A stretch of 64,000 nt of DNA from assembly GCF_900313065.1 (NCBI RefSeq), contig NZ_OMPU01000014.1:186001-250000 (forward strand), in the 5' to 3' direction. The position numbers and the translations under genes were made by a program. The stretch comes from Kiloniella sp. EL199 (GTDB taxonomy: Bacteria; Pseudomonadota; Alphaproteobacteria; Kiloniellales; Kiloniellaceae). Positions 1-64,000 of this stretch are shown in pieces (the first letter of the stretch is position 1; every line of letters begins with the position of its first letter). The notes under the pieces were generated by a model that saw only the letters and a program-made list of their open reading frames with translations, ran no database searches and had not been told where the DNA came from.

Positions 1-121
1 AGATGGGAAGCTTGGACCATTAATCTACAAGACCTTGCCTTTGGACAAGGCAGCAGAAGCACATAAATTAATGGAATCATCGAAACATATTGGTAAAATC
101 GTTTTAAAACTTGAAAAATAG
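1..121 (+). CDS. C-terminus of a zinc-type alcohol dehydrogenase / NAD(P)H quinone oxidoreductase (partial)
   Basis: Reading from base 2, the frame encodes 39 residues and stops at 119-121. The end reads GPLIYKTLPLDKAAEAHKLM followed by IGKIVLKLEK, the usual last helix and strand of medium-chain reductases of the quinone-oxidoreductase (PIG3-like) group, where an AAEAH..M helix precedes a GKIVL strand. The NAD(P)H-binding and catalytic parts lie outside the window, so substrate cannot be judged. The family assignment rests only on this short tail. Confidence 0.7.
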   Translation, partial: DGKLGPLIYKTLPLDKAAEAHKLMESSKHIGKIVLKLEK

Positions 122-267
122 CCCCAAAGCCAACTAATTAACAAAAAAAAACACCTTGATCCTTTATTTACTGCTTGGCCTCGCGGTATATTCGGGGTAA
201 GCCACCCGTTGGATACGTATTACCGTAGCCGAAGGATCATTAGCCGACGGCACGATTAGGAGAACCA

Positions 268-921
268 ATGTCTCAACCACTAATGCCAAAAGCGACCGCC
301 GTTTGGTTGGTCGAGAACACATCGCTCACTTTTGAGCAGATTGCTGAATTCTGCCAACTTCACACACTGGAAGTGCAAGGAATTGCCGATGGTGAAGTCG
401 CTGTAGGTATTCGGGGAATGGACCCCATTGCGAATTCTCAGATTACTCGCGCGGAACTGGAACGCTGCGAAAAGGATTCGTCAAAGTCCCTGCGTTTTTA
501 TCAACAGGATGATTTGCCACAACCCTCCAAACGGACAAAAGGCCCACGCTACACACCAATTGCAAAACGTCAGGATAAACCGGACGGGATTGCATGGTTG
601 GTTCGCCATCACCCTGAACTTACGGATAATCATGTTTCAAAGCTGATTGGGACAACAAAGAAAACCATTCAGGCAATCAGAGATAGATCTCACTGGAACA
701 TCAGCAACATTCGTCCTCGTGACCCTGTATTGCTTGGCCTTTGCAAACAGGTTGATTTGAACGCAACAATCGATAAAGCGATCAAAGAAGCTGAAAAAGC
801 TGGCCGTATCATTCCAAAGCCAGAGCCGATGGAAGAAGAAGTTGTTGAAGCCCCCGTAAAAGAAGAAGTGCCGGAAGATCCGTACGAAGCTTTTACAAGA
901 GCTTTTAAAACAACAGATTAA
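268..921 (+). CDS. trcR: Cell-cycle transcriptional regulator TrcR (DUF1013)
   Basis: A 217-residue protein recognisable as the DUF1013 family, found almost only in Alphaproteobacteria and named TrcR in Caulobacter, where it is an RNA-polymerase-associated regulator. Two similar helix-turn-helix-like segments are visible, around residues 10-40 (AVWLVENTSLTFEQIAEFC) and 108-140 (IAWLVRHHPELTDNHVSKL), which suggests an internal duplication. The last 40 residues are acidic and low in complexity. The start is supported by AGGAG six bases upstream of the ATG. A strong hairpin terminator follows, so the gene is probably monocistronic. It fits the other cell-cycle genes of the window (gapR, cpdR). 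Confidence 0.88.
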   Translation: MSQPLMPKATAVWLVENTSLTFEQIAEFCQLHTLEVQGIADGEVAVGIRGMDPIANSQITRAELERCEKDSSKSLRFYQQDDLPQPSKRTKGPRYTPIAKRQDKPDGIAWLVRHHPELTDNHVSKLIGTTKKTIQAIRDRSHWNISNIRPRDPVLLGLCKQVDLNATIDKAIKEAEKAGRIIPKPEPMEEEVVEAPVKEEVPEDPYEAFTRAFKTTD

Positions 922-942
922 TCTCTCGATACAGCAAAAATC

Positions 943-975
943 AAAAAGGCCTCTTATTTTAAGAGGCCTTTTTCT
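943..975. terminator. Bidirectional intrinsic terminator between trcR and prpE
   Basis: A near-perfect inverted repeat with AAGGCCTCTTA at 946-956 and TAAGAGGCCTT at 960-970, flanked by A-runs on the left and T-runs on the right. It can end trcR transcripts on the plus strand and prpE transcripts on the minus strand. Confidence 0.85.
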
Positions 976-1011
976 TGGTTAAATAACAGAGGTTATGTAC
1001 CAACAATCGCA

Positions 1012-2913
1012 CTACGTCGTCATGCCATATCCAATGCTTTGTAAAGCCATCCGTATCTCGTCCAGAATAACTGGATCATCAATAGTCGCAGGAACTTTGT
1101 AATCTTCGTTATCAGCAATTTTACGCATTGTGGCGCGAAGAATTTTTCCTGATCGTGTTTTTGGCAAACGATCGACGACGACTGCAAGTTTGAAAGCCGC
1201 AACGGGACCAATGTCATGTCTGACCTTCTGCACAACTTCGGCAACAACATCACTATGTGATTTTTCCGACCCGGCCTTTAAAACCATAAAGCCCAGTGGC
1301 AGTTGACCTTTTAATTTGTCAGCCACACCAATGACTGCACACTCCGCAACATCTTCATGGGCGGCAAGAACCTCTTCCATAGCTCCCGTTGACAGGCGAT
1401 GCCCTGCGACATTGATGATGTCATCTGTTCGGGACATAACATAGATATAGCCGTTTTCATCTTTATAGCCCGCATCCCCTGTTTCGTAAAATCCCGGAAA
1501 GCCTGTTAAATAAGCCTGACGATGGCGTTCTTTAGCATTCCAAAGAGTAGAAAAGGTTCCCGGCGGCAAGGGAAGTTTGCAAACAATCGCTCCGATATCG
1601 CCAGCAGGCATTTCATTATGATCTTCAGCATCAAGAATACGAACATCCCATCCCGGAACAGATCGAGCGGGGGACCCGGCCACAATTGGCAACTCTTCAA
1701 TTCCCAGACAGTTAGAGGCAATCGGCCATCCAGTCTCGGTCTGCCACCAGTGATCAATGACCGGAACTCCTAGCTTTTCCAGCGCCCAATTCAGTGTATC
1801 AGGGTCACATCGTTCGCCAGCCAAAAACAACGTTCTGAAATGGGACAAGTCGTATTTATCCAGATAGGTCGCATCAGGGTCCTGTTGACGGATCGCACGG
1901 AAAGCTGTGGGAGCCGTAAAGAGTACAGAAACACTATGCTCTGAGATAACGCGCCAAAAAGCCCCGGGATCTGGTGTTCCCACGGGTTTGCCCTCGTACA
2001 TCACCGAGGTTGCCCCATAAATCAAAGGACCATACACAATGTAGGAATGCCCAACGACCCATCCAACATCCGATGCGCCCCAAAAGACTTCCCCTGGTTC
2101 AACATTATATATATTTTTCATAGACCAATGAAGGACAACAGCATGCCCACCGTTGTCACGAACAATTCCCTTGGGTTGCCCCGTGGTGCCAGAGGTATAG
2201 AGAATATAAAGTGGATCAGTTGCCGCAACGGGGACACAATCAACACCCGATGCCTTTGCTTCGGCATCCGCCCAATCAATATCGCGCTCCACTATCATTG
2301 ATGCCGCTGCTTGAGGACGTTGCCAGATAACACAATGATCAGGCTTATGAGTAGAAAGATCAATCGCCTCATCCAGCAAGGGCTTATAGGGAATAACCTT
2401 GCTAACTTCTATACCGCAAGAAGCAGAGACAATAACTTTCGGACTACAATCATCAATTCGCGTTGCCAGTTCATTGGCTGCAAAACCACCAAAAACAACG
2501 GAATGAACCGCACCAAGCCGTGCACAAGCCAACATAGCAATCGCAGCTTCCGGTATCATTGGCATATAAATGATAACCCGATCACCTTTTGAAACCCCGA
2601 GTTCAACCAGCGCCCCCGCAAATTTTGAGACACGCTTCAGAAGGTCAGAATAGGTAATATGTTCTTTTGTATCTGTAACCGGACTATCATAAATCAATGC
2701 GGTTTGCTCGCCACGCCCCTGTTCTACATGTCGATCAAGCGCATTGTAACAGGTATTTAGTTCTCCACCGCTAAACCATCGATAAAAAGGCACGTCTGTG
2801 TCATCCAGCACCTTGGTAAATGGTTTATGCCAGTTAATTTCTGATGCAGCTTCGGCCCAGAACGCTTCTGGTTCGGCCAAAGAACGCGCTTGCACGTCAT
2901 CAAATGAACCCAT
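1012..2913 (-). CDS. prpE: Propionyl-CoA synthetase / acetyl-CoA-synthetase-like enzyme
   Basis: An AMP-forming short-chain acyl-CoA synthetase of 633 residues. It activates propionate (possibly acetate) with ATP and CoA in the cytoplasm. Visible features are the N-terminal ACS cap (FDDVQARSLAEPEAFWAEAA), the phosphate-binding loop YTSGTTGQPKG near residue 236, the adenylate motif HWWQTETGWP, and the C-terminal acylation-site motif PKTRSGKILR carrying the catalytic lysine. The cap and the stretch CYNALDRHVEQGRG are closer to PrpE/ACSS3 than to Acs. I chose the ATG at 2913 because it aligns with the family start and has GGGA just upstream; an in-frame ATG lies five codons earlier at 2928. No prp operon genes are next to it. 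Confidence 0.85.
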   Translation of the reverse strand: MGSFDDVQARSLAEPEAFWAEAASEINWHKPFTKVLDDTDVPFYRWFSGGELNTCYNALDRHVEQGRGEQTALIYDSPVTDTKEHITYSDLLKRVSKFAGALVELGVSKGDRVIIYMPMIPEAAIAMLACARLGAVHSVVFGGFAANELATRIDDCSPKVIVSASCGIEVSKVIPYKPLLDEAIDLSTHKPDHCVIWQRPQAAASMIVERDIDWADAEAKASGVDCVPVAATDPLYILYTSGTTGQPKGIVRDNGGHAVVLHWSMKNIYNVEPGEVFWGASDVGWVVGHSYIVYGPLIYGATSVMYEGKPVGTPDPGAFWRVISEHSVSVLFTAPTAFRAIRQQDPDATYLDKYDLSHFRTLFLAGERCDPDTLNWALEKLGVPVIDHWWQTETGWPIASNCLGIEELPIVAGSPARSVPGWDVRILDAEDHNEMPAGDIGAIVCKLPLPPGTFSTLWNAKERHRQAYLTGFPGFYETGDAGYKDENGYIYVMSRTDDIINVAGHRLSTGAMEEVLAAHEDVAECAVIGVADKLKGQLPLGFMVLKAGSEKSHSDVVAEVVQKVRHDIGPVAAFKLAVVVDRLPKTRSGKILRATMRKIADNEDYKVPATIDDPVILDEIRMALQSIGYGMTT

Positions 2914-3070
2914 GATGTGTCCCAACATGATTATATAATTTTTATCTCCAGCCTCCCCGACCGGTACGAATAGCTTGCTGCATATTCAAGAACGGATCAA
3001 TTTTCCCTATAGGCAGAAAGTCACATTAGATAATTATTTTACAAATTTTTTACAGAGAAGATAACAGAAA

Positions 3071-3107
3071 AACACCCGCCGGATTATAAACTAGGCGGGT
3101 GTTTTCT
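3071..3107 (-). terminator. Intrinsic terminator of the small DUF465 gene
   Basis: Ten-base perfect arms (AACACCCGCC at 3071-3080, GGCGGGTGTT at 3094-3103), with a T-run on the minus-strand side and TTTTC on the plus side. It lies just downstream of the DUF465 gene read on the minus strand. Confidence 0.85.
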
Positions 3108-3153
3108 TTATTCCAACGCGAGCATTAGGTACTTAAAAGCACCTCAGCATTTA

Positions 3154-3324
3154 TTAATGGAGATCACTCAACATTTGCATTTCGTCTTTAACGCGAAGCT
3201 TTTGCTTTTTAAGTGACATCAACAGGGATTCATCGGGATGCGGGCGCAGACTCTCCTGATCAATAGCGCTCTCTAAAGTAACATGTTTTGTACGCAAGGA
3301 CTCGATGCGTTCGGCAGTGGCCAT
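3154..3324 (-). CDS. DUF465 (YdcH-like) small coiled-coil protein
   Basis: A 56-residue gene. The translation runs MATAERIESLRTKHVTLESA, then a polar linker, then SLLMSLKKQKLRVKDEMQ. This is the DUF465 pattern: two short helices with a central L..LKK.KL.LKDE signature. Function is unknown across the family. AGAGGGAG stands about six bases before the ATG, and a strong terminator follows, so it is a complete single-gene unit. A second DUF465 gene lies 2 kb away at 5209. Confidence 0.85.
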   Translation of the reverse strand: MATAERIESLRTKHVTLESAIDQESLRPHPDESLLMSLKKQKLRVKDEMQMLSDLH

Positions 3325-3714
3325 ATTCGTCTCCCTCTAATACCAAAGTTTCAATTGCTACCAATCACACTTAATGTCGCGAATATTGACTTCAAACAGC
3401 TTTCTCAAGAATCGTTATTGCACCAAGTATTTCAATGGAAAATCTCCATTAAAATACCTGAGAAAATTTTTGGGAAGTACTGATCGTGTCTGAGATGGCG
3501 TAACCAAGGCTGCTGGCCGTTTGTTCGGCTTTAGTGTATGGGATATTTCCAAAGCGTCCCAACCGCAGTTATCTTGTTTATTTCGTACCAACCCAAACCC
3601 ACAACATTGTTGAGAAGACAGCGTGTGTATATGGTAGACCTGTTGGGTGAACTTGCCAAGGGTTAGCCAACATATATTTCATTTTTCCATCATAAATGTG
3701 AAAGATAGTTACTC
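3325..3714. other. Gene-free stretch upstream of ubiX
   Basis: No convincing reading frame is present in these 390 bases. The only structure I see is an imperfect inverted repeat (TGTTGG at 3641-3646, CCAACA at 3667-3672) about 45 bases before ubiX, followed by T-rich sequence. It could be part of a short untranslated RNA or leader, but nothing decides this. Confidence 0.4.
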
Positions 3715-4302
3715 ATGACCAAACAGAGAATCATTGTCGGGATAAGCGGTGCAAGCGGCGTAATTTATGGCATCCGGCTCTTGGAACTATTACGGTCTAC
3801 TGACATTGAAACTCACTTAATCATGAGTAATTCTGCAGAAATTACATTAACTTATGAAAACAACCTCAAAGTTGCCGATGTCAAAAACCTTGCGGATGTG
3901 GCCCATAATGTCAAAGATATTGCTGCTTGCCTTTCCAGTGGCTCTTATCGGACTTTTGGGATGATTATCGCCCCCTGTTCTGTCAGAACCATGTCTGAAA
4001 TATCAAGCGGCGTGACTTCGAGTCTCTTGACCCGTTCGGCTGATGTTATTCTAAAAGAGCGCAGAAAACTTGTTCTCATGGTTCGGGAAACACCACTCCA
4101 TACCGGGCATCTTCGTACCATGACCAACCTGTCAGAACTTGGGGCCATTATTGCGCCCCCCGTTCCCGCATTTTATGCCAAACCCGAGAACTTGAACGAT
4201 ATGGTGGATTATAGTCTGGGCAGAATTCTTGATCTGTTTGATATTGAGCTTCCGAACATGAATCGATGGGACGAAAACAGTAAGAAACGCCCAGCTCATT
4301 AA
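3715..4302 (+). CDS. ubiX: Flavin prenyltransferase UbiX
   Basis: A 195-residue UbiX/Pad1-like enzyme. It attaches a dimethylallyl unit to FMN to make the prenyl-FMN cofactor of UbiD decarboxylases, a step in ubiquinone synthesis. Diagnostic segments are the FMN-binding VGISGASGVIYGIRLLE at the N-terminus, MIIAPCSVRTMSEI near residue 85, and the RRKLVLMVRETPLHTGHL motif near residue 117. Length is normal. The ribosome-binding site is weak. The gene stands alone, with no ubiD beside it. Confidence 0.93.
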   Translation: MTKQRIIVGISGASGVIYGIRLLELLRSTDIETHLIMSNSAEITLTYENNLKVADVKNLADVAHNVKDIAACLSSGSYRTFGMIIAPCSVRTMSEISSGVTSSLLTRSADVILKERRKLVLMVRETPLHTGHLRTMTNLSELGAIIAPPVPAFYAKPENLNDMVDYSLGRILDLFDIELPNMNRWDENSKKRPAH

Positions 4303-4424
4303 CCCTGCGCATTAAATTATCAAATGTCATAATTATTGTTGAGCTTTTTGCGAAATAAATGCGTCATAACCGAACTGGTCTATTCATTTACAGCTCGCAA
4401 TTTATAGAAACCAGCGAGTTTCTC

Positions 4425-4970
4425 TTATTGAAAAAGCCAAACAGCTTCCAAAGGAGGCAATTCCGGGAATCCGCCACGTACAATTGCTGCTAAATCAGCG
4501 CAATCTACAGTACCGATTGCATCAACTTCACAGAGTTCCAGATACAAAACCATGTTCTTTGCAGCCATTTCGGAAGACGGTAAAAGAGCTGGCCGCAGGG
4601 TCATATGAAGATGCATGACGTTTTGCTGTAGTGCTTCGGCCCATAACTCGGAATCCTTTACCAGATTGCGTAAACCTTCTGTATGGCGAAAACCGTTGAT
4701 CGTTTCCGACCTCATCCAGGTTCGGATATCTCGCAATGGCTGGATTACATGATCTCGCCACTTTTCTATACCAGAAATCAAACCGGACAGTTCTTTAGAA
4801 CTCAACTGTTTACCGCAAAAGCCAGCCCAGCAACAAAAAAGCAATAAATTTACATCTAGATCATATTTTTCCTGTAAAACCAGACAAGCAGGGGCAACCC
4901 CTTGTTGTCCATAGACATCAAGTGAGAAATTCCAAAAAGGGTTTACAGGCAACTGACTTTGATCAAACAT
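4425..4970 (-). CDS. TIGR02444 family protein (DUF2390)
   Basis: About 181 residues matching the TIGR02444 family of unknown function: an N-terminal NPFWNFSLDVYGQQGVAPAC, then DLDVNLLLFCCWAG, and helical sequence to the end. No membrane segment or signal peptide is visible. The ATG at 4970 has GGTG five bases upstream; a GTG two codons earlier (4976) is also possible. Confidence 0.8.
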   Translation of the reverse strand: MFDQSQLPVNPFWNFSLDVYGQQGVAPACLVLQEKYDLDVNLLLFCCWAGFCGKQLSSKELSGLISGIEKWRDHVIQPLRDIRTWMRSETINGFRHTEGLRNLVKDSELWAEALQQNVMHLHMTLRPALLPSSEMAAKNMVLYLELCEVDAIGTVDCADLAAIVRGGFPELPPLEAVWLFQ

Positions 4971-5208
4971 ATTCACACCAGCTTATAGCGCACTGTGAAT
5001 AAAGAACAAACTATCGAATCGTTTCGGCACACATTCCAAATTACTATTTTGAAGCAACAAATCTACTGCTTTTTGACCGTGCCATATTGTTATCTATCAC
5101 GAGAATTCGGCACATCAGAAATAAAACTTACACAAAAACTATGTTTATTTTTAAAGTCAGAGTATAAGTAACTCCTTCAGTTAATGTGAGTTTAAGAGAC
5201 CCCGACAC

Positions 5209-5424
5209 GTGGCAAATACAACAGGCAGCAGTAGAAAAGAGCTAATCGAAGAACTTGAAAGGCTCAAACAGGAACATCGAGACATGGATGATATCATTGC
5301 CCGCCTGCAAGAGCATGCCCCTTTTGATCAATTACAACTCGTAAGGCTGAAAAAGAAAAAGCTTAACCTAAAAGACAGCATGAACAGAATTGAAAGTCAG
5401 CTGCTCCCGGATATTATTGCCTGA
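5209..5424 (+). CDS. DUF465 (YdcH-like) small coiled-coil protein, second copy
   Basis: A 71-residue gene with a GTG start. The core QLQLVRLKKKKLNLKDSMNR is the DUF465 signature, preceded by an extra N-terminal helix (KELIEELERLKQEHRDMDD) that the copy at 3154-3324 lacks. Function unknown. It ends 45 bases from the convergent diguanylate cyclase gene. No clear Shine-Dalgarno sequence is visible, so the exact start is less sure than the frame. Confidence 0.78.
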   Translation: MANTTGSSRKELIEELERLKQEHRDMDDIIARLQEHAPFDQLQLVRLKKKKLNLKDSMNRIESQLLPDIIA

Positions 5425-5469
5425 GACATCGCAATCCAAAAATGCTTCATATGTTATGAATCTGCGGCT

Positions 5470-6237
5470 TTAACTTTGTTGAGAAGCGTCCGTTTCTTTT
5501 GAAACGTCCTGTTTCGCCTTTTTCTGCTCATACATTGCTATATCAGCCGCTTTAAGGGCCGCATCAGCATCTCCCCCCTGGAAACTATGAACACCATGTG
5601 AAACATGGACATGCACCGAATTCCCCTCGTAATCAAAAGGCGTCTTGGCAACTTCACCAGATAAAAATTGTGCCTTTTCGGCAGCTATATCCGGTGGAGC
5701 CTGAAGCAAAATGACACCAAATTCATCCCCGCCCAATCGCCCTACAATATCAGACGAGCGTACATTTCTAAGCAAGGTAGATGCAACATGTTTAATCACC
5801 TCATCACCTGCTTCATGTCCCAAGCCATCGTTAATTTCTTTCATGCCATTTACATCAATGTAAATGACACTGCCCGGGACTTCGTAACGTTCACTGTAAG
5901 CCATCATTCGATCGAGTTCGCGCACAAAGGCTCGGCGATTTAGAACAGGAGTCAGAACATCTTGATCCGCAAGCTTCTCAAGGTAATCCACTCTCTTTTT
6001 AGCCTGATCAAGCTCCTGCCGAACGTCTTGAACCTCTTTCATTAGCTTCTCGATAGCGGCGCGAACTTTTGGCGTGAACTCAGCTTCAGGGATTCCACCA
6101 ATAGAGGCAACATCCACAGGAGCCGTCGCATTAGACACGCCTTCTACTTTTTGTGCAGGCTTTACGCTAGGTGCGGCTGAAACACGCCCGACACTGCTCA
6201 CAGAGCCAGTTCCACCAGTTGGTCTTTGGACCTTCAT
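5470..6237 (-). CDS. Diguanylate cyclase (GGDEF domain), soluble
   Basis: A 255-residue protein expected to make cyclic di-GMP from two GTP. The GGDEF active-site motif is intact at residues 169-173, and an RSSD inhibitory I-site sits five residues before it, so product inhibition is likely kept. Residues 60-92 form a probable coiled coil leading into the catalytic domain, typical of dimerisation-activated cyclases. The first 50 residues are Ser/Ala/Val-rich and disordered-looking. No membrane segment, PAS or receiver domain is present, so the input signal is unknown. Confidence 0.88.
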   Translation of the reverse strand: MKVQRPTGGTGSVSSVGRVSAAPSVKPAQKVEGVSNATAPVDVASIGGIPEAEFTPKVRAAIEKLMKEVQDVRQELDQAKKRVDYLEKLADQDVLTPVLNRRAFVRELDRMMAYSERYEVPGSVIYIDVNGMKEINDGLGHEAGDEVIKHVASTLLRNVRSSDIVGRLGGDEFGVILLQAPPDIAAEKAQFLSGEVAKTPFDYEGNSVHVHVSHGVHSFQGGDADAALKAADIAMYEQKKAKQDVSKETDASQQS

Positions 6238-6424
6238 TCCACAAGCAATCCCTTTGCTTTATTTTTCATTCGGGCTTCCTGCCAGAATATCAGTTATTTT
6301 AAAGCAATCTCCATAAACGAGAAGGCATAAAAATAAATACTTTAATAGACTTTATATAGAATCATTTTACATAACGTTACCAAAAAAACAGTAACTGGAG
6401 AGCAAAACCTGGTGTTCTCTTTAC

Positions 6425-6454
6425 TTGCCTTCTTTTCTTTCACGTCTTAATAAT
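6425..6454 (+). promoter_or_regulatory. Putative sigma-70 promoter of purEK
   Basis: TTGCCT at 6425-6430 and AATAAT at 6449-6454 are separated by 18 bases, about 35 bases before the purE ATG. They match the -35 and -10 consensus at 4/6 and 5/6 positions. Found by eye only. Confidence 0.4.
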
Positions 6455-6488
6455 GCGCTCCGATGCACAGCTAAATCAGGATTAAGCA

Positions 6489-6986
6489 ATGTCCGAGAAA
6501 TCTCCGCAAGTTGGTATAATCATGGGTAGCCAGTCCGACTGGCCCACGATGAAGCATGCGGCCGAAACCCTCGAAACTCTGGGTATATCCTACGAAAAAC
6601 GTATTGTATCTGCTCATAGAACGCCGCAACGTCTTGTCGAATATGCAACGACAGCACGAGACAGAGGCCTGAACATTATCATCGCAGGGGCAGGTGGCGC
6701 CGCGCATTTACCAGGGATGGCGGCTGCTATGACACCATTACCTGTATTTGGTGTCCCAATCGAAAGCAAAAGCCTGAAAGGCCAGGACAGCCTGCTCTCT
6801 ATTGTTCAGATGCCCGGTGGTGTACCCGTCGGAACGTTGGCAATTGGCAAGGCGGGTGCAATTAATGCCGCTCTCCTCTCAGGGTCTGTACTCGCACTGC
6901 AAGATGAAAACATTGCAAAAGCTTTGGATACCTGGCGGCAAAAACAAACTGATGCCGTGGCCAATGAACCGGTTGATACCCCTTAA
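6489..6986 (+). CDS. purE: 5-(carboxyamino)imidazole ribonucleotide mutase (N5-CAIR mutase)
   Basis: A 165-residue class I PurE, which converts N5-CAIR to CAIR in purine synthesis. Motifs are [16 protein letters not shown] at the N-terminus, the phosphate/substrate loop SAHRTPQRL near residue 41 with the catalytic histidine, and the glycine-rich [15 protein letters not shown] near residue 67. AGGA precedes the ATG. purK follows after about 50 bases and supplies the substrate, so the two form an operon. Confidence 0.96.
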
Positions 6987-7040
6987 TTAAAAAATACCTA
7001 TTCAGATAACGTTTTACGGACATCCGTGGAGACAACGATC

Positions 7041-8141
7041 ATGAGCAAGTCGCTTTCAGCCCCTCTGGCCCCAGGTTCCATCATCGGCATCCTCGGGGGT
7101 GGACAATTAGGTAGAATGGCGGCTTCTGCAGCCGCAGAATTGGGCTATCATTGCCATATTTACTGCCCCGAAGCTGATAGTCCAGCAAGCGAAGTTTCCA
7201 AATACTCAACAACTGCAGCTTATGACGACGAAAAAGCGCTTGCTGCCTTTGCTGAACATGTTGATGTTGTCACCTATGAATTTGAAAATGTTCCGGCCAA
7301 AACAGCCGCTTTTCTGATTGATCGCATTCCGGTTAATCCCGGACCAAAGGTCCTGCACATTTGCCAAAATCGGTTACGTGAGAAAGATTTTTGTAACTCT
7401 ATTAATGTCCCGACAACACGCTATATGGAAGTCACAAATCCAGAATCACTTGATCGCGTTGTCAGAGACATGGGGCGTCCCTGCATTTTGAAGACCACCG
7501 AGATGGGGTACGACGGCAAAGGACAAACTTTCATTTCTGCAGATACCGATTTGGCTGACGCATGGAATGCTGTAGCTCCCAATATGGATCAAGCCGAACT
7601 GGTTGTTGAAGCACTTGTTGATTTTCGTATGGAGATCTCAGTTATTGTAGCCCGTAGTATTCAGGGGGATTGTCAGGCTTACATTCCTGTAGAAAACAGA
7701 CATAAGAACCATATTCTGGATCAAACAATCGTCCCTGCGCGTATCTCACAGAAAATTAGTGATCGCGCGGAAGCTCTGGCGCGACATATGGCTGAAGAAA
7801 TGGAACTCATCGGCATGATGGCCGTAGAGATGTTTGTCACAACAGATGACGAGATCCTGATTAACGAAATGGCTCCCCGCCCGCACAATTCGGGTCACTG
7901 GTCCATGGACGCCTGTGTTACATCCCAGTTTGAACAATTTATGCGCTCCATTGCAGGGTTAAATCTGGGATCAGTTTTCCGCCATTCAGATGCTGTGATG
8001 ACGAACCTTCTTGGTGACGACGTTGAAAAGTGGGAAGAAATACTTTCTGACCCAGCAAGCAAACTGCACCTCTATGGTAAAGATAAAGCCAAACCCGGAC
8101 GGAAGATGGGGCATTACACCCGTATTATTCCCAGAAATTAA
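7041..8141 (+). CDS. purK: N5-carboxyaminoimidazole ribonucleotide synthase
   Basis: A 366-residue ATP-grasp enzyme that carboxylates AIR to N5-CAIR with ATP and bicarbonate. Visible are the N-terminal IIGILGGGQLGRMAA, the ATP-grasp segment CILKTTEMGYDGKGQ, the metal-binding INEMAPRPHNSGHW, and the C-terminal HLYGKDKAKPGRKMGHYT. I chose the ATG at 7041 because GGAG stands nine bases before it; a GTG five codons upstream (7026) is in frame but has no better site. It forms the purEK pair with the preceding gene. Confidence 0.95.
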   Translation: MSKSLSAPLAPGSIIGILGGGQLGRMAASAAAELGYHCHIYCPEADSPASEVSKYSTTAAYDDEKALAAFAEHVDVVTYEFENVPAKTAAFLIDRIPVNPGPKVLHICQNRLREKDFCNSINVPTTRYMEVTNPESLDRVVRDMGRPCILKTTEMGYDGKGQTFISADTDLADAWNAVAPNMDQAELVVEALVDFRMEISVIVARSIQGDCQAYIPVENRHKNHILDQTIVPARISQKISDRAEALARHMAEEMELIGMMAVEMFVTTDDEILINEMAPRPHNSGHWSMDACVTSQFEQFMRSIAGLNLGSVFRHSDAVMTNLLGDDVEKWEEILSDPASKLHLYGKDKAKPGRKMGHYTRIIPRN

Positions 8142-8160
8142 TTTTTGATAAGATTATAAT

Positions 8161-8199
8161 TATATCCTGTTAATTCTTTTTCAAGCAAAACAGGATATA
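8161..8199 (+). terminator. Inverted repeat after purK (possible terminator)
   Basis: Eleven-base perfect arms (TATATCCTGTT at 8161-8171, AACAGGATATA at 8189-8199) around a 17-base loop. No clear T-run follows, so termination is possible but not certain; it may instead protect or pause the purEK transcript. Confidence 0.4.
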
Positions 8200-8239
8200 A
8201 GTATAAATTGAGGGGGCGTCCTATTAAAGGGAGGATGCC

Positions 8240-9076
8240 TTGGGAAAAGGTCAACTAAGCAGATTTTCGAAACGGTTATGCTCTGTCTGTTGCGGAGCAA
8301 TATGGGCAACAGTGACGTTGTACGCCACGTCTATCAACGCAGAAGATTTCATACTTTACAGCTATCACAAAGTTCCACCGTTCGTCACAAATAACACCAC
8401 AGGTCTAACCTATGATCTAGCTCAGCAACTTGAAAGAATGAGCCAAGGCAAACATCGTTTTACGGTAAGGCTTGTACCTCGTAAACGCCTAAACGAACTT
8501 ATGACCAAACAAAAGGTTATCGTTCCCTGGGTTACGCCAGTTTGGTTTAAAGGGCAAGGATCCGACTCCTTTGCGTGGTCAGCGCCAATTATGATAGACA
8601 GCAGTGTTTATATATGGAGATCTGATAATCCTCATAACTACAGAAAACCCAATGATCTTATTGGAACCAGATTAGGTGGCATCAGAGGGTATAAATATAA
8701 AGGTGTCGATGACCTTGTGAAAAAACAACAAGTCGTTCGCACCGACACCAGTAGTGAATGGCAAGTCATGCAAATGGTTATGTCAAATCGGGTTGATGTT
8801 GCCATTATCCCCGAAGCAGGTGCCTGTAACCTGATACGGAAACACAAACTTTATGGTAAATTCAAAATATCCCAACATCATAGTTTTACTCGGAAATTGA
8901 TGATCACAGGGAACTCGGACAGACATCTTCTCAGCTATATGAACAATCTTGAAAATGATCAGGCATGGGAAACTCGATTGGCCGGATACGGCGCCAGAAT
9001 AACACCACTGGGCAAACGGGATGAAAGTAATTATTGTGATGAAACACTCACAACATCATTTCTTTTGAACGACTAA
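8240..9076 (+). CDS. Periplasmic substrate-binding-like protein (SBP family 3 fold)
   Basis: A 278-residue exported protein. An N-terminal basic and hydrophobic stretch ends near TSINA-EDF, a likely signal peptidase I site. The mature part looks like an extracellular solute-binding protein of the amino-acid type: YSYHKVPPFVTNNTTGLTYD at the start, a middle hinge segment DLIGTRLGGIRGYKY, and DVAIIPEAGA. No permease or ATPase gene is adjacent, so it may be a stand-alone sensor or binding protein. The start is a TTG at 8240, supported by AAAGGGAGG ending six bases upstream; the nearer ATG at 8235 is out of frame. The Nmad3-like gene begins 19 bases after its stop. Confidence 0.72.
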   Translation: MGKGQLSRFSKRLCSVCCGAIWATVTLYATSINAEDFILYSYHKVPPFVTNNTTGLTYDLAQQLERMSQGKHRFTVRLVPRKRLNELMTKQKVIVPWVTPVWFKGQGSDSFAWSAPIMIDSSVYIWRSDNPHNYRKPNDLIGTRLGGIRGYKYKGVDDLVKKQQVVRTDTSSEWQVMQMVMSNRVDVAIIPEAGACNLIRKHKLYGKFKISQHHSFTRKLMITGNSDRHLLSYMNNLENDQAWETRLAGYGARITPLGKRDESNYCDETLTTSFLLND

Positions 9077-9095
9077 TATATCTGAACAAGATTTA

Positions 9096-9947
9096 ATGCG
9101 CATCATTCTGAGCCGAAAAGGTTTTGACTCTCAATACGGAGGAAGCCCAAGCCCCATATTGCCGGATGGACAAATGTTCTCTCTGCCCATTCCGCATCCT
9201 GCAGGGCTCAAAACGTACAACGATATTGACTCGCCATTAGGAAACCTTGGAAGTGTCCTTCAACAATTAAAGCCCAAAGCAGCATCTCCCCAAGACAGAA
9301 CCCACTTAGATCCTGATCTCTATCCTCAGAGTCTTCCTCGTCACCCAGATTGGAGCAGTTGTTTTGGGCAGTATGGTGCAGCTCAACAACATCTTGCTAA
9401 TCAAGGTGTATCTTCAGGGGACCTCTTCCTTTTTTTTGGCTGGTTCAGGCCCGTGGATGAAAAATTTCGTCCTGTGGCCAAGCAACCTGATTTACACGTT
9501 ATCTATGGCTGGTTACAGGTTGAAAAAATAATCAACATCGGCACCGATATTCACTCTGCGGCAAAACAGTATCCAGCCTTTGCTGACCACCCTCATCTCA
9601 CACATTCTTTCGGTGTGAGTAACACACTCTATATTGCAAAAGACAAACTAAAAATCGGAACACTAGAACCGAACATGCCAGGTGGGGGCATTTTCTCTCA
9701 CATAAATGACAATAGAATTTTAACGGCATCGGGCTCTACGCGATCCATCTGGAATTTGCCCAAATGGTTTGCACATCCGGCTCCAGCACTATCTTATCAT
9801 CTAAAAACAAATAAATGGACGGCAACATCCAAAGGCTGGAAGTTGAAATCAGCCCCTAAAGGACAAGAGTTTGTGATTAATACTCAAGGTCGCAATCGCC
9901 CAGCCAACCACTGGCTCAAAAAGCTATTCCACGACCAAATTTCATAA
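9096..9947 (+). CDS. Putative nucleotide-modification-associated protein (Nmad3-like)
   Basis: A 283-residue soluble protein. Its N-terminus, MRIILSRKGFDSQYGGSPSP then ILPDG..FSLPIP, matches from memory the Nmad3 domain, a family linked by genomic context to DNA base hypermodification. Further conserved-looking segments are LDPDLYPQSLPRHPDW, GDLFLFFGWFR, LHVIYGWLQV and GTRSIWNLPKWF-like (here STRSIWNLPKWF). No modification, restriction or phage genes are nearby; the neighbours are a periplasmic binding protein (19 bases upstream) and a convergent COQ9 gene. The biochemical activity of the domain is not established, so the call is a family label and not a function. Confidence 0.7.
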   Translation: MRIILSRKGFDSQYGGSPSPILPDGQMFSLPIPHPAGLKTYNDIDSPLGNLGSVLQQLKPKAASPQDRTHLDPDLYPQSLPRHPDWSSCFGQYGAAQQHLANQGVSSGDLFLFFGWFRPVDEKFRPVAKQPDLHVIYGWLQVEKIINIGTDIHSAAKQYPAFADHPHLTHSFGVSNTLYIAKDKLKIGTLEPNMPGGGIFSHINDNRILTASGSTRSIWNLPKWFAHPAPALSYHLKTNKWTATSKGWKLKSAPKGQEFVINTQGRNRPANHWLKKLFHDQIS

Positions 9948-9972
9948 GAAAACAAAGAAATCTGATTTACTT

Positions 9973-10611
9973 CTAAGTGCTCTTCTTGGCGAAGGGTGAG
10001 CAGGCATGAAACTTATTCGCGAACGCACTTATTTTACCCACTGTCTTTCCAAGAGCTCCGCCGATTTTGAGGACTTCAGCAATACGCCGATCAAGAAAAG
10101 CCCAGGTTTTTTCGAAATCTTCAGAACCATCATCCAGCCAGAATAAAAGGGTGGAACTATAGACACCTGCAAGCAATAGCCGCTTACTATAGAAATTGTA
10201 ATCGGTAGATGTATCACCCGCAGCCAACCACATTGCATCAACAGTATCATATACGTTGTGCATCCCCTCGGTTGCCTTAAGTGGCATTGTAAAAAAGCTC
10301 ACTCCTTTGCGAATAGCTTCGCGATCCGGTGTCATCAGTTCCAACTTGGTTCGCACAGCCAAGGTAATTCGGTCACGCACTTTCATGTCCGTTAGGCCAT
10401 TTTTTTCCAACGTTTCCATGACCTGATGATCAAGCTGCTGGTTATAAAACCGCAACACGTCTGTTACGCCCCTTGGAAAAAGAATAGAAATGTTTTGGGA
10501 TGAAAGATCACAATTGGCTCCAGCCTCTGACAGAGCAGCCTCACTCCACCCTTCAAAAGGAACAATGGATAACAGAGCTTTTAACAGTTGGGCTTTTTTT
10601 TCTTCGCTCAT
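9973..10611 (-). CDS. COQ9 family ubiquinone-biosynthesis protein
   Basis: A 212-residue protein of the COQ9 family, an all-helical TetR-like fold that in mitochondria binds lipid and assists COQ7 hydroxylation in ubiquinone synthesis. The typical order is visible: an N-terminal helix-turn-helix-like part (LLKALLSIVPFEGWSEAALSEAG), ILFPRGVTDVLRFY, then the helical core with DAMWLAAGDTSTDYNFYSKR followed by LLAGVYSSTLLFWLDD, the most diagnostic block. AAAGGG precedes the ATG. It lies 38 bases downstream of def on the same strand and may be co-transcribed; COQ9 near rpsU is a known alphaproteobacterial arrangement. Confidence 0.92.
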   Translation of the reverse strand: MSEEKKAQLLKALLSIVPFEGWSEAALSEAGANCDLSSQNISILFPRGVTDVLRFYNQQLDHQVMETLEKNGLTDMKVRDRITLAVRTKLELMTPDREAIRKGVSFFTMPLKATEGMHNVYDTVDAMWLAAGDTSTDYNFYSKRLLLAGVYSSTLLFWLDDGSEDFEKTWAFLDRRIAEVLKIGGALGKTVGKISAFANKFHACSPFAKKST

Positions 10612-10649
10612 ATCGCGACCCTTTAAACTTCCAAATTCACGTCATAGTC

Positions 10650-11207
10650 TCATTCGTCAGGCTTTTGATAACCGACCTCTGACGAAAAAATAAGTGACTT
10701 AATATCTGTCATTCGTTCTGTGTAAAGAACACCATCCAAATGATCATATTCATGCTGAACGACACGCGCATGAAATCCCGAGGCTTCACGCTCGATAAGC
10801 TTACCATCAAGGCCTAAGCCACGATAGCGAATTGATCTGTGACGGGGAACTTTTCCCATCAATCCGGGCATAGACAGACACCCTTCCCAGCCTTCATCAA
10901 TTTCATTACCAAGAAACTCAATTTCCGGGTTCACAAGAACCGTCAAAGGCACCCCAGCCTCTGCCTCTTGCGAAATGCCCAATCTTTCAGCTTCCGCTTT
11001 GGCGCGTTCGCCAGAAACAAAGAAGGTAAAAATACGTTTCGACTCGAAAACCTGCGGTGCCGCTATCCCTGTACCGCCAACCTCTGTCATAGTTTCAACC
11101 ATGCTTTCAACAAGCTCGCGAATTTCCGGTACAGTCGGATCAGGAACAGGCTCTGCAACCCGTCGCAAAACAGGATGCCCCATTTTTGATATCTTTAGTA
11201 AGGTCAT
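10650..11207 (-). CDS. def: Peptide deformylase
   Basis: A 185-residue metalloenzyme that removes the formyl group from N-terminal methionine. All three motifs are present: GTGIAAPQ at residues 45-52, EGCLSMPG with the metal-binding cysteine, and the QHEYDHLDG form of HExxH. The loop between motifs 1 and 2 is longer than in E. coli (ERAKAEAERLGISQEAEAG), as in many proteobacterial secondary deformylases, so this may be one of several def copies. The usual fmt partner is absent. COQ9 follows on the same strand. Confidence 0.93.
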   Translation of the reverse strand: MTLLKISKMGHPVLRRVAEPVPDPTVPEIRELVESMVETMTEVGGTGIAAPQVFESKRIFTFFVSGERAKAEAERLGISQEAEAGVPLTVLVNPEIEFLGNEIDEGWEGCLSMPGLMGKVPRHRSIRYRGLGLDGKLIEREASGFHARVVQHEYDHLDGVLYTERMTDIKSLIFSSEVGYQKPDE

Positions 11208-11379
11208 GTTTATACTATGTAACTCTGGTTACAGAGGGTCAAAACAAAACACTTAATCTTGGCAAGAATTATCATATTACCTCGCTAAGGCGCAGAAATA
11301 CTGAATAAAAGAATCTCGTCTTGCCTCTATTCTTCCCTTCACATTCATAATAGCCTGTGATAGGTACTGCCATGAACCT

Positions 11380-11463
11380 GCTGTGCCATTGGCTCAGCGG
11401 ATGTTCTTTATGTGTTCAACTCGGGTAACCGAGAAAACTCTGTCAGACCAATCATGGACTGAC
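11380..11463 (+). promoter_or_regulatory. Structured 5' leader of rpsU (three consecutive hairpins)
   Basis: Three potential hairpins lie in a row before the rpsU ribosome-binding site: GCTG-t-GCC-att-GGC-t-CAGC at 11380-11398, CTCGG-gtaa-CCGAG at 11420-11433, and GTCAG-a-CCA-atca-TGG-a-CTGAC at 11442-11463. A weak promoter (TTGCCT 11321-11326, CATAAT 11346-11351, 19-base spacing) would place the start of transcription just upstream. Ribosomal protein leaders often fold to bind their own product; that role here is inference. Confidence 0.45.
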
Positions 11464-11485
11464 GTTAGAAAGGAGCTGATCGCCC

Positions 11486-11689
11486 GTGCAAGTACACGTT
11501 CGTGATAATAATGTTGATCAGGCTCTTCGCGCGCTTAAGAAAAAGCTGCAACGCGAAGGTGTCTTCCGTGAAATGAAGTTGCGTCGTCACTTCGAAAAAC
11601 CATGTGAGCGCAGAAAGCGCGAGGGTGCCGAAGCAGTTCGTCGCTATCGCAAACTTCTTCGTAAGCGTATGGAACGTGAAGGCTATTAA
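11486..11689 (+). CDS. rpsU: Small ribosomal subunit protein bS21
   Basis: A 67-residue, very basic protein with the S21 signature [20 protein letters not shown] at the N-terminus and [19 protein letters not shown] in the middle. It begins with GTG; AGGAG at 11471-11475 is ten bases upstream. A folded leader precedes it and a ten-base-pair terminator follows, so it forms its own transcription unit. Confidence 0.96.
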
Positions 11690-11748
11690 GGTCTGATCGA
11701 CGTTCGTTGAACGTCGCTTAAGGCGAGATATCTTCCTCTGGAAGAAGG

Positions 11749-11784
11749 ACGGGCTGCCCTCTAACTCAGACGGCGGCCCGTTTT
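11749..11784 (+). terminator. Intrinsic terminator of rpsU
   Basis: ACGGGCTGCC at 11749-11758 pairs over ten bases (one G-U) with GGCGGCCCGT at 11772-11781 and is followed by TTTT. It sits 60 bases after the rpsU stop. Confidence 0.85.
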
Positions 11785-11830
11785 GCGTCTAGAATAAACC
11801 TAATCATTTATCAGAGAGAACAATCCTATG

Positions 11831-13129
11831 CTACACAGCCCAGCTTTGTGCATCAGGATCCTGCCCAACCAGTGCAAGGCCATAAGCAACGGATTCAAGC
11901 TGTTTCCCGCTTGCCAATTTATCCTGACCAAACAACTTGGCAAAAAGTGCCTGTACAGCTGGAACATATGATGTCCCACCCGTCATAAAAACCTTATCAA
12001 TCTGGGACAGAGGAATTTTGCTTTCCTGCAACAAACTATCAACCTTCTTTTCGATCACAGACAGATCTTTGGCAATCCAGCTTTCGAAATCTTGTCGGCA
12101 AATCGTTTTTTCAATTTTTTTGTCACTGAAATGAACTGAAAATTCGGTCTCACTCTTGTGAGTTAAAGCCATTTTCGCTTTGGAAATGGCGTCATAAATA
12201 TCCATGCTCCAGTCATTATCGACAACGTCGATAAAGGTTTCGATCATTTCCGGATAAACTGCCACTGACTTTAATTCACGCAACTCACGTAAAGTTGTTG
12301 GGCTTTTCAAAATCCCAAGCTCATGCCACTTGGAAAAACGATTATAGAAGCTATTGGGCATATCCAGGATTTTACGATCCAAAGAATAGTATCCACTCCC
12401 CTTACCAAGAGATGGTGAAACCACATGATCAATCAATCTACTATCAAAGGTATCACCGGCAATACCAACACCTGCATACCCTAAAGGTGTTGATCGCAAG
12501 ATCGAACCCGAACGTTCAAACTTGATAAGAGAGAAATCGCTTGTCCCTCCACCGAAGTCAGCAACAAGAATCGTTGCTTCCTTTTCAATATTTTTTGCGT
12601 AGTAATACGCCGCCCCTACAGGCTCATAAACATAACTTACATTGGAAAAGCCAACGCTTTGGTAAGCAGCATCGTATCGGTCTCGGGCCAAGCCTTCATC
12701 CGGAGAATGCCCGGCATAAATAATCGGACGCCCAGCAATAACCGTGGTTTTATCTTCCGGGATCTGATCTCCAGCATCAGAGACAAACTGTTTAAAAAAA
12801 TCAGCCATAATATCTTGCAGCGTAAAACGTTTAGAGAAGATCTGCGTTTCCTGAAACAGCTTACTAGCGATATGGCTTTTGAAGGACTGTAGAAAACGCA
12901 CTTCACCCCGTGCCGTGAGGTATTGTTCCAGCGCCCAAGGGCCACCGGCGACATCTACTCTGGAATTTTTAGCTGGGCTGTGCTTTTCGTAGCAAAGCAG
13001 GCTACGATAGACATCATATAAAACATCATCGTGCTTGAACTTTACGGACTTGACCGCCCCCTTTGAATCAGCCAAAGCAATCACAGTATTCGTCGTACCG
13101 AAATCAACACCAATTGAGGTATTACTCAT
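11831..13129 (-). CDS. Hsp70-family ATPase, YegD-like
   Basis: A 432-residue protein with the actin-like ATPase core of Hsp70: phosphate 1 motif SIGVDFGTTNTVIALAD at the start, VYEPVGAAYYYA, phosphate 2 motif ILVADFGGGTSDFSL, and the adenosine motif VFMTGGTSYVPAVQALF near the end. It has no peptide-binding C-terminal domain, so it belongs with YegD and not DnaK; the substrate is unknown. I placed the start at the ATG at 13129, which has GAGGA seven bases upstream and aligns with the family; the frame is open 25 codons further. Confidence 0.88.
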   Translation of the reverse strand: MSNTSIGVDFGTTNTVIALADSKGAVKSVKFKHDDVLYDVYRSLLCYEKHSPAKNSRVDVAGGPWALEQYLTARGEVRFLQSFKSHIASKLFQETQIFSKRFTLQDIMADFFKQFVSDAGDQIPEDKTTVIAGRPIIYAGHSPDEGLARDRYDAAYQSVGFSNVSYVYEPVGAAYYYAKNIEKEATILVADFGGGTSDFSLIKFERSGSILRSTPLGYAGVGIAGDTFDSRLIDHVVSPSLGKGSGYYSLDRKILDMPNSFYNRFSKWHELGILKSPTTLRELRELKSVAVYPEMIETFIDVVDNDWSMDIYDAISKAKMALTHKSETEFSVHFSDKKIEKTICRQDFESWIAKDLSVIEKKVDSLLQESKIPLSQIDKVFMTGGTSYVPAVQALFAKLFGQDKLASGKQLESVAYGLALVGQDPDAQSWAV

Positions 13130-13270
13130 GGCTTCATCCTCGTCTGTATAAGTTGGAAAAAAGGGACGCGATACATGATCCCTTTCAAGCCAACTATCAA
13201 GCAATAATTTGTAAAAATCCCGCTCTCTACTACTTTATCCTCTGTAGAACTCTTCTACCTTTCACAAACA

Positions 13271-13296
13271 AAAAGAGCACCACAAGGGTGCTCTTT
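13271..13296 (-). terminator. Intrinsic terminator of the pnt operon
   Basis: AAAAGAGCACC at 13271-13281 and GGGTGCTCTTTT at 13285-13296 form an eleven-base stem with a short loop, with T-runs on both strands. It lies 30 bases after the pntB stop. Confidence 0.85.
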
Positions 13297-13323
13297 TCTA
13301 ATAGGCCAAAAGAATAGAAGCTC

Positions 13324-14727
13324 TTAGAGCTGCTCCAAGGATTTAACAATCTTTTCGCACATCTGTTTTGCGTCACCAAAAAGCATCATGGTGTTATCAC
13401 GGAAAAAAAGTTCATTCTGAACACCTGCGTACCCCGCAGACATACCACGCTTTACGAAAAGAACGGTCTGAGCCTGATCGACTTCCAGAATAGGCATTCC
13501 GTAAATCGGGGATTTTGGATCAGTCTTGGCAGCCGGGTTTGTAATATCATTCGCTCCAATAACAAAAACAACGTCCGTCGATTTGAAATCACGGTTGATT
13601 TCATCCATCTCCAGCACTTCGTCATAAGGTACTGATGCTTCTGCCAATAACACATTCATATGTCCGGGCATACGGCCAGCAACGGGGTGAATAGCGTAAC
13701 GCACATTGACGCCGTCAGCTTTGAGCAGATCAACCATTTCGCGCAGCGTATGCTGAGCCTGCGCAACGGCCATTCCGTATCCCGGCACGATAACAACTGA
13801 TCCTGCATTTTTCATCAGGAAGGCTGCATCATCACCAGATCCAGATTTCACCACCCGATCATCATCACCACTGCTTCCTGCAGGACCATCTTCACCTTCG
13901 GCACCAAAACCACCAAGAATAACGCTGATGAACGATCGGTTCATGGCTTTACACATAATGTAACTAAGGATTGCACCTGAAGAACCAACAAGAGCACCAG
14001 TTATAATCAACAGGTTATTTTGCAGGGTAAAACCAATGCCACATGCAGCCCAACCTGAATAGGAATTCAGCATGGACACCACAACAGGCATATCGGCACC
14101 GCCAATTGGTAAAATCAACAGGAAACCAAGCAACAAAGTAACTGCGATTAAGATCCAGAGATAAACAGGCTCCTGCGTTGTGCAGAGAAGAACAAGCAGA
14201 ACGACCACCAACGCCCCAAGCGCAGCATTAAGCATGTGCTGCATTTTGAAAACCAGAGGTGCGCCAGAAACCAGTCCCTGTAATTTGGCAAAAGCAACCA
14301 CGGATCCTGTAAAGGTAATGGCACCAACTGCGGTACCTATTGCCAACTCAATCAAGCTCGAAATCTGAATATCGCCAACACGTCCGATGCCATAGGCTTC
14401 GGGCTTATAAAACGTTGCCAATGCAACACAAACGGCAGCAAGACCGACAAGACTATGGAAAGCAGCAACAAGTTGCGGCAAGGCTGTCATTTGGATACGC
14501 AAAGCAATAACGGTACCAATCGCACCACCCACGAGAAGCCCCAAAAGAATGGTTCCAAAGCTCATCACGCCAGGTGCCATAAGGGTTGTTCCAATCGCCA
14601 GAACCATCCCTACGATACCAAAAACATTTCCCTGTCGACTTGTAGTCGGATGAGAAAGTCCACGAAGCGCCATAATAAAGCAGACTGAAGCAGCCAGATA
14701 TAACAGAGCAGAAAGATCTGATGACAT
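13324..14727 (-). CDS. pntB: NAD(P) transhydrogenase subunit beta
   Basis: A 467-residue membrane protein, the beta subunit of the proton-translocating transhydrogenase that makes NADPH from NADH using the proton gradient. The first 280 residues hold about eight or nine membrane helices; the last 180 form the NADP-binding domain III with VVIVPGYGMAVAQAQH, YAIHPVAGRMPGHMNVLLAE, VIGANDITNPAA and a Lys-Arg-Gly loop (VKRGMSAGYAG). Length is standard. Third gene of pntAA-pntAB-pntB, 12 bases after pntAB. Confidence 0.96.
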   Translation of the reverse strand: MSSDLSALLYLAASVCFIMALRGLSHPTTSRQGNVFGIVGMVLAIGTTLMAPGVMSFGTILLGLLVGGAIGTVIALRIQMTALPQLVAAFHSLVGLAAVCVALATFYKPEAYGIGRVGDIQISSLIELAIGTAVGAITFTGSVVAFAKLQGLVSGAPLVFKMQHMLNAALGALVVVLLVLLCTTQEPVYLWILIAVTLLLGFLLILPIGGADMPVVVSMLNSYSGWAACGIGFTLQNNLLIITGALVGSSGAILSYIMCKAMNRSFISVILGGFGAEGEDGPAGSSGDDDRVVKSGSGDDAAFLMKNAGSVVIVPGYGMAVAQAQHTLREMVDLLKADGVNVRYAIHPVAGRMPGHMNVLLAEASVPYDEVLEMDEINRDFKSTDVVFVIGANDITNPAAKTDPKSPIYGMPILEVDQAQTVLFVKRGMSAGYAGVQNELFFRDNTMMLFGDAKQMCEKIVKSLEQL

Positions 14728-14739
14728 AATAAGCTCCCC

Positions 14740-15150
14740 CTATTGCTTTTTCTTGAACATTTGCAGCATACGCTGCGCGACGATAAAACCACCAAAGATG
14801 TTCACCGCTGCAAGTACAATGGCGATGAACCCCATGATCTCGCTAAAACCAACATCCGCAGGTCCCGCGGCAATCAATGCACCGACAATAATCACCGATG
14901 AAATGGCATTGGTTACCGCCATCAAGGGCGAGTGCAACGCGGGCGTTACATTCCAAACCACGTAGTAGCCGACAAACATGGCCAAAACCAACACAGTAAG
15001 CCCCATTATGAAGGGGGACCCAGCGCTCTGCCCTGCCGTCTCAACAGCAAGACGACTGGCTTCAGATGCAAGGGATGCAACTTCGTCAGATAAGGCACGC
15101 GCTGAGTTAGCGACATCAGTTGCCTTGTTGATAAATTCCTCACTAGACAT
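14740..15150 (-). CDS. pntAB: NAD(P) transhydrogenase subunit alpha part 2 (membrane)
   Basis: A 136-residue protein with three or four membrane helices (GLTVLVLAMFVGYYVVWNVT, AISSVIIVGALIAAG, IMGFIAIVLAAVNIFGGFIV), matching the membrane part of the split alpha subunit. The roughly 40 residues before the first helix are Ala/Ser-rich and make it longer than the 90-110 residues usual for this subunit. Its ATG overlaps the pntAA stop by one base (TGATG), so translation is probably coupled. Confidence 0.93.
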   Translation of the reverse strand: MSSEEFINKATDVANSARALSDEVASLASEASRLAVETAGQSAGSPFIMGLTVLVLAMFVGYYVVWNVTPALHSPLMAVTNAISSVIIVGALIAAGPADVGFSEIMGFIAIVLAAVNIFGGFIVAQRMLQMFKKKQ

Positions 15151-16580
15151 CAGACATTCCCCCCGTCTTTAGGCTCCGTTTTAGTTCCGGGTTTACTTGC
15201 TGTTGGCTTCGTAGTCGTTTTCTTCATGGGTGTTTTCTTTGGAGCAGCAGTCTTGGCCAGTGTTTTCTTTGCTGGGGCGCGCTTCGCAGGCGCTCTTTTA
15301 GTGGTAGCCGTTTTTTTTGCCGGTGTTTTAGCTGTAACGGTTTGCGCCTCTGTTGTTTGCGCCCCTGGGGGTTTCGCAGGAACAGCCTCGCTCTCAGCGG
15401 ACACCTTTGATTCAGATTTAGAAACCGGTTTCTTTTCAGCGTGGGCCAAAGCAGGATGAACAATTGAACCTTCGTGCGTCACGCAGGTTCCTTTAACAAT
15501 TTCGTCATTCCAGTCAATTTTTAAATCCTTGGTTTCTTTATCGAACATAAGCTCGAAGAAATTAAAGACGTTCTTCGCATAAAGCGAAGATGCATCCGTG
15601 GCCAAGCGTCCGGGAACATTGTTATAACCAACGATAGATACGCCGTCTTTCTCAACAACTTTCCCAGCAACAGACAATTCACAGTTACCACCGTTTTCAA
15701 CAGCAAGGTCAACAATCACCGATCCCGGCTTCATTGATTTGACCATTTCCGCCGTCACCAGAACGGGTGCGGGGCGCCCCGGTATCAGAGCTGTGGTAAT
15801 AACCATATCAACCTTGGCAATGGTCTCAGCAATCAGTGCTGCTTGTTTTGCCTTATAAGCATCCGACATTTCTTTTGCATAACCGCCAGCGGTCTCTGCC
15901 TGCTTGAACTCGTCGTCTTCCACAGCAACAAACTTTGCCCCGAGAGATTCAACCTGTTCTTTCGAAGCAGGACGAACATCAGTTGCAGACACCACGGCAC
16001 CAAGACGTCGTGCCGTTGCAATTGCTTGCAACCCTGCAACACCGGCTCCCATAACAAAAACCTTGGCCGGAGCAACCGTGCCAGCCGCAGTCATCATCAT
16101 CGGAAACGCCCGATTGAATACTGCTGCACCATCCAGAACAGATTTATATCCAGCAAGGTTTGACTGACTGGACAGAACATCCATTGATTGTGCGCGGGTG
16201 ATACGTGGTACAAAGTCCATCGCAAAGGCTGTTAAGCCAGCTTTGGCATAAGCGTCGAGTTCTTTCTCGGACCGATATGGATCCGCAATAGCAACAACAA
16301 CCGTGCCTTTGGACAAAGCTTTTAACTCATCATCTTTACCACCCGCGATGGGTTTCTGCACTTTTAAAACAGCTTTAGCATCCTTGTAGGTCGTCGCCGC
16401 ATCTTTCCCAATGGTCGCGCCAGCATCTCTAAAAGCTGTATCCGTAAAACTGGCAGCTACACCTGCCCCTTTTTCCACAAAGACATCACACCCCAAAGCA
16501 ACCAGTTTCTTCACTGTCTCTGGAGAAGCAGCGACCCGTGTTTCATTCGGGCGACGCTCCTTGGGAATAGCAATTTTCAT
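15150..16580 (-). CDS. pntAA: NAD(P) transhydrogenase subunit alpha part 1, with a Lys/Ala/Pro-rich C-terminal tail
   Basis: The NAD(H)-binding subunit. The first 380 residues are canonical: MKIAIPKERRPNETRVAASP at the N-terminus, the Rossmann motif VFVMGAGVAGLQAIATARRL, and VIGYNNVPGRLATDAS-like sequence (here IVGYNNVPGRLATDASSLYA). From about residue 382 to the stop at 476 the protein continues as a low-complexity tail built of AKKT, APAKRAPAKKT and KKTTTKP units, like histone H1 or AlgP tails. Normal subunits of this type end near residue 375-385. I chose the ATG at 16580 because GGGGAGAT stands just before it and it matches the family start; the frame is open 37 codons upstream. First gene of the pnt operon. 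Confidence 0.93.
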   Translation of the reverse strand: MKIAIPKERRPNETRVAASPETVKKLVALGCDVFVEKGAGVAASFTDTAFRDAGATIGKDAATTYKDAKAVLKVQKPIAGGKDDELKALSKGTVVVAIADPYRSEKELDAYAKAGLTAFAMDFVPRITRAQSMDVLSSQSNLAGYKSVLDGAAVFNRAFPMMMTAAGTVAPAKVFVMGAGVAGLQAIATARRLGAVVSATDVRPASKEQVESLGAKFVAVEDDEFKQAETAGGYAKEMSDAYKAKQAALIAETIAKVDMVITTALIPGRPAPVLVTAEMVKSMKPGSVIVDLAVENGGNCELSVAGKVVEKDGVSIVGYNNVPGRLATDASSLYAKNVFNFFELMFDKETKDLKIDWNDEIVKGTCVTHEGSIVHPALAHAEKKPVSKSESKVSAESEAVPAKPPGAQTTEAQTVTAKTPAKKTATTKRAPAKRAPAKKTLAKTAAPKKTPMKKTTTKPTASKPGTKTEPKDGGNV

Positions 16581-16821
16581 ATTATCTCCCCATATCAATT
16601 CCCCAGTCAGTTCATCATGAACCAACCATATATTATTTTTATTAAAGCTCTTTTCCACCGCATGCTGCAAGTGTGCACTGCACAACAACACAATAAATCA
16701 ATCTTATTATGTGGGTTAAGGCTCACTCTAGGAAGGAAAATATTAGTTATTAGAAAACTTTATAATCAAGTTCAAAAGAAGATATCACCCGGATTCTCAT
16801 GTCTATACAGATAATTGCCAT

Positions 16822-18207
16822 CTAGGCTATTAATTGGGGCAAGTTGTTCTGTTGCAGAGCACAAGATTGTCTGATGTTTAATTCATCATAATTAAAACTC
16901 CCGATAAGTTGATGAAACAATTGATGCCAATTGATCTCAGCTTTCAAATGCATAAAAACAGATCCCAAGCCAACAGCAGCCCGGTCCATTAAAACAAACT
17001 CTCTCGGCGGTTTCACCCCACCCAGTCGGCGCAATTCCTGATGAACTTTATTAGCGACTTCAGCTCCATAAGCCCCACCTTTATAATCATCAACAATCGT
17101 TCTTTTTCTGTCCTGAAGCAGCGGACCGTATAGAAAATGTGCCCAGATATTCAAGGTATCGAGCATCTCCCGGCTTTGAATTTTAAATCCCCAGCTTTCA
17201 TACGCTTGAACAGCCAGATTTTCGTCATCCCGCTCTAGTCCGAAATAGAGATCAATGACCCCTTTAACAAAAGATACATCAAAAACACGGATACAGCCAA
17301 AATCCAACAGATTGACATCACCATTCTCGCGTATGGAATAGTTACCTAAATGAGGATCACCGTGAATAACACCGTATTGATAGAACGGAACATACCAGGC
17401 ACGAAACATGTTCATTGCCACCTGATTACGCATTTCCAGATTGTTTTCATAGAATTTGACGTGGTCCAGCAGCGGGACACCATCAAGCCAACTCATCGTA
17501 ATTAAACGATTTGTCGTTAACTCGGGAACAGCTTTCGGCACACATACATGTTTTTCATCAGCAAGCATCAACCCGTAAAGCCCCATGTTTTGTGCTTCGC
17601 GCTGATAGTCCAGCTCTTCACGCAAACGATCTGTTAATTCCTGTAAGATATTCGAAGGATCAATTGCCTTGTCATAACGCCGATAGATACCGAATAATAA
17701 AGCGAGCTGTTTCAAATCAGCCTCAACGGCCGAAATCATGTCCGGATACTGCAATTTACAGGCAAGTTCTTGCCCATCGGCACCAATCGCACGGTGAACC
17801 TGCTCAAGCGATGCAGCCGCGGTTGCCTCTTGATCAAAAGATTGAAACTTCTTTTGCCACCCCGCCCCAAGCTCGGTCTTCATGCGACGCTTCACAAACA
17901 ACCACCCCATGGACGGTGCATTTGACTGGAGCTGACGGAGTTCTTCTGCATACTCTTTGGGAAGCGCATCCGGGATGGTTGCCAGAATTTGTGCGGCCTT
18001 CATCAAGGGGCCCTTCAGCCCTCCCAAAGCCTTCTTCAATTCAGCGGAATGTTTCGCAGAATTAAGGCCTGTCCCCAGAACACGGTTTCCAACAACCTGC
18101 GCAGCCAACCCTCCAACAGAACTTCCAACCTTTACATAGCGCTTTAAACGTCCAGACAGACGTGATCCTGAATCACTTATATCCTGAATATCTTCGTCAT
18201 CCTGCAT
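16822..18207 (-). CDS. ABC1/UbiB-family kinase-like protein
   Basis: A 461-residue ABC1 (UbiB/ADCK) atypical kinase-like protein, a family linked to ubiquinone synthesis. Motifs include the family KxGQ region as GPLMKAAQILATIPDALP near residue 65, the Ala-rich nucleotide loop EATAAASLEQVHRA, the lysine strand ELACKLQYPD, the catalytic loop VIHGDPHLGNY, and the metal-binding LLDFGCIRVFD. No C-terminal membrane helices are visible, unlike E. coli UbiB, so it is nearer to ADCK3/4-like soluble members. Here the KxGQ glycine is replaced by alanine (KAAQ). UbiX and COQ9 elsewhere in the window act in the same pathway. Confidence 0.88.
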   Translation of the reverse strand: MQDDEDIQDISDSGSRLSGRLKRYVKVGSSVGGLAAQVVGNRVLGTGLNSAKHSAELKKALGGLKGPLMKAAQILATIPDALPKEYAEELRQLQSNAPSMGWLFVKRRMKTELGAGWQKKFQSFDQEATAAASLEQVHRAIGADGQELACKLQYPDMISAVEADLKQLALLFGIYRRYDKAIDPSNILQELTDRLREELDYQREAQNMGLYGLMLADEKHVCVPKAVPELTTNRLITMSWLDGVPLLDHVKFYENNLEMRNQVAMNMFRAWYVPFYQYGVIHGDPHLGNYSIRENGDVNLLDFGCIRVFDVSFVKGVIDLYFGLERDDENLAVQAYESWGFKIQSREMLDTLNIWAHFLYGPLLQDRKRTIVDDYKGGAYGAEVANKVHQELRRLGGVKPPREFVLMDRAAVGLGSVFMHLKAEINWHQLFHQLIGSFNYDELNIRQSCALQQNNLPQLIA

Positions 18208-18483
18208 GCTGCTGGTCTTTCATAAAGCCTCTCAAGCTTGCTTAACCCTAAAACACCTGATTTTTATATGGTGTCAGAATATCCAAAGTGCCAACTCAAT
18301 CTTACACCATCAAAAAAAACCAGCAACATTTGAGAAATTATCCCAAAATATATTTCAATTACATTTATATTTGAGAAAAAATAGTGTCTTTACTCATATA
18401 CCTTCCTCCGTAAAGATATCAGTAGGATCAAGGTCTATGCTATCCTGTGATTATTAAGAACAATGATTTTTCGGAACAAGATA

Positions 18484-19560
18484 ATGAATAAAAGACTTTG
18501 GGTTCAGCAAGCTCTCAACAAAATCGAAGCGGACTACAACCGTTCTTCTGACACACATCTCATTAAGCTGAATTTGCCAAGTTGTCTTGACGTGGATTTA
18601 TATTTTAAAGATGAAAGTACTCACCCAACAGGCAGCCTGAAACATCGTCTGGCAAGATCTCTCTTCCTCTATGGCCTCTGTAACGGATGGATTGGCCCGG
18701 ATACAACGATTATTGAAGCTTCATCAGGTAGCACGGCAATATCCGAAGCATACTTTTCCAGATTGCTAAATCTTAGATTTATAGCCGTTGTGCCCAAAAC
18801 CACAGCCCGCAGAAAACTTGCGCAAATCGAATTTTATGGCGGTGAATGTCATCTGGTTGATGCCAAAGATATCTATACTGAATCTGAACGACTGGCACGC
18901 GAGCTAAACGGACATTATATGGATCAGTTCACCTACGCAGAGCGTGCAACCGATTGGCGAGGCAACAACAACATCGCCCAATCCCTGTTTTCACAAATGT
19001 CACTGGAACCTCACCCCTGCCCGGAATGGATTGTTGCCAGCGCAGGTACCGGTGGTACATCGGCGACATTGGGTCGTTTTATACGGTATGACCAATCCTG
19101 TACCCACGAGACAAAATTATGTGTGGTTGATCCGGAAAATTCAGTCTTTTATGACTTTTACAAAACAGGCGATAAAAACCTGACCAGTCCGGGATCACGG
19201 ATTGAAGGTATTGGGCGACCAAGGGTTGAGCTTTCTTTTGTACCCAGTCTGGTTGATCGTATGATCCGAATTCCGGATGCAGCCTCTATTGCTGCAATCA
19301 ACGTTTTAGAGAAATTACTTGGACGGAAATGTGGCGCATCAACAGGGACAAACCTTTATGGTGCTTTCCTCCTTATGTCCGAAATGAAAGCCCGCAAAGA
19401 AAAGGGCAGTATCGTTACGCTAATCTGCGATTCTGGTGATCGTTATCTCGATACTTATTACAATCAGGAATGGCTTAATCGCCATAATATCGATACTGCA
19501 CCTTACATCAAAAAACTTGAATCATTTCTTGAAATGGGCTCACTTTCTCTAACAAACTAG
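18484..19560 (+). CDS. PLP-dependent cysteine synthase-like enzyme (Cds1-type L-cysteine desulfhydrase candidate)
   Basis: A fold-type II PLP enzyme of 358 residues. The PLP lysine is in the motif [11 protein letters not shown], the substrate loop is [11 protein letters not shown], and the phosphate cup is [14 protein letters not shown]. The N-terminus ([20 protein letters not shown]) resembles the Cds1 cysteine desulfhydrase group, which degrades cysteine to sulfide, pyruvate and ammonia, more than CysK/CysM. The exact reaction cannot be decided from sequence. I used the ATG at 18484 (GGAACA upstream); another lies seven codons earlier. Its stop overlaps that of the convergent ompW in a CTAG. 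Confidence 0.82.
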
Positions 19561-20189
19561 AACCTGTACCCAAGACCCACACCCACAATCCAGGGGTCAA
19601 CATCAACGTCGCCCTTGATTGCCCCTCCATTAATTGTCGCATCCGTATTCAACCAAAGACGCTTTACATCCAGATTGAGTGACCATGCATCATTAAGCTC
19701 ATAATCAACACCGATCTGGGCTGCCGCACCAAAGTTGTTGTCATAATCGACATCAAGTCCGTTTGCGCCATCGGCATTGTAGAAAACTGTGTAGTTAACC
19801 CCTGCACCGACATATGGCTTGAATTTACCGAAATTGGTAAAGTGATATTGAAGAGTTAAGGTCGGGGGCAACAGCATTACATCACCGAGATCAGCAGTTC
19901 CGCCACCATTAATGTTTTCAACTTTCGCATTATGTTGCGTCGTTGCCAGAATCAATTCAGCAGCGATATTTTTGGTAAAGAAGTAACTGATGTCCAATTC
20001 TGGTACATAGGAGTTACTTAGATCAGGCTTACCACCAATTGTCGTATTCCCGCCATCATCAGGGATAACACCAATACCACGCAATCGAATAAGGATGTCG
20101 CCTGCTTCACTGGCATAAGTAGGAACATAAGAAAGGATTGCCCCTGCACTAACGGCCAATATTGCAAGAGATTTTAAAATTTTACACAT
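19557..20189 (-). CDS. ompW: OmpW family outer-membrane protein
   Basis: A 210-residue outer-membrane beta-barrel precursor. A signal peptide ([20 protein letters not shown]) ends at TYAS. OmpW features are [12 protein letters not shown] near the mature start, [41 protein letters not shown], and a C-terminal aromatic residue (GLGYRF) as required for barrel assembly. The start at 20189 has GGAG nine bases upstream and gives a clean signal peptide. An FNR-type box and a -10 element lie about 80-120 bases upstream. Confidence 0.93.
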
Positions 20190-20268
20190 GGCAAATGACT
20201 CCATTTCCACAACACCAATGAACAAAATATCTCATTGTGGATTCAAACACTTAACTTGATGGAGAACT

Positions 20269-20308
20269 ATTATCCCTGCTTCAATGCCAGAACATTGAGA
20301 CAGATCAA
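20269..20308 (-). promoter_or_regulatory. FNR/FixK-type box and -10 element of ompW
   Basis: TTGAGACAGATCAA at 20295-20308 differs from the FNR consensus (TTGAT-N4-ATCAA) at one base. On the minus strand GATAAT (20274-20269) follows at a centre-to-centre distance of about 30 bases, close to that of class II FNR-activated promoters. The predicted transcript would start near 20262, about 70 bases before the ompW start codon. Confidence 0.6.
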
Positions 20309-20325
20309 AAGATAATATTATGATT

Positions 20326-20356
20326 AAAAAAAAGACCCTCCTAAAAAGGAAGGTCT
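20326..20356 (-). terminator. Intrinsic terminator of pepF
   Basis: Read on the minus strand, AGACCTTCC and GGAGGGTCT pair around a TTTTTA loop, with one internal mismatch, and run into seven or more T residues. It is 25 bases after the pepF stop and also bounds the ompW promoter region. Confidence 0.75.
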
Positions 20357-20381
20357 AGAGATTAATCAAATCGTGAAACTA

Positions 20382-22184
20382 TTATTCCATTTCTTCCAGC
20401 TCATCAATAAAGCCAGATACAACTTTAAGCCCCTGTTTCCAGAAGTCAGGATCACTTGCATCCAAACCAAAGGGAGCAAGCAGTTCTTTATGGCGTTTAG
20501 AACCGCCAGCAGAAAGCATATCCAGATATTTTTCAGCAAACCCGTCTTCGCTTTGCTGGTAAACTGCATAGAGTGAATTAACCAGGCAATCACCAAATGC
20601 ATAGGCATAGACGTAAAACGGCGCATGGATAAAGTGCGGCACATAAGACCAATAGGCTGCGTATTCATCTTCGAAACGAATGGCAGGCCCCAAGCTGGCT
20701 TTTTGGGTTTCCATCCAGATTTCCCCGAGTTGTTCGGGCAATAATTCACCCTTGCGACGCTCATCATGAACCCGTGTTTCGAACTGATGCATAGCCACCT
20801 GCCGCACAACAGTGTTCAACATATCCTCAACCTTCGAAGCCAGCATGATCCTGCGAGCCTTGGCATCTTCTTTCTTTTTCAAGACAGACTGGAAGGTCAG
20901 CATTTCACCAAAGACAGAAGCCGTCTCGGCAAGAGTTAATGGTGTAGCGGCCATAAGCGGTCCTTGAACACCAGCCAACACTTGATGCACACCATGTCCC
21001 AGTTCATGGGCCAAGGTCATAACATCTCTTGTTCGACCCTGATAATTGACCAGCAAATAAGGGTGAGCACAGGGGACAGTTGGATGCGCAAAAGCACCTG
21101 GCGCTTTACCTGGACGAACAGGCGCATCAATCCAGGGGTTATCAAAAAACTTCTGTCCAACTTCCGCAAGTTTTGGAGAAAAACCTGCGTAAGCGGTCAA
21201 GACGGTCTCTGTCGCATCGGCCCAGCTGATCACATCATCGTCGTCATCCGGCAGTGGCGCATTTCGATCCCAGTATGGAAGTTGCTCAACTCCAAACCAC
21301 TTTGCCTTCAGCTTGTAATAACGATGCGCCAGATCCTGATAAGAATCAGCAACAGAACTCACCAACGCATCGACAACTTCATCTTCCACAACATTAGCAA
21401 GGTTTCGGGAAGAAACAGGGCGAGAGAAACCGCGCCATTGGTCTTCAATTTCTTTATCTTTGGCCAGCGTGTTAGTAATATGGGCAAAAAGGCGCTGATT
21501 TTCACCCAACACCTTCCCCAGTGACTGAGCTGCTTCCTTACGTGCTTTTGGGTCGCGATCACTGAGTTTATTCAGAATCTGCGCAGAACTGTATTCTTCT
21601 CCCATATATGGGAAGCGAAGGCTCGCCATTGTTTCATCGAACAGTCGGACCCATGCGGAACGACCCGACACGCACTTCTCATGCAGGATTTTCTCCACAT
21701 CATCAGAAAGCTGATAGTCCTTTTGTGCTCGTAGATCTCTCAACCATGGTGCATATTTGGCAAGAGAGCTACCCGTAATCTTCGATTGCAGATCACCATC
21801 GCCCAGCTGATTAAGTTCCAAAGTAAAGAACAGAACATGAGACGAGATACCCGTGCTGCGTTCTTGCATGGATTGGAAAAACTTTCCAACTTCCGGATCG
21901 CTCATATTTCCCGCGTAAACCAGATAGGCATAGCTCATCACTTTGCCCATAATCTCTTGTGCGTTTTCAAAAGATTCAATCGCGGCGCAAAGGGCATCCC
22001 CGTCAAGATCAGCTAATTTACCTGCATATTTATCTTTAAAAGCAATAGCTGATTCCTCGATCGCAACCAGATCATTTTCCAACTCGGCAGAATCTGGTGC
22101 GGGATAAAGATCCGTCAAATCCCAAGCGGGTAAAGTACCAAGCTTTTCATCAATAACTTCTTTGGGGTGAGCAGCTTCGGTCAT
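20382..22184 (-). CDS. pepF: Oligoendopeptidase F family zinc metallopeptidase (M3B)
   Basis: A 600-residue cytosolic peptidase of family M3, cleaving short peptides. The zinc motif is TLAHELGHGVHQVLA, followed by the downstream glutamate in PLTLAETASVFGEML. The N-terminal LGTLPAWDLTDLYPAPDSAE is typical of the PepF/M3 group of Alphaproteobacteria. The ATG at 22184 has GAGGA six bases upstream; the frame opens five codons earlier. It is monocistronic, with its own terminator. Confidence 0.94.
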   Translation of the reverse strand: MTEAAHPKEVIDEKLGTLPAWDLTDLYPAPDSAELENDLVAIEESAIAFKDKYAGKLADLDGDALCAAIESFENAQEIMGKVMSYAYLVYAGNMSDPEVGKFFQSMQERSTGISSHVLFFTLELNQLGDGDLQSKITGSSLAKYAPWLRDLRAQKDYQLSDDVEKILHEKCVSGRSAWVRLFDETMASLRFPYMGEEYSSAQILNKLSDRDPKARKEAAQSLGKVLGENQRLFAHITNTLAKDKEIEDQWRGFSRPVSSRNLANVVEDEVVDALVSSVADSYQDLAHRYYKLKAKWFGVEQLPYWDRNAPLPDDDDDVISWADATETVLTAYAGFSPKLAEVGQKFFDNPWIDAPVRPGKAPGAFAHPTVPCAHPYLLVNYQGRTRDVMTLAHELGHGVHQVLAGVQGPLMAATPLTLAETASVFGEMLTFQSVLKKKEDAKARRIMLASKVEDMLNTVVRQVAMHQFETRVHDERRKGELLPEQLGEIWMETQKASLGPAIRFEDEYAAYWSYVPHFIHAPFYVYAYAFGDCLVNSLYAVYQQSEDGFAEKYLDMLSAGGSKRHKELLAPFGLDASDPDFWKQGLKVVSGFIDELEEME

Positions 22185-22338
22185 AAAAATTCCTCTCATT
22201 CCGCAAACGCGGTCTTCAAATACGAACGTTGTCTCTATAAGTTAGGATCTAGAAATTGAAAACAAGGCGTGAATCGCCAAATATTACAAGACATAATGAT
22301 AAGAAATCACAAGAACAGGTAAAGGCCTAACAAGGAAC

Positions 22339-24177
22339 ATGGAACAAACTATTTCTCCCCCGCATTACAAAAACCTTGTCAGTCTCTTCTACGCGCATGC
22401 AAAAGAGAAAAAAGAACAGCCTTTTCTTTGGTTTAAAGAAAACAAACAATACTGGCCCATAAGCTGGGAAGAAACATCCCGACGCATCACTGCAATGGCA
22501 CGTAGTCTGAAAAAGCTGGGACTTGAAAAAGGCGACCGGGTTGTCCTTGTCGCAGAAAACAGACCCGAATGGTTTATTGCCGATCTTGCCATTATGACTG
22601 CAGGGGGAATATCCGTTCCCGCCTATACAACGAACACTCATGCCAACCACAAGCATGTTCTTGATCATTCCGGTGCCAAAGGAATTATTGTTTCCACGAC
22701 AGCACTTTGTAAAAAATCGCTCCCCGCGGCACAGAAAGCATCCACCTGTCAGTGGGCCATTACGATGGAAACCGTCGACAAAGATGACATGGATATCTTT
22801 GATTTTGATGAGAATGATACGGAAATAGCAATACATGAGTGGGAACATCTGATCGCTGAGGGGGATAGCCTCTCCTATGATATCGAAGCCGAGGCTGAAG
22901 AACTCACCAGAGAAGACATTGCCTGCCTCATCTATACCTCGGGAACAGGCGGTCTGCCCAAAGGGGTAATGCTCAGTCACGGTGCCATTCTCTGTAACTG
23001 TGAAGGTGCCTGGGATGTTCTCTATCATCTTGGCTTGGGGGATGAAGTATTCCTTTCTTTCCTTCCCCTCTCTCATGCTTACGAACATACAGCGGGGCAA
23101 TGCTTCCCTCTGTTGCTGGGTGCGCAAATCTATTACGGCGAAGGCGCAGAACATCTTTTGCGCAACATGGCTGAAGCGCGTCCGACGATAATGACTGCCG
23201 TTCCCAGACTATTTGAATCCATGCATAGTCGTATTACACGCGGTCTGGAAAAAGAAAAACCGCTCAAACGCAACCTGTTCTACAAAGCCGAAGCCCTCGG
23301 GCGAAAGAAGTATCACCAATCGGACAATCTGGGGCTGATCGAAAAACTCCAGGATCGGCTTTTGGAAAAATTGGTTCGCAACAAGCTTCGCCAGCGTTTC
23401 GGCGGGCGGTTAAAAGCCATGGTTTCCGGTGGAGCAGCCCTTAATGAAGATATCGGGCTTTTCTTTCACGCGCTTGGGCTGACAATTTTGCAAGGCTATG
23501 GGCAGACTGAGGCTGCCCCTGTTATCGCTGTTAACCGACACGACAAGATAGACATGTCCACTGTCGGCCCTCAGCTTAGAGGCGTCGAAATCAAAATTGC
23601 TGATGACGGCGAAATTCTCGCTTCAGGTGAACTTTTAATGTCAGGATACTGGAATAACCAAAAATACACTGATGAAACAATCAAAGACGGATGGCTTCAT
23701 ACCGGGGATATTGGCGAAATCGATGATCGTGGTCGCCTAAAAATCACAGATAGAAAAAAGGATATCATCGTCCTGTCCGGAGGTGACAATGTTTCCCCCG
23801 CCCGGGTTGAAGGTGAACTATCTCTACATCCCTCAATTCATCAAGCCATGGTTTACGGAAACAAAAGACCTCACCTAACCGCAGTTATCGTCCCGGATGA
23901 TGAATTTCTTGATCGTTGGGGTGAAGCCAACGGGATCGCAGCAGTTCTCGCCTCTGTACACGACAATGCCTCTTTAAAAATCTCCATTGCGAAGGCTGTT
24001 GATCAAATTAACCAACAACTCTCTCCCCTAGAGAAAGTACGTAAATTTGTGATCGCCAAGGAACAGTTCACCATCGATAACGAGATGATGACTCCAACAC
24101 TGAAAGTAAGACGTCACAAGGTGTTAGAGGTATATGGGGAAGAAGTTGAAGCACTCTATCCGAAAATATCCAAATAG
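22339..24177 (+). CDS. Long-chain fatty-acid--CoA ligase (AMP-binding)
   Basis: A 612-residue AMP-forming acyl-CoA synthetase of the long-chain (FadD15/ACSL-like) type. The phosphate loop IYTSGTGGLPKGVMLSH lies near residue 197, the conserved FLPLSHAYEHTAGQ follows, then QGYGQTEAAPVI and the hinge DGWLHTGDIGEIDDRGRLKI with ITDRKKDIIVLSGGDNVSP. It would activate long-chain fatty acids for beta-oxidation or lipid synthesis. The 3' end runs against, and slightly over, the ruins of a BCCT transporter gene on the other strand. Confidence 0.92.
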   Translation: MEQTISPPHYKNLVSLFYAHAKEKKEQPFLWFKENKQYWPISWEETSRRITAMARSLKKLGLEKGDRVVLVAENRPEWFIADLAIMTAGGISVPAYTTNTHANHKHVLDHSGAKGIIVSTTALCKKSLPAAQKASTCQWAITMETVDKDDMDIFDFDENDTEIAIHEWEHLIAEGDSLSYDIEAEAEELTREDIACLIYTSGTGGLPKGVMLSHGAILCNCEGAWDVLYHLGLGDEVFLSFLPLSHAYEHTAGQCFPLLLGAQIYYGEGAEHLLRNMAEARPTIMTAVPRLFESMHSRITRGLEKEKPLKRNLFYKAEALGRKKYHQSDNLGLIEKLQDRLLEKLVRNKLRQRFGGRLKAMVSGGAALNEDIGLFFHALGLTILQGYGQTEAAPVIAVNRHDKIDMSTVGPQLRGVEIKIADDGEILASGELLMSGYWNNQKYTDETIKDGWLHTGDIGEIDDRGRLKITDRKKDIIVLSGGDNVSPARVEGELSLHPSIHQAMVYGNKRPHLTAVIVPDDEFLDRWGEANGIAAVLASVHDNASLKISIAKAVDQINQQLSPLEKVRKFVIAKEQFTIDNEMMTPTLKVRRHKVLEVYGEEVEALYPKISK

Positions 24178-24179
24178 AG

Positions 24180-24941
24180 TTCCCCCCCAAATAAAGATGC
24201 CCAATGAAAAACGCCAAAATGGCAATAGACAGCCACAGATTGACCTCTGACAGGATTTTGACTCCACGACCAACGCCCGAGACCACAGATACAGTGGCCA
24301 AACCAGAAATAATCGCAATCAGAACCATCATTGCTGCCAACGCAGGTTCGGTTCTAGTAACACCATCCGTTACAGTTTCCGTCACCCAGAATCCCCAGCC
24401 TGTAATTTCAAAGAGTCCAGTCGCCATCTGTTGCACACCAAGCCCAAGAGACGTCGCAACACCAAAGACCGTACCATTCACAGCCAACAGATCAGCAAGA
24501 TGCCCAAGCGGGCCATAAATTCGATCACCGATCAGCGGGTAAAGTGATGACCGAATGGTCAACGGCAGGTCTTTACGATAGGCAAAATACGCCAGCGCAA
24601 GAGCCACAATCACATATATTGCCCAGGGATGGAATCCCCAGTGGAACAGAGTAATGCGCATGGCAACTTGTGCCGCTTCTGCTGTTTGCGACACATCTTC
24701 TGTTATGAAGGGGTTAGACTGGAAATGGTAAATTGGTTCGGCAATTGACCAGAAGACCAGACCAATCCCCATGCCAGCGCCGAACAGCATTGCAAACCAG
24801 GAAATTATTAATTCCTGTAAAAAAATCCCCTACGCCTTCGGTGGCAATAAACGCCATAATTACCAAGGCAAAGACAAGAAACTTCGACCATATTGCCATG
24901 GTCGGATTCAAGCCTTTCAGAAAGCCTGATTTTGCCCTCAT
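24180..24941 (-). pseudogene. Decayed BCCT-family (betaine/choline/carnitine) transporter
   Basis: The start (ATG at 24941 with GGGAGGA upstream) encodes the first membrane helix (FLVFALVIMAFIATEGVG). After DFFTGINN the frame shifts, and the next recognisable BCCT segment, WFAMLFGAGMGIGLVFW, continues in another frame. In intact family members about 50 residues, including the second helix, lie between these points, so an internal deletion caused the shift. The second frame keeps GFHPWAIYVIVALALAYFAY and helices up to LSEVNLWLSIAILAFF, then homology stops near 24190 and the frame runs into the 3' end of the acyl-CoA ligase gene. Intact BCCT carriers have over 500 residues; about half is missing. 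Not functional. Confidence 0.85.
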
Positions 24942-25227
24942 ACTTAATCCTCCCTGAATGAGCCCGAATTGGGCCGAGGACATAATGAGAAGACCTAAAT
25001 CCTTTTCATGGCTAGAAGCGACCTCTTAATAGAGGTTTCGAGGATAAAAAGACCGGCAGTTCCTTCTGAACACGAACATTTCATTACATTGCAGCATTTA
25101 ATTGCAACGAAAAATATCAATAAAAACAAAATGAAACACACATCAGAGTTTTGCTGAGGTCTCAACGACTAATTTTATCTAAAATGTAATTTCAGCTTCT
25201 CTTTTTCCATCATTTCCTTTCATCCTG
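24942..25227. other. AT-rich gene-free stretch between the BCCT remnant and the control region
   Basis: No plausible reading frame or RNA structure is visible in these roughly 285 bases. They presumably held the promoter of the now broken transporter gene. Confidence 0.4.
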
Positions 25228-25330
25228 CTTGACTGTAGTCAAGAATATCATTAAAAATAAGTGATCGCTCACTTATTTTTACAAATCAAGAAAATCATAA
25301 AGTTCGTTTATATTGCCGAAACAATTCGGC
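25228..25330 (+). promoter_or_regulatory. Palindrome-rich control region of the MFS/acyltransferase/ACS gene
   Basis: Three palindromes lie in 103 bases: CTTGACT-gt-AGTCAAG at 25228-25243, which fits the FixK/FNR pattern TTGA-N6-TCAA; AAAAATAAGTGA-tcgc-TCACTTATTTTT at 25253-25280, with perfect twelve-base arms, like TetR-family operators; and GCCGAA-acaa-TTCGGC at 25315-25330. TATATT at 25309-25314 could be the -10 element. The coding start is 42 bases further on. The middle element could also work as a terminator, but no intact gene ends before it. Confidence 0.55.
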
Positions 25331-25371
25331 ACTATACAGCAAAAGACGATTAGAGATGCGGAGTATCAAGG

Positions 25372-28300
25372 ATGTCACCAGAAGATCTGATCAGGGAAGA
25401 GAAAACGTTGGAAAACCAAGATCCTGAGAAACAAGTTGGTGACGAAAACCTTTTGCACCTGTTGCAGAGCAAACGCTTTCTGCCTCTTTTCCTCACGCAA
25501 GCACTGGGCGCTTTAAACGATAACGTCTTTAAAAATGCGCTTGTCGTCTTGATTACCTTCAAAATGCTTCACCTATCCCCCGAGGAAGCAAAAGCAATGG
25601 TCACTCAGGCTGCGGGCATCTTCATCCTCCCCTTTTTCCTTTTCTCCGCGATCGCAGGACAACTATCAGACAAGTTTGAAAAATCACGCTTGATCCGCCT
25701 GACAAAATACCTCGAAATCATTATCATGGGGCTTGCCAGCTATGGCTTCTTAACAAACTCACCCATTTATCTTATGGTTGTGTTGTTCCTGATGGGAACA
25801 CAGTCAGCTTTCTTTGGCCCCCTCAAGTACAGTATTCTTCCCGATCATATGCGGGATGAAGAGCTTATCGGTGCAAACGGGCTTGTCGAAGCGGGAACTT
25901 TCTTGTCCATCCTGATCGGCACCATCATCGGCGGCATTGTCATTATGACAGAAAATGGGTTGGAGACTGTCTCCCTCCTCATCATAGCGCTGTCCCTTAT
26001 TGGCCTTGCCACAAGTTACTTCATTCCCAAAGCCGAAGCTTCTGAACCATCCTTAAAGATCAACCCGAACTTTCTGGCAGAAACCTATAACCTGGTTAAA
26101 CACAGCGCAGGCAACCGCCCGGTATTTCTCTCTATTATGGGTATTTCCTGGTTCTGGTTTTTTGGCGCAACGTTTCTCTCTCTGTTCACACCATTGGCTA
26201 AGCAGATCATCGGTGGCAACGAGTTAATCGGCGTTCTCTTTCTTACGATGTTTTCTGTCGGTATCGCTCTCGGTTCGCTGATATGTAACAAATTGCTCAA
26301 GGGTGAAATCACAGCACGCTACGTTCCCTTTGGCGCTCTGGGTCTATCCCTTTTCAGCTTTGACCTGTACCTCGCATCCAACACCATTACCCCCACGTCA
26401 TCCTCGTTGATTGGCCTCGCAGAATACTTCCAGCATCCCGAACTTATCCGTGTTTTGATTGATCTACTGCTTATTTCTATCAGTGGTGGCCTCTATATCG
26501 TGCCGCTTTATGCCATCCTTCAGCATGAAAGTAGCGATAGTCACCGGGCAAGGAATGTTGCCAGCAACAACATTCTCAACGCACTGTTCATGGTTGTGTC
26601 GGCTATCGGGGCAATGGGGCTGTTCAAGCTTGGCTTTACCATTCCTGAGGTATTTTTGATCGTTGGGATACTCAATCTTTTTGTTGCTCTATATGTCTGC
26701 AAATTGCTGCCCGAAGTTCCGACAAAGCTTTTCTTCAGACTATTACTTAAAACATGCTTTCGCGTGGAAGTCAGAGGGGAAGAAAATCTTGAGGATCTCG
26801 GCCCCAAAGCCGTTATTGTCATCAATCATGTATCTTTCCTTGATGGCATTCTCCTCGCGGCCTTCCTGCCCGGTCGCCCTACCTTTGCCATCGACACCTA
26901 TGTCGCCCAGTGTTGGTGGGTAAAACCATTCCTTTCCGTCGTTGATGCTTATCCGATTGACCCGACCAATCCCATGGCAACCAAAACCATGATCAATGTG
27001 GTCAAATCCGGAAAACGTTGCGTGATCTTCCCCGAAGGACGTATTACCGTCACCGGCGGCATGATGAAGATATTCGAAGGCCCCGGCATGATTGCGGATC
27101 ACGCTGATGCTCCTTTGCTACCCGTTAATATCGAAGGCGCGCAATACACACCCTTCTCACGTCTCAAAGGTAAAATACGTCAGCGCTGGTTCCCCAAGGT
27201 TATTATCACCATTCATCCGCCCAAGAAACTTCGCCTCAGTGACGATATTCGCGGCAGAGAGCGTCGATCTGCCATAAGTGTCGGCCTCCATGATCTGATG
27301 AGTGAAACCGCTTTTAGCTCATGCCCGCCAGAAGGTGGCCTATTCAAAAATCTGCTGGATGCCCGTGATATTCACGGTGGTGACGCCGCAGTTGTCGAAG
27401 ACATTCAACGCGCGCCGCTTTCCTACAACAAACTCATAACATCAAGTTTTGTTCTCGGTGACAAGTTTGCCGGCTTTACAAAACCGAAAGAGATCGTCGG
27501 CCTCTTGCTCCCCAACTCTTCGGCAGCGGCAGTATCTTTCTTTGCCCTACAGGCAATCGGGCGCGTTAGTGCCATGCTCAACTTCACCATGGGCGAAAAG
27601 AACCTGTTGTCTTGCTGTAAAACCGCAGAGATCAAAACCATCATCACATCTCGTAAGTTCATCGAACTAGGACGTCTTGATGATCTGGCTGATGCGCTAG
27701 GCCGTGAACACAAGATTATCTATCTCGAAGATCTCAAAGAAGAAATCTCTCTCGGGAACAAGCTTTGTGGTTGGGTGAAAAGCCAGTTTGCCAGAGCATT
27801 CCACAACAAATCAGCTCCAGAGAGTAACGATGCAGCTGTCGTACTGTTCACATCAGGATCAGAAGGTGTGCCAAAGGGCGTCATGCTCAATCACAACAAC
27901 CTTCTGTCCAACAGAAGTCAGCTTGCCGCCGTGGTGGATTTCAACTCGACAGACACCGTTTTCAATGCCCTGCCCATTTTCCATTCATTTGGCTTAACAG
28001 GCGGCCTTCTGCTGCCCATCCTCTCTGGCATTAAAACCTTCCTCTATCCCTCACCACTCCATTACCGCATCGTTCCCGCCCTTGTATATGACACCAATGC
28101 GACCATCGTCTTTGGAACAGATACTTTCCTGACAGGCTATGCCCGGGTTGCCCACCCCTACGACTTCTATTCGGTACGACACATCTTTGCCGGGGCGGAA
28201 AAGGTCAAGGACAGCACCCGAAAAACATGGTCAGAGAAATTCGGCCTTCGCATTCTGGAAGGCTACGGCGCGACAGAGACTTCGCCGGTTCTATCCACCA

Positions 28301-28857
28301 ACACACCATTGCAGTACAAAGCAGGCACCGTCGGGCGCTTCCTGCCCGGTATTGAAAGCAGGCTGGAACCTGTACCCGGTATCCCCACGGGCGGGCGCTT
28401 GTTTGTCAAAGGTCCCAATGTCATGAAGGGATACCTGCGCGCCGAAGCCCCCGGGCAGCTTCAACCACCGGAAGACGGTTGGTACGACACCGGAGACATT
28501 GTGGTCATGGACATTGATGGCTTTGTCTCCATTCAGGGCCGCGCCAAACGCTTTGCCAAGATAGCAGGTGAAATGGTTTCCCTAACCGCCGCCGAAGACC
28601 TCGCAAGCAAAATCTGGCCCGGCTTTATGCACGCCGTCATCGCCCGCCCTGACATCAAAAAAGGCGAGCAACTCATCCTCGCCACAGAATGCCCCGACGC
28701 CACCCGCGCCCTTCTGCTAAAAGAAGCGCAGGAACAAGGCATCAGTGAACTGATGATCCCCCGCGAAATCGAAATCATGGATAAAATCCCCGTCCTCGGC
28801 ACAGGCAAGACCGACTATCAGACATTACAGAAGACACTTGTGCCTGAGGAAATATGA
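25372..28857 (+). CDS. Trifunctional MFS lysophospholipid transporter / acyltransferase / acyl-ACP (CoA) synthetase (Aas-like fusion)
   Basis: A 1161-residue fusion. Residues about 30-430 are a twelve-helix MFS carrier of the LplT type, beginning FLPLFLTQALGALNDNVFKN. Residues about 450-650 are a PlsC-type acyltransferase with the NHVSFLDG form of HX4D near 484 and FPEGRITVTGG near 552. Residues about 690-1161 are an AMP-binding acyl ligase with LFTSGSEGVPKGVMLNHNN near 825 and EGYGATETSPV. In E. coli the LplT flippase and the Aas acyltransferase-synthetase are two proteins that import and re-acylate lysophospholipids; here all three steps sit in one chain, a known domain order. GGAG lies upstream of the ATG. 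The 3' part is visibly richer in GC than the neighbouring genes. Confidence 0.92.
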   Translation: MSPEDLIREEKTLENQDPEKQVGDENLLHLLQSKRFLPLFLTQALGALNDNVFKNALVVLITFKMLHLSPEEAKAMVTQAAGIFILPFFLFSAIAGQLSDKFEKSRLIRLTKYLEIIIMGLASYGFLTNSPIYLMVVLFLMGTQSAFFGPLKYSILPDHMRDEELIGANGLVEAGTFLSILIGTIIGGIVIMTENGLETVSLLIIALSLIGLATSYFIPKAEASEPSLKINPNFLAETYNLVKHSAGNRPVFLSIMGISWFWFFGATFLSLFTPLAKQIIGGNELIGVLFLTMFSVGIALGSLICNKLLKGEITARYVPFGALGLSLFSFDLYLASNTITPTSSSLIGLAEYFQHPELIRVLIDLLLISISGGLYIVPLYAILQHESSDSHRARNVASNNILNALFMVVSAIGAMGLFKLGFTIPEVFLIVGILNLFVALYVCKLLPEVPTKLFFRLLLKTCFRVEVRGEENLEDLGPKAVIVINHVSFLDGILLAAFLPGRPTFAIDTYVAQCWWVKPFLSVVDAYPIDPTNPMATKTMINVVKSGKRCVIFPEGRITVTGGMMKIFEGPGMIADHADAPLLPVNIEGAQYTPFSRLKGKIRQRWFPKVIITIHPPKKLRLSDDIRGRERRSAISVGLHDLMSETAFSSCPPEGGLFKNLLDARDIHGGDAAVVEDIQRAPLSYNKLITSSFVLGDKFAGFTKPKEIVGLLLPNSSAAAVSFFALQAIGRVSAMLNFTMGEKNLLSCCKTAEIKTIITSRKFIELGRLDDLADALGREHKIIYLEDLKEEISLGNKLCGWVKSQFARAFHNKSAPESNDAAVVLFTSGSEGVPKGVMLNHNNLLSNRSQLAAVVDFNSTDTVFNALPIFHSFGLTGGLLLPILSGIKTFLYPSPLHYRIVPALVYDTNATIVFGTDTFLTGYARVAHPYDFYSVRHIFAGAEKVKDSTRKTWSEKFGLRILEGYGATETSPVLSTNTPLQYKAGTVGRFLPGIESRLEPVPGIPTGGRLFVKGPNVMKGYLRAEAPGQLQPPEDGWYDTGDIVVMDIDGFVSIQGRAKRFAKIAGEMVSLTAAEDLASKIWPGFMHAVIARPDIKKGEQLILATECPDATRALLLKEAQEQGISELMIPREIEIMDKIPVLGTGKTDYQTLQKTLVPEEI

Positions 28858-28863
28858 GTAAAA

Positions 28864-29601
28864 TCATTCAATACAAACAGCTTGTTCTTTTTCAATGCCA
28901 GGCACCATCGCATCGAGGCCATACCAATATTGAATCAAAGGAGTGTGAGACGAATTGGTTAGTGGCGAAAATTCTACTGCTTCAACGCCAGTAAGACTGA
29001 TAACAGCCGTATCACTATTATAAGGGAATAATGAGGCAGTAACTGCAAGCTCTATAGTCTTTTTATTTTCTTCAAAAATCTCTATAGATTCTGCACTCAT
29101 AGGAGCTTCAAATATCCCTACATTATAAACCATCTGCTTACTTGTGGGAGTTTTATCCTGAAGGAAAAAATTCCAATGACCGATTTCAGCATTTTTCTTA
29201 TAATATTCGTATAAATCTAATTTTTCAGAATACCAATTCTTAAACAATTTCTCGCCAGTGACCAGCGCATAGCGATATATGTCTTCCCAAAAAACAAGAG
29301 CAATACTTACTTTTTTCGATGTATAAACAATTTTAACATTGGTTAACTGTTCAAATTTTGTGAACAGTTCTTTTGCATAAGCTACTTCTGCATCTTCGCC
29401 ATCAAGAAAAACCTTAAGTTCATGGCTATTCCAACGCGAAAAATAAGCATCATCATTTGGAAAGACGAGTTTCTTAAACTCGCGACAATACTCTTCTTTT
29501 GATATGTCGTTTGTAGAGCCAGAATCTGCATGAGCACTTAGTGGGACAACCAAAAAGCTCATAACAATCATAAATAAATAACTATAACCGATATTTTTCA
29601 C
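28864..29601 (-). CDS. Secreted protein of unknown function
   Basis: A 245-residue protein not recognised with confidence. A signal peptide is clear (FMIVMSFLVVPLSAHADSG, cleavage after SAHA). The mature part is mixed alpha/beta, with RWNSHELKVFLDGEDAEVAY followed by LFTKFEQLTNVKIVYTSKKV; this order faintly recalls DUF2927-type exported proteins, but I would not assign it. Two cysteines, one near each end, could form a disulfide. The gene is much richer in AT than the Aas-like gene whose end is only six bases away, which suggests a different origin. It appears to be monocistronic. Confidence 0.65.
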   Translation of the reverse strand: MKNIGYSYLFMIVMSFLVVPLSAHADSGSTNDISKEEYCREFKKLVFPNDDAYFSRWNSHELKVFLDGEDAEVAYAKELFTKFEQLTNVKIVYTSKKVSIALVFWEDIYRYALVTGEKLFKNWYSEKLDLYEYYKKNAEIGHWNFFLQDKTPTSKQMVYNVGIFEAPMSAESIEIFEENKKTIELAVTASLFPYNSDTAVISLTGVEAVEFSPLTNSSHTPLIQYWYGLDAMVPGIEKEQAVCIE

Positions 29602-29758
29602 AGAATTTCACCACTTAAACCAGACGAAAGAACTCACGCATAACGTGTAGTCTCAAATGTATGACACAACAACATTTAGGAGACAATTAGGATTTCTGCT
29701 CCGAAGAGCTATAACAATCAGTAAAAAACTTAAAATTACTCTATACAAATCTCACAAA

Positions 29759-29787
29759 AAAGCCCGCCAGTTTGCGGGCTTTTTCTT
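29759..29787 (-). terminator. Intrinsic terminator of gapR
   Basis: AGCCCGC at 29761-29767 and GCGGGCT at 29774-29780 form a GC-rich stem with A-run and T-run flanks on both sides, 20 bases after the gapR stop. Confidence 0.85.
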
Positions 29788-29805
29788 CAACGATGTGCGG
29801 TGAAA

Positions 29806-30153
29806 TTACACCATGCCAAGAGCGTGTTTATAGACGTCAATTAGCTCTTCCTGCTCCATGCGTTCTTGCTGCTCCAGTTTGCGAAGAGAGACGATCTTGC
29901 GCATGATTTTGGTATCGAAGCCAAGTGCTTTAGATTCGGCATAGACTTCCTTGATGTCGTCGGCGATGCCTTTTTTCTCTTCTTCCAGACGCTCGATCCG
30001 CTCGATAAAGCCGCGAAGACGGTCCGCTGTTACACCGGCGATTTCACCTGGCACAGCCGCCGCGCTAGAGGAACTTGTTGTTTCTGTTGCCATATCATCT
30101 GTCTGGCTTTCATCAGAAGTATTTTCTTCGTAGCCTGATTCGAAATCGCTCAT
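29806..30153 (-). CDS. gapR: GapR-family nucleoid protein (DUF2312)
   Basis: A 115-residue protein whose last 78 residues are the DUF2312 domain, starting [20 protein letters not shown] and containing [20 protein letters not shown]. GapR of Caulobacter binds overtwisted AT-rich DNA ahead of forks and stimulates topoisomerases. The first 35 residues are acidic and Ser/Thr-rich, an extension longer than usual; the frame has a second ATG 20 codons in, but without a visible ribosome-binding site. A strong terminator follows. It belongs with trcR and cpdR as a cell-cycle gene. Confidence 0.9.
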
Positions 30154-30330
30154 GCCCGGGGCCCTTTTATAAAATCACGTGTAATGAGTTGTCTCATAAA
30201 TTATCTGCTGCGGAAATTAACGTCCTGCGTCAGCTTTGGCAATGCCCTGCAACAGGCAGGGAAAAGTTTTTAGCCACATGTCTCTCGCTTACCACAGTCT
30301 GCTTAATCGCTGGCTGAATCAACAGACAGG

Positions 30331-30630
30331 CTAATCGTGCGCGGGTTTGCTTTTCTCAAAGGCCGCTTTTTGTTCAGCCGTTGCTTCCAACTGGTGCTTC
30401 GATTTCCATTCATCATAGGGCATACCATAAACAATCTCACGCGCCTGCCCGTAATTCATGGCCTCGCCCTTTTCTTCGGCAGCGGCCATATACCATTTAG
30501 ACAGACAGTTCCGGCAAAATCCGGCGAGGTTCATCATATCGATATTCTGAACATCTGTGCGATCTTGCAAATGAGAAACAAGGCGCCTGAAGGCAGCCGC
30601 TTCCAGCTCCAGTTTGGTTTGTTCGTTCAT
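30331..30630 (-). CDS. DUF1244 domain protein
   Basis: About 99 residues of the DUF1244 family, a small helical family of unknown function common in Proteobacteria. The signature is AAAFRRLVSHLQDRTDVQNI followed by DMMNLAGFCRNCLSKWYMAA with two cysteines, then YGQAREIVYGMPYDEWKSKH. The ATG at 30630 aligns with the family and has GAGGG upstream; another in-frame ATG lies ten codons earlier. It is separated from gapR by about 180 bases. Confidence 0.88.
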   Translation of the reverse strand: MNEQTKLELEAAAFRRLVSHLQDRTDVQNIDMMNLAGFCRNCLSKWYMAAAEEKGEAMNYGQAREIVYGMPYDEWKSKHQLEATAEQKAAFEKSKPAHD

Positions 30631-30781
30631 ACTTATTACTACCCTCAGTTCTATATTCATTCTGTTGCTTCAATTTATAAATCGAGCCTGGTCACAGAAC
30701 TTACAAAATTTATAACTTATTCTGTAATTTAATCTGATTACAAAAGCATTCAAGTTGAATGAAATAGATTAGGTCATACCT

Positions 30782-32932
30782 ATGCGAGTCTTTGATGCGC
30801 CCATAGCCTATAAACTGCCCTTGGTAATTGTTACCCTTATCGTAATAGCCGCTATTACTGTTGGCATAATACTTACAAATCTAGCACAATCCGGCTTGAA
30901 AGAAGCTGCGGAAGCGAAGCTCACGGCCCTTACCCAGTCTCGCAAAGCAACGCTACAAAATTATCTTGAGACAATACAATCGGACATCCAAATTCAAGTG
31001 AACCACCCAACAACTCTGGTGGCTCTCAACGCCTTTAACAAAGGCTGGCACGAGTTAGACGGGAATCAACAACAGAAGCTGAAAAAGCTGTATATCCTTG
31101 ATAATCCCTTTCCTACAGGGGAAAAAGAAAAACTAGACAGTGCGAATGATGGGTCTAGCTATAGCCATGCTCATGCAGAATACCACCCCATTTTCAAAAG
31201 TTTCCTCAAAGCCAGAGGTTATTACGATATTTTTCTTTTCGCTCCCGAAGGTGATCTCATTTATTCTGTTTTTAAAGAAAAGGACTTTGCAACGAACATT
31301 ATAACAGGACCTTGGAAAGAGACAGACCTTGGTCAGGCATTTATTTCAGCAAAGAAAAACCCCCGTTCGGGTTTTCAATCCTTCTATGATTTTAAACCCT
31401 ATGCACCAAGTAATGGAGCAGCGGCTAGTTTTATATCAGCCCCCGTATTAGATAAAAACGGAACGCTCGCAGGTGTGCTCGCATTTCAAATGCCAATTGG
31501 CAAAATCAATGATCAGATGCAAATTTCGGCAGGTATGGGCCAAAGTGGGGAAACTTATCTTGTTGGACCAGATTTTTTCATGCGAAGCGATTCACGATTC
31601 AGCCAAGAATCAACGCTTCTTAAAACCAAAGTTACAGGAAATAATGTCACCAAAGCTTTAAAAGGAGAAAGCGGCGTAGAGACAATTGTTGACTATAGGG
31701 GCGTGGAAGTAATCTCTGCCTATACACCGTTAAAGTTTATGGGGACCACATGGGCAATACTCGGCGAGGTCGATGTTGCAGAAGCCGATATCCCGATACA
31801 GAACATGTTGATGACTGCTTTGGTAACCGTACTTATCGTTCTCGGTATAGGAGCAACCATCGGCATTTTTTATGCACGGCATTTGTCTGTTTCTTTACAA
31901 AAAATGGCTCACAGAATGAAAACTCTCGCCAACGGAAATTTGTCTGATCAAATCCCTTATAGTGACAAAAAAGACGAGATTGGTGAAATGGCTCAATCCG
32001 TTCTTGTGTTTAAAAACAATGCCATTGAAATGGAGGGTCTTCGCAAAAAACAAGAAGAAACAAAGAAAAATATTGAGTTACAAAAAAAGCAGGTAATGAA
32101 AGATCTTGCAAACGATTTTGAAGGCCGGGTGAAGGGCATTGTAACATCGGTATCGTCATCATCCACTAGTCTGTTTTCAACATCAGAACAGTTAATGTCA
32201 ACAGCTGAAGAAGCTGCTAACCAATCATCATCGGCTTCCGCTGCCTCACAACAAACATCGGCTAACGTTCAAATGGTTGCAACAGCAACCGACCAGCTTT
32301 TAGCATCTATAGCCGATATTACACGGCAAACAACTTATGCCGTAGAAATGTCCCATAAGGTTTCCGATCAGGCAGAAACCAGTACACAAGTCGTGAACAG
32401 CTTAAATTCAGCAACGATTAAGGTGAACAAAATCGTCAACATTATTTCTGATATAGCCGAACAGACAAATCTTCTTGCTCTCAACGCAACCATAGAAGCA
32501 GCCCGAGCCGGGGAAGCCGGAAAAGGCTTTGCTGTTGTCGCTAACGAAGTGAAAGGCTTAGCATCGCAGACTGCCTCGGCAACAGAAGAGATACTATCCC
32601 AAGTTGATAATATTCAATCCTCAGTAAACGAAGCGATCGAAACAATTAATACGGTGGCAAATGGGATTAGTGAGATAGAAGCAGTAGTCACGTCAGTCGC
32701 ATCGGCAACCAATGAACAAGAGGCAGCCACTAATGAAATATCCAGAAATGTGAAAGAAGCTGCCCAGGGAACAGAGGCCGTCATGCAGAGTACTGTTACT
32801 GTGAAACAGGCTTCAAAGGAAACAGGACAAGCCTCGCACACCGTTCGAGATTCAGCATCTGTACTTGCAGAAGAATCTTCGCACCTTACTCGGGAAGTTG
32901 ATGCTTTTCTCCAGGAAATCAGGGCAACCTAG
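30782..32932 (+). CDS. Methyl-accepting chemotaxis protein
   Basis: A 716-residue membrane chemoreceptor. A first membrane helix ([20 protein letters not shown]) is followed by a periplasmic region of about 300 residues of Cache-like type ([17 protein letters not shown], then [20 protein letters not shown] and GETYLVGPD), a second helix near 341-365, a HAMP linker, and the cytoplasmic signalling coiled coil. The conserved hairpin tip [20 protein letters not shown] is at about residue 559. No che genes are adjacent. The ligand is unknown; this Cache class often senses small organic acids or amino acids. Confidence 0.94.
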
Positions 32933-32997
32933 CTATACGTCGTCAAAGGCTGATAAGTAATGCGCTTATTTCTTGCGTCCTGTTTATTTCTTCGCCC

Positions 32998-33786
32998 TTA
33001 CAGGTAGCACTTTATTTCTTTCAGTGACGGGCAATGCAATACCTCTTCAAAGGCATTGATCATATGTGCCGTCCATTGATCTATTCCGGCCTGATCAGAA
33101 ATCAAGTCCTGACGAATTTCAATCAGAACATTGGGCAAGCCCCGACGGTCAGCGTGCCTTTCCATGGTATGTCCATGATCATCCCGTCCAGAGTAAGGAA
33201 CGTTATCGCCACAGGTAAAGCCCTGACGCGTAAACGTTTCGATGAGCGGCAAAGGAATGCGCGGGTCCTGGTTCCATAACACACAGACAGGCCACGGTCG
33301 GGCAACACCCGCCATTTCGTGGGTCATACTGTGCATGGAAACGACAATCGGCACCTGTCCCTGTTCAATCATGCCATCCAGTGTCGCCTCAATTTGATTG
33401 TGATAGGGCCAGTAAAAAGTGTTCAGGCGGGCTTCGCGTTCTGCCGTGGGCATATCCTGATTGGCAGGGACATGGCATCCGTCACTGACCACAGGCATCA
33501 GGCCATCGTTATCCAGCTTGCGGTTCGGGTCGACAAGCAAGCGCGAAAAGTTACTGAAGATCGCACGGGATTTAAAATGTTCGGCAAGGCCCTCGGTCAC
33601 GCCCTTGATGCCGATATCATAGGCGACATGCCGCGTCAGATGATGGTCTTCAACGCCCAGATTTTTGCGGGATTTAGGAATAAAGGATGTCGCGTGGTCG
33701 CATAAAAAAACAAAAGGTGTGTCTGCATCTTCATTAATGACGTTCACCGGGCTTGGTTCATCCGCAGCCAGAATTTGGATATCCAT
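32998..33786 (-). CDS. N-formylglutamate amidohydrolase family protein (first copy)
   Basis: A 262-residue member of the FGase family, metal-dependent hydrolases that release formate from N-formylglutamate at the end of histidine breakdown, though many members act on other N-acyl compounds. Visible metal-site segments are FLCDHATSFIPKS, RLLVDPNRKLDND, VVSMHSMTHEM and VLIEIRQDLI. No hut genes are near. A second family member lies at 49586-50533 with low overall similarity, so the two probably have different substrates. Confidence 0.85.
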   Translation of the reverse strand: MDIQILAADEPSPVNVINEDADTPFVFLCDHATSFIPKSRKNLGVEDHHLTRHVAYDIGIKGVTEGLAEHFKSRAIFSNFSRLLVDPNRKLDNDGLMPVVSDGCHVPANQDMPTAEREARLNTFYWPYHNQIEATLDGMIEQGQVPIVVSMHSMTHEMAGVARPWPVCVLWNQDPRIPLPLIETFTRQGFTCGDNVPYSGRDDHGHTMERHADRRGLPNVLIEIRQDLISDQAGIDQWTAHMINAFEEVLHCPSLKEIKCYL

Positions 33787-33868
33787 TATCTTCCTATTAC
33801 TTTTACCTTAACACAGCCTTGAGCACGGGGCCTCAGCTCGGGGCCTTTACTTTGCACAATATCTATTG
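33787..33868. repeat. Short direct repeat in the intergenic region
   Basis: CGGGGCCT occurs twice, at 33826-33833 and 33839-33846, within an imperfect GAGC/GCTC context just upstream of the amidohydrolase gene. Role unknown; it may mark a minor duplication. Confidence 0.35.
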
Positions 33869-33919
33869 GTCATTACATCAGAGCGCAAGGCTTCGAGCCT
33901 CTCTCAATATTGTAATGAC
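33869..33919. other. Compound inverted repeat / possible structured RNA
   Basis: Nine-base arms (GTCATTACA at 33869-33877, TGTAATGAC at 33911-33919) enclose a GAG/CTC pair and a tight AGGCT-tcg-AGCCT hairpin at 33888-33900, making a nested stem of about 51 bases. It lies 29 bases before a short ORF that has a ribosome-binding site. No T-run follows, so it is not an obvious terminator. Confidence 0.45.
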
Positions 33920-33948
33920 TTGATGTGATTTCCAGAAGGATCTTTGCC

Positions 33949-34041
33949 ATGACAACAGAAAGTCGTTTCATGCAAAGCCCGACAAGCTATCTACCATCAA
34001 AGACAAAAACCGACCAGATTTTTCATCACAACGTCAAATAA
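33949..34041 (+). CDS. Possible 30-residue ORF (unverified)
   Basis: ATG to TAA encodes 30 residues beginning MTTESRFMQSPTSYLPSK. AGAAGGA stands about nine bases before the ATG, and the nested inverted repeat lies immediately upstream. The peptide has no recognisable motif. It may be a leader peptide or chance; the glycerate kinase gene starts about 100 bases later. Confidence 0.25.
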   Translation: MTTESRFMQSPTSYLPSKTKTDQIFHHNVK

Positions 34042-34145
34042 AGACAGGAATCACCCCTTTTGCAAAGGCTTCTCTTGACGAAGGGCACTGTTCATTTCCA
34101 TAAAGGCATCTTGGTTATGACACTTGATAAGCGAAGGCCCTGTAG

Positions 34146-35432
34146 ATGAACGCGATATCCCCCCAAAAGTTCCTACGAGATCTTTTTCAGGCTGGTTTGG
34201 ATGCAGCAAATCCCCGATTGGCTGTTCCCAGTTATTTACCACAGCCACCCAAGGGAAAAACCGTGGTTATTGGTGCCGGAAAAGCGGCAGCTGCCATGGC
34301 CAAAGCTGTCGAGGAAAATTGGGAAGGCCCTATCGAAGGTCTTGTCGTCACCCGTTATGACCACGATATGCCCGAGGGCAAAAAATGCACCCGCATCGAA
34401 GTTGTCGAGGCCGCCCACCCGGTACCGGATGCAGCTGGTCGTGAAGCGGCAAAGCGGATCTATGAAATGGTTCAGGGGCTCAGTGCCGATGATCTTGTTC
34501 TTTGCCTTATTTCCGGCGGCGGGTCGTCTCTGCTGGCGCTCCCCGCCGAGGGTCTGTCTCTTGAAGACAAACAGACAATCAACAAGGCTTTGTTAAAATC
34601 CGGTGCAAACATCATCGAAATGAACACAGTGCGCAAGCATCTGTCGGCCATCAAAGGCGGTCAGCTTGCCGCCGCTGCCGCCCCCGCACAGATAGTCAGC
34701 CTTTTGATCTCTGATGTGCCCGGGGATGATCCTGATGTCATTGCATCCGGCCCAACGGTTCCAGACCCCAGCACCTTTGCAGATACCCGTGCCATTTTGG
34801 CCAAGTACGATATCACGCCGCCAGCATCCGTTGCTGCGCATCTGGAAAAAGCGGCTAAGGAAACGCCCAAACCAAACGACCCGGTTTTTGCCAACTGTTC
34901 AATGCACATGATTTCCCGCCCTCAAGATTCTCTTGATGCCGCCAGACTTGTTGCTGAAAAGCATGGCTTTACGCCTGTGGTTCTTGGCGATTCAATCGAA
35001 GGAGAAGCACGGGAAGTTGCCAAGGTTATGGCCGCCATTGCAAGACAAGTTACCAACCACCATCAACCTGCACCGGCACCTTGTGTTCTCTTATCCGGTG
35101 GTGAGACAACCGTAACAGTCAAGGGAAATGGCCGCGGCGGCAGAAATGCAGAGTTCCTGCTCGCCCTTGCCGTAGAGCTTGATGGCGCCGCAGATATCTA
35201 TGCCCTTGCCTGTGACACCGATGGCATCGATGGCAGCGAAGACAATGCCGGCGCAATTTTGAGTCCCGATACCCTTGAACGTGCTGAAAAGCTTGGCGTT
35301 AGTGCCAAAGAACATCTTGCCAATAATGATGGCTATAGCTTTTTTCAGGCTCTTGACGATCTCATCATCACCGGACCAACACGGACAAACGTCAACGATT
35401 TCCGTGCAATTGTGATTATGCCCAAGAGCTAA
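34146..35432 (+). CDS. Glycerate 2-kinase (GckA/TtuD, MOFRL family)
   Basis: A 428-residue enzyme that phosphorylates D-glycerate to 2-phosphoglycerate with ATP. The N-terminal kinase domain shows VVIGAGKAAAAMAKAVEENW, VLCLISGGGSSLLALPAEGL, EMNTVRKHLSAIKGGQLA and LLISDVPGDDPDVIASGPTV. The C-terminal MOFRL domain shows LLSGGETTVTVKGNGRGGRN and ACDTDGIDGSEDNAGA. It would accept the glycerate made from glyoxylate, fitting the glycolate oxidase operon 4 kb away. A terminator hairpin lies about 150 bases downstream. Confidence 0.94.
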   Translation: MNAISPQKFLRDLFQAGLDAANPRLAVPSYLPQPPKGKTVVIGAGKAAAAMAKAVEENWEGPIEGLVVTRYDHDMPEGKKCTRIEVVEAAHPVPDAAGREAAKRIYEMVQGLSADDLVLCLISGGGSSLLALPAEGLSLEDKQTINKALLKSGANIIEMNTVRKHLSAIKGGQLAAAAAPAQIVSLLISDVPGDDPDVIASGPTVPDPSTFADTRAILAKYDITPPASVAAHLEKAAKETPKPNDPVFANCSMHMISRPQDSLDAARLVAEKHGFTPVVLGDSIEGEAREVAKVMAAIARQVTNHHQPAPAPCVLLSGGETTVTVKGNGRGGRNAEFLLALAVELDGAADIYALACDTDGIDGSEDNAGAILSPDTLERAEKLGVSAKEHLANNDGYSFFQALDDLIITGPTRTNVNDFRAIVIMPKS

Positions 35433-35580
35433 TCGTTACTAAACAGAACTTTACGCCATCGCTGTTTAGCTTAATTTTTGCTCAAGGCGTGAAGAGTGAA
35501 GTGTAGTTTTCCGACATAAACGATGAAACAACCCATGAAATACTGGGAAGGAAAAGTTGAGATAAACGGCTATAAATGAA

Positions 35581-35611
35581 ACAGGTTGCCTAAAGCGCAA
35601 CCTGTTTTTTT
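35581..35611 (+). terminator. Terminator shared by glycerate kinase and rarD
   Basis: ACAGGTTGC at 35581-35589 pairs with GCAACCTGT at 35597-35605 and is followed by seven T residues on the plus strand. The hairpin includes the stop codon and last codons of convergent rarD; on the minus strand the T-run is weaker. Confidence 0.75.
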
Positions 35612-36489
35612 ACCCGCTTCATATCAACAAAGGACTGCGCACTGAACAAGAAAACTGCAAACCAGATCAACCCAAAAGATATGGCATGTACTTCTGTAAA
35701 GGCTTCACCAAAAAGCAACGTTGCCAGCAGCAGGTTCACTGTTGGTCCTACGTATTGAATCATACCAATTGTTGAATAGTTCAGGCGTCTGGCAGCCGCA
35801 GCAAAACAAACCAATGGCACGGTTGTAACAACCCCGGCCAGCATCAACATCAGACTGATTCCAGCGCCGCCAGCAATATAGATCACCTCGTTCTGAGTTC
35901 CAATCCAGATCAGATACCCCAAAGCGATGGGTGTGACCATTGCTGTTTCAGCAAAAATTCCAACCTGCGCCCCGACGGGCAAACGTTTTCTGATTAGTCC
36001 GTAAAACCCGAAAGTTGTTGCCAAAGTCAGCGCAATCCAAGGGAACTCCCCGCCAATGTAGGTTAGATAACCAACCGCTATCGCAGCCAAACCAACGGCA
36101 ACAGCCTTCAAAAGTTTCAACCGCTCACCAAGAACCGCCACTCCCAAAAGAACATTCACCAGTGGGTTTATGTAATAACCCAGGCTTGCCTCAACCAACC
36201 GACCGTTGGAAATAGACCAGATAAAAATCAACCAGTTCACAGCAACAAGTAAGGCGCTCAACAACAGCCAGCCCCAAATTTTAGGTGAACTAAAGATTTC
36301 TTTAATTTCGGGCCACCTTTTCCGCAGAAGCAGCAAAAAAGTCAGAAGAACCAAAGACCAGATAACACGATGGCTCAAGACCTCGAAAGATCCTGCCGCC
36401 TCTACCTGCTTGAAATAAAGCGGCGTCAGGCCCCACCATAAATATGCGGTCAGTGCGAGAAATACGCCCTGAATAGTGTCACGTGTCAT
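35590..36489 (-). CDS. rarD: EamA/RarD-type drug/metabolite transporter
   Basis: A 299-residue inner-membrane protein with ten predicted helices in two EamA repeats. The start GVFLALTAYLWWGLTPLYFK, the motif SHRVIWSLVLL, and GYYINPLVNVLLGVAVLGERL are typical of RarD. The substrate is unknown for the family (RarD was linked to chloramphenicol sensitivity). Its terminal codons form part of the downstream terminator stem. Confidence 0.92.
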   Translation of the reverse strand: MTRDTIQGVFLALTAYLWWGLTPLYFKQVEAAGSFEVLSHRVIWSLVLLTFLLLLRKRWPEIKEIFSSPKIWGWLLLSALLVAVNWLIFIWSISNGRLVEASLGYYINPLVNVLLGVAVLGERLKLLKAVAVGLAAIAVGYLTYIGGEFPWIALTLATTFGFYGLIRKRLPVGAQVGIFAETAMVTPIALGYLIWIGTQNEVIYIAGGAGISLMLMLAGVVTTVPLVCFAAAARRLNYSTIGMIQYVGPTVNLLLATLLFGEAFTEVHAISFGLIWFAVFLFSAQSFVDMKRVKKQVAL

Positions 36490-36758
36490 TTTGGAAATCC
36501 TTACCAGAGACTTTCAGACTACTCTGGGTCTATAAACTTTGCTAGCCAGATTACGTCACCAACACATTTATTTTATAAAATATGCTATAAAGGATTTTTC
36601 AACATTCTCAAATGCTTCGCCATTGGTCGACAATACCATCCCTTATCGCTCTTGGACGCAGGTTCAGGTTATTTTATTCTTAATCTAGTAGCTTCTTGTC
36701 GGTTTCAGGCTTTCTCGAACGTCCTTCGCTTAATGACACTCAATGAAGAGGAAATATA

Positions 36759-37139
36759 ATGCTCTATTCGTTCCTAATTTATTCTGCCGAAGGTATTCAT
36801 GGACGCCTTTCTCCCGAAGAACAGGAACTCGCCCTTGAACAACATCGATTACTCCAAAAGAAGCTGGACGAAAGAGGTGATTTTGCAACGGCAAAACTTA
36901 TGCCTGTCAGTAACGCAGTGACCCTAAAATCCAAAACAGATCAAGGTCATAAAACCTTGATAACTGATGGCCCCTTTGCAGATACCAAGGAACAGTTCGT
37001 CGGTTTCTATCTGGCAGATTTTCCAAACCTTGACGAAGCCATTGCGATGGCAGATATGATCTCGACCCCCTATCACAGTATAGAAGTCAGACCTGTTTCA
37101 TGGTCAGGCGGAACCCTGTCCAGCTTTCAAGATGGTTGA
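36759..37139 (+). CDS. YCII-related (DGPF) protein, partner of ECF42 sigma factor
   Basis: A 126-residue YCII/DGPF protein. The name-giving motif is intact: TLITDGPFADTKEQFVGFYL. It has an ACT-like ferredoxin fold in known members. GAGGAA precedes the ATG. Genes of this type almost always accompany ECF42 sigma factors, and such a gene starts 31 bases downstream. Its biochemical role is not known; it is probably a target or modulator of the sigma factor. Confidence 0.9.
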   Translation: MLYSFLIYSAEGIHGRLSPEEQELALEQHRLLQKKLDERGDFATAKLMPVSNAVTLKSKTDQGHKTLITDGPFADTKEQFVGFYLADFPNLDEAIAMADMISTPYHSIEVRPVSWSGGTLSSFQDG

Positions 37140-37170
37140 TCCCGCATGCCACTAATCGGAATAATCTAAC

Positions 37171-38871
37171 ATGCCTCACCACCCCTGGCTTCAGGCCCGA
37201 TTTTCAGATATCCGCCCCAAGGCCATCGCCGCATTGATAAGCTATTTTCGGGATATTGATCTTGCCGAAGAAAGCTTTTCTCTCGCCTGTACTAAAGCTC
37301 TGGATGGTTGGCAAAAACAGGGATTACCCGATGATCCCTTTGCCTGGCTTCTAACCGTTGCTCGCAATGCCGGACGGGATATCATTCGCAAGAATAAAAC
37401 GCGAGACGATCACAAAACACAACACGCTCAAGATAACACAAGTCACGACGCTTTCGATGACGTTCAGGAAGAAAATGAATTCCGCGATGATGTCCTACGC
37501 CTGCTTTTTATCTGCTGCCATCCAAAACTCTCTATTCAGGATCAATCAGCACTTGCCCTGAAAATCGTTATCGGCTTGTCCGTTGAAGAAATTGCCTGTG
37601 CATTTCTTGTAAAATCCAAAACGATGGAACAACGTATTACCCGGGCAAAAAAAACGATCGCAAAAGATAATATTCCCTTTCAAAGTCCGGATTTGATCGA
37701 GCGCGCAGAGCGCCTCAAAACTGTGTCCCTGATGCTTTATCTGCTTTTTAACGAAGGTTGGTCCGCCAGCACTGGCGACGTACAGATAAAGGTCCTGTTG
37801 TGTGAAGAAGCCATTTACCTCGCCAGACTCCTTTTGAGTCTCTTCCCCTCTCAAACAGAGACAATGGGCTTACTGGCTCTGATGCTGTTTCAACATGCCA
37901 GATATCCGGCTCGTATTGAGAATGACAAGCTTATCCTTTTGAAACATCAGAATAGAAACCTCTGGAACCGTACGATGATTGCCGAGGCTCATGTGCTTTT
38001 GGAAAAAGCACTCCGACACGGTACTCCGGGTTCATTTCAAATCCAGGCAGCTATCGCAGGCGTCCATTCCAACGCATCGGCTTACGAGGCAACAGACTGG
38101 GCCGAAATCGAACGCCTTTATGCCGTGCTGTATCAATTTGAACCCACCCCGATTGTTAAGTTAAATCACGCCGTCGCCATTGCCAAAACCAAAGGATCAG
38201 CAGAAGCACTCAAAATACTCGATGATCTTGATAAAGAGCTTCAAAACTATCGCTGGTTTCATTCAACTCGTGCTGCTTTTTTGTTCGAACTCGGTCAAAA
38301 AGACAGGGCCAAAACAGCGTATCAAACGGCTTTGGCCTTAACACCAACAGAACCGGAACAGGCAATTCTTCGAGAAAAATTCTCGAATGTAAAAAATAAT
38401 TATCCGCTTTGTCGGAATTTACCTCTGTCACGCGTCCTTGGTTTATCTGCACTAGGCAGAAAGCATAAACCAAAGGATGAAACTATGTCACAAACAACAA
38501 TGACAACACCCGGCGCAGCCGGATGGATTGGCTATTCCAGCCCTAACAGAGACGAAGCCGTAAAATTCTATCGCAATGTTATGGAATGGACCTTAACCGA
38601 TCTACCCATGAAAGACGGATCAAGCGTCCCCGGCATTCTTGTCGAAGATGAATTGATCGGCGGCTTTTCACCGGAACCTGCCGACAAAGGGGTATGGACA
38701 ATATACATTACCGTCAAAGACGTTGATGATGCCACAGATAAAGCCCGCACAGCCGGAGCAAAAATTATCAGGGAACCAACGGATGTATCCGGCGTTGGTC
38801 GCATTGCAATCATCAATGATCCCCATGGTGCCCGCATTGCTATGATAACCTACGAAAGCATGCAGAAATAA
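37171..38871 (+). CDS. ECF42-type RNA polymerase sigma factor fused to a VOC (glyoxalase-like) domain
   Basis: A 566-residue open frame with two parts. Residues 1-410 are a complete ECF42/DUF6596 sigma factor: region 2 (AEESFSLACTKALDGW and FAWLLTVARNAGRDIIRKNK), region 4 (LVKSKTMEQRITRAKKTI) and the helical, TPR-like C-terminal extension (LYLLFNEGWSASTGD, QAAIAGVHSNAS). Members of this group usually stop there. After a linker of about 28 residues comes a VOC domain of 128 residues (GAAGWIGYSSPNRDEAVKFY ... INDPHGARIAMITYE). The ATG at 38485 inside the frame has AAAGGA seven bases upstream, so the VOC part may also be made separately. The DGPF partner lies 31 bases upstream. Confidence 0.88.
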   Translation: MPHHPWLQARFSDIRPKAIAALISYFRDIDLAEESFSLACTKALDGWQKQGLPDDPFAWLLTVARNAGRDIIRKNKTRDDHKTQHAQDNTSHDAFDDVQEENEFRDDVLRLLFICCHPKLSIQDQSALALKIVIGLSVEEIACAFLVKSKTMEQRITRAKKTIAKDNIPFQSPDLIERAERLKTVSLMLYLLFNEGWSASTGDVQIKVLLCEEAIYLARLLLSLFPSQTETMGLLALMLFQHARYPARIENDKLILLKHQNRNLWNRTMIAEAHVLLEKALRHGTPGSFQIQAAIAGVHSNASAYEATDWAEIERLYAVLYQFEPTPIVKLNHAVAIAKTKGSAEALKILDDLDKELQNYRWFHSTRAAFLFELGQKDRAKTAYQTALALTPTEPEQAILREKFSNVKNNYPLCRNLPLSRVLGLSALGRKHKPKDETMSQTTMTTPGAAGWIGYSSPNRDEAVKFYRNVMEWTLTDLPMKDGSSVPGILVEDELIGGFSPEPADKGVWTIYITVKDVDDATDKARTAGAKIIREPTDVSGVGRIAIINDPHGARIAMITYESMQK

Positions 38872-38954
38872 GTCGCACACATCAACTCATGAACAAAGCT
38901 GCGAACACAAGTGTTGGCAGCTTTTGCCCTCATACTATCTCCAAGGATTTTAAG

Positions 38955-39389
38955 ATGAAGCACTTTCTATCCCTGCTTGCCTTTGTGATCATCACCTTCG
39001 CAACTCAAGGCACATCGCATATGCTGATCAATATTGAACATTATGAAGCCCTGGGTTTCCTGCGGGCTGAACCAATTTTTCTGCTGGGTTTTATTGCCAT
39101 GCTTATCCAAGGGACGATCATGACCGGGTGTCTCCACCTTTTGGCCCCCGAGGGTGCAACGATCAGACTGGGACTGATTGTTTCCCTCGGTTTCGGCCTT
39201 TTCCTCTCGTCCTATATAAGCTTCGCGTCGCCCGCAAAGTATGCCGTACCCTCAATCTGGGAATGGATCGCCGTCGAACTGTCAGTCAGTGCCATCCAGT
39301 TCATCGTCTTTGGTATAGCCCTTGGTTTCATTCACTCTCTTTTCAATGCTAAAACCCGTGTAGAGTTTAAAGAAGAATTTAAAACCTAA
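38955..39389 (+). CDS. Small inner-membrane protein, four helices, unknown function
   Basis: About 144 residues with four likely membrane helices: FLSLLAFVIITFATQG, PIFLLGFIAMLIQGTIMTG, LGLIVSLGFGLFLSSYISFA and AIQFIVFGIALGFIHSLF. I do not recognise the family. The ATG at 38955 has AAGGA upstream; the frame opens 22 codons earlier. It follows the sigma/VOC gene by 83 bases and might belong to its regulon. Confidence 0.7.
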   Translation: MKHFLSLLAFVIITFATQGTSHMLINIEHYEALGFLRAEPIFLLGFIAMLIQGTIMTGCLHLLAPEGATIRLGLIVSLGFGLFLSSYISFASPAKYAVPSIWEWIAVELSVSAIQFIVFGIALGFIHSLFNAKTRVEFKEEFKT

Positions 39390-39414
39390 TCCAACTTGTT
39401 AGGAGGAAGATTCA

Positions 39415-40719
39415 TTACTCCAAAACTTCTGGCTTTGGTCCACCTGTGGCCCAGTCTAGGAGTTCAACGTTATGAACAACGGGAATATCTGTTCCCGATG
39501 AAATCTGGCACTGACATCCTATATTTCCTGTCGCAATAATATCCGGTGTCAGTGTTTCAATGTTTTTGACTTTGCGATCACGGAGCTTCTCAGCCAGTTC
39601 AGGCTGCATAATATTATAAGTTCCGGCAGAGCCGCAGCACAGATGCCCCTCAGGCACATCGCGTACGACAAAACCTGCACCTGTTAGCAGCTCTTTCGGT
39701 TGTCTGGTTATTTTCTGGCCGTGCTGGATTGAACAGGGGGCGTGATAAGCAACTATCTTAGCAGCCTCATCACCCTTTTCCTTATCCACCAGCGCTACAG
39801 GTTCAAGCTCTGCAAGATATTCTGTGATATCTTTTGCAAGGCCAGAAATCTTTGCCGCACGCTCGGCCCAATCGGGATCATTGCGCAGCATAAAACCATA
39901 GTCTTTTATGGTTGTTCCGCATCCAGACGCATTAGTGATAATGGCATCCAGTCCCTCTCCTTCGATTTCAGTCATCCAGCCTCGAATAGCAGCCTTCATC
40001 TGCTGTTCTGCCATTGCCTCCTTACCCATATGGTGAACAAGCGATCCGCAACACCCCACGCCCTTGGCAATAACAACTTCGATACCGTGCTTCGTTAAAA
40101 GCCTGATAGCTGCTTCATTTATCGATGGCGCAAGAACAGTTTGCGCACAGCCAGATAACAACGCAACGCGTCCTTTCCTCTCTCCGACTGCTTTGAAGGT
40201 TTGAGGTTGGTCGACAACACTTGCAGCGGGCAGATCTTTAGGGGCCAGATCAATAAGTGCCTTTACTCGCCCTGAGACAAAGTTCTTCACCAACGGCTTT
40301 GTCAAAGAGGCAATATTCAATGCGCCACGAAACCAGAAAGGCCGGGGAATAAGATAGCTGAGAAGATTGCGTAATAACCTCTCAAACAAAGGGCGTTTAT
40401 AGCTGTGTTCCACATGATTACGTGCGTGATCCACCAGATGCATATAGTTCACCCCTGACGGGCAGGTTGTCATACAGGATAGACAGGACAAACAGCGATC
40501 GAGATGTTTTGTCACCTCCGCCGTTGCCGCAACGCCTTCTTCCAGCATCCCCTTGATCAAATAAATTCGTCCACGAGGGCTATCCAGTTCATCCCCCAAC
40601 AGCACATAAGTCGGACATGTTGCCGTGCAAAACCCGCAGTGCACACATTTGCGTAAAATACTCTCTGCTTCTTCAATGTTAGGGTCCGCCAACTGCGCGA
40701 GAGAAAAATTGGTTTGCAT
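39415..40719 (-). CDS. glcF: Glycolate oxidase iron-sulfur subunit
   Basis: A 434-residue protein carrying two 4Fe-4S motifs near the N-terminus (CVHCGFCTATCP and CLSCLSCMTTCP) and two CCG cysteine-rich domains (GVGCCGSLVHHMG and HLCCGSAGTYNIM). It passes electrons from the GlcD flavin to the quinone pool. Third gene of glcD-glcE-glcF, nine bases after glcE. Confidence 0.95.
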   Translation of the reverse strand: MQTNFSLAQLADPNIEEAESILRKCVHCGFCTATCPTYVLLGDELDSPRGRIYLIKGMLEEGVAATAEVTKHLDRCLSCLSCMTTCPSGVNYMHLVDHARNHVEHSYKRPLFERLLRNLLSYLIPRPFWFRGALNIASLTKPLVKNFVSGRVKALIDLAPKDLPAASVVDQPQTFKAVGERKGRVALLSGCAQTVLAPSINEAAIRLLTKHGIEVVIAKGVGCCGSLVHHMGKEAMAEQQMKAAIRGWMTEIEGEGLDAIITNASGCGTTIKDYGFMLRNDPDWAERAAKISGLAKDITEYLAELEPVALVDKEKGDEAAKIVAYHAPCSIQHGQKITRQPKELLTGAGFVVRDVPEGHLCCGSAGTYNIMQPELAEKLRDRKVKNIETLTPDIIATGNIGCQCQISSGTDIPVVHNVELLDWATGGPKPEVLE

Positions 40720-40728
40720 TTGTCTCTC

Positions 40729-41934
40729 CTATAGATCTGCGTATAAACGGCCAGGGTTCAAAATAGCTTTGGGATCAAAGTTATCCTTTATGCGCTTCAT
40801 CAGGGCATACTCTCCCGGTTCAAGAGGCTGTTGAGGGCTTTCAGCGTCCTCAATACCTGTAGCCGACCTCACTAACGTCGCATGTCCGCCAGCACTCTTT
40901 AGCCTACCCCGAAGAAGAGAAGCATTATGATCTCCTGTAAGTGACAGCCAGATAAGTCCGCCTGCCCAGTCATAATAATACTCAGCCTGCTCGTTGAACT
41001 TCAAACTGTCAATAAAAGCACTTCCTTGTGCAGGCGGGAGTGATATACGCCATATAGATCTTTCTTCTGACTTTAATAAAACCTCTGCATCACGAAGTTT
41101 TTGCCATAAAGATCGACTTTCCGGATCAGCAATCAAACTTCCCTTGCCAAAACCTGTCAAAAGCGATGTCAATTTGTCCGTTCTATAGGTGATTGAAGGG
41201 CCATGTCCTTCTAGCCTGAGCAGTGTCATCGCGCGCTCTTCTGCTTCCAGGGATAGCTTCGAGGAAATGATTTGTGGTATATGTGCAGCCGAAGACACTT
41301 CGCGCGAAGAATTTAAGGCGACTGACATGGCCCTGTTTGCCTGTTCATCTGAAAGCCCGTAGAGGACATAACTTTTTTCTTCCAGAGGTGCAGGCAATAC
41401 CTTGATCGTAATATCACTCATCACAGCAAGGGTCCCATAAGATCCCGCCATAAGTTTCATAAGATCATAACCCGTCACATTCTTGACCACCCGACCACCG
41501 GATTTGAATGTTTCTCCCCGGCCAGAAACCCCGGAAAAACCAAGGAAGTGATCTCTGGCAGCACCAGCTTTTAGTCGACGTGGCCCCGATAGATTACAGG
41601 CAACCATCCCACCAAGCGTCCCTGCGTCCGGTGTTCCCTTTAAAAGAGCACCATAATCCATAGGCTCAAACGCCATGTACTGGTTGTTCTTGGCAAGCTC
41701 TTCCTGAATTTCAATAAGTGATGTCCCCGCCCGCGCAGATAGCACTAACTCTTCTGGCTCATACAAGGTAATGCCAGTTAAAGCAGACACATCCAGTAAG
41801 TGATCGGCACAAACAGCACGCCCAAGCTTCTGTTTACTTCCAGAGCCGATAATCTCCATAGACTCTTCCTGGGATAACCCCCACTTAACCGCTTCTTCCA
41901 GCTGACCTGCGTTCTCGGGTTTGATATGGCTCAT
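40729..41934 (-). CDS. glcE: Glycolate oxidase FAD-binding subunit GlcE
   Basis: A 401-residue subunit with a partial FAD-binding type 4 fold: LVLSARAGTSLIEIQEELAK, GGMVACNLSGPRRLKAGAAR, RDHFLGFSGVSGRGE and KNVTGYDLMKLMAGSYGTLA, all typical of GlcE. It complexes with GlcD and GlcF. It ends LNPGRLYADL. About 70 AT-rich bases separate it from glcD. Confidence 0.94.
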   Translation of the reverse strand: MSHIKPENAGQLEEAVKWGLSQEESMEIIGSGSKQKLGRAVCADHLLDVSALTGITLYEPEELVLSARAGTSLIEIQEELAKNNQYMAFEPMDYGALLKGTPDAGTLGGMVACNLSGPRRLKAGAARDHFLGFSGVSGRGETFKSGGRVVKNVTGYDLMKLMAGSYGTLAVMSDITIKVLPAPLEEKSYVLYGLSDEQANRAMSVALNSSREVSSAAHIPQIISSKLSLEAEERAMTLLRLEGHGPSITYRTDKLTSLLTGFGKGSLIADPESRSLWQKLRDAEVLLKSEERSIWRISLPPAQGSAFIDSLKFNEQAEYYYDWAGGLIWLSLTGDHNASLLRGRLKSAGGHATLVRSATGIEDAESPQQPLEPGEYALMKRIKDNFDPKAILNPGRLYADL

Positions 41935-42006
41935 GAAAACTCTCGTAACGTTTTTTTATTATTCTTTTTAGATCTTTATTTCTGGGCACATAGCTCCAGA
42001 ACAATC

Positions 42007-43494
42007 CTAGAAGCGGGGAATATCGGGAAAGGGTAACTTGCCCTTATGTATATGCATACGCCCCAGTTCTGCACAGCGATGCAATTCCGGGAAAACCTTG
42101 CCGGGGTTTAAAAGCGCCTTGCTATCAAACGCACATTTCACCCGTAGTTGTTGCTTCAGATCAATCTCGTTAAACATTTCAGGCATCAGATCACGTTTTT
42201 CAACACCAACCCCGTGCTCCCCAGTCAAAACACCACCAACCTCGACACAGAGTTTAAGTATGTCCGACCCAAAGTCTTCTGCCTTTTCCAATTCCCCCGG
42301 ATTATTCGCATCATACATAATCAAGGGATGTAAATTACCATCCCCTGCATGAAAGACATTGGCCACTCTCAGACCGTAATGCTCACTCATTTCTCGCATA
42401 CGTTTGAGAACGAGAGGCAGCTTGTTGCGAGGAATTGTGCCATCCATACAATAATAATCCGGCGTCAGACGACCTACGGCCGGGAATGCCGCTTTACGGC
42501 CAGCCCAGAAAAGTTGTCGTTCTTCTTCATTCTGGCTAATACGGCTGGTAATAGCCCCGCATTTCTCTGCTATCGCTGAAACTTGATCAATAAGGTAATC
42601 TACTTCAGCCTGGGGACCATCCAACTCTACAATCAGAAGCGCCTCGACATCCAAGGGATACCCCGCATTCACAAACGCTTCCGCGGCCTCGATGGCAGGC
42701 TTATCCATCATCTCCATACCACCAGGCACAATACCCTCGGATATGATCGCAGCGACACAATCACCCGCACTCTCTGAACTGGAGAACCCCAGCAATAGTG
42801 CTCTTGCAGTTTCCGGTTTTGGCAAGATGCGGACAGTTACTTCTGTCACAACCCCAAGCAGCCCTTCCGAACCTGTCATTAACCCCAGCAGATCATACCC
42901 GGGACTATCAAGGTGTTTTCCTCCAAATCTTAAAACCGTCCCGTCAATCAGGACCATTTCAATGCCCAGAAGATTATTTGTCGTCAAACCATACTTGAGG
43001 CAATGCACACCGCCTGCATTTTCGGCAACATTCCCTCCAATAGAGCAAGCAATCTGGCTGGAAGGATCGGGCGCATAATAAAAACCTTGTCCTTCTACAG
43101 CTTTTGTAATTCCCAGGTTCGTGACACCGGGTTGGACAACGGCACAACGGTTATCGTAATCCACCTCGACAATCTGATTAAATTTGCCCATACACAGCAA
43201 GATCGCATCTGCCAGTGGCAAAGCTCCACCGGACAGAGATGTTCCCGATCCACGGGGAACAACTTTAATGCCCTCGGCATGACAATAGGTCAAAACCTGA
43301 CTGACCTGCTCAACGGTTTGAGGCAGAACAGCCATCAGAGGAGGTTGTCGATAGGCCGTCAGGCCATCTGATTCGTATACCTGTAATTCCCGATCACTTA
43401 AAATCACGCCTTCGCCGGGAACAATCTCTCTCAAGGCTTCAGCAATCTCATTTCTTTTGGCCATGATCGATTGATCAGGATCAGGCATCTTCAT
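42007..43494 (-). CDS. glcD: Glycolate oxidase catalytic subunit GlcD
   Basis: A 495-residue FAD enzyme oxidising glycolate to glyoxylate. FAD-site segments are VVPRGSGTSLSGGALPLADA and GGNVAENAGGVHCLKYGLT; the C-terminal domain has VANVFHAGDGNLHPLIMYD and GVLTGEHGVGVEKRDLM. The ATG at 43494 has GGGAG eight bases upstream and aligns with the family; the frame opens 29 codons earlier. First gene of glcDEF. No glcC-type regulator is adjacent. Confidence 0.95.
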   Translation of the reverse strand: MKMPDPDQSIMAKRNEIAEALREIVPGEGVILSDRELQVYESDGLTAYRQPPLMAVLPQTVEQVSQVLTYCHAEGIKVVPRGSGTSLSGGALPLADAILLCMGKFNQIVEVDYDNRCAVVQPGVTNLGITKAVEGQGFYYAPDPSSQIACSIGGNVAENAGGVHCLKYGLTTNNLLGIEMVLIDGTVLRFGGKHLDSPGYDLLGLMTGSEGLLGVVTEVTVRILPKPETARALLLGFSSSESAGDCVAAIISEGIVPGGMEMMDKPAIEAAEAFVNAGYPLDVEALLIVELDGPQAEVDYLIDQVSAIAEKCGAITSRISQNEEERQLFWAGRKAAFPAVGRLTPDYYCMDGTIPRNKLPLVLKRMREMSEHYGLRVANVFHAGDGNLHPLIMYDANNPGELEKAEDFGSDILKLCVEVGGVLTGEHGVGVEKRDLMPEMFNEIDLKQQLRVKCAFDSKALLNPGKVFPELHRCAELGRMHIHKGKLPFPDIPRF

Positions 43495-43629
43495 CTGGTT
43501 TCTCCCGGATTTATCATTCTTGTCATAGCCTCGCCTAACTTCGCGACAAGAACAAGTCCGGAGATAAAGAGTTTCTGTCACAGTATTTGAGACATATCGT
43601 CATATTTGAGATTTATCAGGCAAAAAAGA

Positions 43630-43664
43630 AAAAACCGCTCCCTCTAGCGAGAGGCGGTTTTTTT
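43630..43664 (-). terminator. Intrinsic terminator of rpmJ
   Basis: Outer arms AAAACCGC and GCGGTTTT with an inner CTC/GAG pair and a long T-run on both strands. It lies 40 bases after the rpmJ stop, and could also block read-in to glcD from upstream. Confidence 0.85.
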
Positions 43665-43703
43665 TCTTAACTTCATTCTGACCAATGGCCAGACTGAACA
43701 AGA

Positions 43704-43829
43704 TTAGCCCTGACGCGCTTTAAAGCGAGGGTTCTTCTTGTTGATGACATAAACCCGGCCGCGACGACGAACAACACGGCAGTTCTTATCGCGCAGCTTG
43801 GCAGTCTTCAGAGAGTTTACAACTTTCAT
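43704..43829 (-). CDS. rpmJ: Large ribosomal subunit protein bL36, zinc-free form
   Basis: A 41-residue gene. The sequence begins [20 protein letters not shown], continues with an Arg/Val-rich strand ([15 protein letters not shown]) and ends FKARQG. Only one cysteine is present, so this is the C-minus paralogue type that does not bind zinc, as in most Alphaproteobacteria. AAAGGTAGG precedes the ATG. A good promoter and a leader hairpin lie upstream, a terminator downstream. Confidence 0.96.
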
Positions 43830-43853
43830 GGTCCTACCTTTGGCAAAAAATGT

Positions 43854-43912
43854 GCCCGCTGATCGGGCTGTCGAGAAGTCCGGACAATATGTAAGGACCT
43901 CTTGGATGTCAA
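43854..43912 (-). promoter_or_regulatory. Promoter and leader hairpin of rpmJ
   Basis: On the minus strand a perfect -35 TTGACA (43912-43907) and TATTGT (43889-43884) are separated by 17 bases. Transcription would start near 43877. The leader then holds GCCCG-atcag-CGGGC (43868-43854) followed by ACATTTTTT, which resembles a short attenuator. Confidence 0.6.
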
Positions 43913-44001
43913 CTGCCTGATCAAACAGAGTGAAAACTGAGCGCTTCTATACGCAACTTTTTGGGTAAACAAAAGAGAAAAGAGACTCTTTTTCGGATTC
44001 T

Positions 44002-44940
44002 TTACCAATCAGACAGCATTTGAGTCTGAGATTGCCTGATTGCGAGGAATCGATAGAGCCTGATCGTGCCGGATTCAAGGGCATGCGTACGGCGCGCCCA
44101 TAATTCCATCTCGCTGACTAAAACTTCTTCCATCTTCTTGTCAGCACCATTTTCCTTCATCTGGCCTAAATAATCAGCCCAGCCGCTTTTGACCATCTCC
44201 AGATAGCGATCTGTCATATCTTCAAAAATACGGCTTTGAACATTACCTGCGGTAAAGCCTTTTTCATATTCAAGTTTGGTCCAGATCTGAAGGCCATCAC
44301 CTTCGCTCTCTTTCCATGATTTCAATATTTCTTCATCCGGCTCATCAGCAACGATGAAATCAGTAAAAAGAAACTGCCCGCCATCTTTCAAGGCACGACA
44401 GGTATCTTTGAAAAACTGTTCTTTGTTCTGAATTGTATAAAGAGATTCTTTTGAAAAAATACAATCAAATGATTTAGGCTTAAACTCAAACTTTTCGGGG
44501 TCAAAAGCCAGAACAGGGGCTTTTTTTGCCATACCTGCCATGGTCGAGATTTCCATCCCTGCATCGACCATTTCATGGTCACGTTCCATACAGGTCACCC
44601 AAACACCAAACTTATCAGACATCGTCCGACCAACGCCACCAAGCCCAGCGCCGATATCAAGTACATTTTTGGAAGGATCTAAACCAAAAGGTTTAATAAG
44701 TTCTTCAATATATTCTTCATCACCCGGGGTTGCGTTTCCCTCGCCCCAAACATCCTGAATAAGCTGAATACGGAGGCTTTCCCATTCATGGCTGTCAGCA
44801 CGAACATCATGCTCTTTTATAGCAGGCATAGGCGGTGCTTTTGGTACTATGCGTAATTCATAGCCAAACCACCAGGCTTTCAACCGGTCAAAAAACGATA
44901 TCTGGCCTTTCATGACTTGCGTATTGGCTGATTTTGCCAT
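44002..44940 (-). CDS. SAM-dependent methyltransferase (class I)
   Basis: A 312-residue protein with the class I SAM-binding fold: motif I NVLDIGAGLGGVGRTMSDKF near residue 91, the acidic residue after strand 2 (VTCMERDHEMVDAG), and post-I segments FDCIFSKESLYTIQ and LKDGGQFLFTDFI. The order recalls phosphoethanolamine/sterol-type methyltransferases, but the substrate is not known. The N-terminal 60 residues are family-specific and lack a signal. It stands alone, with palindromic DNA before its start. Confidence 0.85.
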   Translation of the reverse strand: MAKSANTQVMKGQISFFDRLKAWWFGYELRIVPKAPPMPAIKEHDVRADSHEWESLRIQLIQDVWGEGNATPGDEEYIEELIKPFGLDPSKNVLDIGAGLGGVGRTMSDKFGVWVTCMERDHEMVDAGMEISTMAGMAKKAPVLAFDPEKFEFKPKSFDCIFSKESLYTIQNKEQFFKDTCRALKDGGQFLFTDFIVADEPDEEILKSWKESEGDGLQIWTKLEYEKGFTAGNVQSRIFEDMTDRYLEMVKSGWADYLGQMKENGADKKMEEVLVSEMELWARRTHALESGTIRLYRFLAIRQSQTQMLSDW

Positions 44941-45020
44941 CTAAGCAATGCTCCTCATGCCCAGAAGGCTACCGTACTGATATGCAAACCACAAACGCAA
45001 ACAAACCCATCTCCTACACC

Positions 45021-45106
45021 GACCACTGATATAGTGGTCATCCCCCAAATATTTACAGTATCATTACCTTAAAATGTAATAATCCATTATAATAACGTTA
45101 TTACAT
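45021..45106. repeat. Two inverted repeats between the Tad genes and the methyltransferase gene
   Basis: GACCACT-gatat-AGTGGTC at 45021-45039 and ATGTAATAA...TTATTACAT at 45074-45106, in an AT-rich 204-base gap. They could end Tad-operon transcripts or bind a regulator of the methyltransferase gene; neither has a clear T-run on the minus strand. Confidence 0.45.
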
Positions 45107-45144
45107 CTAATATTAAGAGAAACATTAATAACAGCATTTCATGA

Positions 45145-45765
45145 TCAAGAGCAACCATCGGTTTGTCCGGGATCACGCTGAATTGAGATCAAGGCCGATA
45201 TTCGCGGACTATGAATTGCCGCACGCGAAATTTGTGTCCTCTCGATAATATTATCAAAAATCAGAGGCTCATAATTATAATAAACTTCAGCAATAATTAT
45301 GTTATCCAATGGATCCACATTCAAACCATTTGGGATTTGTGCAGTCGTTCCTACAGCACCAACACTCCCTGTAACAGCCAAATTACCGGCGCCGCATTGT
45401 TTCCAGTTAACTTGCGGGGGGTCTTCTCCGGTTCCACTAACAGACGAAACAATAATCACCCCATTATTTTGAAGGTCAAAGGGGTGAATAATATAGTCTG
45501 CCGCATTAAAAAGAACGTTCATCTCTGTCGCTGACATACTTCTGGATTGCGTTACAAGGTCGCTAATTTCAGCAGTTAATCTTAATATTTTGTGATGTAT
45601 CCAGATATATCGGCTCATTTCAATGACGCCTGATAACATGATTAGGAGCACGGGAAGAATCAGGGCCAGTTCAACCAAAGCCACACCCTTATCACACTTA
45701 AGGAAAGGATTAAGATACTGCTTCGTACGACGAACTACTCGATAGACAAAGGAGGATGTTAGCAC
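45145..45765 (-). CDS. TadE-like minor pseudopilin (second)
   Basis: A 206-residue protein with a short basic N-terminus, the TadE-type helix GVALVELALILPVLLIMLSG and an exported part. The Glu within the helix is the conserved position 5 equivalent of pseudopilins. The pilus-assembly (Tad/Flp) system uses such proteins. It overlaps the upstream TadE gene by seven bases, so the two are translationally linked. Confidence 0.85.
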   Translation of the reverse strand: MLTSSFVYRVVRRTKQYLNPFLKCDKGVALVELALILPVLLIMLSGVIEMSRYIWIHHKILRLTAEISDLVTQSRSMSATEMNVLFNAADYIIHPFDLQNNGVIIVSSVSGTGEDPPQVNWKQCGAGNLAVTGSVGAVGTTAQIPNGLNVDPLDNIIIAEVYYNYEPLIFDNIIERTQISRAAIHSPRISALISIQRDPGQTDGCS

Positions 45766-46361
45766 GACGCACCTCCTCCGTAAGGTTCATTACGGACAGC
45801 GACACTGGCCCGCAGTTTTACTTTACCGTCTTTTCCAACTAAATGAGCGATGTACCCCGTAATCAACTGTGTCTCATGTTCAACCGTATAGAGAACAACT
45901 TCAGAGCCATTCCCGGCACCATCAAACCCGGAATCAGAATCCCAAGCCCCGTTACAATTCAAATCTGTAAAAGCTTCACCAGCGTCATAAGCATTATTCC
46001 CATCGGCATCGACGTAAGGTTCTGGATCACCAATCGAATCAAAATCTTTATAAACAAGCGTGGATAATTCATCTGCCTTCACCTGAACAAAACCGGCACC
46101 ATGAAAATTAATCGTTTCTAGTATTTTTTCTTCTTTTGTAACTCCTGGTGCCAAATTACCTGTCACACCATAACGCGCAGCCTCACGCAACCCACCTTCC
46201 AACAAGATAGAGGCAAAATAGACGCCACCAAGATCAAATATCCCCAAAACCATCGTTAAAAAAACCGGCAGACCAAGAGCGTATTCTAATGCCACAACAC
46301 CTTTGTCACATTTTGCAAATCTGGAACGTTTGATTCTTTTGATTAGCTTATACAATGGCAT
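45759..46361 (-). CDS. TadE-like pseudopilin with calcium-loop-like motifs
   Basis: A 200-residue protein with the TadE helix GVVALEYALGLPVFLTMVLG after a basic leader. Residues 118-150 contain two Asp/Asn-rich loops, DADGNNAYDAGE and DLNCNGAWDSD, that look like EF-hand-type calcium loops. Its ATG overlaps the stop of TadG by one base (TAATG). Middle gene of a three-gene TadG-TadE-TadE set. Confidence 0.88.
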   Translation of the reverse strand: MPLYKLIKRIKRSRFAKCDKGVVALEYALGLPVFLTMVLGIFDLGGVYFASILLEGGLREAARYGVTGNLAPGVTKEEKILETINFHGAGFVQVKADELSTLVYKDFDSIGDPEPYVDADGNNAYDAGEAFTDLNCNGAWDSDSGFDGAGNGSEVVLYTVEHETQLITGYIAHLVGKDGKVKLRASVAVRNEPYGGGASC

Positions 46362-47746
46362 TATTTTGAAATCCGAAGTTCAGATAACTCAGTGCCTATT
46401 TTTTCAAAGGCTTTTTCCAATTCCGCAGCACTGTCAGCCTTAAAATAATAAGGCGCTGTTGTCGCGCTTGCGACATTCTTCATCAAGTTAGTTTCCACAT
46501 GATATTCGACAACGTATATATCAACGCCAGTTGCTTTTACCTGCGCGGCAACAGCAGACAGTCGATCATTCATCTCAGATACACTTAAATCACCTCTATA
46601 AGCATCACGATAAGAACTTGTATTCATGCCATCTGTCATGATTACGATGGCCCGGCGAAGGTTACTTTTATTACTCGCCTGATCATAAGGTTCTCCCGGC
46701 ATCAAAGCACGCCAAGCCCAAACAAGTCCCTGCGCAATTGTTGTTGTACCGGTCGGATCGGAAAGTTCATTAATTGCAGCCATAGCATGACTTTTTGTGC
46801 CAGAAAGCTTTGAAATTCCCCACTCCGGGCAGCGTACCGTATACAAATAACCATTATTCGGATTAACAACCCGACGTGGCATTGGTTCCCATGCTTCCCA
46901 GACAACACCACCAACATCAGCATCATACAGCAAATGATCTGCGTCATCGTCATTTCCGTTATCAGTATAACGGGCATAAGCACACCCAACCCAATCATCA
47001 TCAGGCTCTGTAATAAAAGGAACTGGAGAGTTATTTGTATACCAATAGCCATCAACAAGAGTATTAAAATCTGGATCGTAATCAACACCGCGTTCTGCAA
47101 CATTTACAGCAGCTGACCACGGAACCAGCCCAACTTGCAGATTTTCGCTTTCGGTCTCATTCCCAAAAAGTTTACCAACAAGAACACCGGCAGCATCCTT
47201 GGCAGAGTCCAAACGCGATCCCGTACCATCAGATGACCCCATAGATCCCGTTGTATCAATCGAAATAACAACATCCAAAGGGGTGACAAGTCTTGTAACC
47301 TCGGCACTGGCAGAAACTGACATTGTTTCTCGGCCAAGAACCCTCATTAATGTTGTATCAAGAATAGCAGAAGCTGCAACTGTTACGGTTGTACCATTAT
47401 TATCAATGACAGGGTCTTCAAGCGTAATATCAACCCCCATAAAACTGCTCGGGAAATTTGCGTTGAAATATTTCTCGAACTCATCTTCCAACTTGTTCAC
47501 ATCATCTGCATAAGGTGCGGCGGCCAATGCAGAAGCATCCAGTGCCTGGCTTAAACGTGCTTTGACAACATAACCACGCCCGACATCAACTCCCAGACCA
47601 ACTACTCCAATCAGGGGAATAATAACCAAACCAAAATTGATAAAAATCGAGCCTTGCTCACAGACGCAAAACGCCCTCGCCGTCTGATTGATACGGGTCT
47701 TAAAATCAACAAGCCTTGTTGCTATTACTGAAAAAGGTTTTATCAC
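46361..47746 (-). CDS. TadG-like protein with a von Willebrand factor A domain
   Basis: A 461-residue protein. An N-terminal Tad-type helix (GSIFINFGLVIIPLIGVVGL) precedes a TadG/Flp-like region with ASALAAAPYADD, then a vWA domain beginning DVVISIDTTGSMGSSDGTGS, a MIDAS metal site of the DxTGS form, and AIVIMTDGMNTSS. TadG proteins are membrane-anchored parts of the Tad pilus. First gene of the set. The rest of the tad locus (pilin, TadA ATPase, secretin) is not in this window. Confidence 0.9.
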   Translation of the reverse strand: MIKPFSVIATRLVDFKTRINQTARAFCVCEQGSIFINFGLVIIPLIGVVGLGVDVGRGYVVKARLSQALDASALAAAPYADDVNKLEDEFEKYFNANFPSSFMGVDITLEDPVIDNNGTTVTVAASAILDTTLMRVLGRETMSVSASAEVTRLVTPLDVVISIDTTGSMGSSDGTGSRLDSAKDAAGVLVGKLFGNETESENLQVGLVPWSAAVNVAERGVDYDPDFNTLVDGYWYTNNSPVPFITEPDDDWVGCAYARYTDNGNDDDADHLLYDADVGGVVWEAWEPMPRRVVNPNNGYLYTVRCPEWGISKLSGTKSHAMAAINELSDPTGTTTIAQGLVWAWRALMPGEPYDQASNKSNLRRAIVIMTDGMNTSSYRDAYRGDLSVSEMNDRLSAVAAQVKATGVDIYVVEYHVETNLMKNVASATTAPYYFKADSAAELEKAFEKIGTELSELRISK

Positions 47747-48090
47747 CAGATCGCCCTGCTAATTTGAGCATCAATCGCTATTCAATGCATCACGTTTGCT
47801 GCTACGGCTTAATTTGCGGCCATATACTTGGCTTATCATGCACTTTTACCAAATGAGCGATTAAAAAAAGATTAACGCTAACCCATTAAAATAAAACAAT
47901 AATTTAGATAAAATTTGAGATTTATTTTTAATCAGGGATAAATTCAACAATAACAGCCCTGTATCTCGCAATACCAATTCCCACAAGACAATAAACTTGA
48001 ACAAAAGAGTTTTTCACTTCAGAAATACCGGGAAAGACTTAAGACACTCATTTAGCTCATTCGATGTAAAAAATAATCAAGGCACAAAAA
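47747..48090. other. AT-rich divergent region between tadG and tauE
   Basis: No gene is visible. The region holds the start-side promoter DNA of both genes; the only identified element is the CtrA-like site at 47861-47876. Confidence 0.5.
47861..47876 (-). promoter_or_regulatory. CtrA-like binding site upstream of the Tad genes
   Basis: TTAAAAAAAGATTAAC matches the CtrA consensus TTAA-N7-TTAAC exactly. It lies about 115 bases before the tadG start. In Caulobacter and relatives pilus genes are direct CtrA targets, and the same window encodes CpdR, TrcR and GapR. Confidence 0.55.
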
Positions 48091-48804
48091 TTGGAGCCCT
48101 ATATTTTTCTCGCAATCGCTTTTCTTGGCTCTCTGATTTCTGCCTTGTTTGGCCTCGGTAGTGGGCTTATCGTTCTGTCACTCGGATCGCTCTTTATCCC
48201 CATCAAGGATTGTATCGCACTGGCGACTATCCTCTTTATGGCATCAACGTTCACAAAAACCATCCTATATCATCAATATATAGACTGGAAACTCTCGGCC
48301 ATAATTGCCTTGGGAAGTATCCCCTTTTCCCTGTTAGGGGCCGAAACGCTAGCTTCTATTGATCCAGAACCGCTTCGTCCCCTATTAGCAGGGTTTATTA
48401 TCCTCAGTGTTATCATTAGTACTCTTGGGCTACAACTATTCCTGCCTCAAAGAGCATCCATCGCTCTCGCTGTTGCTGCGCTATATGGGTATGTATCCGG
48501 ACTTCTTAGCAGTGGAAATCCCATTAAGGCGTTAGCGCTAGATCGCATGGGTTTTGAGAAGCAATCTTTTATCGGTGTGATGGCAGCAACTGCACTCGGC
48601 GTGAACATCACCAAGTTGGTCAGCTATTCAGATAACAGCATACTCCGGCCAGAACATTATCCACTTGGGATAGCCTTGATCGTCATCTCAATAACTTCGG
48701 CCCTGATCGGTAAGAAACTTATCCATCGAATTGAGAACGACAGATACAAACAAGGCCTGTCTGTCATTTTGATTTTCTCGGCAATAGCCCTGTTATTTAA
48801 ATAG
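48091..48804 (+). CDS. TauE/SafE-family membrane permease
   Basis: A 237-residue protein with about eight membrane helices and the family pattern (LGSLISALFGLGSGLIVLSL, and a repeat half ALYGYVSGLLSSGNP). This family exports sulfite or organosulfonates in some bacteria; the substrate here is unknown. It starts at a TTG with AAGG about nine bases upstream. Confidence 0.88.
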   Translation: MEPYIFLAIAFLGSLISALFGLGSGLIVLSLGSLFIPIKDCIALATILFMASTFTKTILYHQYIDWKLSAIIALGSIPFSLLGAETLASIDPEPLRPLLAGFIILSVIISTLGLQLFLPQRASIALAVAALYGYVSGLLSSGNPIKALALDRMGFEKQSFIGVMAATALGVNITKLVSYSDNSILRPEHYPLGIALIVISITSALIGKKLIHRIENDRYKQGLSVILIFSAIALLFK

Positions 48805-48826
48805 CTTTTGAGAAGCCAGACAAAAG

Positions 48827-48854
48827 AAAACCCCAAGGTTTCCCTTGGGGTTTT
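48827..48854. terminator. Bidirectional terminator between tauE and tRNA-Val
   Basis: AAAACCCCAAGG at 48827-48838 and CCTTGGGGTTTT at 48843-48854 form a perfect twelve-base stem with a TTTC loop. It ends two bases from the encoded CCA of the tRNA gene and can serve both strands. Confidence 0.88.
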
Positions 48855-48856
48855 CA

Positions 48857-48931
48857 TGGTGGGCGTAACTGGGATTGAACCAGTGACCCCTTCGATGTCA
48901 ACGAAGTGCTCTCCCGCTGAGCTATACGCCC
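48857..48931 (-). tRNA. tRNA-Val (anticodon GAC)
   Basis: The minus strand folds into a complete cloverleaf of 75 bases with encoded CCA. Acceptor GGGCGTA pairs with TACGCCC, D-arm GCTC/GAGC, anticodon arm CTTCG-TTGACAT-CGAAG with anticodon GAC, and T-arm ACTGG-TTCAATC-CCAGT. A terminator directly follows. Confidence 0.97.
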
Positions 48932-49031
48932 TGTATCCAACAAATCGTCTGATAAAACACTCTTTGTTTGGTGAGACAGGGAAGTATCAAACTGCCATAT
49001 GTTTGACAAGCCCTTTCACAAAAGTTTTCCG

Positions 49032-49388
49032 TTACAAAAGTACTTTCTTCACTTCAATAATTAAATCTCTAAGATGAAATGGCTTCGACAAAACCTTCGC
49101 ACTTTTGAAAGAAAGATCTGTCTCCTCCATCAGTACTCCCGAAAAACCAGTAATGAACATCACTTTTATCTCCGGCTGATGAAAACGGGCAATCTTGGCC
49201 AACTCAACGCCGCCCTTTTCCGGCATAACCACATCAGTAAGTACCAAATCAAATCTGTGAAACGATAAGGTTTCTTCAGCTTCCAGGCCATTCGCAGCAG
49301 ATATCACATTGTGTCCAGCCCGCTCCAAGGCACGGCACAGGTAATAACGCAAGTTATCATCATCTTCTGCAAGAAGAATGTCAGCCAT
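49032..49388 (-). CDS. cpdR: CpdR-like single-domain response regulator
   Basis: A 118-residue receiver with no output domain. Acidic pocket ILLAEDDDN, phosphorylated aspartate D52 in LVLTDVVMPEKGG, the Thr/Lys switch residues in VMFITGFSG and VLSKPFHLRDLI. The last motif and N-terminus match CpdR, the ClpXP adaptor that in its unphosphorylated state promotes degradation of PdeA and CtrA in Caulobacter. I used the ATG at 49388, which gives the standard MADILLAEDDD start. It lies beside the tRNA-Val gene on the same strand. Confidence 0.92.
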   Translation of the reverse strand: MADILLAEDDDNLRYYLCRALERAGHNVISAANGLEAEETLSFHRFDLVLTDVVMPEKGGVELAKIARFHQPEIKVMFITGFSGVLMEETDLSFKSAKVLSKPFHLRDLIIEVKKVLL

Positions 49389-49585
49389 CAAAAAAGGTGT
49401 ATCAATCAAATAAAGTTCAAAAAAACTCTCGACACTTCGTCATCATCGCATCAAGAATAGATTTAACCTTATACAACAAATCACTGCCCATAATCAAAAG
49501 AGCACCATGATAGTCACACCCTACAGGCAGAAATCAGTTTCCATTTTACAATTGGGATATATATCAGGCTCTTCACGATCATATC

Positions 49586-50533
49586 ATGACTTACGACCTT
49601 AATGAGATGGGCGAAAACATTTCGACAACACAGCAAAAGATACCTACAGACTTCAAACAAGGGGCTGTGAGAGAGACAGAATCCTATCGGTTACACCTGC
49701 CCGATCAGCACACATTACCCGTTGTTCTCTCGTCACCTCATAGCGGTAATAACTATCCTGAATCATTTATCCAGGGATCAAAGCTGGATAGCCATGATCT
49801 GCGTCGTTCAGAAGACTCTTTTGTCGATGAGCTTTTTCAAAATGCTCCAAAGTTAGGGGCACCCCTACTGTGCGCACTCTTTCCCCGTGCTTTTGTCGAT
49901 GCCAACAGAGAACCTTTTGAGCTCGATCCCCATATGTTCGAGGATGAACTGCCTAGTTATGTAAATACAAACTCACCCCGTGTTGCAGTTGGCCTGGGAA
50001 CCATTGCCCGCAATGTCACGAGCGAGACACAAATTTACAAAGACAAGCTAACCTTTGCTGAAGCAAAAGATCGTATAGAGCGATTTTACTGGCCTTATCA
50101 TCAGGTCCTTCGTCAACTTGTCGATGCCACAAAACGTAAATTTGGTTATTGTATCTTAATTGACTGCCATTCGATGCCCAAACTTACCACACAGGTTAAC
50201 GGTATCAGTTCACGATCTTCATCTGTTCATTTTGTGCTCGGAGACCGTTTTGGCACAGCTTGTTCAAGCGCAGTCACAAAAACAGTAGAAGATATTTTAG
50301 AACAAAATTCATATCGTGTGCTCTGTAATAACCCTTATCCCGGCGGATTTATAACCCAGCATTACGGTGAACCAGCCTTGGGAATAAACTGCCTTCAAAT
50401 CGAAATATCCCGCACACTCTATATGGATGAAGACAGGATTGAACGCCGCCCGGATTTTGATGATATGGCCTCATTAATGGATGAAATCGTTCTTGCTGCC
50501 GGATCAATCAAAGCAAACGTTCTCGACTATTAG
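49586..50533 (+). CDS. N-formylglutamate amidohydrolase family protein (second copy)
   Basis: A 315-residue member of the FGase family, longer at the N-terminus by about 45 residues. Metal-site segments are VVLSSPHSGNNYPESF, LFPRAFVDANREPFELDP, CILIDCHSMPK and CLQIEISRTLYMDED. The motif order is that of the DUF/FGase hydrolases seen next to cpdR in some alphaproteobacteria, divergent here. Substrate unknown. Confidence 0.86.
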   Translation: MTYDLNEMGENISTTQQKIPTDFKQGAVRETESYRLHLPDQHTLPVVLSSPHSGNNYPESFIQGSKLDSHDLRRSEDSFVDELFQNAPKLGAPLLCALFPRAFVDANREPFELDPHMFEDELPSYVNTNSPRVAVGLGTIARNVTSETQIYKDKLTFAEAKDRIERFYWPYHQVLRQLVDATKRKFGYCILIDCHSMPKLTTQVNGISSRSSSVHFVLGDRFGTACSSAVTKTVEDILEQNSYRVLCNNPYPGGFITQHYGEPALGINCLQIEISRTLYMDEDRIERRPDFDDMASLMDEIVLAAGSIKANVLDY

Positions 50534-50830
50534 TTCTGCAAATAAACTTGAGCTGCTGATACTTTTTGCCGCCCCATCTGTCATTTTGAAACTTAAAATG
50601 AACAGCCTAGGCATCATCTGTGCATAAGGTTTTACTCAATGCCAGAAACCATCAATCACGATTGTTTTTATTTTCAAAACACGCCATCTCTAACTATTTA
50701 ATAAGAAAAGACTTTTCCTACCATCTTCACTTTGGACTGAAATCTTTAAAACTTTCACCCCTCTAACCATTAAAAATTGGCCTCAAAATTGCTTTCTAAA
50801 TTTCAACAGTAATGGAAACTGGAGGAGAGA
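50534..50830. other. Gene-free stretch between the amidohydrolase and a 57-residue ORF
   Basis: A seven-base-arm inverted repeat (TCATTTT-gaaactt-AAAATGA at 50581-50601) is the only structure seen; it may be a terminator or an operator. The rest is AT-rich promoter-like DNA without a clear consensus. Confidence 0.4.
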
Positions 50831-51004
50831 ATGTTCGATCATGAAAGACGTCAGGATTTTCTAATTCGTAAAAACCAACAACCCGTAAAAATTTTGGCAA
50901 TGAAAGAAGAAAATGTCGGGAAATTTATTAGTCGTGTAACACGCAAATTCCCAAATGAACACTGGGAAATTTTACCTCGGATGCTACCAATTCAAACCGA
51001 CTAA
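50831..51004 (+). CDS. Small protein of unknown function (57 residues)
   Basis: The ORF MFDHERRQDFLIRKNQQPVK ... ends at a TAA at 51002-51004. It has a perfect GGAGGAGAG immediately upstream of the ATG, and coding-like codon use. The product is basic and soluble, with KFISRVTRKFPNEHWE in the second half. I do not recognise it. The lytic transglycosylase gene begins 80 bases after its stop on the same strand. Confidence 0.6.
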   Translation: MFDHERRQDFLIRKNQQPVKILAMKEENVGKFISRVTRKFPNEHWEILPRMLPIQTD

Positions 51005-51084
51005 GAAACTAAAAGATGAAAGGTCATTGGATAACAACCATTCATCAAACATCGCAAATACAACAGGGAAAGGAGTAAAAGATC

Positions 51085-51972
51085 ATGCTGTGCAAACTGT
51101 TACAATCGCTTGTGCTTGCTATCGGTGTTCTCACATCAGCCAATGCTTTTGCTCAATCCCTTAGTACAAAAAAAAATAATGATATCTGCGCAGATATTAT
51201 TACCGAAACCGAAATTCAGAAAAAAATTCCTCTTCATCTTCTCAGAGCAATTTCGCTTGTTGAATCGGGCAAATGGGATAAAGAAAAGGGAAGCAAAGTA
51301 GCATGGCCCTGGACAGTGATGGCAGAAGGAAGAGGAAGATATCTTCCGACCAAACAGGCAGCTATTGTCGAAGTACAAAAGCTCAAAGCAAAAGGTGTAA
51401 AAAATATCGACGTTGGCTGTATGCAGGTTAATTTGTACCACCATGCCAAAGCATTCAAATCATTGAATGACGCTTTCGATCCTCATAAAAATGTTGCCTA
51501 TGCGGCAAAGTTTCTTGTTGAGTTACGTGGTAAATCTCCTTCCTGGACATCAGCTGTAGGCAGGTATCATTCTTACAATCAAAAATATAGTACCCCCTAT
51601 CGCCGTAAGGTCTTGACCGCCTGGCGAAATGAAAAGCACCGTATCAACAAAGAACTACGCCTCGCAGCTCTCGAAAAAAGAGCTCGTGATAAAATCGCAA
51701 AACAGCAAACCAAGGCCACAAAACAGGCAAGAAACCCAGGTGGTGTTGCTGTCACTCACTTGAAAACAACAGAACCTGCATCCACTTTGAGCGTAAGTCT
51801 CCCGCAATCCAGTTCACGCAAGAAAGCAACACCTTCAACAAAAGGCCTCGCAAAAACATCTCAAAAAGCAGTTATGACGAGCTCGTCAAAAAACCGGGCA
51901 GTTCCAACCCAAGCCGCCGGACGTTCAATTGCCACCAGGATTCTTTTTGAGAAATTTGATGTGCAGTCCTAA
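51085..51972 (+). CDS. Lytic transglycosylase SLT-domain protein
   Basis: A 295-residue exported protein. Signal peptide LLQSLVLAIGVLTSANAFAQ, then an SLT catalytic domain at about residues 40-190: catalytic glutamate in LRAISLVESG, and VGCMQVNLYHHAKAF plus NVAYAAKFLVELR and AVGRYHSYN. The C-terminal 100 residues are basic, Lys/Ala/Ser/Thr-rich and probably disordered. Such enzymes cut peptidoglycan, often for trans-envelope machines such as flagella or secretion systems; no such operon is adjacent. Confidence 0.88.
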   Translation: MLCKLLQSLVLAIGVLTSANAFAQSLSTKKNNDICADIITETEIQKKIPLHLLRAISLVESGKWDKEKGSKVAWPWTVMAEGRGRYLPTKQAAIVEVQKLKAKGVKNIDVGCMQVNLYHHAKAFKSLNDAFDPHKNVAYAAKFLVELRGKSPSWTSAVGRYHSYNQKYSTPYRRKVLTAWRNEKHRINKELRLAALEKRARDKIAKQQTKATKQARNPGGVAVTHLKTTEPASTLSVSLPQSSSRKKATPSTKGLAKTSQKAVMTSSSKNRAVPTQAAGRSIATRILFEKFDVQS

Positions 51973-52028
51973 AGTTCCATAGAAAATTAAATTAAATTAA
52001 ATAAAACCACAGCATCAGATACAAATAA

Positions 52029-52058
52029 TTGACACGTTCCCTTCTTCTAAAGTAGCTT
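52029..52058 (+). promoter_or_regulatory. Putative promoter of the cobalamin-riboswitch transcript
   Basis: TTGACA at 52029-52034 matches the -35 consensus perfectly; TAGCTT at 52053-52058 is a weak -10 at 18-base spacing. The riboswitch begins within about ten bases. Confidence 0.45.
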
Positions 52059-52064
52059 GATATT

Positions 52065-52243
52065 AAATCGCGAGGTTCCCCCTGTGGGATGAAAAGGGAA
52101 TTTGGTGAAGTCATAATACGACTAACTCCAAAGCTGCCCCCGCAACTGTAAGTGACGAGATATCATTTTGTAGCCCACTGGCCAAACATCGGCTGGGAAG
52201 GAAAGATTGATATTGTTGATCCACGAGCCAGGAGACCTGCCAT
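52065..52243 (+). ncRNA. Cobalamin (B12) riboswitch
   Basis: The conserved order of the adenosylcobalamin aptamer is present: GAGGTTCCCC, GGGATGAAAAGGGAATTTGG, GCTGCCCCCGCAACTGTAAG, GCCCACTGG with GGCTGGGAAGG, and the B12 box AGCCAGGAGACCTGCC at 52226-52241. About 50 bases separate it from the start codon of the next gene; a GGAGGAG ribosome-binding site lies in this stretch, beside a self-complementary GGTGCACC. Control by masking of that site is likely. Confidence 0.95.
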
Positions 52244-52294
52244 CGCATTTATCAACCCTTAACCCGGGCGGGGTGCACCGGAGGAGAAAATGCC

Positions 52295-52639
52295 ATGACG
52301 AGTCACGCCTCTACTCTATCTTTCGCTTCAGCGATTGTTCCTTCAAATTTAAAAAATGATCCAAAATCTATCATTCATCAAATGATTATGATGGATAAGG
52401 AAACGAACACGCCGCCAGAAGATATTATCATCGCCTGGATTTTGAGTCTTCCAAGTGAACTTGACCCCGCGCTGGCTGCCAAACGGTTACTAAAGCACTA
52501 CAAAGATGTGGTCGACCAGACAAATAAAAGCACTTTGAAAACGATGATGTTTCTCAAGCAAACAGCCGAATTTCCCAAATCGCGACTGGCTGCAACATCA
52601 CGTCGAGGCTCCAGATATAGGCGAAAATTGCACTCTTAA
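52295..52639 (+). CDS. Riboswitch-controlled protein of unknown function (114 residues)
   Basis: A soluble 114-residue protein directly behind the cobalamin riboswitch, with GGAGGAG ten bases before its ATG. No signal peptide, membrane helix or cysteine is present. The middle part TPPEDIIIAWILSLPSELDP followed by AALAAKRLLKHYKDVV-like helix (here ALAAKRLLKHYKDVVDQ) looks like a compact helical domain, and the C-terminus is basic (SRRGSRYRRKLHS). I know no family for it. Repression by cobalamin would suggest a role in B12 uptake, synthesis, or a B12-independent alternative reaction. The MATE gene follows after 180 bases. Confidence 0.75.
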   Translation: MTSHASTLSFASAIVPSNLKNDPKSIIHQMIMMDKETNTPPEDIIIAWILSLPSELDPALAAKRLLKHYKDVVDQTNKSTLKTMMFLKQTAEFPKSRLAATSRRGSRYRRKLHS

Positions 52640-52818
52640 TGCGTTGTAAGCTTGCCCGATATAAGAAATTAGAAATACTTCACATAAAACACAGGTGCCT
52701 CAGGATATGAAACATCACAGTGTTGCATGTAGAAAGAAAATAGTAGTACGAGAAATATGGCGGTTGAGATATAAGTCAACTTCCTGTTTCCCCTCGCCTT
52801 TCTTAAAGTACTGAATTA

Positions 52819-54165
52819 TTGATTAAGCTGCCTGCCAATTACAAACACATACTTGCTTTAGCGACACCGCTGATATTATCAAATCTGACCGTTCCATTAC
52901 TGGGCGCTGTTGACACTGCTGTCATGGGGCATTTACCAGACCCAGCCTTTATTGGCGGTGTTGCTGTGGGGGGCACAATTTTCAGCTTCCTTTTTTGGGG
53001 CTTCGGCTTTTTAAAGATGGGAACGGTAGGCTTCACATCTCAGGCTTTTGGCGCTAGAAATTTACTTGAACAACAAGCTGCATTTTTGCGGCCAATGCTA
53101 CTTGCTCTGTTCTTCGGGTTACTGCTAATTCTGCTACAAGCTCCGTTGTTACAGCTATGCATTACACTGATTGACGGTAGCGCTGAAGTACAGCAATTAG
53201 CATTTCAATACAGCACGATACGTATATGGAGCGCCCCAATCGCTCTATCCAACTATGTCATTATCGGTTGGCTCATAGGCAAAGGCGAACCGAAACTAAC
53301 CTTTATTCTTCAGATAATTATAAACTCTGTGAACATTGTTCTGGATCTGATTTTTGTCATTGAATTGGAATGGGGGGTAGAAGGTGTCTCCCTGGCCACA
53401 GTGATTGCTGAAAGCGTTGGTTTTGCCGTTGGGCTGTGGATTATTTTGAAAAAATCTGATTTTTTTGCAAGCTCGATTAATTGGCAAAACGTTTGGCTCC
53501 GTACTCATATTCTCGCCCTCTTTACAGTAAACAGAGACATCTTTATCCGCACTCTATGCCTCATCTTTGCTTTTGCCTGTTTCACACGATTAGGCGCAAG
53601 CATGGGGGATGAGATTCTTGCCGCCAATGCCGTATTAATGCATTTCCTCTATTTCTCAGCCTATGGGCTGGATGGTTTTGCCCATGCAGCGGAAATAACA
53701 ACGGGTCATGCAAAGGGGAGAAACGACAATGAAGAGTTCAGGAAAGCCGTAAAAGCCAGTAGTGCCATGGCGTTTTTCACTGCAATTATCTTCGTTATAC
53801 TCTTTTATCTGTCTGGGCAGTTTATTGTAGATTTGTTCACAGATATCCCAAGTGTCAAATCGACTGCAGCAAGTTATATTTATTGGCCTATTATTATGCC
53901 GCTGATAAGTGTTGCAAGCTTTCAATTGGACGGCATTTTCATTGGCACAACACGCACAGCAGATTTGCGAAATGCCATGATACAGTCATTGGCTACATTT
54001 CTGATCAGCGCATGGCTTCTTGTCCCAACATGGGGAAATCACGGACTATGGCTTGCAATGACTATTTACATGGCTGCGCGTGGTATAACGCTTCTGAAAT
54101 ATTACCCTGCGCTTGCCAGATCAATTGGCCCCGGAACGAGCGAAATCAAATCTATTAAATCTTAA
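52819..54165 (+). CDS. MATE-family multidrug/metabolite efflux transporter (DinF-like)
   Basis: A 448-residue inner-membrane protein with twelve helices. The start HILALATPLILSNLTVPLLG and AVDTAVMGHLPDPAFIGGVA are characteristic of the DinF branch of MATE exporters. The frame starts with TTG at 52819; no earlier start is present and the ribosome-binding site is poor. It might be expressed from the riboswitch transcript, which would link it to B12, but it may also be independent. Confidence 0.9.
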   Translation: MIKLPANYKHILALATPLILSNLTVPLLGAVDTAVMGHLPDPAFIGGVAVGGTIFSFLFWGFGFLKMGTVGFTSQAFGARNLLEQQAAFLRPMLLALFFGLLLILLQAPLLQLCITLIDGSAEVQQLAFQYSTIRIWSAPIALSNYVIIGWLIGKGEPKLTFILQIIINSVNIVLDLIFVIELEWGVEGVSLATVIAESVGFAVGLWIILKKSDFFASSINWQNVWLRTHILALFTVNRDIFIRTLCLIFAFACFTRLGASMGDEILAANAVLMHFLYFSAYGLDGFAHAAEITTGHAKGRNDNEEFRKAVKASSAMAFFTAIIFVILFYLSGQFIVDLFTDIPSVKSTAASYIYWPIIMPLISVASFQLDGIFIGTTRTADLRNAMIQSLATFLISAWLLVPTWGNHGLWLAMTIYMAARGITLLKYYPALARSIGPGTSEIKSIKS

Positions 54166-54204
54166 CTTCACTGAGATCAGAAATCCGGTGGATATTTAGG
54201 GCCA

Positions 54205-55782
54205 TTATTCACCATTCTGTGGTAGAGAAACAATAATAGACAGTCCACCGTCTTGACGGTTTTCTGCCCGGACATAACCGCCAATTGCCTCTACATTTCT
54301 GCGAACAATCCATAATCCAATACCCATGTGATTAGAGGATCCCACACTTGTTCCATACTGTTCACCTCCTCCGACATCCTGTCCTATTTTCTTTGGCCTG
54401 TAAGAAACATATCGTTCGAAAATACGCTCCAACTCACTTTCCGGCACACCGGGTCCACGGTCACGAACCGCCAACTCCGCTGTTTTTCTGCCATTGATTA
54501 AATCAACGGTAACTGTCGTACCACGCGGAGAAACTTCAAGAGCATTATCAATAATATTCTCAAGAATTGTCTCCAGCATGTCTTCACCTGCAAGAACAGA
54601 AATTTCATGATCTATAGAGCTTTGCAAGATCACCCCTTGCTGGGAGAAGCTCACATTATAAGCTTCAAGCATCCTCAACAAGAGAGCAGAGAGATCAATA
54701 TTTTCTCTGGGCGGATTCAAAAGTTCAGCTGAGGTATGTTCGAGATGACGAGCTGTCGAAACCAAATTCTCCAGGCGATCAAGAGCCTCCTCAACAACCT
54801 GAAGAGCCCGACGGCCTCTTTTATTCTCTGTCTCGACCGTCTTGTTCAAAGGTTCAAGCGCTTGCCTGATAATTGCCAGAGGTGTTTTGAAAGCATGCGC
54901 ATTATCCTCTGCAGCCCTACGAATAGAATCAGATGACTCCCGCAACGTATGAGTCATCCGATCAAATTCATGAGCAACAGGCTCCAGTTCTGGAACTTTG
55001 TTACTCATCATAAAGCTGCTTTTGTCAACGCTCCCCTCACGAATACCACGGGCAAGATCACGAAAACGCATCAAATCACGCCACACGGTAAAAACAAGAA
55101 TAGTGAGAATAAGTGCCATGCCAAGATAAATTGCAGCCGCAATCTGAACCTCAAGTGTTTTCCAGTAAGGTTGCCCGATAGAAGACCCAAGGAAAACTTC
55201 TGCCGACTGTGTTGCAATAACCGCCCAACACCCTGCATCTGTTCTGATTGCTGTCATTGAGGTCAGAAGCTCTTCAATCCCACTAGGTCGAAGATGTCTT
55301 ATCGCCATAGGCCGTTCGATCAGACAGCTGGCAGTCAGATTATCGAAAACCCCTTGAGAGACCAGTGTTTCACGCTCTTTGCGTAACTCGTCCCCCGAAA
55401 TTCGTGGCTCAGATGCAACAAAGAACACTCCCTGTACACCTTCTTCTCCAGCAGGGCGGAACAGAACTTTAATACCGTTGCCTTTAGTTGCTATGCGCTC
55501 GATTTCATCAGGTAAATCCAACAAAATAGATGGATCGGCACTCTCAAGCATCGGCCGCAAGCTTTCGGCCATAAGGCGTCCTTGTTCACGGACAGCGGTT
55601 AAAACAATATTTTGGCGATCCAGATCAGCCTGACGAAATTCTTGATACAAAAGGGCCGGGACAGCAAAAAACACCAAAAGCATAATAACAAACTTGGCAA
55701 ACAACGAGTGTACGGCCCGGCTCACTCGTGATCGCCGCACTTTCTGTTCACTCTCGTTTATGATCACGCTTTGATGCTTCAC
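54205..55782 (-). CDS. Sensor histidine kinase
   Basis: A 525-residue membrane kinase. Helix 1 at about 30-50 and helix 2 at about 210-232 enclose a periplasmic sensor domain of 160 residues; a HAMP linker follows. The phosphorylated histidine is in AHAFKTPLAIIRQAL near residue 296. ATP-site motifs: N-box ENIIDNALEVSP, G1 VRDRGPGVPESE, G2 SNHMGIGLWIV. The response regulator gene lies 19 bases upstream on the same strand, so the pair forms an operon. The signal is unknown. Confidence 0.93.
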   Translation of the reverse strand: MKHQSVIINESEQKVRRSRVSRAVHSLFAKFVIMLLVFFAVPALLYQEFRQADLDRQNIVLTAVREQGRLMAESLRPMLESADPSILLDLPDEIERIATKGNGIKVLFRPAGEEGVQGVFFVASEPRISGDELRKERETLVSQGVFDNLTASCLIERPMAIRHLRPSGIEELLTSMTAIRTDAGCWAVIATQSAEVFLGSSIGQPYWKTLEVQIAAAIYLGMALILTILVFTVWRDLMRFRDLARGIREGSVDKSSFMMSNKVPELEPVAHEFDRMTHTLRESSDSIRRAAEDNAHAFKTPLAIIRQALEPLNKTVETENKRGRRALQVVEEALDRLENLVSTARHLEHTSAELLNPPRENIDLSALLLRMLEAYNVSFSQQGVILQSSIDHEISVLAGEDMLETILENIIDNALEVSPRGTTVTVDLINGRKTAELAVRDRGPGVPESELERIFERYVSYRPKKIGQDVGGGEQYGTSVGSSNHMGIGLWIVRRNVEAIGGYVRAENRQDGGLSIIVSLPQNGE

Positions 55783-55801
55783 GATCTAACCTTCTGGTGA
55801 A

Positions 55802-56584
55802 TTAAGCCGTACCTGACGGACCATCATTCCGCCAGCGATAGCCAAATCCGGGATAGTTTTCAATATGTTCAAAACCATCATCAATTTCACGGAATTTCTT
55901 ACGTATGCGCTTAATGAATGACCGAACATTCGCTTTGTAGCCATCCGTACCGTAACCAGCGACGAAGTCCTTACCATGTACAAGATCGTATATCTGGCGG
56001 TAGCTGACATCGTTACCAATACCAGTGGCAAGAAAGCAGACAATTGCAAACTCTGTAAGTGTCAGATCAAGCTGTTCTCCTTTCCAGTAAGCCCGCATGA
56101 TATCTTCCCGAATTTCAAGATCACCAATACGAGAAGACAGTGGATTGCCTGCATCCTGTTCATCTGATTGAGCGGAAGAACTTCCCTTTGTACCTTCGGC
56201 AATCAACCGTAACCGTTGTAAAATGATCGGCAAACGCCTGGATTTATCGATAAAATCAACGGCTCCCCAGCGAAGAGCAGCTTCTTCGTAAATTTCATCA
56301 CTGAGCATTGTCAAAAAAATGACCGGATTATTCATACGCGCTTCGCGCAAGCGTCTAAGAACAGCTAAACCATCAAGCCCGGGCATACGCCAATCCAAGA
56401 GAATTGGATCAAGCGAGGGTTCATTCAATAAATAACTCAACACATCAGAGCCATTATCAAAATCAATAACATTAAACCCTTCTTCGGAAAGGTTCAGCCC
56501 AAGTGATTCTCGAAAAAGATCATCATCATCAACCAAAATAACGCGCGGACTTACTGTCTCAACTACTGTCGTCGCTGCCATCAT
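55802..56584 (-). CDS. OmpR-type response regulator
   Basis: A 260-residue two-domain regulator. Receiver: acidic pocket VILVDDDDLF, phosphorylated D64 in PILLDWRMPGLDG, Lys in FIDKSR. A linker leads to a winged-helix DNA-binding domain with LTLTEFAIVCFLA and YKANVRSFIKRIRKKF ... HIENYPGFGYRW. The ATG has AGGAG seven bases upstream. Partner of the histidine kinase directly downstream. The receiver lacks the Thr-Ser/Pro segment of some OmpR proteins, having VIFLTMLSDE, which is normal. Confidence 0.93.
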   Translation of the reverse strand: MMAATTVVETVSPRVILVDDDDLFRESLGLNLSEEGFNVIDFDNGSDVLSYLLNEPSLDPILLDWRMPGLDGLAVLRRLREARMNNPVIFLTMLSDEIYEEAALRWGAVDFIDKSRRLPIILQRLRLIAEGTKGSSSAQSDEQDAGNPLSSRIGDLEIREDIMRAYWKGEQLDLTLTEFAIVCFLATGIGNDVSYRQIYDLVHGKDFVAGYGTDGYKANVRSFIKRIRKKFREIDDGFEHIENYPGFGYRWRNDGPSGTA

Positions 56585-56674
56585 TTTTTATCTCCTGCAT
56601 TCACATTCATTACTCTTGAGTGGTCACACACATCACAAATTCATCAAAGAATTTACTGTACAAATCAATTTGCC

Positions 56675-57397
56675 TCATGAATCAGGCGACAAACTGTCAA
56701 GAACGTCTCTTTTTAAAGAGTTCGTATCTTCCATTATTTTTTGAAAACAGGCCTGAACGACTGCATGATCCTCTTCGCTGATTGCACTTGGCTTTAACGG
56801 TGAAGTACTTTCTGTCAGTTTTTCATCATCGACTTTCAGCGATGTAACCCTTGAAAGACCATCCCCGTTCAAACCACTTTCATAAGCCAGAACTCGATAA
56901 TCCCCAGCCTGATCCAGTTTCGGGTAGAAAAAAATCTGCAAACTACAGGTCTCAATATCGTAACCCCAAACACGAGCGGGATAGACATCCCTAATCCATA
57001 CAGGCTGTCCCAGTTTCTCCCGGACCTGAAGAAAAGACATGCCAAGCAGTTCGCTAATTTCCGGTGTAACCAATAACGATTTTTCTGAAGCATCCTGTTT
57101 TTCTGAAGCATCCTGGTCGGATTGCAGTTCCAGCAAGCCTCCTACCGGTTCCGGCCTATCTGGTATATCTTCAGGCTTCCAGTTTGGTTTCGGAACCTCG
57201 AATTCAGCAACCTCTTGCGGTTCATGCTCCGCATTACCGCGTGCAGCAATCTGAGGTTCAGCAGGCTTCTGTGCATCACTCGCAGTATTTTTGTTCGCAA
57301 AGAAACCGCCCTTACCTGGAAAATTACTGCATCCAGCTAAAAGAAGCATCATTACAAAGAAAAATGGATAACGAAGTGATCCCCCGACCCTGTTCAT
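56675..57397 (-). CDS. Predicted outer-envelope lipoprotein with a C-terminal SmpA/OmlA-like fold
   Basis: About 240 residues beginning MNRVGGSLRYPFFFVMMLLL, with a lipobox AGC at the end of the signal. The middle is Pro/Glu/Lys-rich, including a perfect 18-base tandem repeat (57080-57115) that encodes a six-residue repeat SEKQDA. The C-terminal GMSFLQVREKLGQPVWIRDV and ARVWGYDIETCSLQIFFY resemble the small alpha/beta domain that relates the fold to SmpA-like proteins. It lies upstream of the two-component operon on the same strand, with about 90 bases between, and may be a target. The start could also be seven codons earlier. Confidence 0.75.
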   Translation of the reverse strand: MNRVGGSLRYPFFFVMMLLLAGCSNFPGKGGFFANKNTASDAQKPAEPQIAARGNAEHEPQEVAEFEVPKPNWKPEDIPDRPEPVGGLLELQSDQDASEKQDASEKSLLVTPEISELLGMSFLQVREKLGQPVWIRDVYPARVWGYDIETCSLQIFFYPKLDQAGDYRVLAYESGLNGDGLSRVTSLKVDDEKLTESTSPLKPSAISEEDHAVVQACFQKIMEDTNSLKRDVLDSLSPDS

Positions 57398-57950
57398 TCC
57401 TAGATGACATCCCAGCATAATTGTCTCGTAGCGCGAACGCTGATTATCCCTTATCGACACAAACCTTCCAAGGCTTGTGTTTATTTTGTGGTCAAGACTT
57501 AATCGATGTTAAAACAAACAACGTATAAGCAATTCAAAACTGCCTGATAACAGTAAACCCTGATAACAGTAAACAAAGAGCAACCTTTCCCCTCAGAAGC
57601 CCGGCAAGAATTCCGTCAGGATACCGGAGGAAACAAAAGCCGCCGTTGCCATCATAAACGATAACATCATTGATGACCACGGAAAGGCGATTACACTAAC
57701 GTTTCCTTATAGGCTTTAAAAAATGTCATTTTAAAGGAAGCCTAAACAAAATAGTAATTACTTGAGAAAGAAAGACAACCGGAAACCAGTAGAACTCCTG
57801 CTTTCAACCATTGCACCGCATCAAATAAATCGGTATGTCAAACACTCCGTTTTGGAAATAATTTTACTAATGCATTTCCGTATGGGCCCGACAACTATAT
57901 GATGCCCCTGTCCGGGTATGTTTTCTTAGAATATAATCAGCAGGAACCGA
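57398..57950. other. Gene-free region with a tandem repeat and a hairpin
   Basis: Two elements are visible. CCTGATAACAGTAAAC is perfectly duplicated at 57543-57558 and 57559-57574. TAGG-CTTTAAAA-(aatgtca)-TTTTAAAG-gaag-CCTA at 57710-57744 forms an eight-base inner stem with an outer TAGG/CCTA pair. The remainder holds the divergent promoters of the lipoprotein and glycosyltransferase genes, without strong consensus. Confidence 0.55.
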
Positions 57951-59078
57951 ATGAAAATCTGCCAAATTTGCGCTGTCGATTTCTCGCTTTACCATATGCT
58001 TCTTCCCTTGATGAAGGGAATGCGGGATGCAGGACATGAAGTTGTTGGCGTATGCAGTGACGGCCCTTTGATCGAAAAGATTCGAGCTGAAGGATTCCGA
58101 GTTGAAACCATCAAAATTGAGCGATCTTTAAATATTTTTTCGCATACCAAATCATTTGGCACTCTTACCCGCTTTTTCAAAAACGAGAAATTTGATCTGG
58201 TACACACACACACGCCTGTGGCATCTTTGATTGCTCGCTTTGCAGCCCGTGCTGCCAGTGTTCCCCAAATAGCCTATACAGCGCACGGTTTTTATTTTCA
58301 CGAAAATATGCCTGCAATAAAGAAAAACATCTTTGTCGGACTGGAATGGATTGCCGGACGCTTTACAGATACGCTGTTCACCCAAGCCCAGGAAGATGCA
58401 GAAACAGCAAAGAGACACAAGCTGTGTAAAAACGGAACTATAGTTGCCATTGGCAATGGCATTAACGTCAACAAGTTTTATCCTGCGACCCCAAAATCCT
58501 ACAGAAAAGCACTCAGGACAGAACTGGGGGCAAAGGACGATGAAACTGTTATTTTGATGGTTGGACGCCTGGTCCGGGAAAAAGGCTATGTTGAGTTGAT
58601 TGAAGCCATGAAGAAAGTCAACGCAACACTGTGGATTGTAGGAGATCGCCTTGCGAGTGATCACGCCACAGATATTGATGATGCCATGACACAGGCTAAA
58701 ACAGATGAGAAGTTAAAAAAACGCATTCGGTTTCTCGGCTACCGTGATGATGTGAACCAAATCATGCGGGCTGCTGATATTTTTACTCTCCCCTCTCACC
58801 GAGAAGGAATGCCAAGATCAATTATCGAGGCAATGATGACTGGCCTTCCCGTCATTGCTACGAACATCCGGGGGTCTCGAGAAGAAGTAGATGATGGAAA
58901 GACGGGCATTCTGGTTCCTGTCAATGAACCAGAAAAGTTGTCCGATGCACTTTGTAAGCTCGTGAATAGTCCCAAGCTACGAGAAACCATGGGTACTGCA
59001 AGCAGAAAGCGTGCCCTAGATCTCTATGATGAGCAGAAAATAATCGCAACCCAACTCAAGCTTTTAAATCTCAATTAA
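57951..59078 (+). CDS. Glycosyltransferase family 4 protein
   Basis: A 375-residue GT-B glycosyltransferase. N-terminal KICQICAVDFSLYHMLLPLM, VHTHTPVASLIARFAAR and AYTAHGFYFHENM; the C-terminal nucleotide-sugar half has VILMVGRLVREKGYVELIEA and the EX7E motif in SHREGMPRSIIEAMMTGLPV. It probably builds a cell-surface polysaccharide or LPS. waaA follows after ten bases and is probably co-transcribed. The donor sugar is unknown. Confidence 0.92.
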   Translation: MKICQICAVDFSLYHMLLPLMKGMRDAGHEVVGVCSDGPLIEKIRAEGFRVETIKIERSLNIFSHTKSFGTLTRFFKNEKFDLVHTHTPVASLIARFAARAASVPQIAYTAHGFYFHENMPAIKKNIFVGLEWIAGRFTDTLFTQAQEDAETAKRHKLCKNGTIVAIGNGINVNKFYPATPKSYRKALRTELGAKDDETVILMVGRLVREKGYVELIEAMKKVNATLWIVGDRLASDHATDIDDAMTQAKTDEKLKKRIRFLGYRDDVNQIMRAADIFTLPSHREGMPRSIIEAMMTGLPVIATNIRGSREEVDDGKTGILVPVNEPEKLSDALCKLVNSPKLRETMGTASRKRALDLYDEQKIIATQLKLLNLN

Positions 59079-59088
59079 GGCAAAGTGC

Positions 59089-60375
59089 ATGACGACATTA
59101 CGCACAAAAATTGCCATGGGTTTATACGCTTCTGTTGCAACCTTTATGACACCGTTCGTTAAATATCATCTAACGAAACGTATAAAACGCGGTAAAGAGC
59201 ATCCTGTTCGTTTTACAGAAAAGCTTGGCCATGTGTCTCAAACAAGACCCAAAAGCAAGTTGGTATGGATACACGGGGCATCTGTCGGGGAATCTCTTTC
59301 GATCCTTCCTCTACTTGAAACTTTTCACAACCTACAACCAGATCTGAAGTTCCTTGTTACAACAGGGACAGTAACATCAGCACGATTGATGGAAGAGCGC
59401 TTGCCGCCATACGCTATGCATCAATTTGTGCCGGTTGACCTGCCTCTGGCCATTGGACGTTTTCTTAAAAATTGGCGCCCGGATATTGCTCTGGTTGTTG
59501 AATCAGAGCTATGGCCCAATATGATTTTCCAAACGAAAGCCCGGAATATTCCCCTTGTACTTCTCAACGGGCGTATGTCACAAAAATCTGCAAAGTCCTG
59601 GGGCAAAGCGTCATTTTTCATTCAAGATTTACTGAATCAATTTGACCTAATCCTCGCCCAATCAGCAACAGATGTACGTCGCTATACAGAATTGGGGGCA
59701 CCACATGTTAAGAAGCAAAGTAATCTTAAGTTCGCAGCCGCACCTTTAAGTTATAAACAAGATGACTTTGATAAGCTTTCAACACAGATAGGCACACTAC
59801 CTGTCTGGTTTGCCAGTTCCACCCATAGGGGTGAAGAGGTTTTTCTGGCAGAGACACATGAAAAGCTTAGAGAAAAAATTCCAAACCTGCTTTGTATCAT
59901 TGCCCCCAGGCACCCGGAACGAGGTCCCGAAATTCTCAATGAATTTCAAAGAAAAAACCTTCCTCTTACTCTCAGAAGCGAAGGCAAGGGTATAACGCCC
60001 GATACCTCCATTTATCTGGCCGATACTTTGGGAGAGCTAGGGCTTTTTTATGCCCTCTCACCTGTGGTCGTCATCGGGGGATCATTGTTACGCAAAGGCG
60101 GTCAAAATCTTCTGGAACCAGCCAGACAGAACTGCGCTATTATCTGTGGACCTGAAATGCAGAACTTTGAAGAAATCTGCAACGAAATGGTTGAAAATCA
60201 TGCTGTTATAAAGCTCACTCAAGCGGAAGATGTCACAACACAACTGGAAGCGCTTTTACTCAATGAACCACATCAACAGAAATTGGCGCAAAAAGCTGCT
60301 GTTTATGTGAAAGATCGCGGACAGGAAATTAATGATGTGGCTAGAGAGATACTGCAAAAAATCCCGGTTGGGTAA
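59089..60375 (+). CDS. waaA: 3-deoxy-D-manno-octulosonic acid (Kdo) transferase
   Basis: A 428-residue Kdo transferase, acting on lipid A at the inner membrane. Motifs are an N-terminal anchor region, the segment LVWIHGASVGESLSILPLLE, the LVVESELWPNMI motif, LLNGRMSQKSAKSW, and CIIAPRHPERGPEI with VVVIGGSLLRKGGQNLLEPA. Length and order are standard. It is the second gene of a glycan pair with the GT4. Confidence 0.95.
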   Translation: MTTLRTKIAMGLYASVATFMTPFVKYHLTKRIKRGKEHPVRFTEKLGHVSQTRPKSKLVWIHGASVGESLSILPLLETFHNLQPDLKFLVTTGTVTSARLMEERLPPYAMHQFVPVDLPLAIGRFLKNWRPDIALVVESELWPNMIFQTKARNIPLVLLNGRMSQKSAKSWGKASFFIQDLLNQFDLILAQSATDVRRYTELGAPHVKKQSNLKFAAAPLSYKQDDFDKLSTQIGTLPVWFASSTHRGEEVFLAETHEKLREKIPNLLCIIAPRHPERGPEILNEFQRKNLPLTLRSEGKGITPDTSIYLADTLGELGLFYALSPVVVIGGSLLRKGGQNLLEPARQNCAIICGPEMQNFEEICNEMVENHAVIKLTQAEDVTTQLEALLLNEPHQQKLAQKAAVYVKDRGQEINDVAREILQKIPVG

Positions 60376-60401
60376 CAATTAACCGGGCAAGCAACAGTAC
60401 C

Positions 60402-61313
60402 CTATGATATTCGATCCAGTTTCTGAGACAAAAGGATCAACCCTTCCAATGTAGATGGTGCCATATACCTTTCAAAAATCGGAAGCTGTGTTACAGGATC
60501 TTTTTGTAGTGCCCTATTCACCGATTGCCTGCTCATCAAAACAGCAGAACATTTTGCTTCCTTGGCGCAGATAAATGTATGCACATCCACGTCTTTTGTC
60601 CCACCGAAAGGAACTGCAAAGGAAGAGGTCGTTCTATATTCCCCACTATTGAGCCAAGCTTGACAGGAAGTGATCTCTTCACGCTGCTGATCTTGTGACA
60701 AAGAAGATAAAACATAATGAGAGGCACTGTGATTTCCGTAACTGATCAGAGGGTTCACAATCAGATCATCCTTTTTCGCAATCACCTTGGAAAGGTCAAG
60801 CAACTCATTGTCAAAATTGTTCTCGGCAAAAAAATCATCTAATGCCTGATCTATAAGCTTACTATTCAGCTCTGGCTTTTTGCTATCTTTATAAAATCGT
60901 TCTGATCTTATTTGTTGCGCCCATTTTTCTTGCGAAAAGTATCTTAAAAAGGCTCCTTCAAGCCCTTTTGACAGGACAAGCCGTACTTTGTCCCGCCAAA
61001 AAATGCCCCCATCAATCAGGTTACTGTTGAGAAATATCGTAGATGGCAATTTTTCACTAATCAACCAAGGTATCGCGTGGGTAAATAGATCTGTATAGGC
61101 ATCGTCAAAAGTAATTACTGCAAGGCCTTGCCGGTTCTCTGCCGCAATAAAATCATCCAAAGAAACGATTTCAAACTGATCTCGCAACCACGTTATCTGT
61201 TTCCTGAATTCAATCGGGTTGACGTTATGCAAACGACTTTCCAAGCCCATTGGAATATTTTCAAAAACGCCATGATACAACAGGATGTGACCACTTTGAT
61301 ATTTAGCCGTCAA
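60402..61313 (-). CDS. Polysaccharide deacetylase-family protein
   Basis: A 303-residue NodB-type carbohydrate esterase. The catalytic motif is VITFDDAYTDLFTH, and the second metal motif is YGNHSASHYVLSSLS, supplying the HxxxH pair. The start is a TTG with AGGA seven bases upstream. Its substrate is unknown; nearby LPS and glycan genes suggest surface polysaccharide. It is convergent with waaA. Confidence 0.88.
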   Translation of the reverse strand: MTAKYQSGHILLYHGVFENIPMGLESRLHNVNPIEFRKQITWLRDQFEIVSLDDFIAAENRQGLAVITFDDAYTDLFTHAIPWLISEKLPSTIFLNSNLIDGGIFWRDKVRLVLSKGLEGAFLRYFSQEKWAQQIRSERFYKDSKKPELNSKLIDQALDDFFAENNFDNELLDLSKVIAKKDDLIVNPLISYGNHSASHYVLSSLSQDQQREEITSCQAWLNSGEYRTTSSFAVPFGGTKDVDVHTFICAKEAKCSAVLMSRQSVNRALQKDPVTQLPIFERYMAPSTLEGLILLSQKLDRIS

Positions 61314-61373
61314 TTATTTTTCCTAATGTAACCATTTCCTTGACACCAGTTATTCGAACGAAAGTTAGGAACT

Positions 61374-61826
61374 TCATTCTTTATAGGCAATAACCTCTAC
61401 CCGGCGATCTTCATCTGCCTTATCTCCGGTTCCCCAAAGAGAGAAACTCCCATAGGCTTCACCACGGAAAACGGTTTCAATCCTCTTTTTGGCTATACCT
61501 TTTTTAACCAGGTAATTCTTGGCGCTTTGCGCCCGTTTAAGAGACAATTTTTTATTGGCTTCCGGATCACCCTGTTTATCAGCCTGACCGATGGCACAGA
61601 TTTTAAGTGAAGGATGACCATCAACAACGTCAAATAGATCATCTATTTTTTTTTGCGCTTTTTTGGAAAGGCTGGATTGCCCAACGTCAAAATAAATGAC
61701 TTTTTTCACCAGAGGGTTTTGATCAACTGGCACTGAACAATCAACCGGGCTAGACATCGCAGTAGAAATAGTAACACCCAGCACCAAGCAGCCAGGAACC
61801 AAATACCGAATGACAAACTTCACCAT
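61374..61826 (-). CDS. OmpA-family peptidoglycan-binding outer-envelope protein
   Basis: A 150-residue exported protein. A signal peptide (YLVPGCLVLGVTISTAMS) precedes a single OmpA domain: VIYFDVGQSSLSKKAQKKID, ICAIGQADKQGDPEANKKLS and KRAQSAKNYLVKKGI with the conserved Asp/Arg pair in EDRRVEVIAY. There is no beta-barrel. GGGGG precedes the ATG. Confidence 0.9.
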   Translation of the reverse strand: MVKFVIRYLVPGCLVLGVTISTAMSSPVDCSVPVDQNPLVKKVIYFDVGQSSLSKKAQKKIDDLFDVVDGHPSLKICAIGQADKQGDPEANKKLSLKRAQSAKNYLVKKGIAKKRIETVFRGEAYGSFSLWGTGDKADEDRRVEVIAYKE

Positions 61827-61892
61827 GATAAGTACCCCCTTAAATATGTCTTCTGTAAATCAGTTTAGCTTACTGACCACGAGAAAACTACC

Positions 61893-62909
61893 TCAAGCCA
61901 CTTCACGTGATTGTCCTGCGGCCAAAAACTCTTCGTATGCCTGTTGAATAACACGCTCATCTGAACCCGGTTTAAATGCATTTTGACTCAAGCTTCTTCG
62001 CCAGGCACGGGCACCCGGTAATCCATTAAAAAGCCCCAGAACGTGTCGTGTGATTGACTTAACTGGAACACCTTCAGCAACTCTTTCAGCTGCATAAGCA
62101 CAGAGCTCATCAATAACTTCGCCCCGATCCTTGATCTTGGCTTCGCCATAAAATCTCTTATCAACTTCTGCCAGAACATAAGGATTTTGATAAGCCTCCC
62201 TGCCAATCATGACACCATCTACCTTTGTGAGATGATTTTCGACCTGATCCAGCGTTTGCACACCACCATTAAGAATAATTTCCAGATCCGGAAAATCCTG
62301 TTTAACCCGGTACACCACATCATACCTCAATGGCGGAATCTCTCTATTCTGCTTTGGACTTAACCCCTCCAACCAGGCTTTGCGAGCATGAACAATCAAT
62401 GTTTGGCAACCTGCGTTTTTGACCTTTGTTACTAACTCGTGCAAAAATTCATATGAGTCTTGCTCATCAATTCCGATACGCGTTTTGACTGTTGCTGGCA
62501 ATCCAGATTGGGCCATAGCAGAAACACATTCAGCAACCAGATCAGGTTCAGCCATCAAACATGCACCGAACCGTCCTTTCTGAACACGATCACTCGGACA
62601 CCCGACATTAAGATTAACTTCATCATATCCAAAGTCGGCTGCTTTAGTAGCACAAGCTTTGATTGCTTCAGGGTCACTTCCCCCTAGTTGCAACGCAATT
62701 GGATGCTCTCTTTTGTCGAACCTCAAAAAACGTTCCGGATCTTTGCCATGAAGTAAAGCGCCGGTAGTGACCATTTCCGTGTAAAGAACTGTATGTTGTG
62801 AAATCATGCGCAAAAAAGAGCGCTCGTGCCGATCTGTCCAATCAAGCATAGGAGCAACACAAACTTTTCTGTCCATTGTTTTCTTTTCCATCAACCTACC
62901 CAACGTCAT
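61893..62909 (-). CDS. dusA: tRNA-dihydrouridine(20/20a) synthase
   Basis: A 338-residue FMN enzyme reducing uridine 20/20a of tRNA. N-terminal VCVAPMLDWTDRHERSFLRM, the catalytic cysteine in LNVGCPSDRVQKGRFGACLM, FMN/Arg segments PATVKTRIGIDEQDSYEFL and ILNGGVQTLDQVENHL, and GVMIGREAYQNPYVLA: all typical of DusA. Alternative starts exist at 62891 and 62876 (the latter with GGAAAAG upstream); the family usually begins at the MDRKVCVAPM of the 62876 start. Confidence 0.95.
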   Translation of the reverse strand: MTLGRLMEKKTMDRKVCVAPMLDWTDRHERSFLRMISQHTVLYTEMVTTGALLHGKDPERFLRFDKREHPIALQLGGSDPEAIKACATKAADFGYDEVNLNVGCPSDRVQKGRFGACLMAEPDLVAECVSAMAQSGLPATVKTRIGIDEQDSYEFLHELVTKVKNAGCQTLIVHARKAWLEGLSPKQNREIPPLRYDVVYRVKQDFPDLEIILNGGVQTLDQVENHLTKVDGVMIGREAYQNPYVLAEVDKRFYGEAKIKDRGEVIDELCAYAAERVAEGVPVKSITRHVLGLFNGLPGARAWRRSLSQNAFKPGSDERVIQQAYEEFLAAGQSREVA

Positions 62910-63323
62910 CTCACCTACAAAACCTGTGGTTCACAAACTCAATACAATGGAGCCATGATAACAAACCAGAGTTTTTAAAGCATTGGCCTTTTAACAGGTA
63001 TCGCACAAACATCAAACGATAGATGCCTCCTTCACGCCAAAGAAACGCCTTACTACCCACCAAGAAATTGAGCTTCCCCCTAATGAACAGAAAACAAGGC
63101 CACTAAGCACCACAAAAACCATTTTTCAAGCAGTCCAATTACTCAAAATTGCCAAACATACATCAAATAAACCACACAAAAACACAAATACCCACTATTA
63201 TCCCACTTTTAACTTGTTCAAAATGACATTCCCTTTTATGATCGCCCCATAAGTCAAAAATGACACAAACACCTACTAACTCTGCGTTCAAAACCACGCA
63301 CAGACTGAAAGAGGAAGCCCGCA
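62910..63323. other. Gene-free region upstream of the HAD gene
   Basis: AC-rich on the given strand. Two similar ten-base elements, CAAAATGACA and CAAAAATGACA, lie at about 63217-63226 and 63257-63268. They may be regulator half-sites; nothing else is recognised. Confidence 0.35.
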
Positions 63324-64000
63324 ATGATCAAGGCCATCACCTTTGACCTATGGGACACAATTGTCGATGACGATTCAGACGAACCCAAACGTGCCGCTCA
63401 GGGCTTAAGAAGCAAAAAGGAAGAACGTCGTCACATCGTATGGACAGCCCTGAACGAAGTTGCTCCTATAGATATGGAAACGGTTAACCTTGCCTATGAT
63501 GTTGCCGATGCTTCTTTTAATATTGTCTGGAAAGAACTCTTTATAAACTGGACTGTTGAACAACGCATTCGCGCTATTCTCAACGGTCTGGATCGCAGCC
63601 TTCCAAAAGACCTTTTCGATCGCGTTGTCAAAGAGACTGGCGACATGGAGATCAACATCCCCCCCAATGCAATAGATGGTGTCAAAGCAGCCCTGGCAGA
63701 TCTTTCAAGCCGCTATAAACTCTGTATTGTCTCAGACGCCATTGTCACGCCGGGAACAGGTCTTAGACAAATTCTCGAAAACTACGACCTAAAACAATAC
63801 TTCAGTGGCTTTGCCTTTTCTGATGAAGTCGGACATTCCAAGCCTCATCGCAGCATGTTTGATACAGCCGCAAAGCAGCTTGACGTTCAAGTCGAAGAGA
63901 TGTTGCATATTGGTGACCGAGACCACAATGACATCAAAGGGCCGCATGCATTGGGAATGAAAGCCATACTTTTCACAGCAACGCGCGATGTTGACAAAGA
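63324..64000 (+). CDS. HAD-superfamily hydrolase (partial, runs off the window)
   Basis: At least 225 residues. The HAD motif I nucleophile is in AITFDLWDTIVDDD, motif II in LCIVSDAIVTP, motif III lysine in VGHSKPHRSMF, and motif IV in MLHIGDRDHNDIKGPHALGM. GAGGAAG precedes the ATG by eight bases. Such phosphatases act on small phosphorylated metabolites; the substrate is unknown. The stop lies beyond base 64000. Confidence 0.9.
   Translation, partial: MIKAITFDLWDTIVDDDSDEPKRAAQGLRSKKEERRHIVWTALNEVAPIDMETVNLAYDVADASFNIVWKELFINWTVEQRIRAILNGLDRSLPKDLFDRVVKETGDMEINIPPNAIDGVKAALADLSSRYKLCIVSDAIVTPGTGLRQILENYDLKQYFSGFAFSDEVGHSKPHRSMFDTAAKQLDVQVEEMLHIGDRDHNDIKGPHALGMKAILFTATRDVDK

Follow-up and report, generated by a model that had tools for sequence, protein, structure and literature searches.

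In cobalamin riboswitches of the btuB type, bound cobalamin causes loops L5 and L13 to form a kissing loop that stabilises the P13 hairpin, such that the RBS is masked (PMC10653944). A gene of uncertain function, ppe2 of Mycobacterium tuberculosis, is preceded by a B12 riboswitch (PMC11260477). In addition, a 2007 metagenome survey describes two similar orphan genes that reside behind B12 switches in Sargasso, soil and whale-fall sequences (PMC2211319). Below we describe a locus from Kiloniella sp. EL199 at which a B12 riboswitch precedes a gene for an orphan protein of 114 amino acids. The locus lies in a 64,000-nucleotide stretch of DNA, hereafter called the window, and the features relevant to the discussion are as follows.

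52057-52258, + strand: cobalamin riboswitch aptamer (RF00174), full length, 114.2 bits by cmscan
52135-52142, + strand: aptamer loop L5, UGCCCCCG, the candidate kissing-loop partner, identified by sequence; its CCCCG is complementary to the platform CGGGG in most orthologous switches
52264-52281, + strand: P13 hairpin with loop L13, CCGGGC-GGGGU-GCACCGG, based on pairing over 15 switches
52280-52286, + strand: Shine-Dalgarno sequence GGAGGAG, identified by sequence and overlapping the 3' end of P13
52295-52639, + strand: putative B12-controlled orphan protein of 114 amino acids with a predicted helical core and an Arg-rich C-terminal tail, based on the ORF, dN/dS, homologues and an AF2 model (pLDDT 75)
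52819-54165, + strand: MATE transporter of the DinF type, based on Pfam MatE, on NF007690 as the best NCBIfam match (below its cut-off) and on synteny

A cobalamin riboswitch with a candidate translational expression platform

The original prediction proposed a cobalamin riboswitch with a complete aptamer, and an Infernal cmscan run bears this out. The match to RF00174 (E 7e-28) lies well above the gathering score of 31.5 bits for sequence and secondary structure, and it covers the model in full from position 1 to position 189. The coordinates proposed earlier were right except for the start, 52065, which Rfam places 8 nt further upstream. The RNA belongs to a known riboswitch class and shows nothing unusual within it, and by analogy with other members its ligand is expected to be adenosylcobalamin.

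Between the aptamer and the ATG, 14 of the 15 orthologous leaders carry a hairpin of the form CCGG-(G/A)C-GGGGU-G(C/U)-(A/G)-CCGG, which extends into the Shine-Dalgarno sequence, and the remaining leader (G036) carries a variant form. Pairing is found in 97.8% of the P13 cells across the 15 switches, compared with 34-48% in slid controls, and a single compensatory change from G-C to A-U is present in four sequences, which may reflect a single event. The CGGGG of L13 is complementary to the CCCCG of L5 in most of the 30 switches compared, which represent many genera, although the switches of family f44 carry a different loop, and our search pattern placed L5 poorly in three loci (L167, L201 and L202). 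The loop of P13 can kiss L5, and P13 can mask the Shine-Dalgarno sequence that it adjoins. A promoter scan returned three sigma-70-like sites, which is about the shuffle expectation, and a terminator scan found none, including in the interval between the small gene and the MATE gene; a transcriptional platform is therefore unsupported. The minimum-energy fold of the whole leader was uninformative (z 0.84).

Judging from known riboswitches, B12 is expected to repress translation of the small gene. When adenosylcobalamin is ample, the aptamer would fold and L5 would kiss L13, and this contact would stabilise P13 and mask the adjoining Shine-Dalgarno sequence, which would shut off production of the protein. 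Scarcity of B12 would free the Shine-Dalgarno sequence and allow the protein to be produced. Translation of the 114-amino-acid protein is thus predicted only at low adenosylcobalamin, and we hold it to be likely that the RNA is a dedicated, translation-level B12 off-switch for one small gene whose product serves the response to cobalamin shortage.

A small protein from an unannotated family

The ORF begins 36 nt past the aptamer, and the GGAGGAG sequence is located 8 nt upstream of its start. Differences among five Kiloniella orthologues number 42-59 at third codon positions versus 5-20 at first and second positions, and dN/dS ranges from 0.03 to 0.09, which indicates that the small ORF is a translated and selected gene. 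By these sequence measures, it is a real gene under strong purifying selection.

The suggestion that the protein has no known family has held up, given that it has no Pfam-A or NCBIfam match up to an E value of 1, that it matches no PDB family, and that structure searches returned no significant match. Family libraries provided no consistent name for any subset of the 33-39 homologues; matches to LcrG, DUF6456, GAF and REV models from Pfam and NCBIfam were weak, involved one homologue each, and were set aside as chance. None of the known B12-regulon families (transport, synthesis and isozymes) was matched by the window protein, and none was consistent over the homologues. Plasmid searches with two homologues as queries likewise found nothing. 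Based on these comparisons, we assign the protein to an unannotated family of Alphaproteobacteria, whose conserved features include an N-terminal DP, a W-x3-L turn, a (D)P-x2-AA-x2-LL segment and an Arg-rich C-terminus. No conserved Cys/His pair or catalytic-looking residue set was found in the family. The original prediction had raised possible roles in cobalamin uptake or allocation, or as a replacement for a B12-dependent reaction; at 12 kDa, and lacking conserved residues that look catalytic or suited to metal binding, the protein is unlikely to be an isozyme.

In AlphaFold models, both the window protein (pLDDT 75) and a homologue that lacks the switch (pLDDT 82) are all-helical, and neither model has a significant PDB match. 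Weak structural matches with Z scores of 3-4, CopN and MetH among them, were discarded, as values below about 13 are uninformative for helical bundles. Two MetH chains (Z 3.6 and 3.3) appear among otherwise unrelated matches of the window protein, which might be read to mean that the small protein serves as a cobalamin carrier, either by binding cobalamin directly or through likeness to the helical cap found in corrinoid proteins of the MetH type. We regard this as very improbable because, in addition to the uninformative scores, the model of the switch-less homologue gives no structural match, a profile comparison with the caps (PF02607) of local corrinoid proteins was negative (hhalign probability 0.2%), and no Pfam B12-binding match was obtained.

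The switch and the gene recur together

Relatives identified by tblastn include Kiloniella litopenaei, Kiloniella majae and Kiloniella spongiae. Of 61 Kiloniellales genomes searched with a profile of the small protein, 47 contain homologues. A cobalamin riboswitch is located directly upstream of 32 homologues in total. Fifteen of these pairs reside within the order, where they were recognised from RF00174 positions in the same genomes and mostly confirmed by cmscan of the loci: all nine Kiloniella genomes, all four of genus g4, and two genomes (G036 and G044) of family f8. The other 17, with switches identified by cmscan, came from profile searches of 385 Alphaproteobacteria and the order of G435, and they are distributed among families f112 (11), f44 (4), f138 (1) and f182 (1). 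A view based on Kiloniellales only, which suggested several gains of the switch, was dropped when switch-bearing homologues were found in other families. The gap between aptamer and ATG is 32-46 nt in the 30 pairs measured. Given that most genomes of the order carry only one to seven cobalamin switches each, such closeness in many genomes is not due to chance.

The flanking genes vary. In Kiloniella, the pair is preceded by a lytic transglycosylase (SLT) gene and followed by the MATE gene and by two-component genes that we take to be ChvG/ChvI-like, whereas TerB, GDT1, MCP, DUF218, CtaA and FMN reductase genes are found elsewhere. The small gene is the sole downstream gene common to the lineages, and in g4 and G036 the gene that follows it is on the opposite strand. 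From this variation and from the opposite-strand neighbours, we conclude that the small gene is the target of the riboswitch and not a passenger, and that it is a recurrent, dedicated target. The original prediction had taken regulation by B12 as a clue to function, and this clue gains weight from the presence of the switch before the gene in 32 genomes, in several families and in unrelated neighbourhoods.

The MATE gene of Kiloniella deserves separate consideration because it is located on the same strand, 180 bp downstream of the orphan gene, with no terminator-like site between the two. It could be argued that this gene is the real target, that the small ORF only leads it or is carried along, and that what the switch regulates is the export or import of a corrinoid-related compound by a DinF-type protein. 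Yet the switch stays in place although the following gene lies on the opposite strand (g4 and G036) or is unrelated (other families), the Shine-Dalgarno sequence that the platform would mask belongs to the small gene itself, and the small protein is under strong selection. Since the MATE gene is next in Kiloniella and not directly so in other lineages, it is not the shared target; the orthologous loci largely refute this explanation, which we now consider highly improbable.

Several additional arrangements were encountered during these searches. At three loci (L166, L199 and L200), the orphan gene and its B12 switch are directly followed by a yybP-ykoY manganese riboswitch, and at L166 the next gene encodes a GDT1-type transporter. 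In two g4 genomes (L143, G011:C14; L142, G014:C5), the gene for a small Cys-containing protein that by eye resembles DUF1636 lies behind a cobalamin riboswitch that shares this P13 hairpin. A cobalamin riboswitch in K. majae (L134, G007, C54:138196-138435) precedes a gene for a 416-amino-acid protein that by eye is a Rieske-type ring-hydroxylating oxygenase alpha subunit, an unusual target for a B12 switch.

Homologues that lack the switch

No cobalamin switch is located near 32 of the 47 Kiloniellales homologues. In a tree built from 57 proteins, of which 27 lack the switch, 25 of the latter fall in one clade (support 96/95), and the switch label requires three changes versus 19 in shuffles; a tree of Kiloniellales proteins only also separates the switch-bearing and switch-less groups on one branch, with long branches and uncertain deep nodes. 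The genes of the switch-less clade occupy a different operon. At the 18 switch-less loci measured, the start of the small gene lies at -4 to +50 bp relative to the stop codon of a Methyltransf_11 gene, and in g4 and G044 the riboswitch is located downstream of this methyltransferase gene and upstream of the small gene, with 278-305 bp between the two genes. The expectation that homologues always follow a B12 riboswitch is thus refuted, but the link itself is not, because the switch-less homologues belong mainly to one clade with its own operon. The simplest reading is that the pairing of switch and gene is old and that a single loss of the switch accompanied the translational coupling of the gene to the methyltransferase. 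One gain of the switch plus transfers is the alternative, and the riboswitch tree did not separate one origin from several. Profiles for MetE, NrdJ and CobN over the 61 genomes revealed no clean gene-content correlate of switch presence. At the level of the class, the stronger homologues of G257, G145 and G130 have no switch; the six weak matches that lack one (four f30 genomes, G384 and G443) may lie outside the protein family.

With 32 of 47 Kiloniellales homologues lacking the switch, and many of these coupled to a methyltransferase, the basic function of the protein cannot require B12 control. The main rival to our preferred interpretation builds on this association: the small protein would partner or modulate a SAM-dependent methyltransferase, and would be under B12 control because a shortage of B12 lowers methionine and SAM. 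The 18 operonically coupled loci speak for such a partnership, as do the g4 and G044 loci, where the same methyltransferase precedes the riboswitch, and a 'corrinoid protein-associated methyltransferase' model is among the best sub-threshold NCBIfam matches of the enzyme. Kiloniella, by contrast, has no methyltransferase gene at this locus and no close copy elsewhere (the best is 36% identical over 115 amino acids), and no match to this methyltransferase was found beside the small gene outside Kiloniellales. A methyltransferase partner is therefore not obligatory, and we judge this role to be rather unlikely. In a conserved gene block of Kiloniellales (L042-L052 and L086-L096), the methyltransferase and orphan genes are located near genes for a CoA-transferase III, a FAS1-like dehydratase, an enolase-superfamily protein and DUF1611.

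Apparent B12 dependence of the host

Three other cobalamin switches are present in the Kiloniella genome, and these precede the BtuFCD genes and two divergently oriented DUF4198 genes. The latter arrangement (L036, G000:C6:216995-217775) consists of two divergent riboswitches approximately 300 bp apart, each before a DUF4198 gene, and a function in cobalt uptake is possible for the encoded proteins. The genome carries cobN and a class II NrdJ of 1224 amino acids, and a profile search found no MetE. With this gene content, the organism seems to need B12 to make methionine and DNA precursors. The sole protein with a PF02607 (B12-binding_2) domain in this Kiloniella is a stand-alone corrinoid protein of 234 amino acids (L125, G000:C4:37759-37968), and a full-length MetH was not seen; together with the lack of MetE, this suggests that methionine synthase is split in this organism.

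Possible roles and comparison with known systems

On a tentative basis, we consider the most likely role of the protein, with its helical core and Arg-rich tail, to be that of a helper or adaptor without catalytic activity that would assist cobalamin acquisition or the sparing or allocation of B12 among B12-dependent enzymes. More speculatively, and with some doubt on our part, the family might constitute an unrecognised class of B12-starvation effector in Alphaproteobacteria, in which a small basic adaptor or regulator made at low adenosylcobalamin redistributes cobalamin or re-tunes B12-dependent enzymes. If true, this would add to the B12 regulon a functional group beyond uptake, synthesis and isozymes. 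A protein made by Kiloniella during B12 starvation could also reveal how shortage is handled by an organism with few B12-free alternatives. A gene whose neighbours differ from family to family but whose B12 switch is retained can be assigned strongly to the B12 response without homology to any known protein.

The RNA class is already known; the protein family carries no annotation, and no report of the family as B12-regulated was found in the open-access literature searched. As in the translational RF00174 riboswitch of Escherichia coli btuB, there is a full aptamer, complementarity between L5 and L13, a P13 that adjoins the Shine-Dalgarno sequence, and a gene start 32-46 nt downstream, so that the RNA itself does not differ and only the target gene is new. 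The classic regulons (btuB/btuFCD, cob, cobalt transporter, metE and nrd isozyme genes) likewise place a gene under a repressing B12 switch, but the product in the present case is a small orphan to which no transporter, biosynthetic or isozyme family model fits. The ppe2 gene is likewise a target that falls outside the classic groups although the switch before it is of a known type, and its protein belongs to a different family. The orphans of the metagenome survey are targets of the same kind that might or might not be related to the present family. What distinguishes the present case from both is the 32 orthologous pairings of switch and gene.
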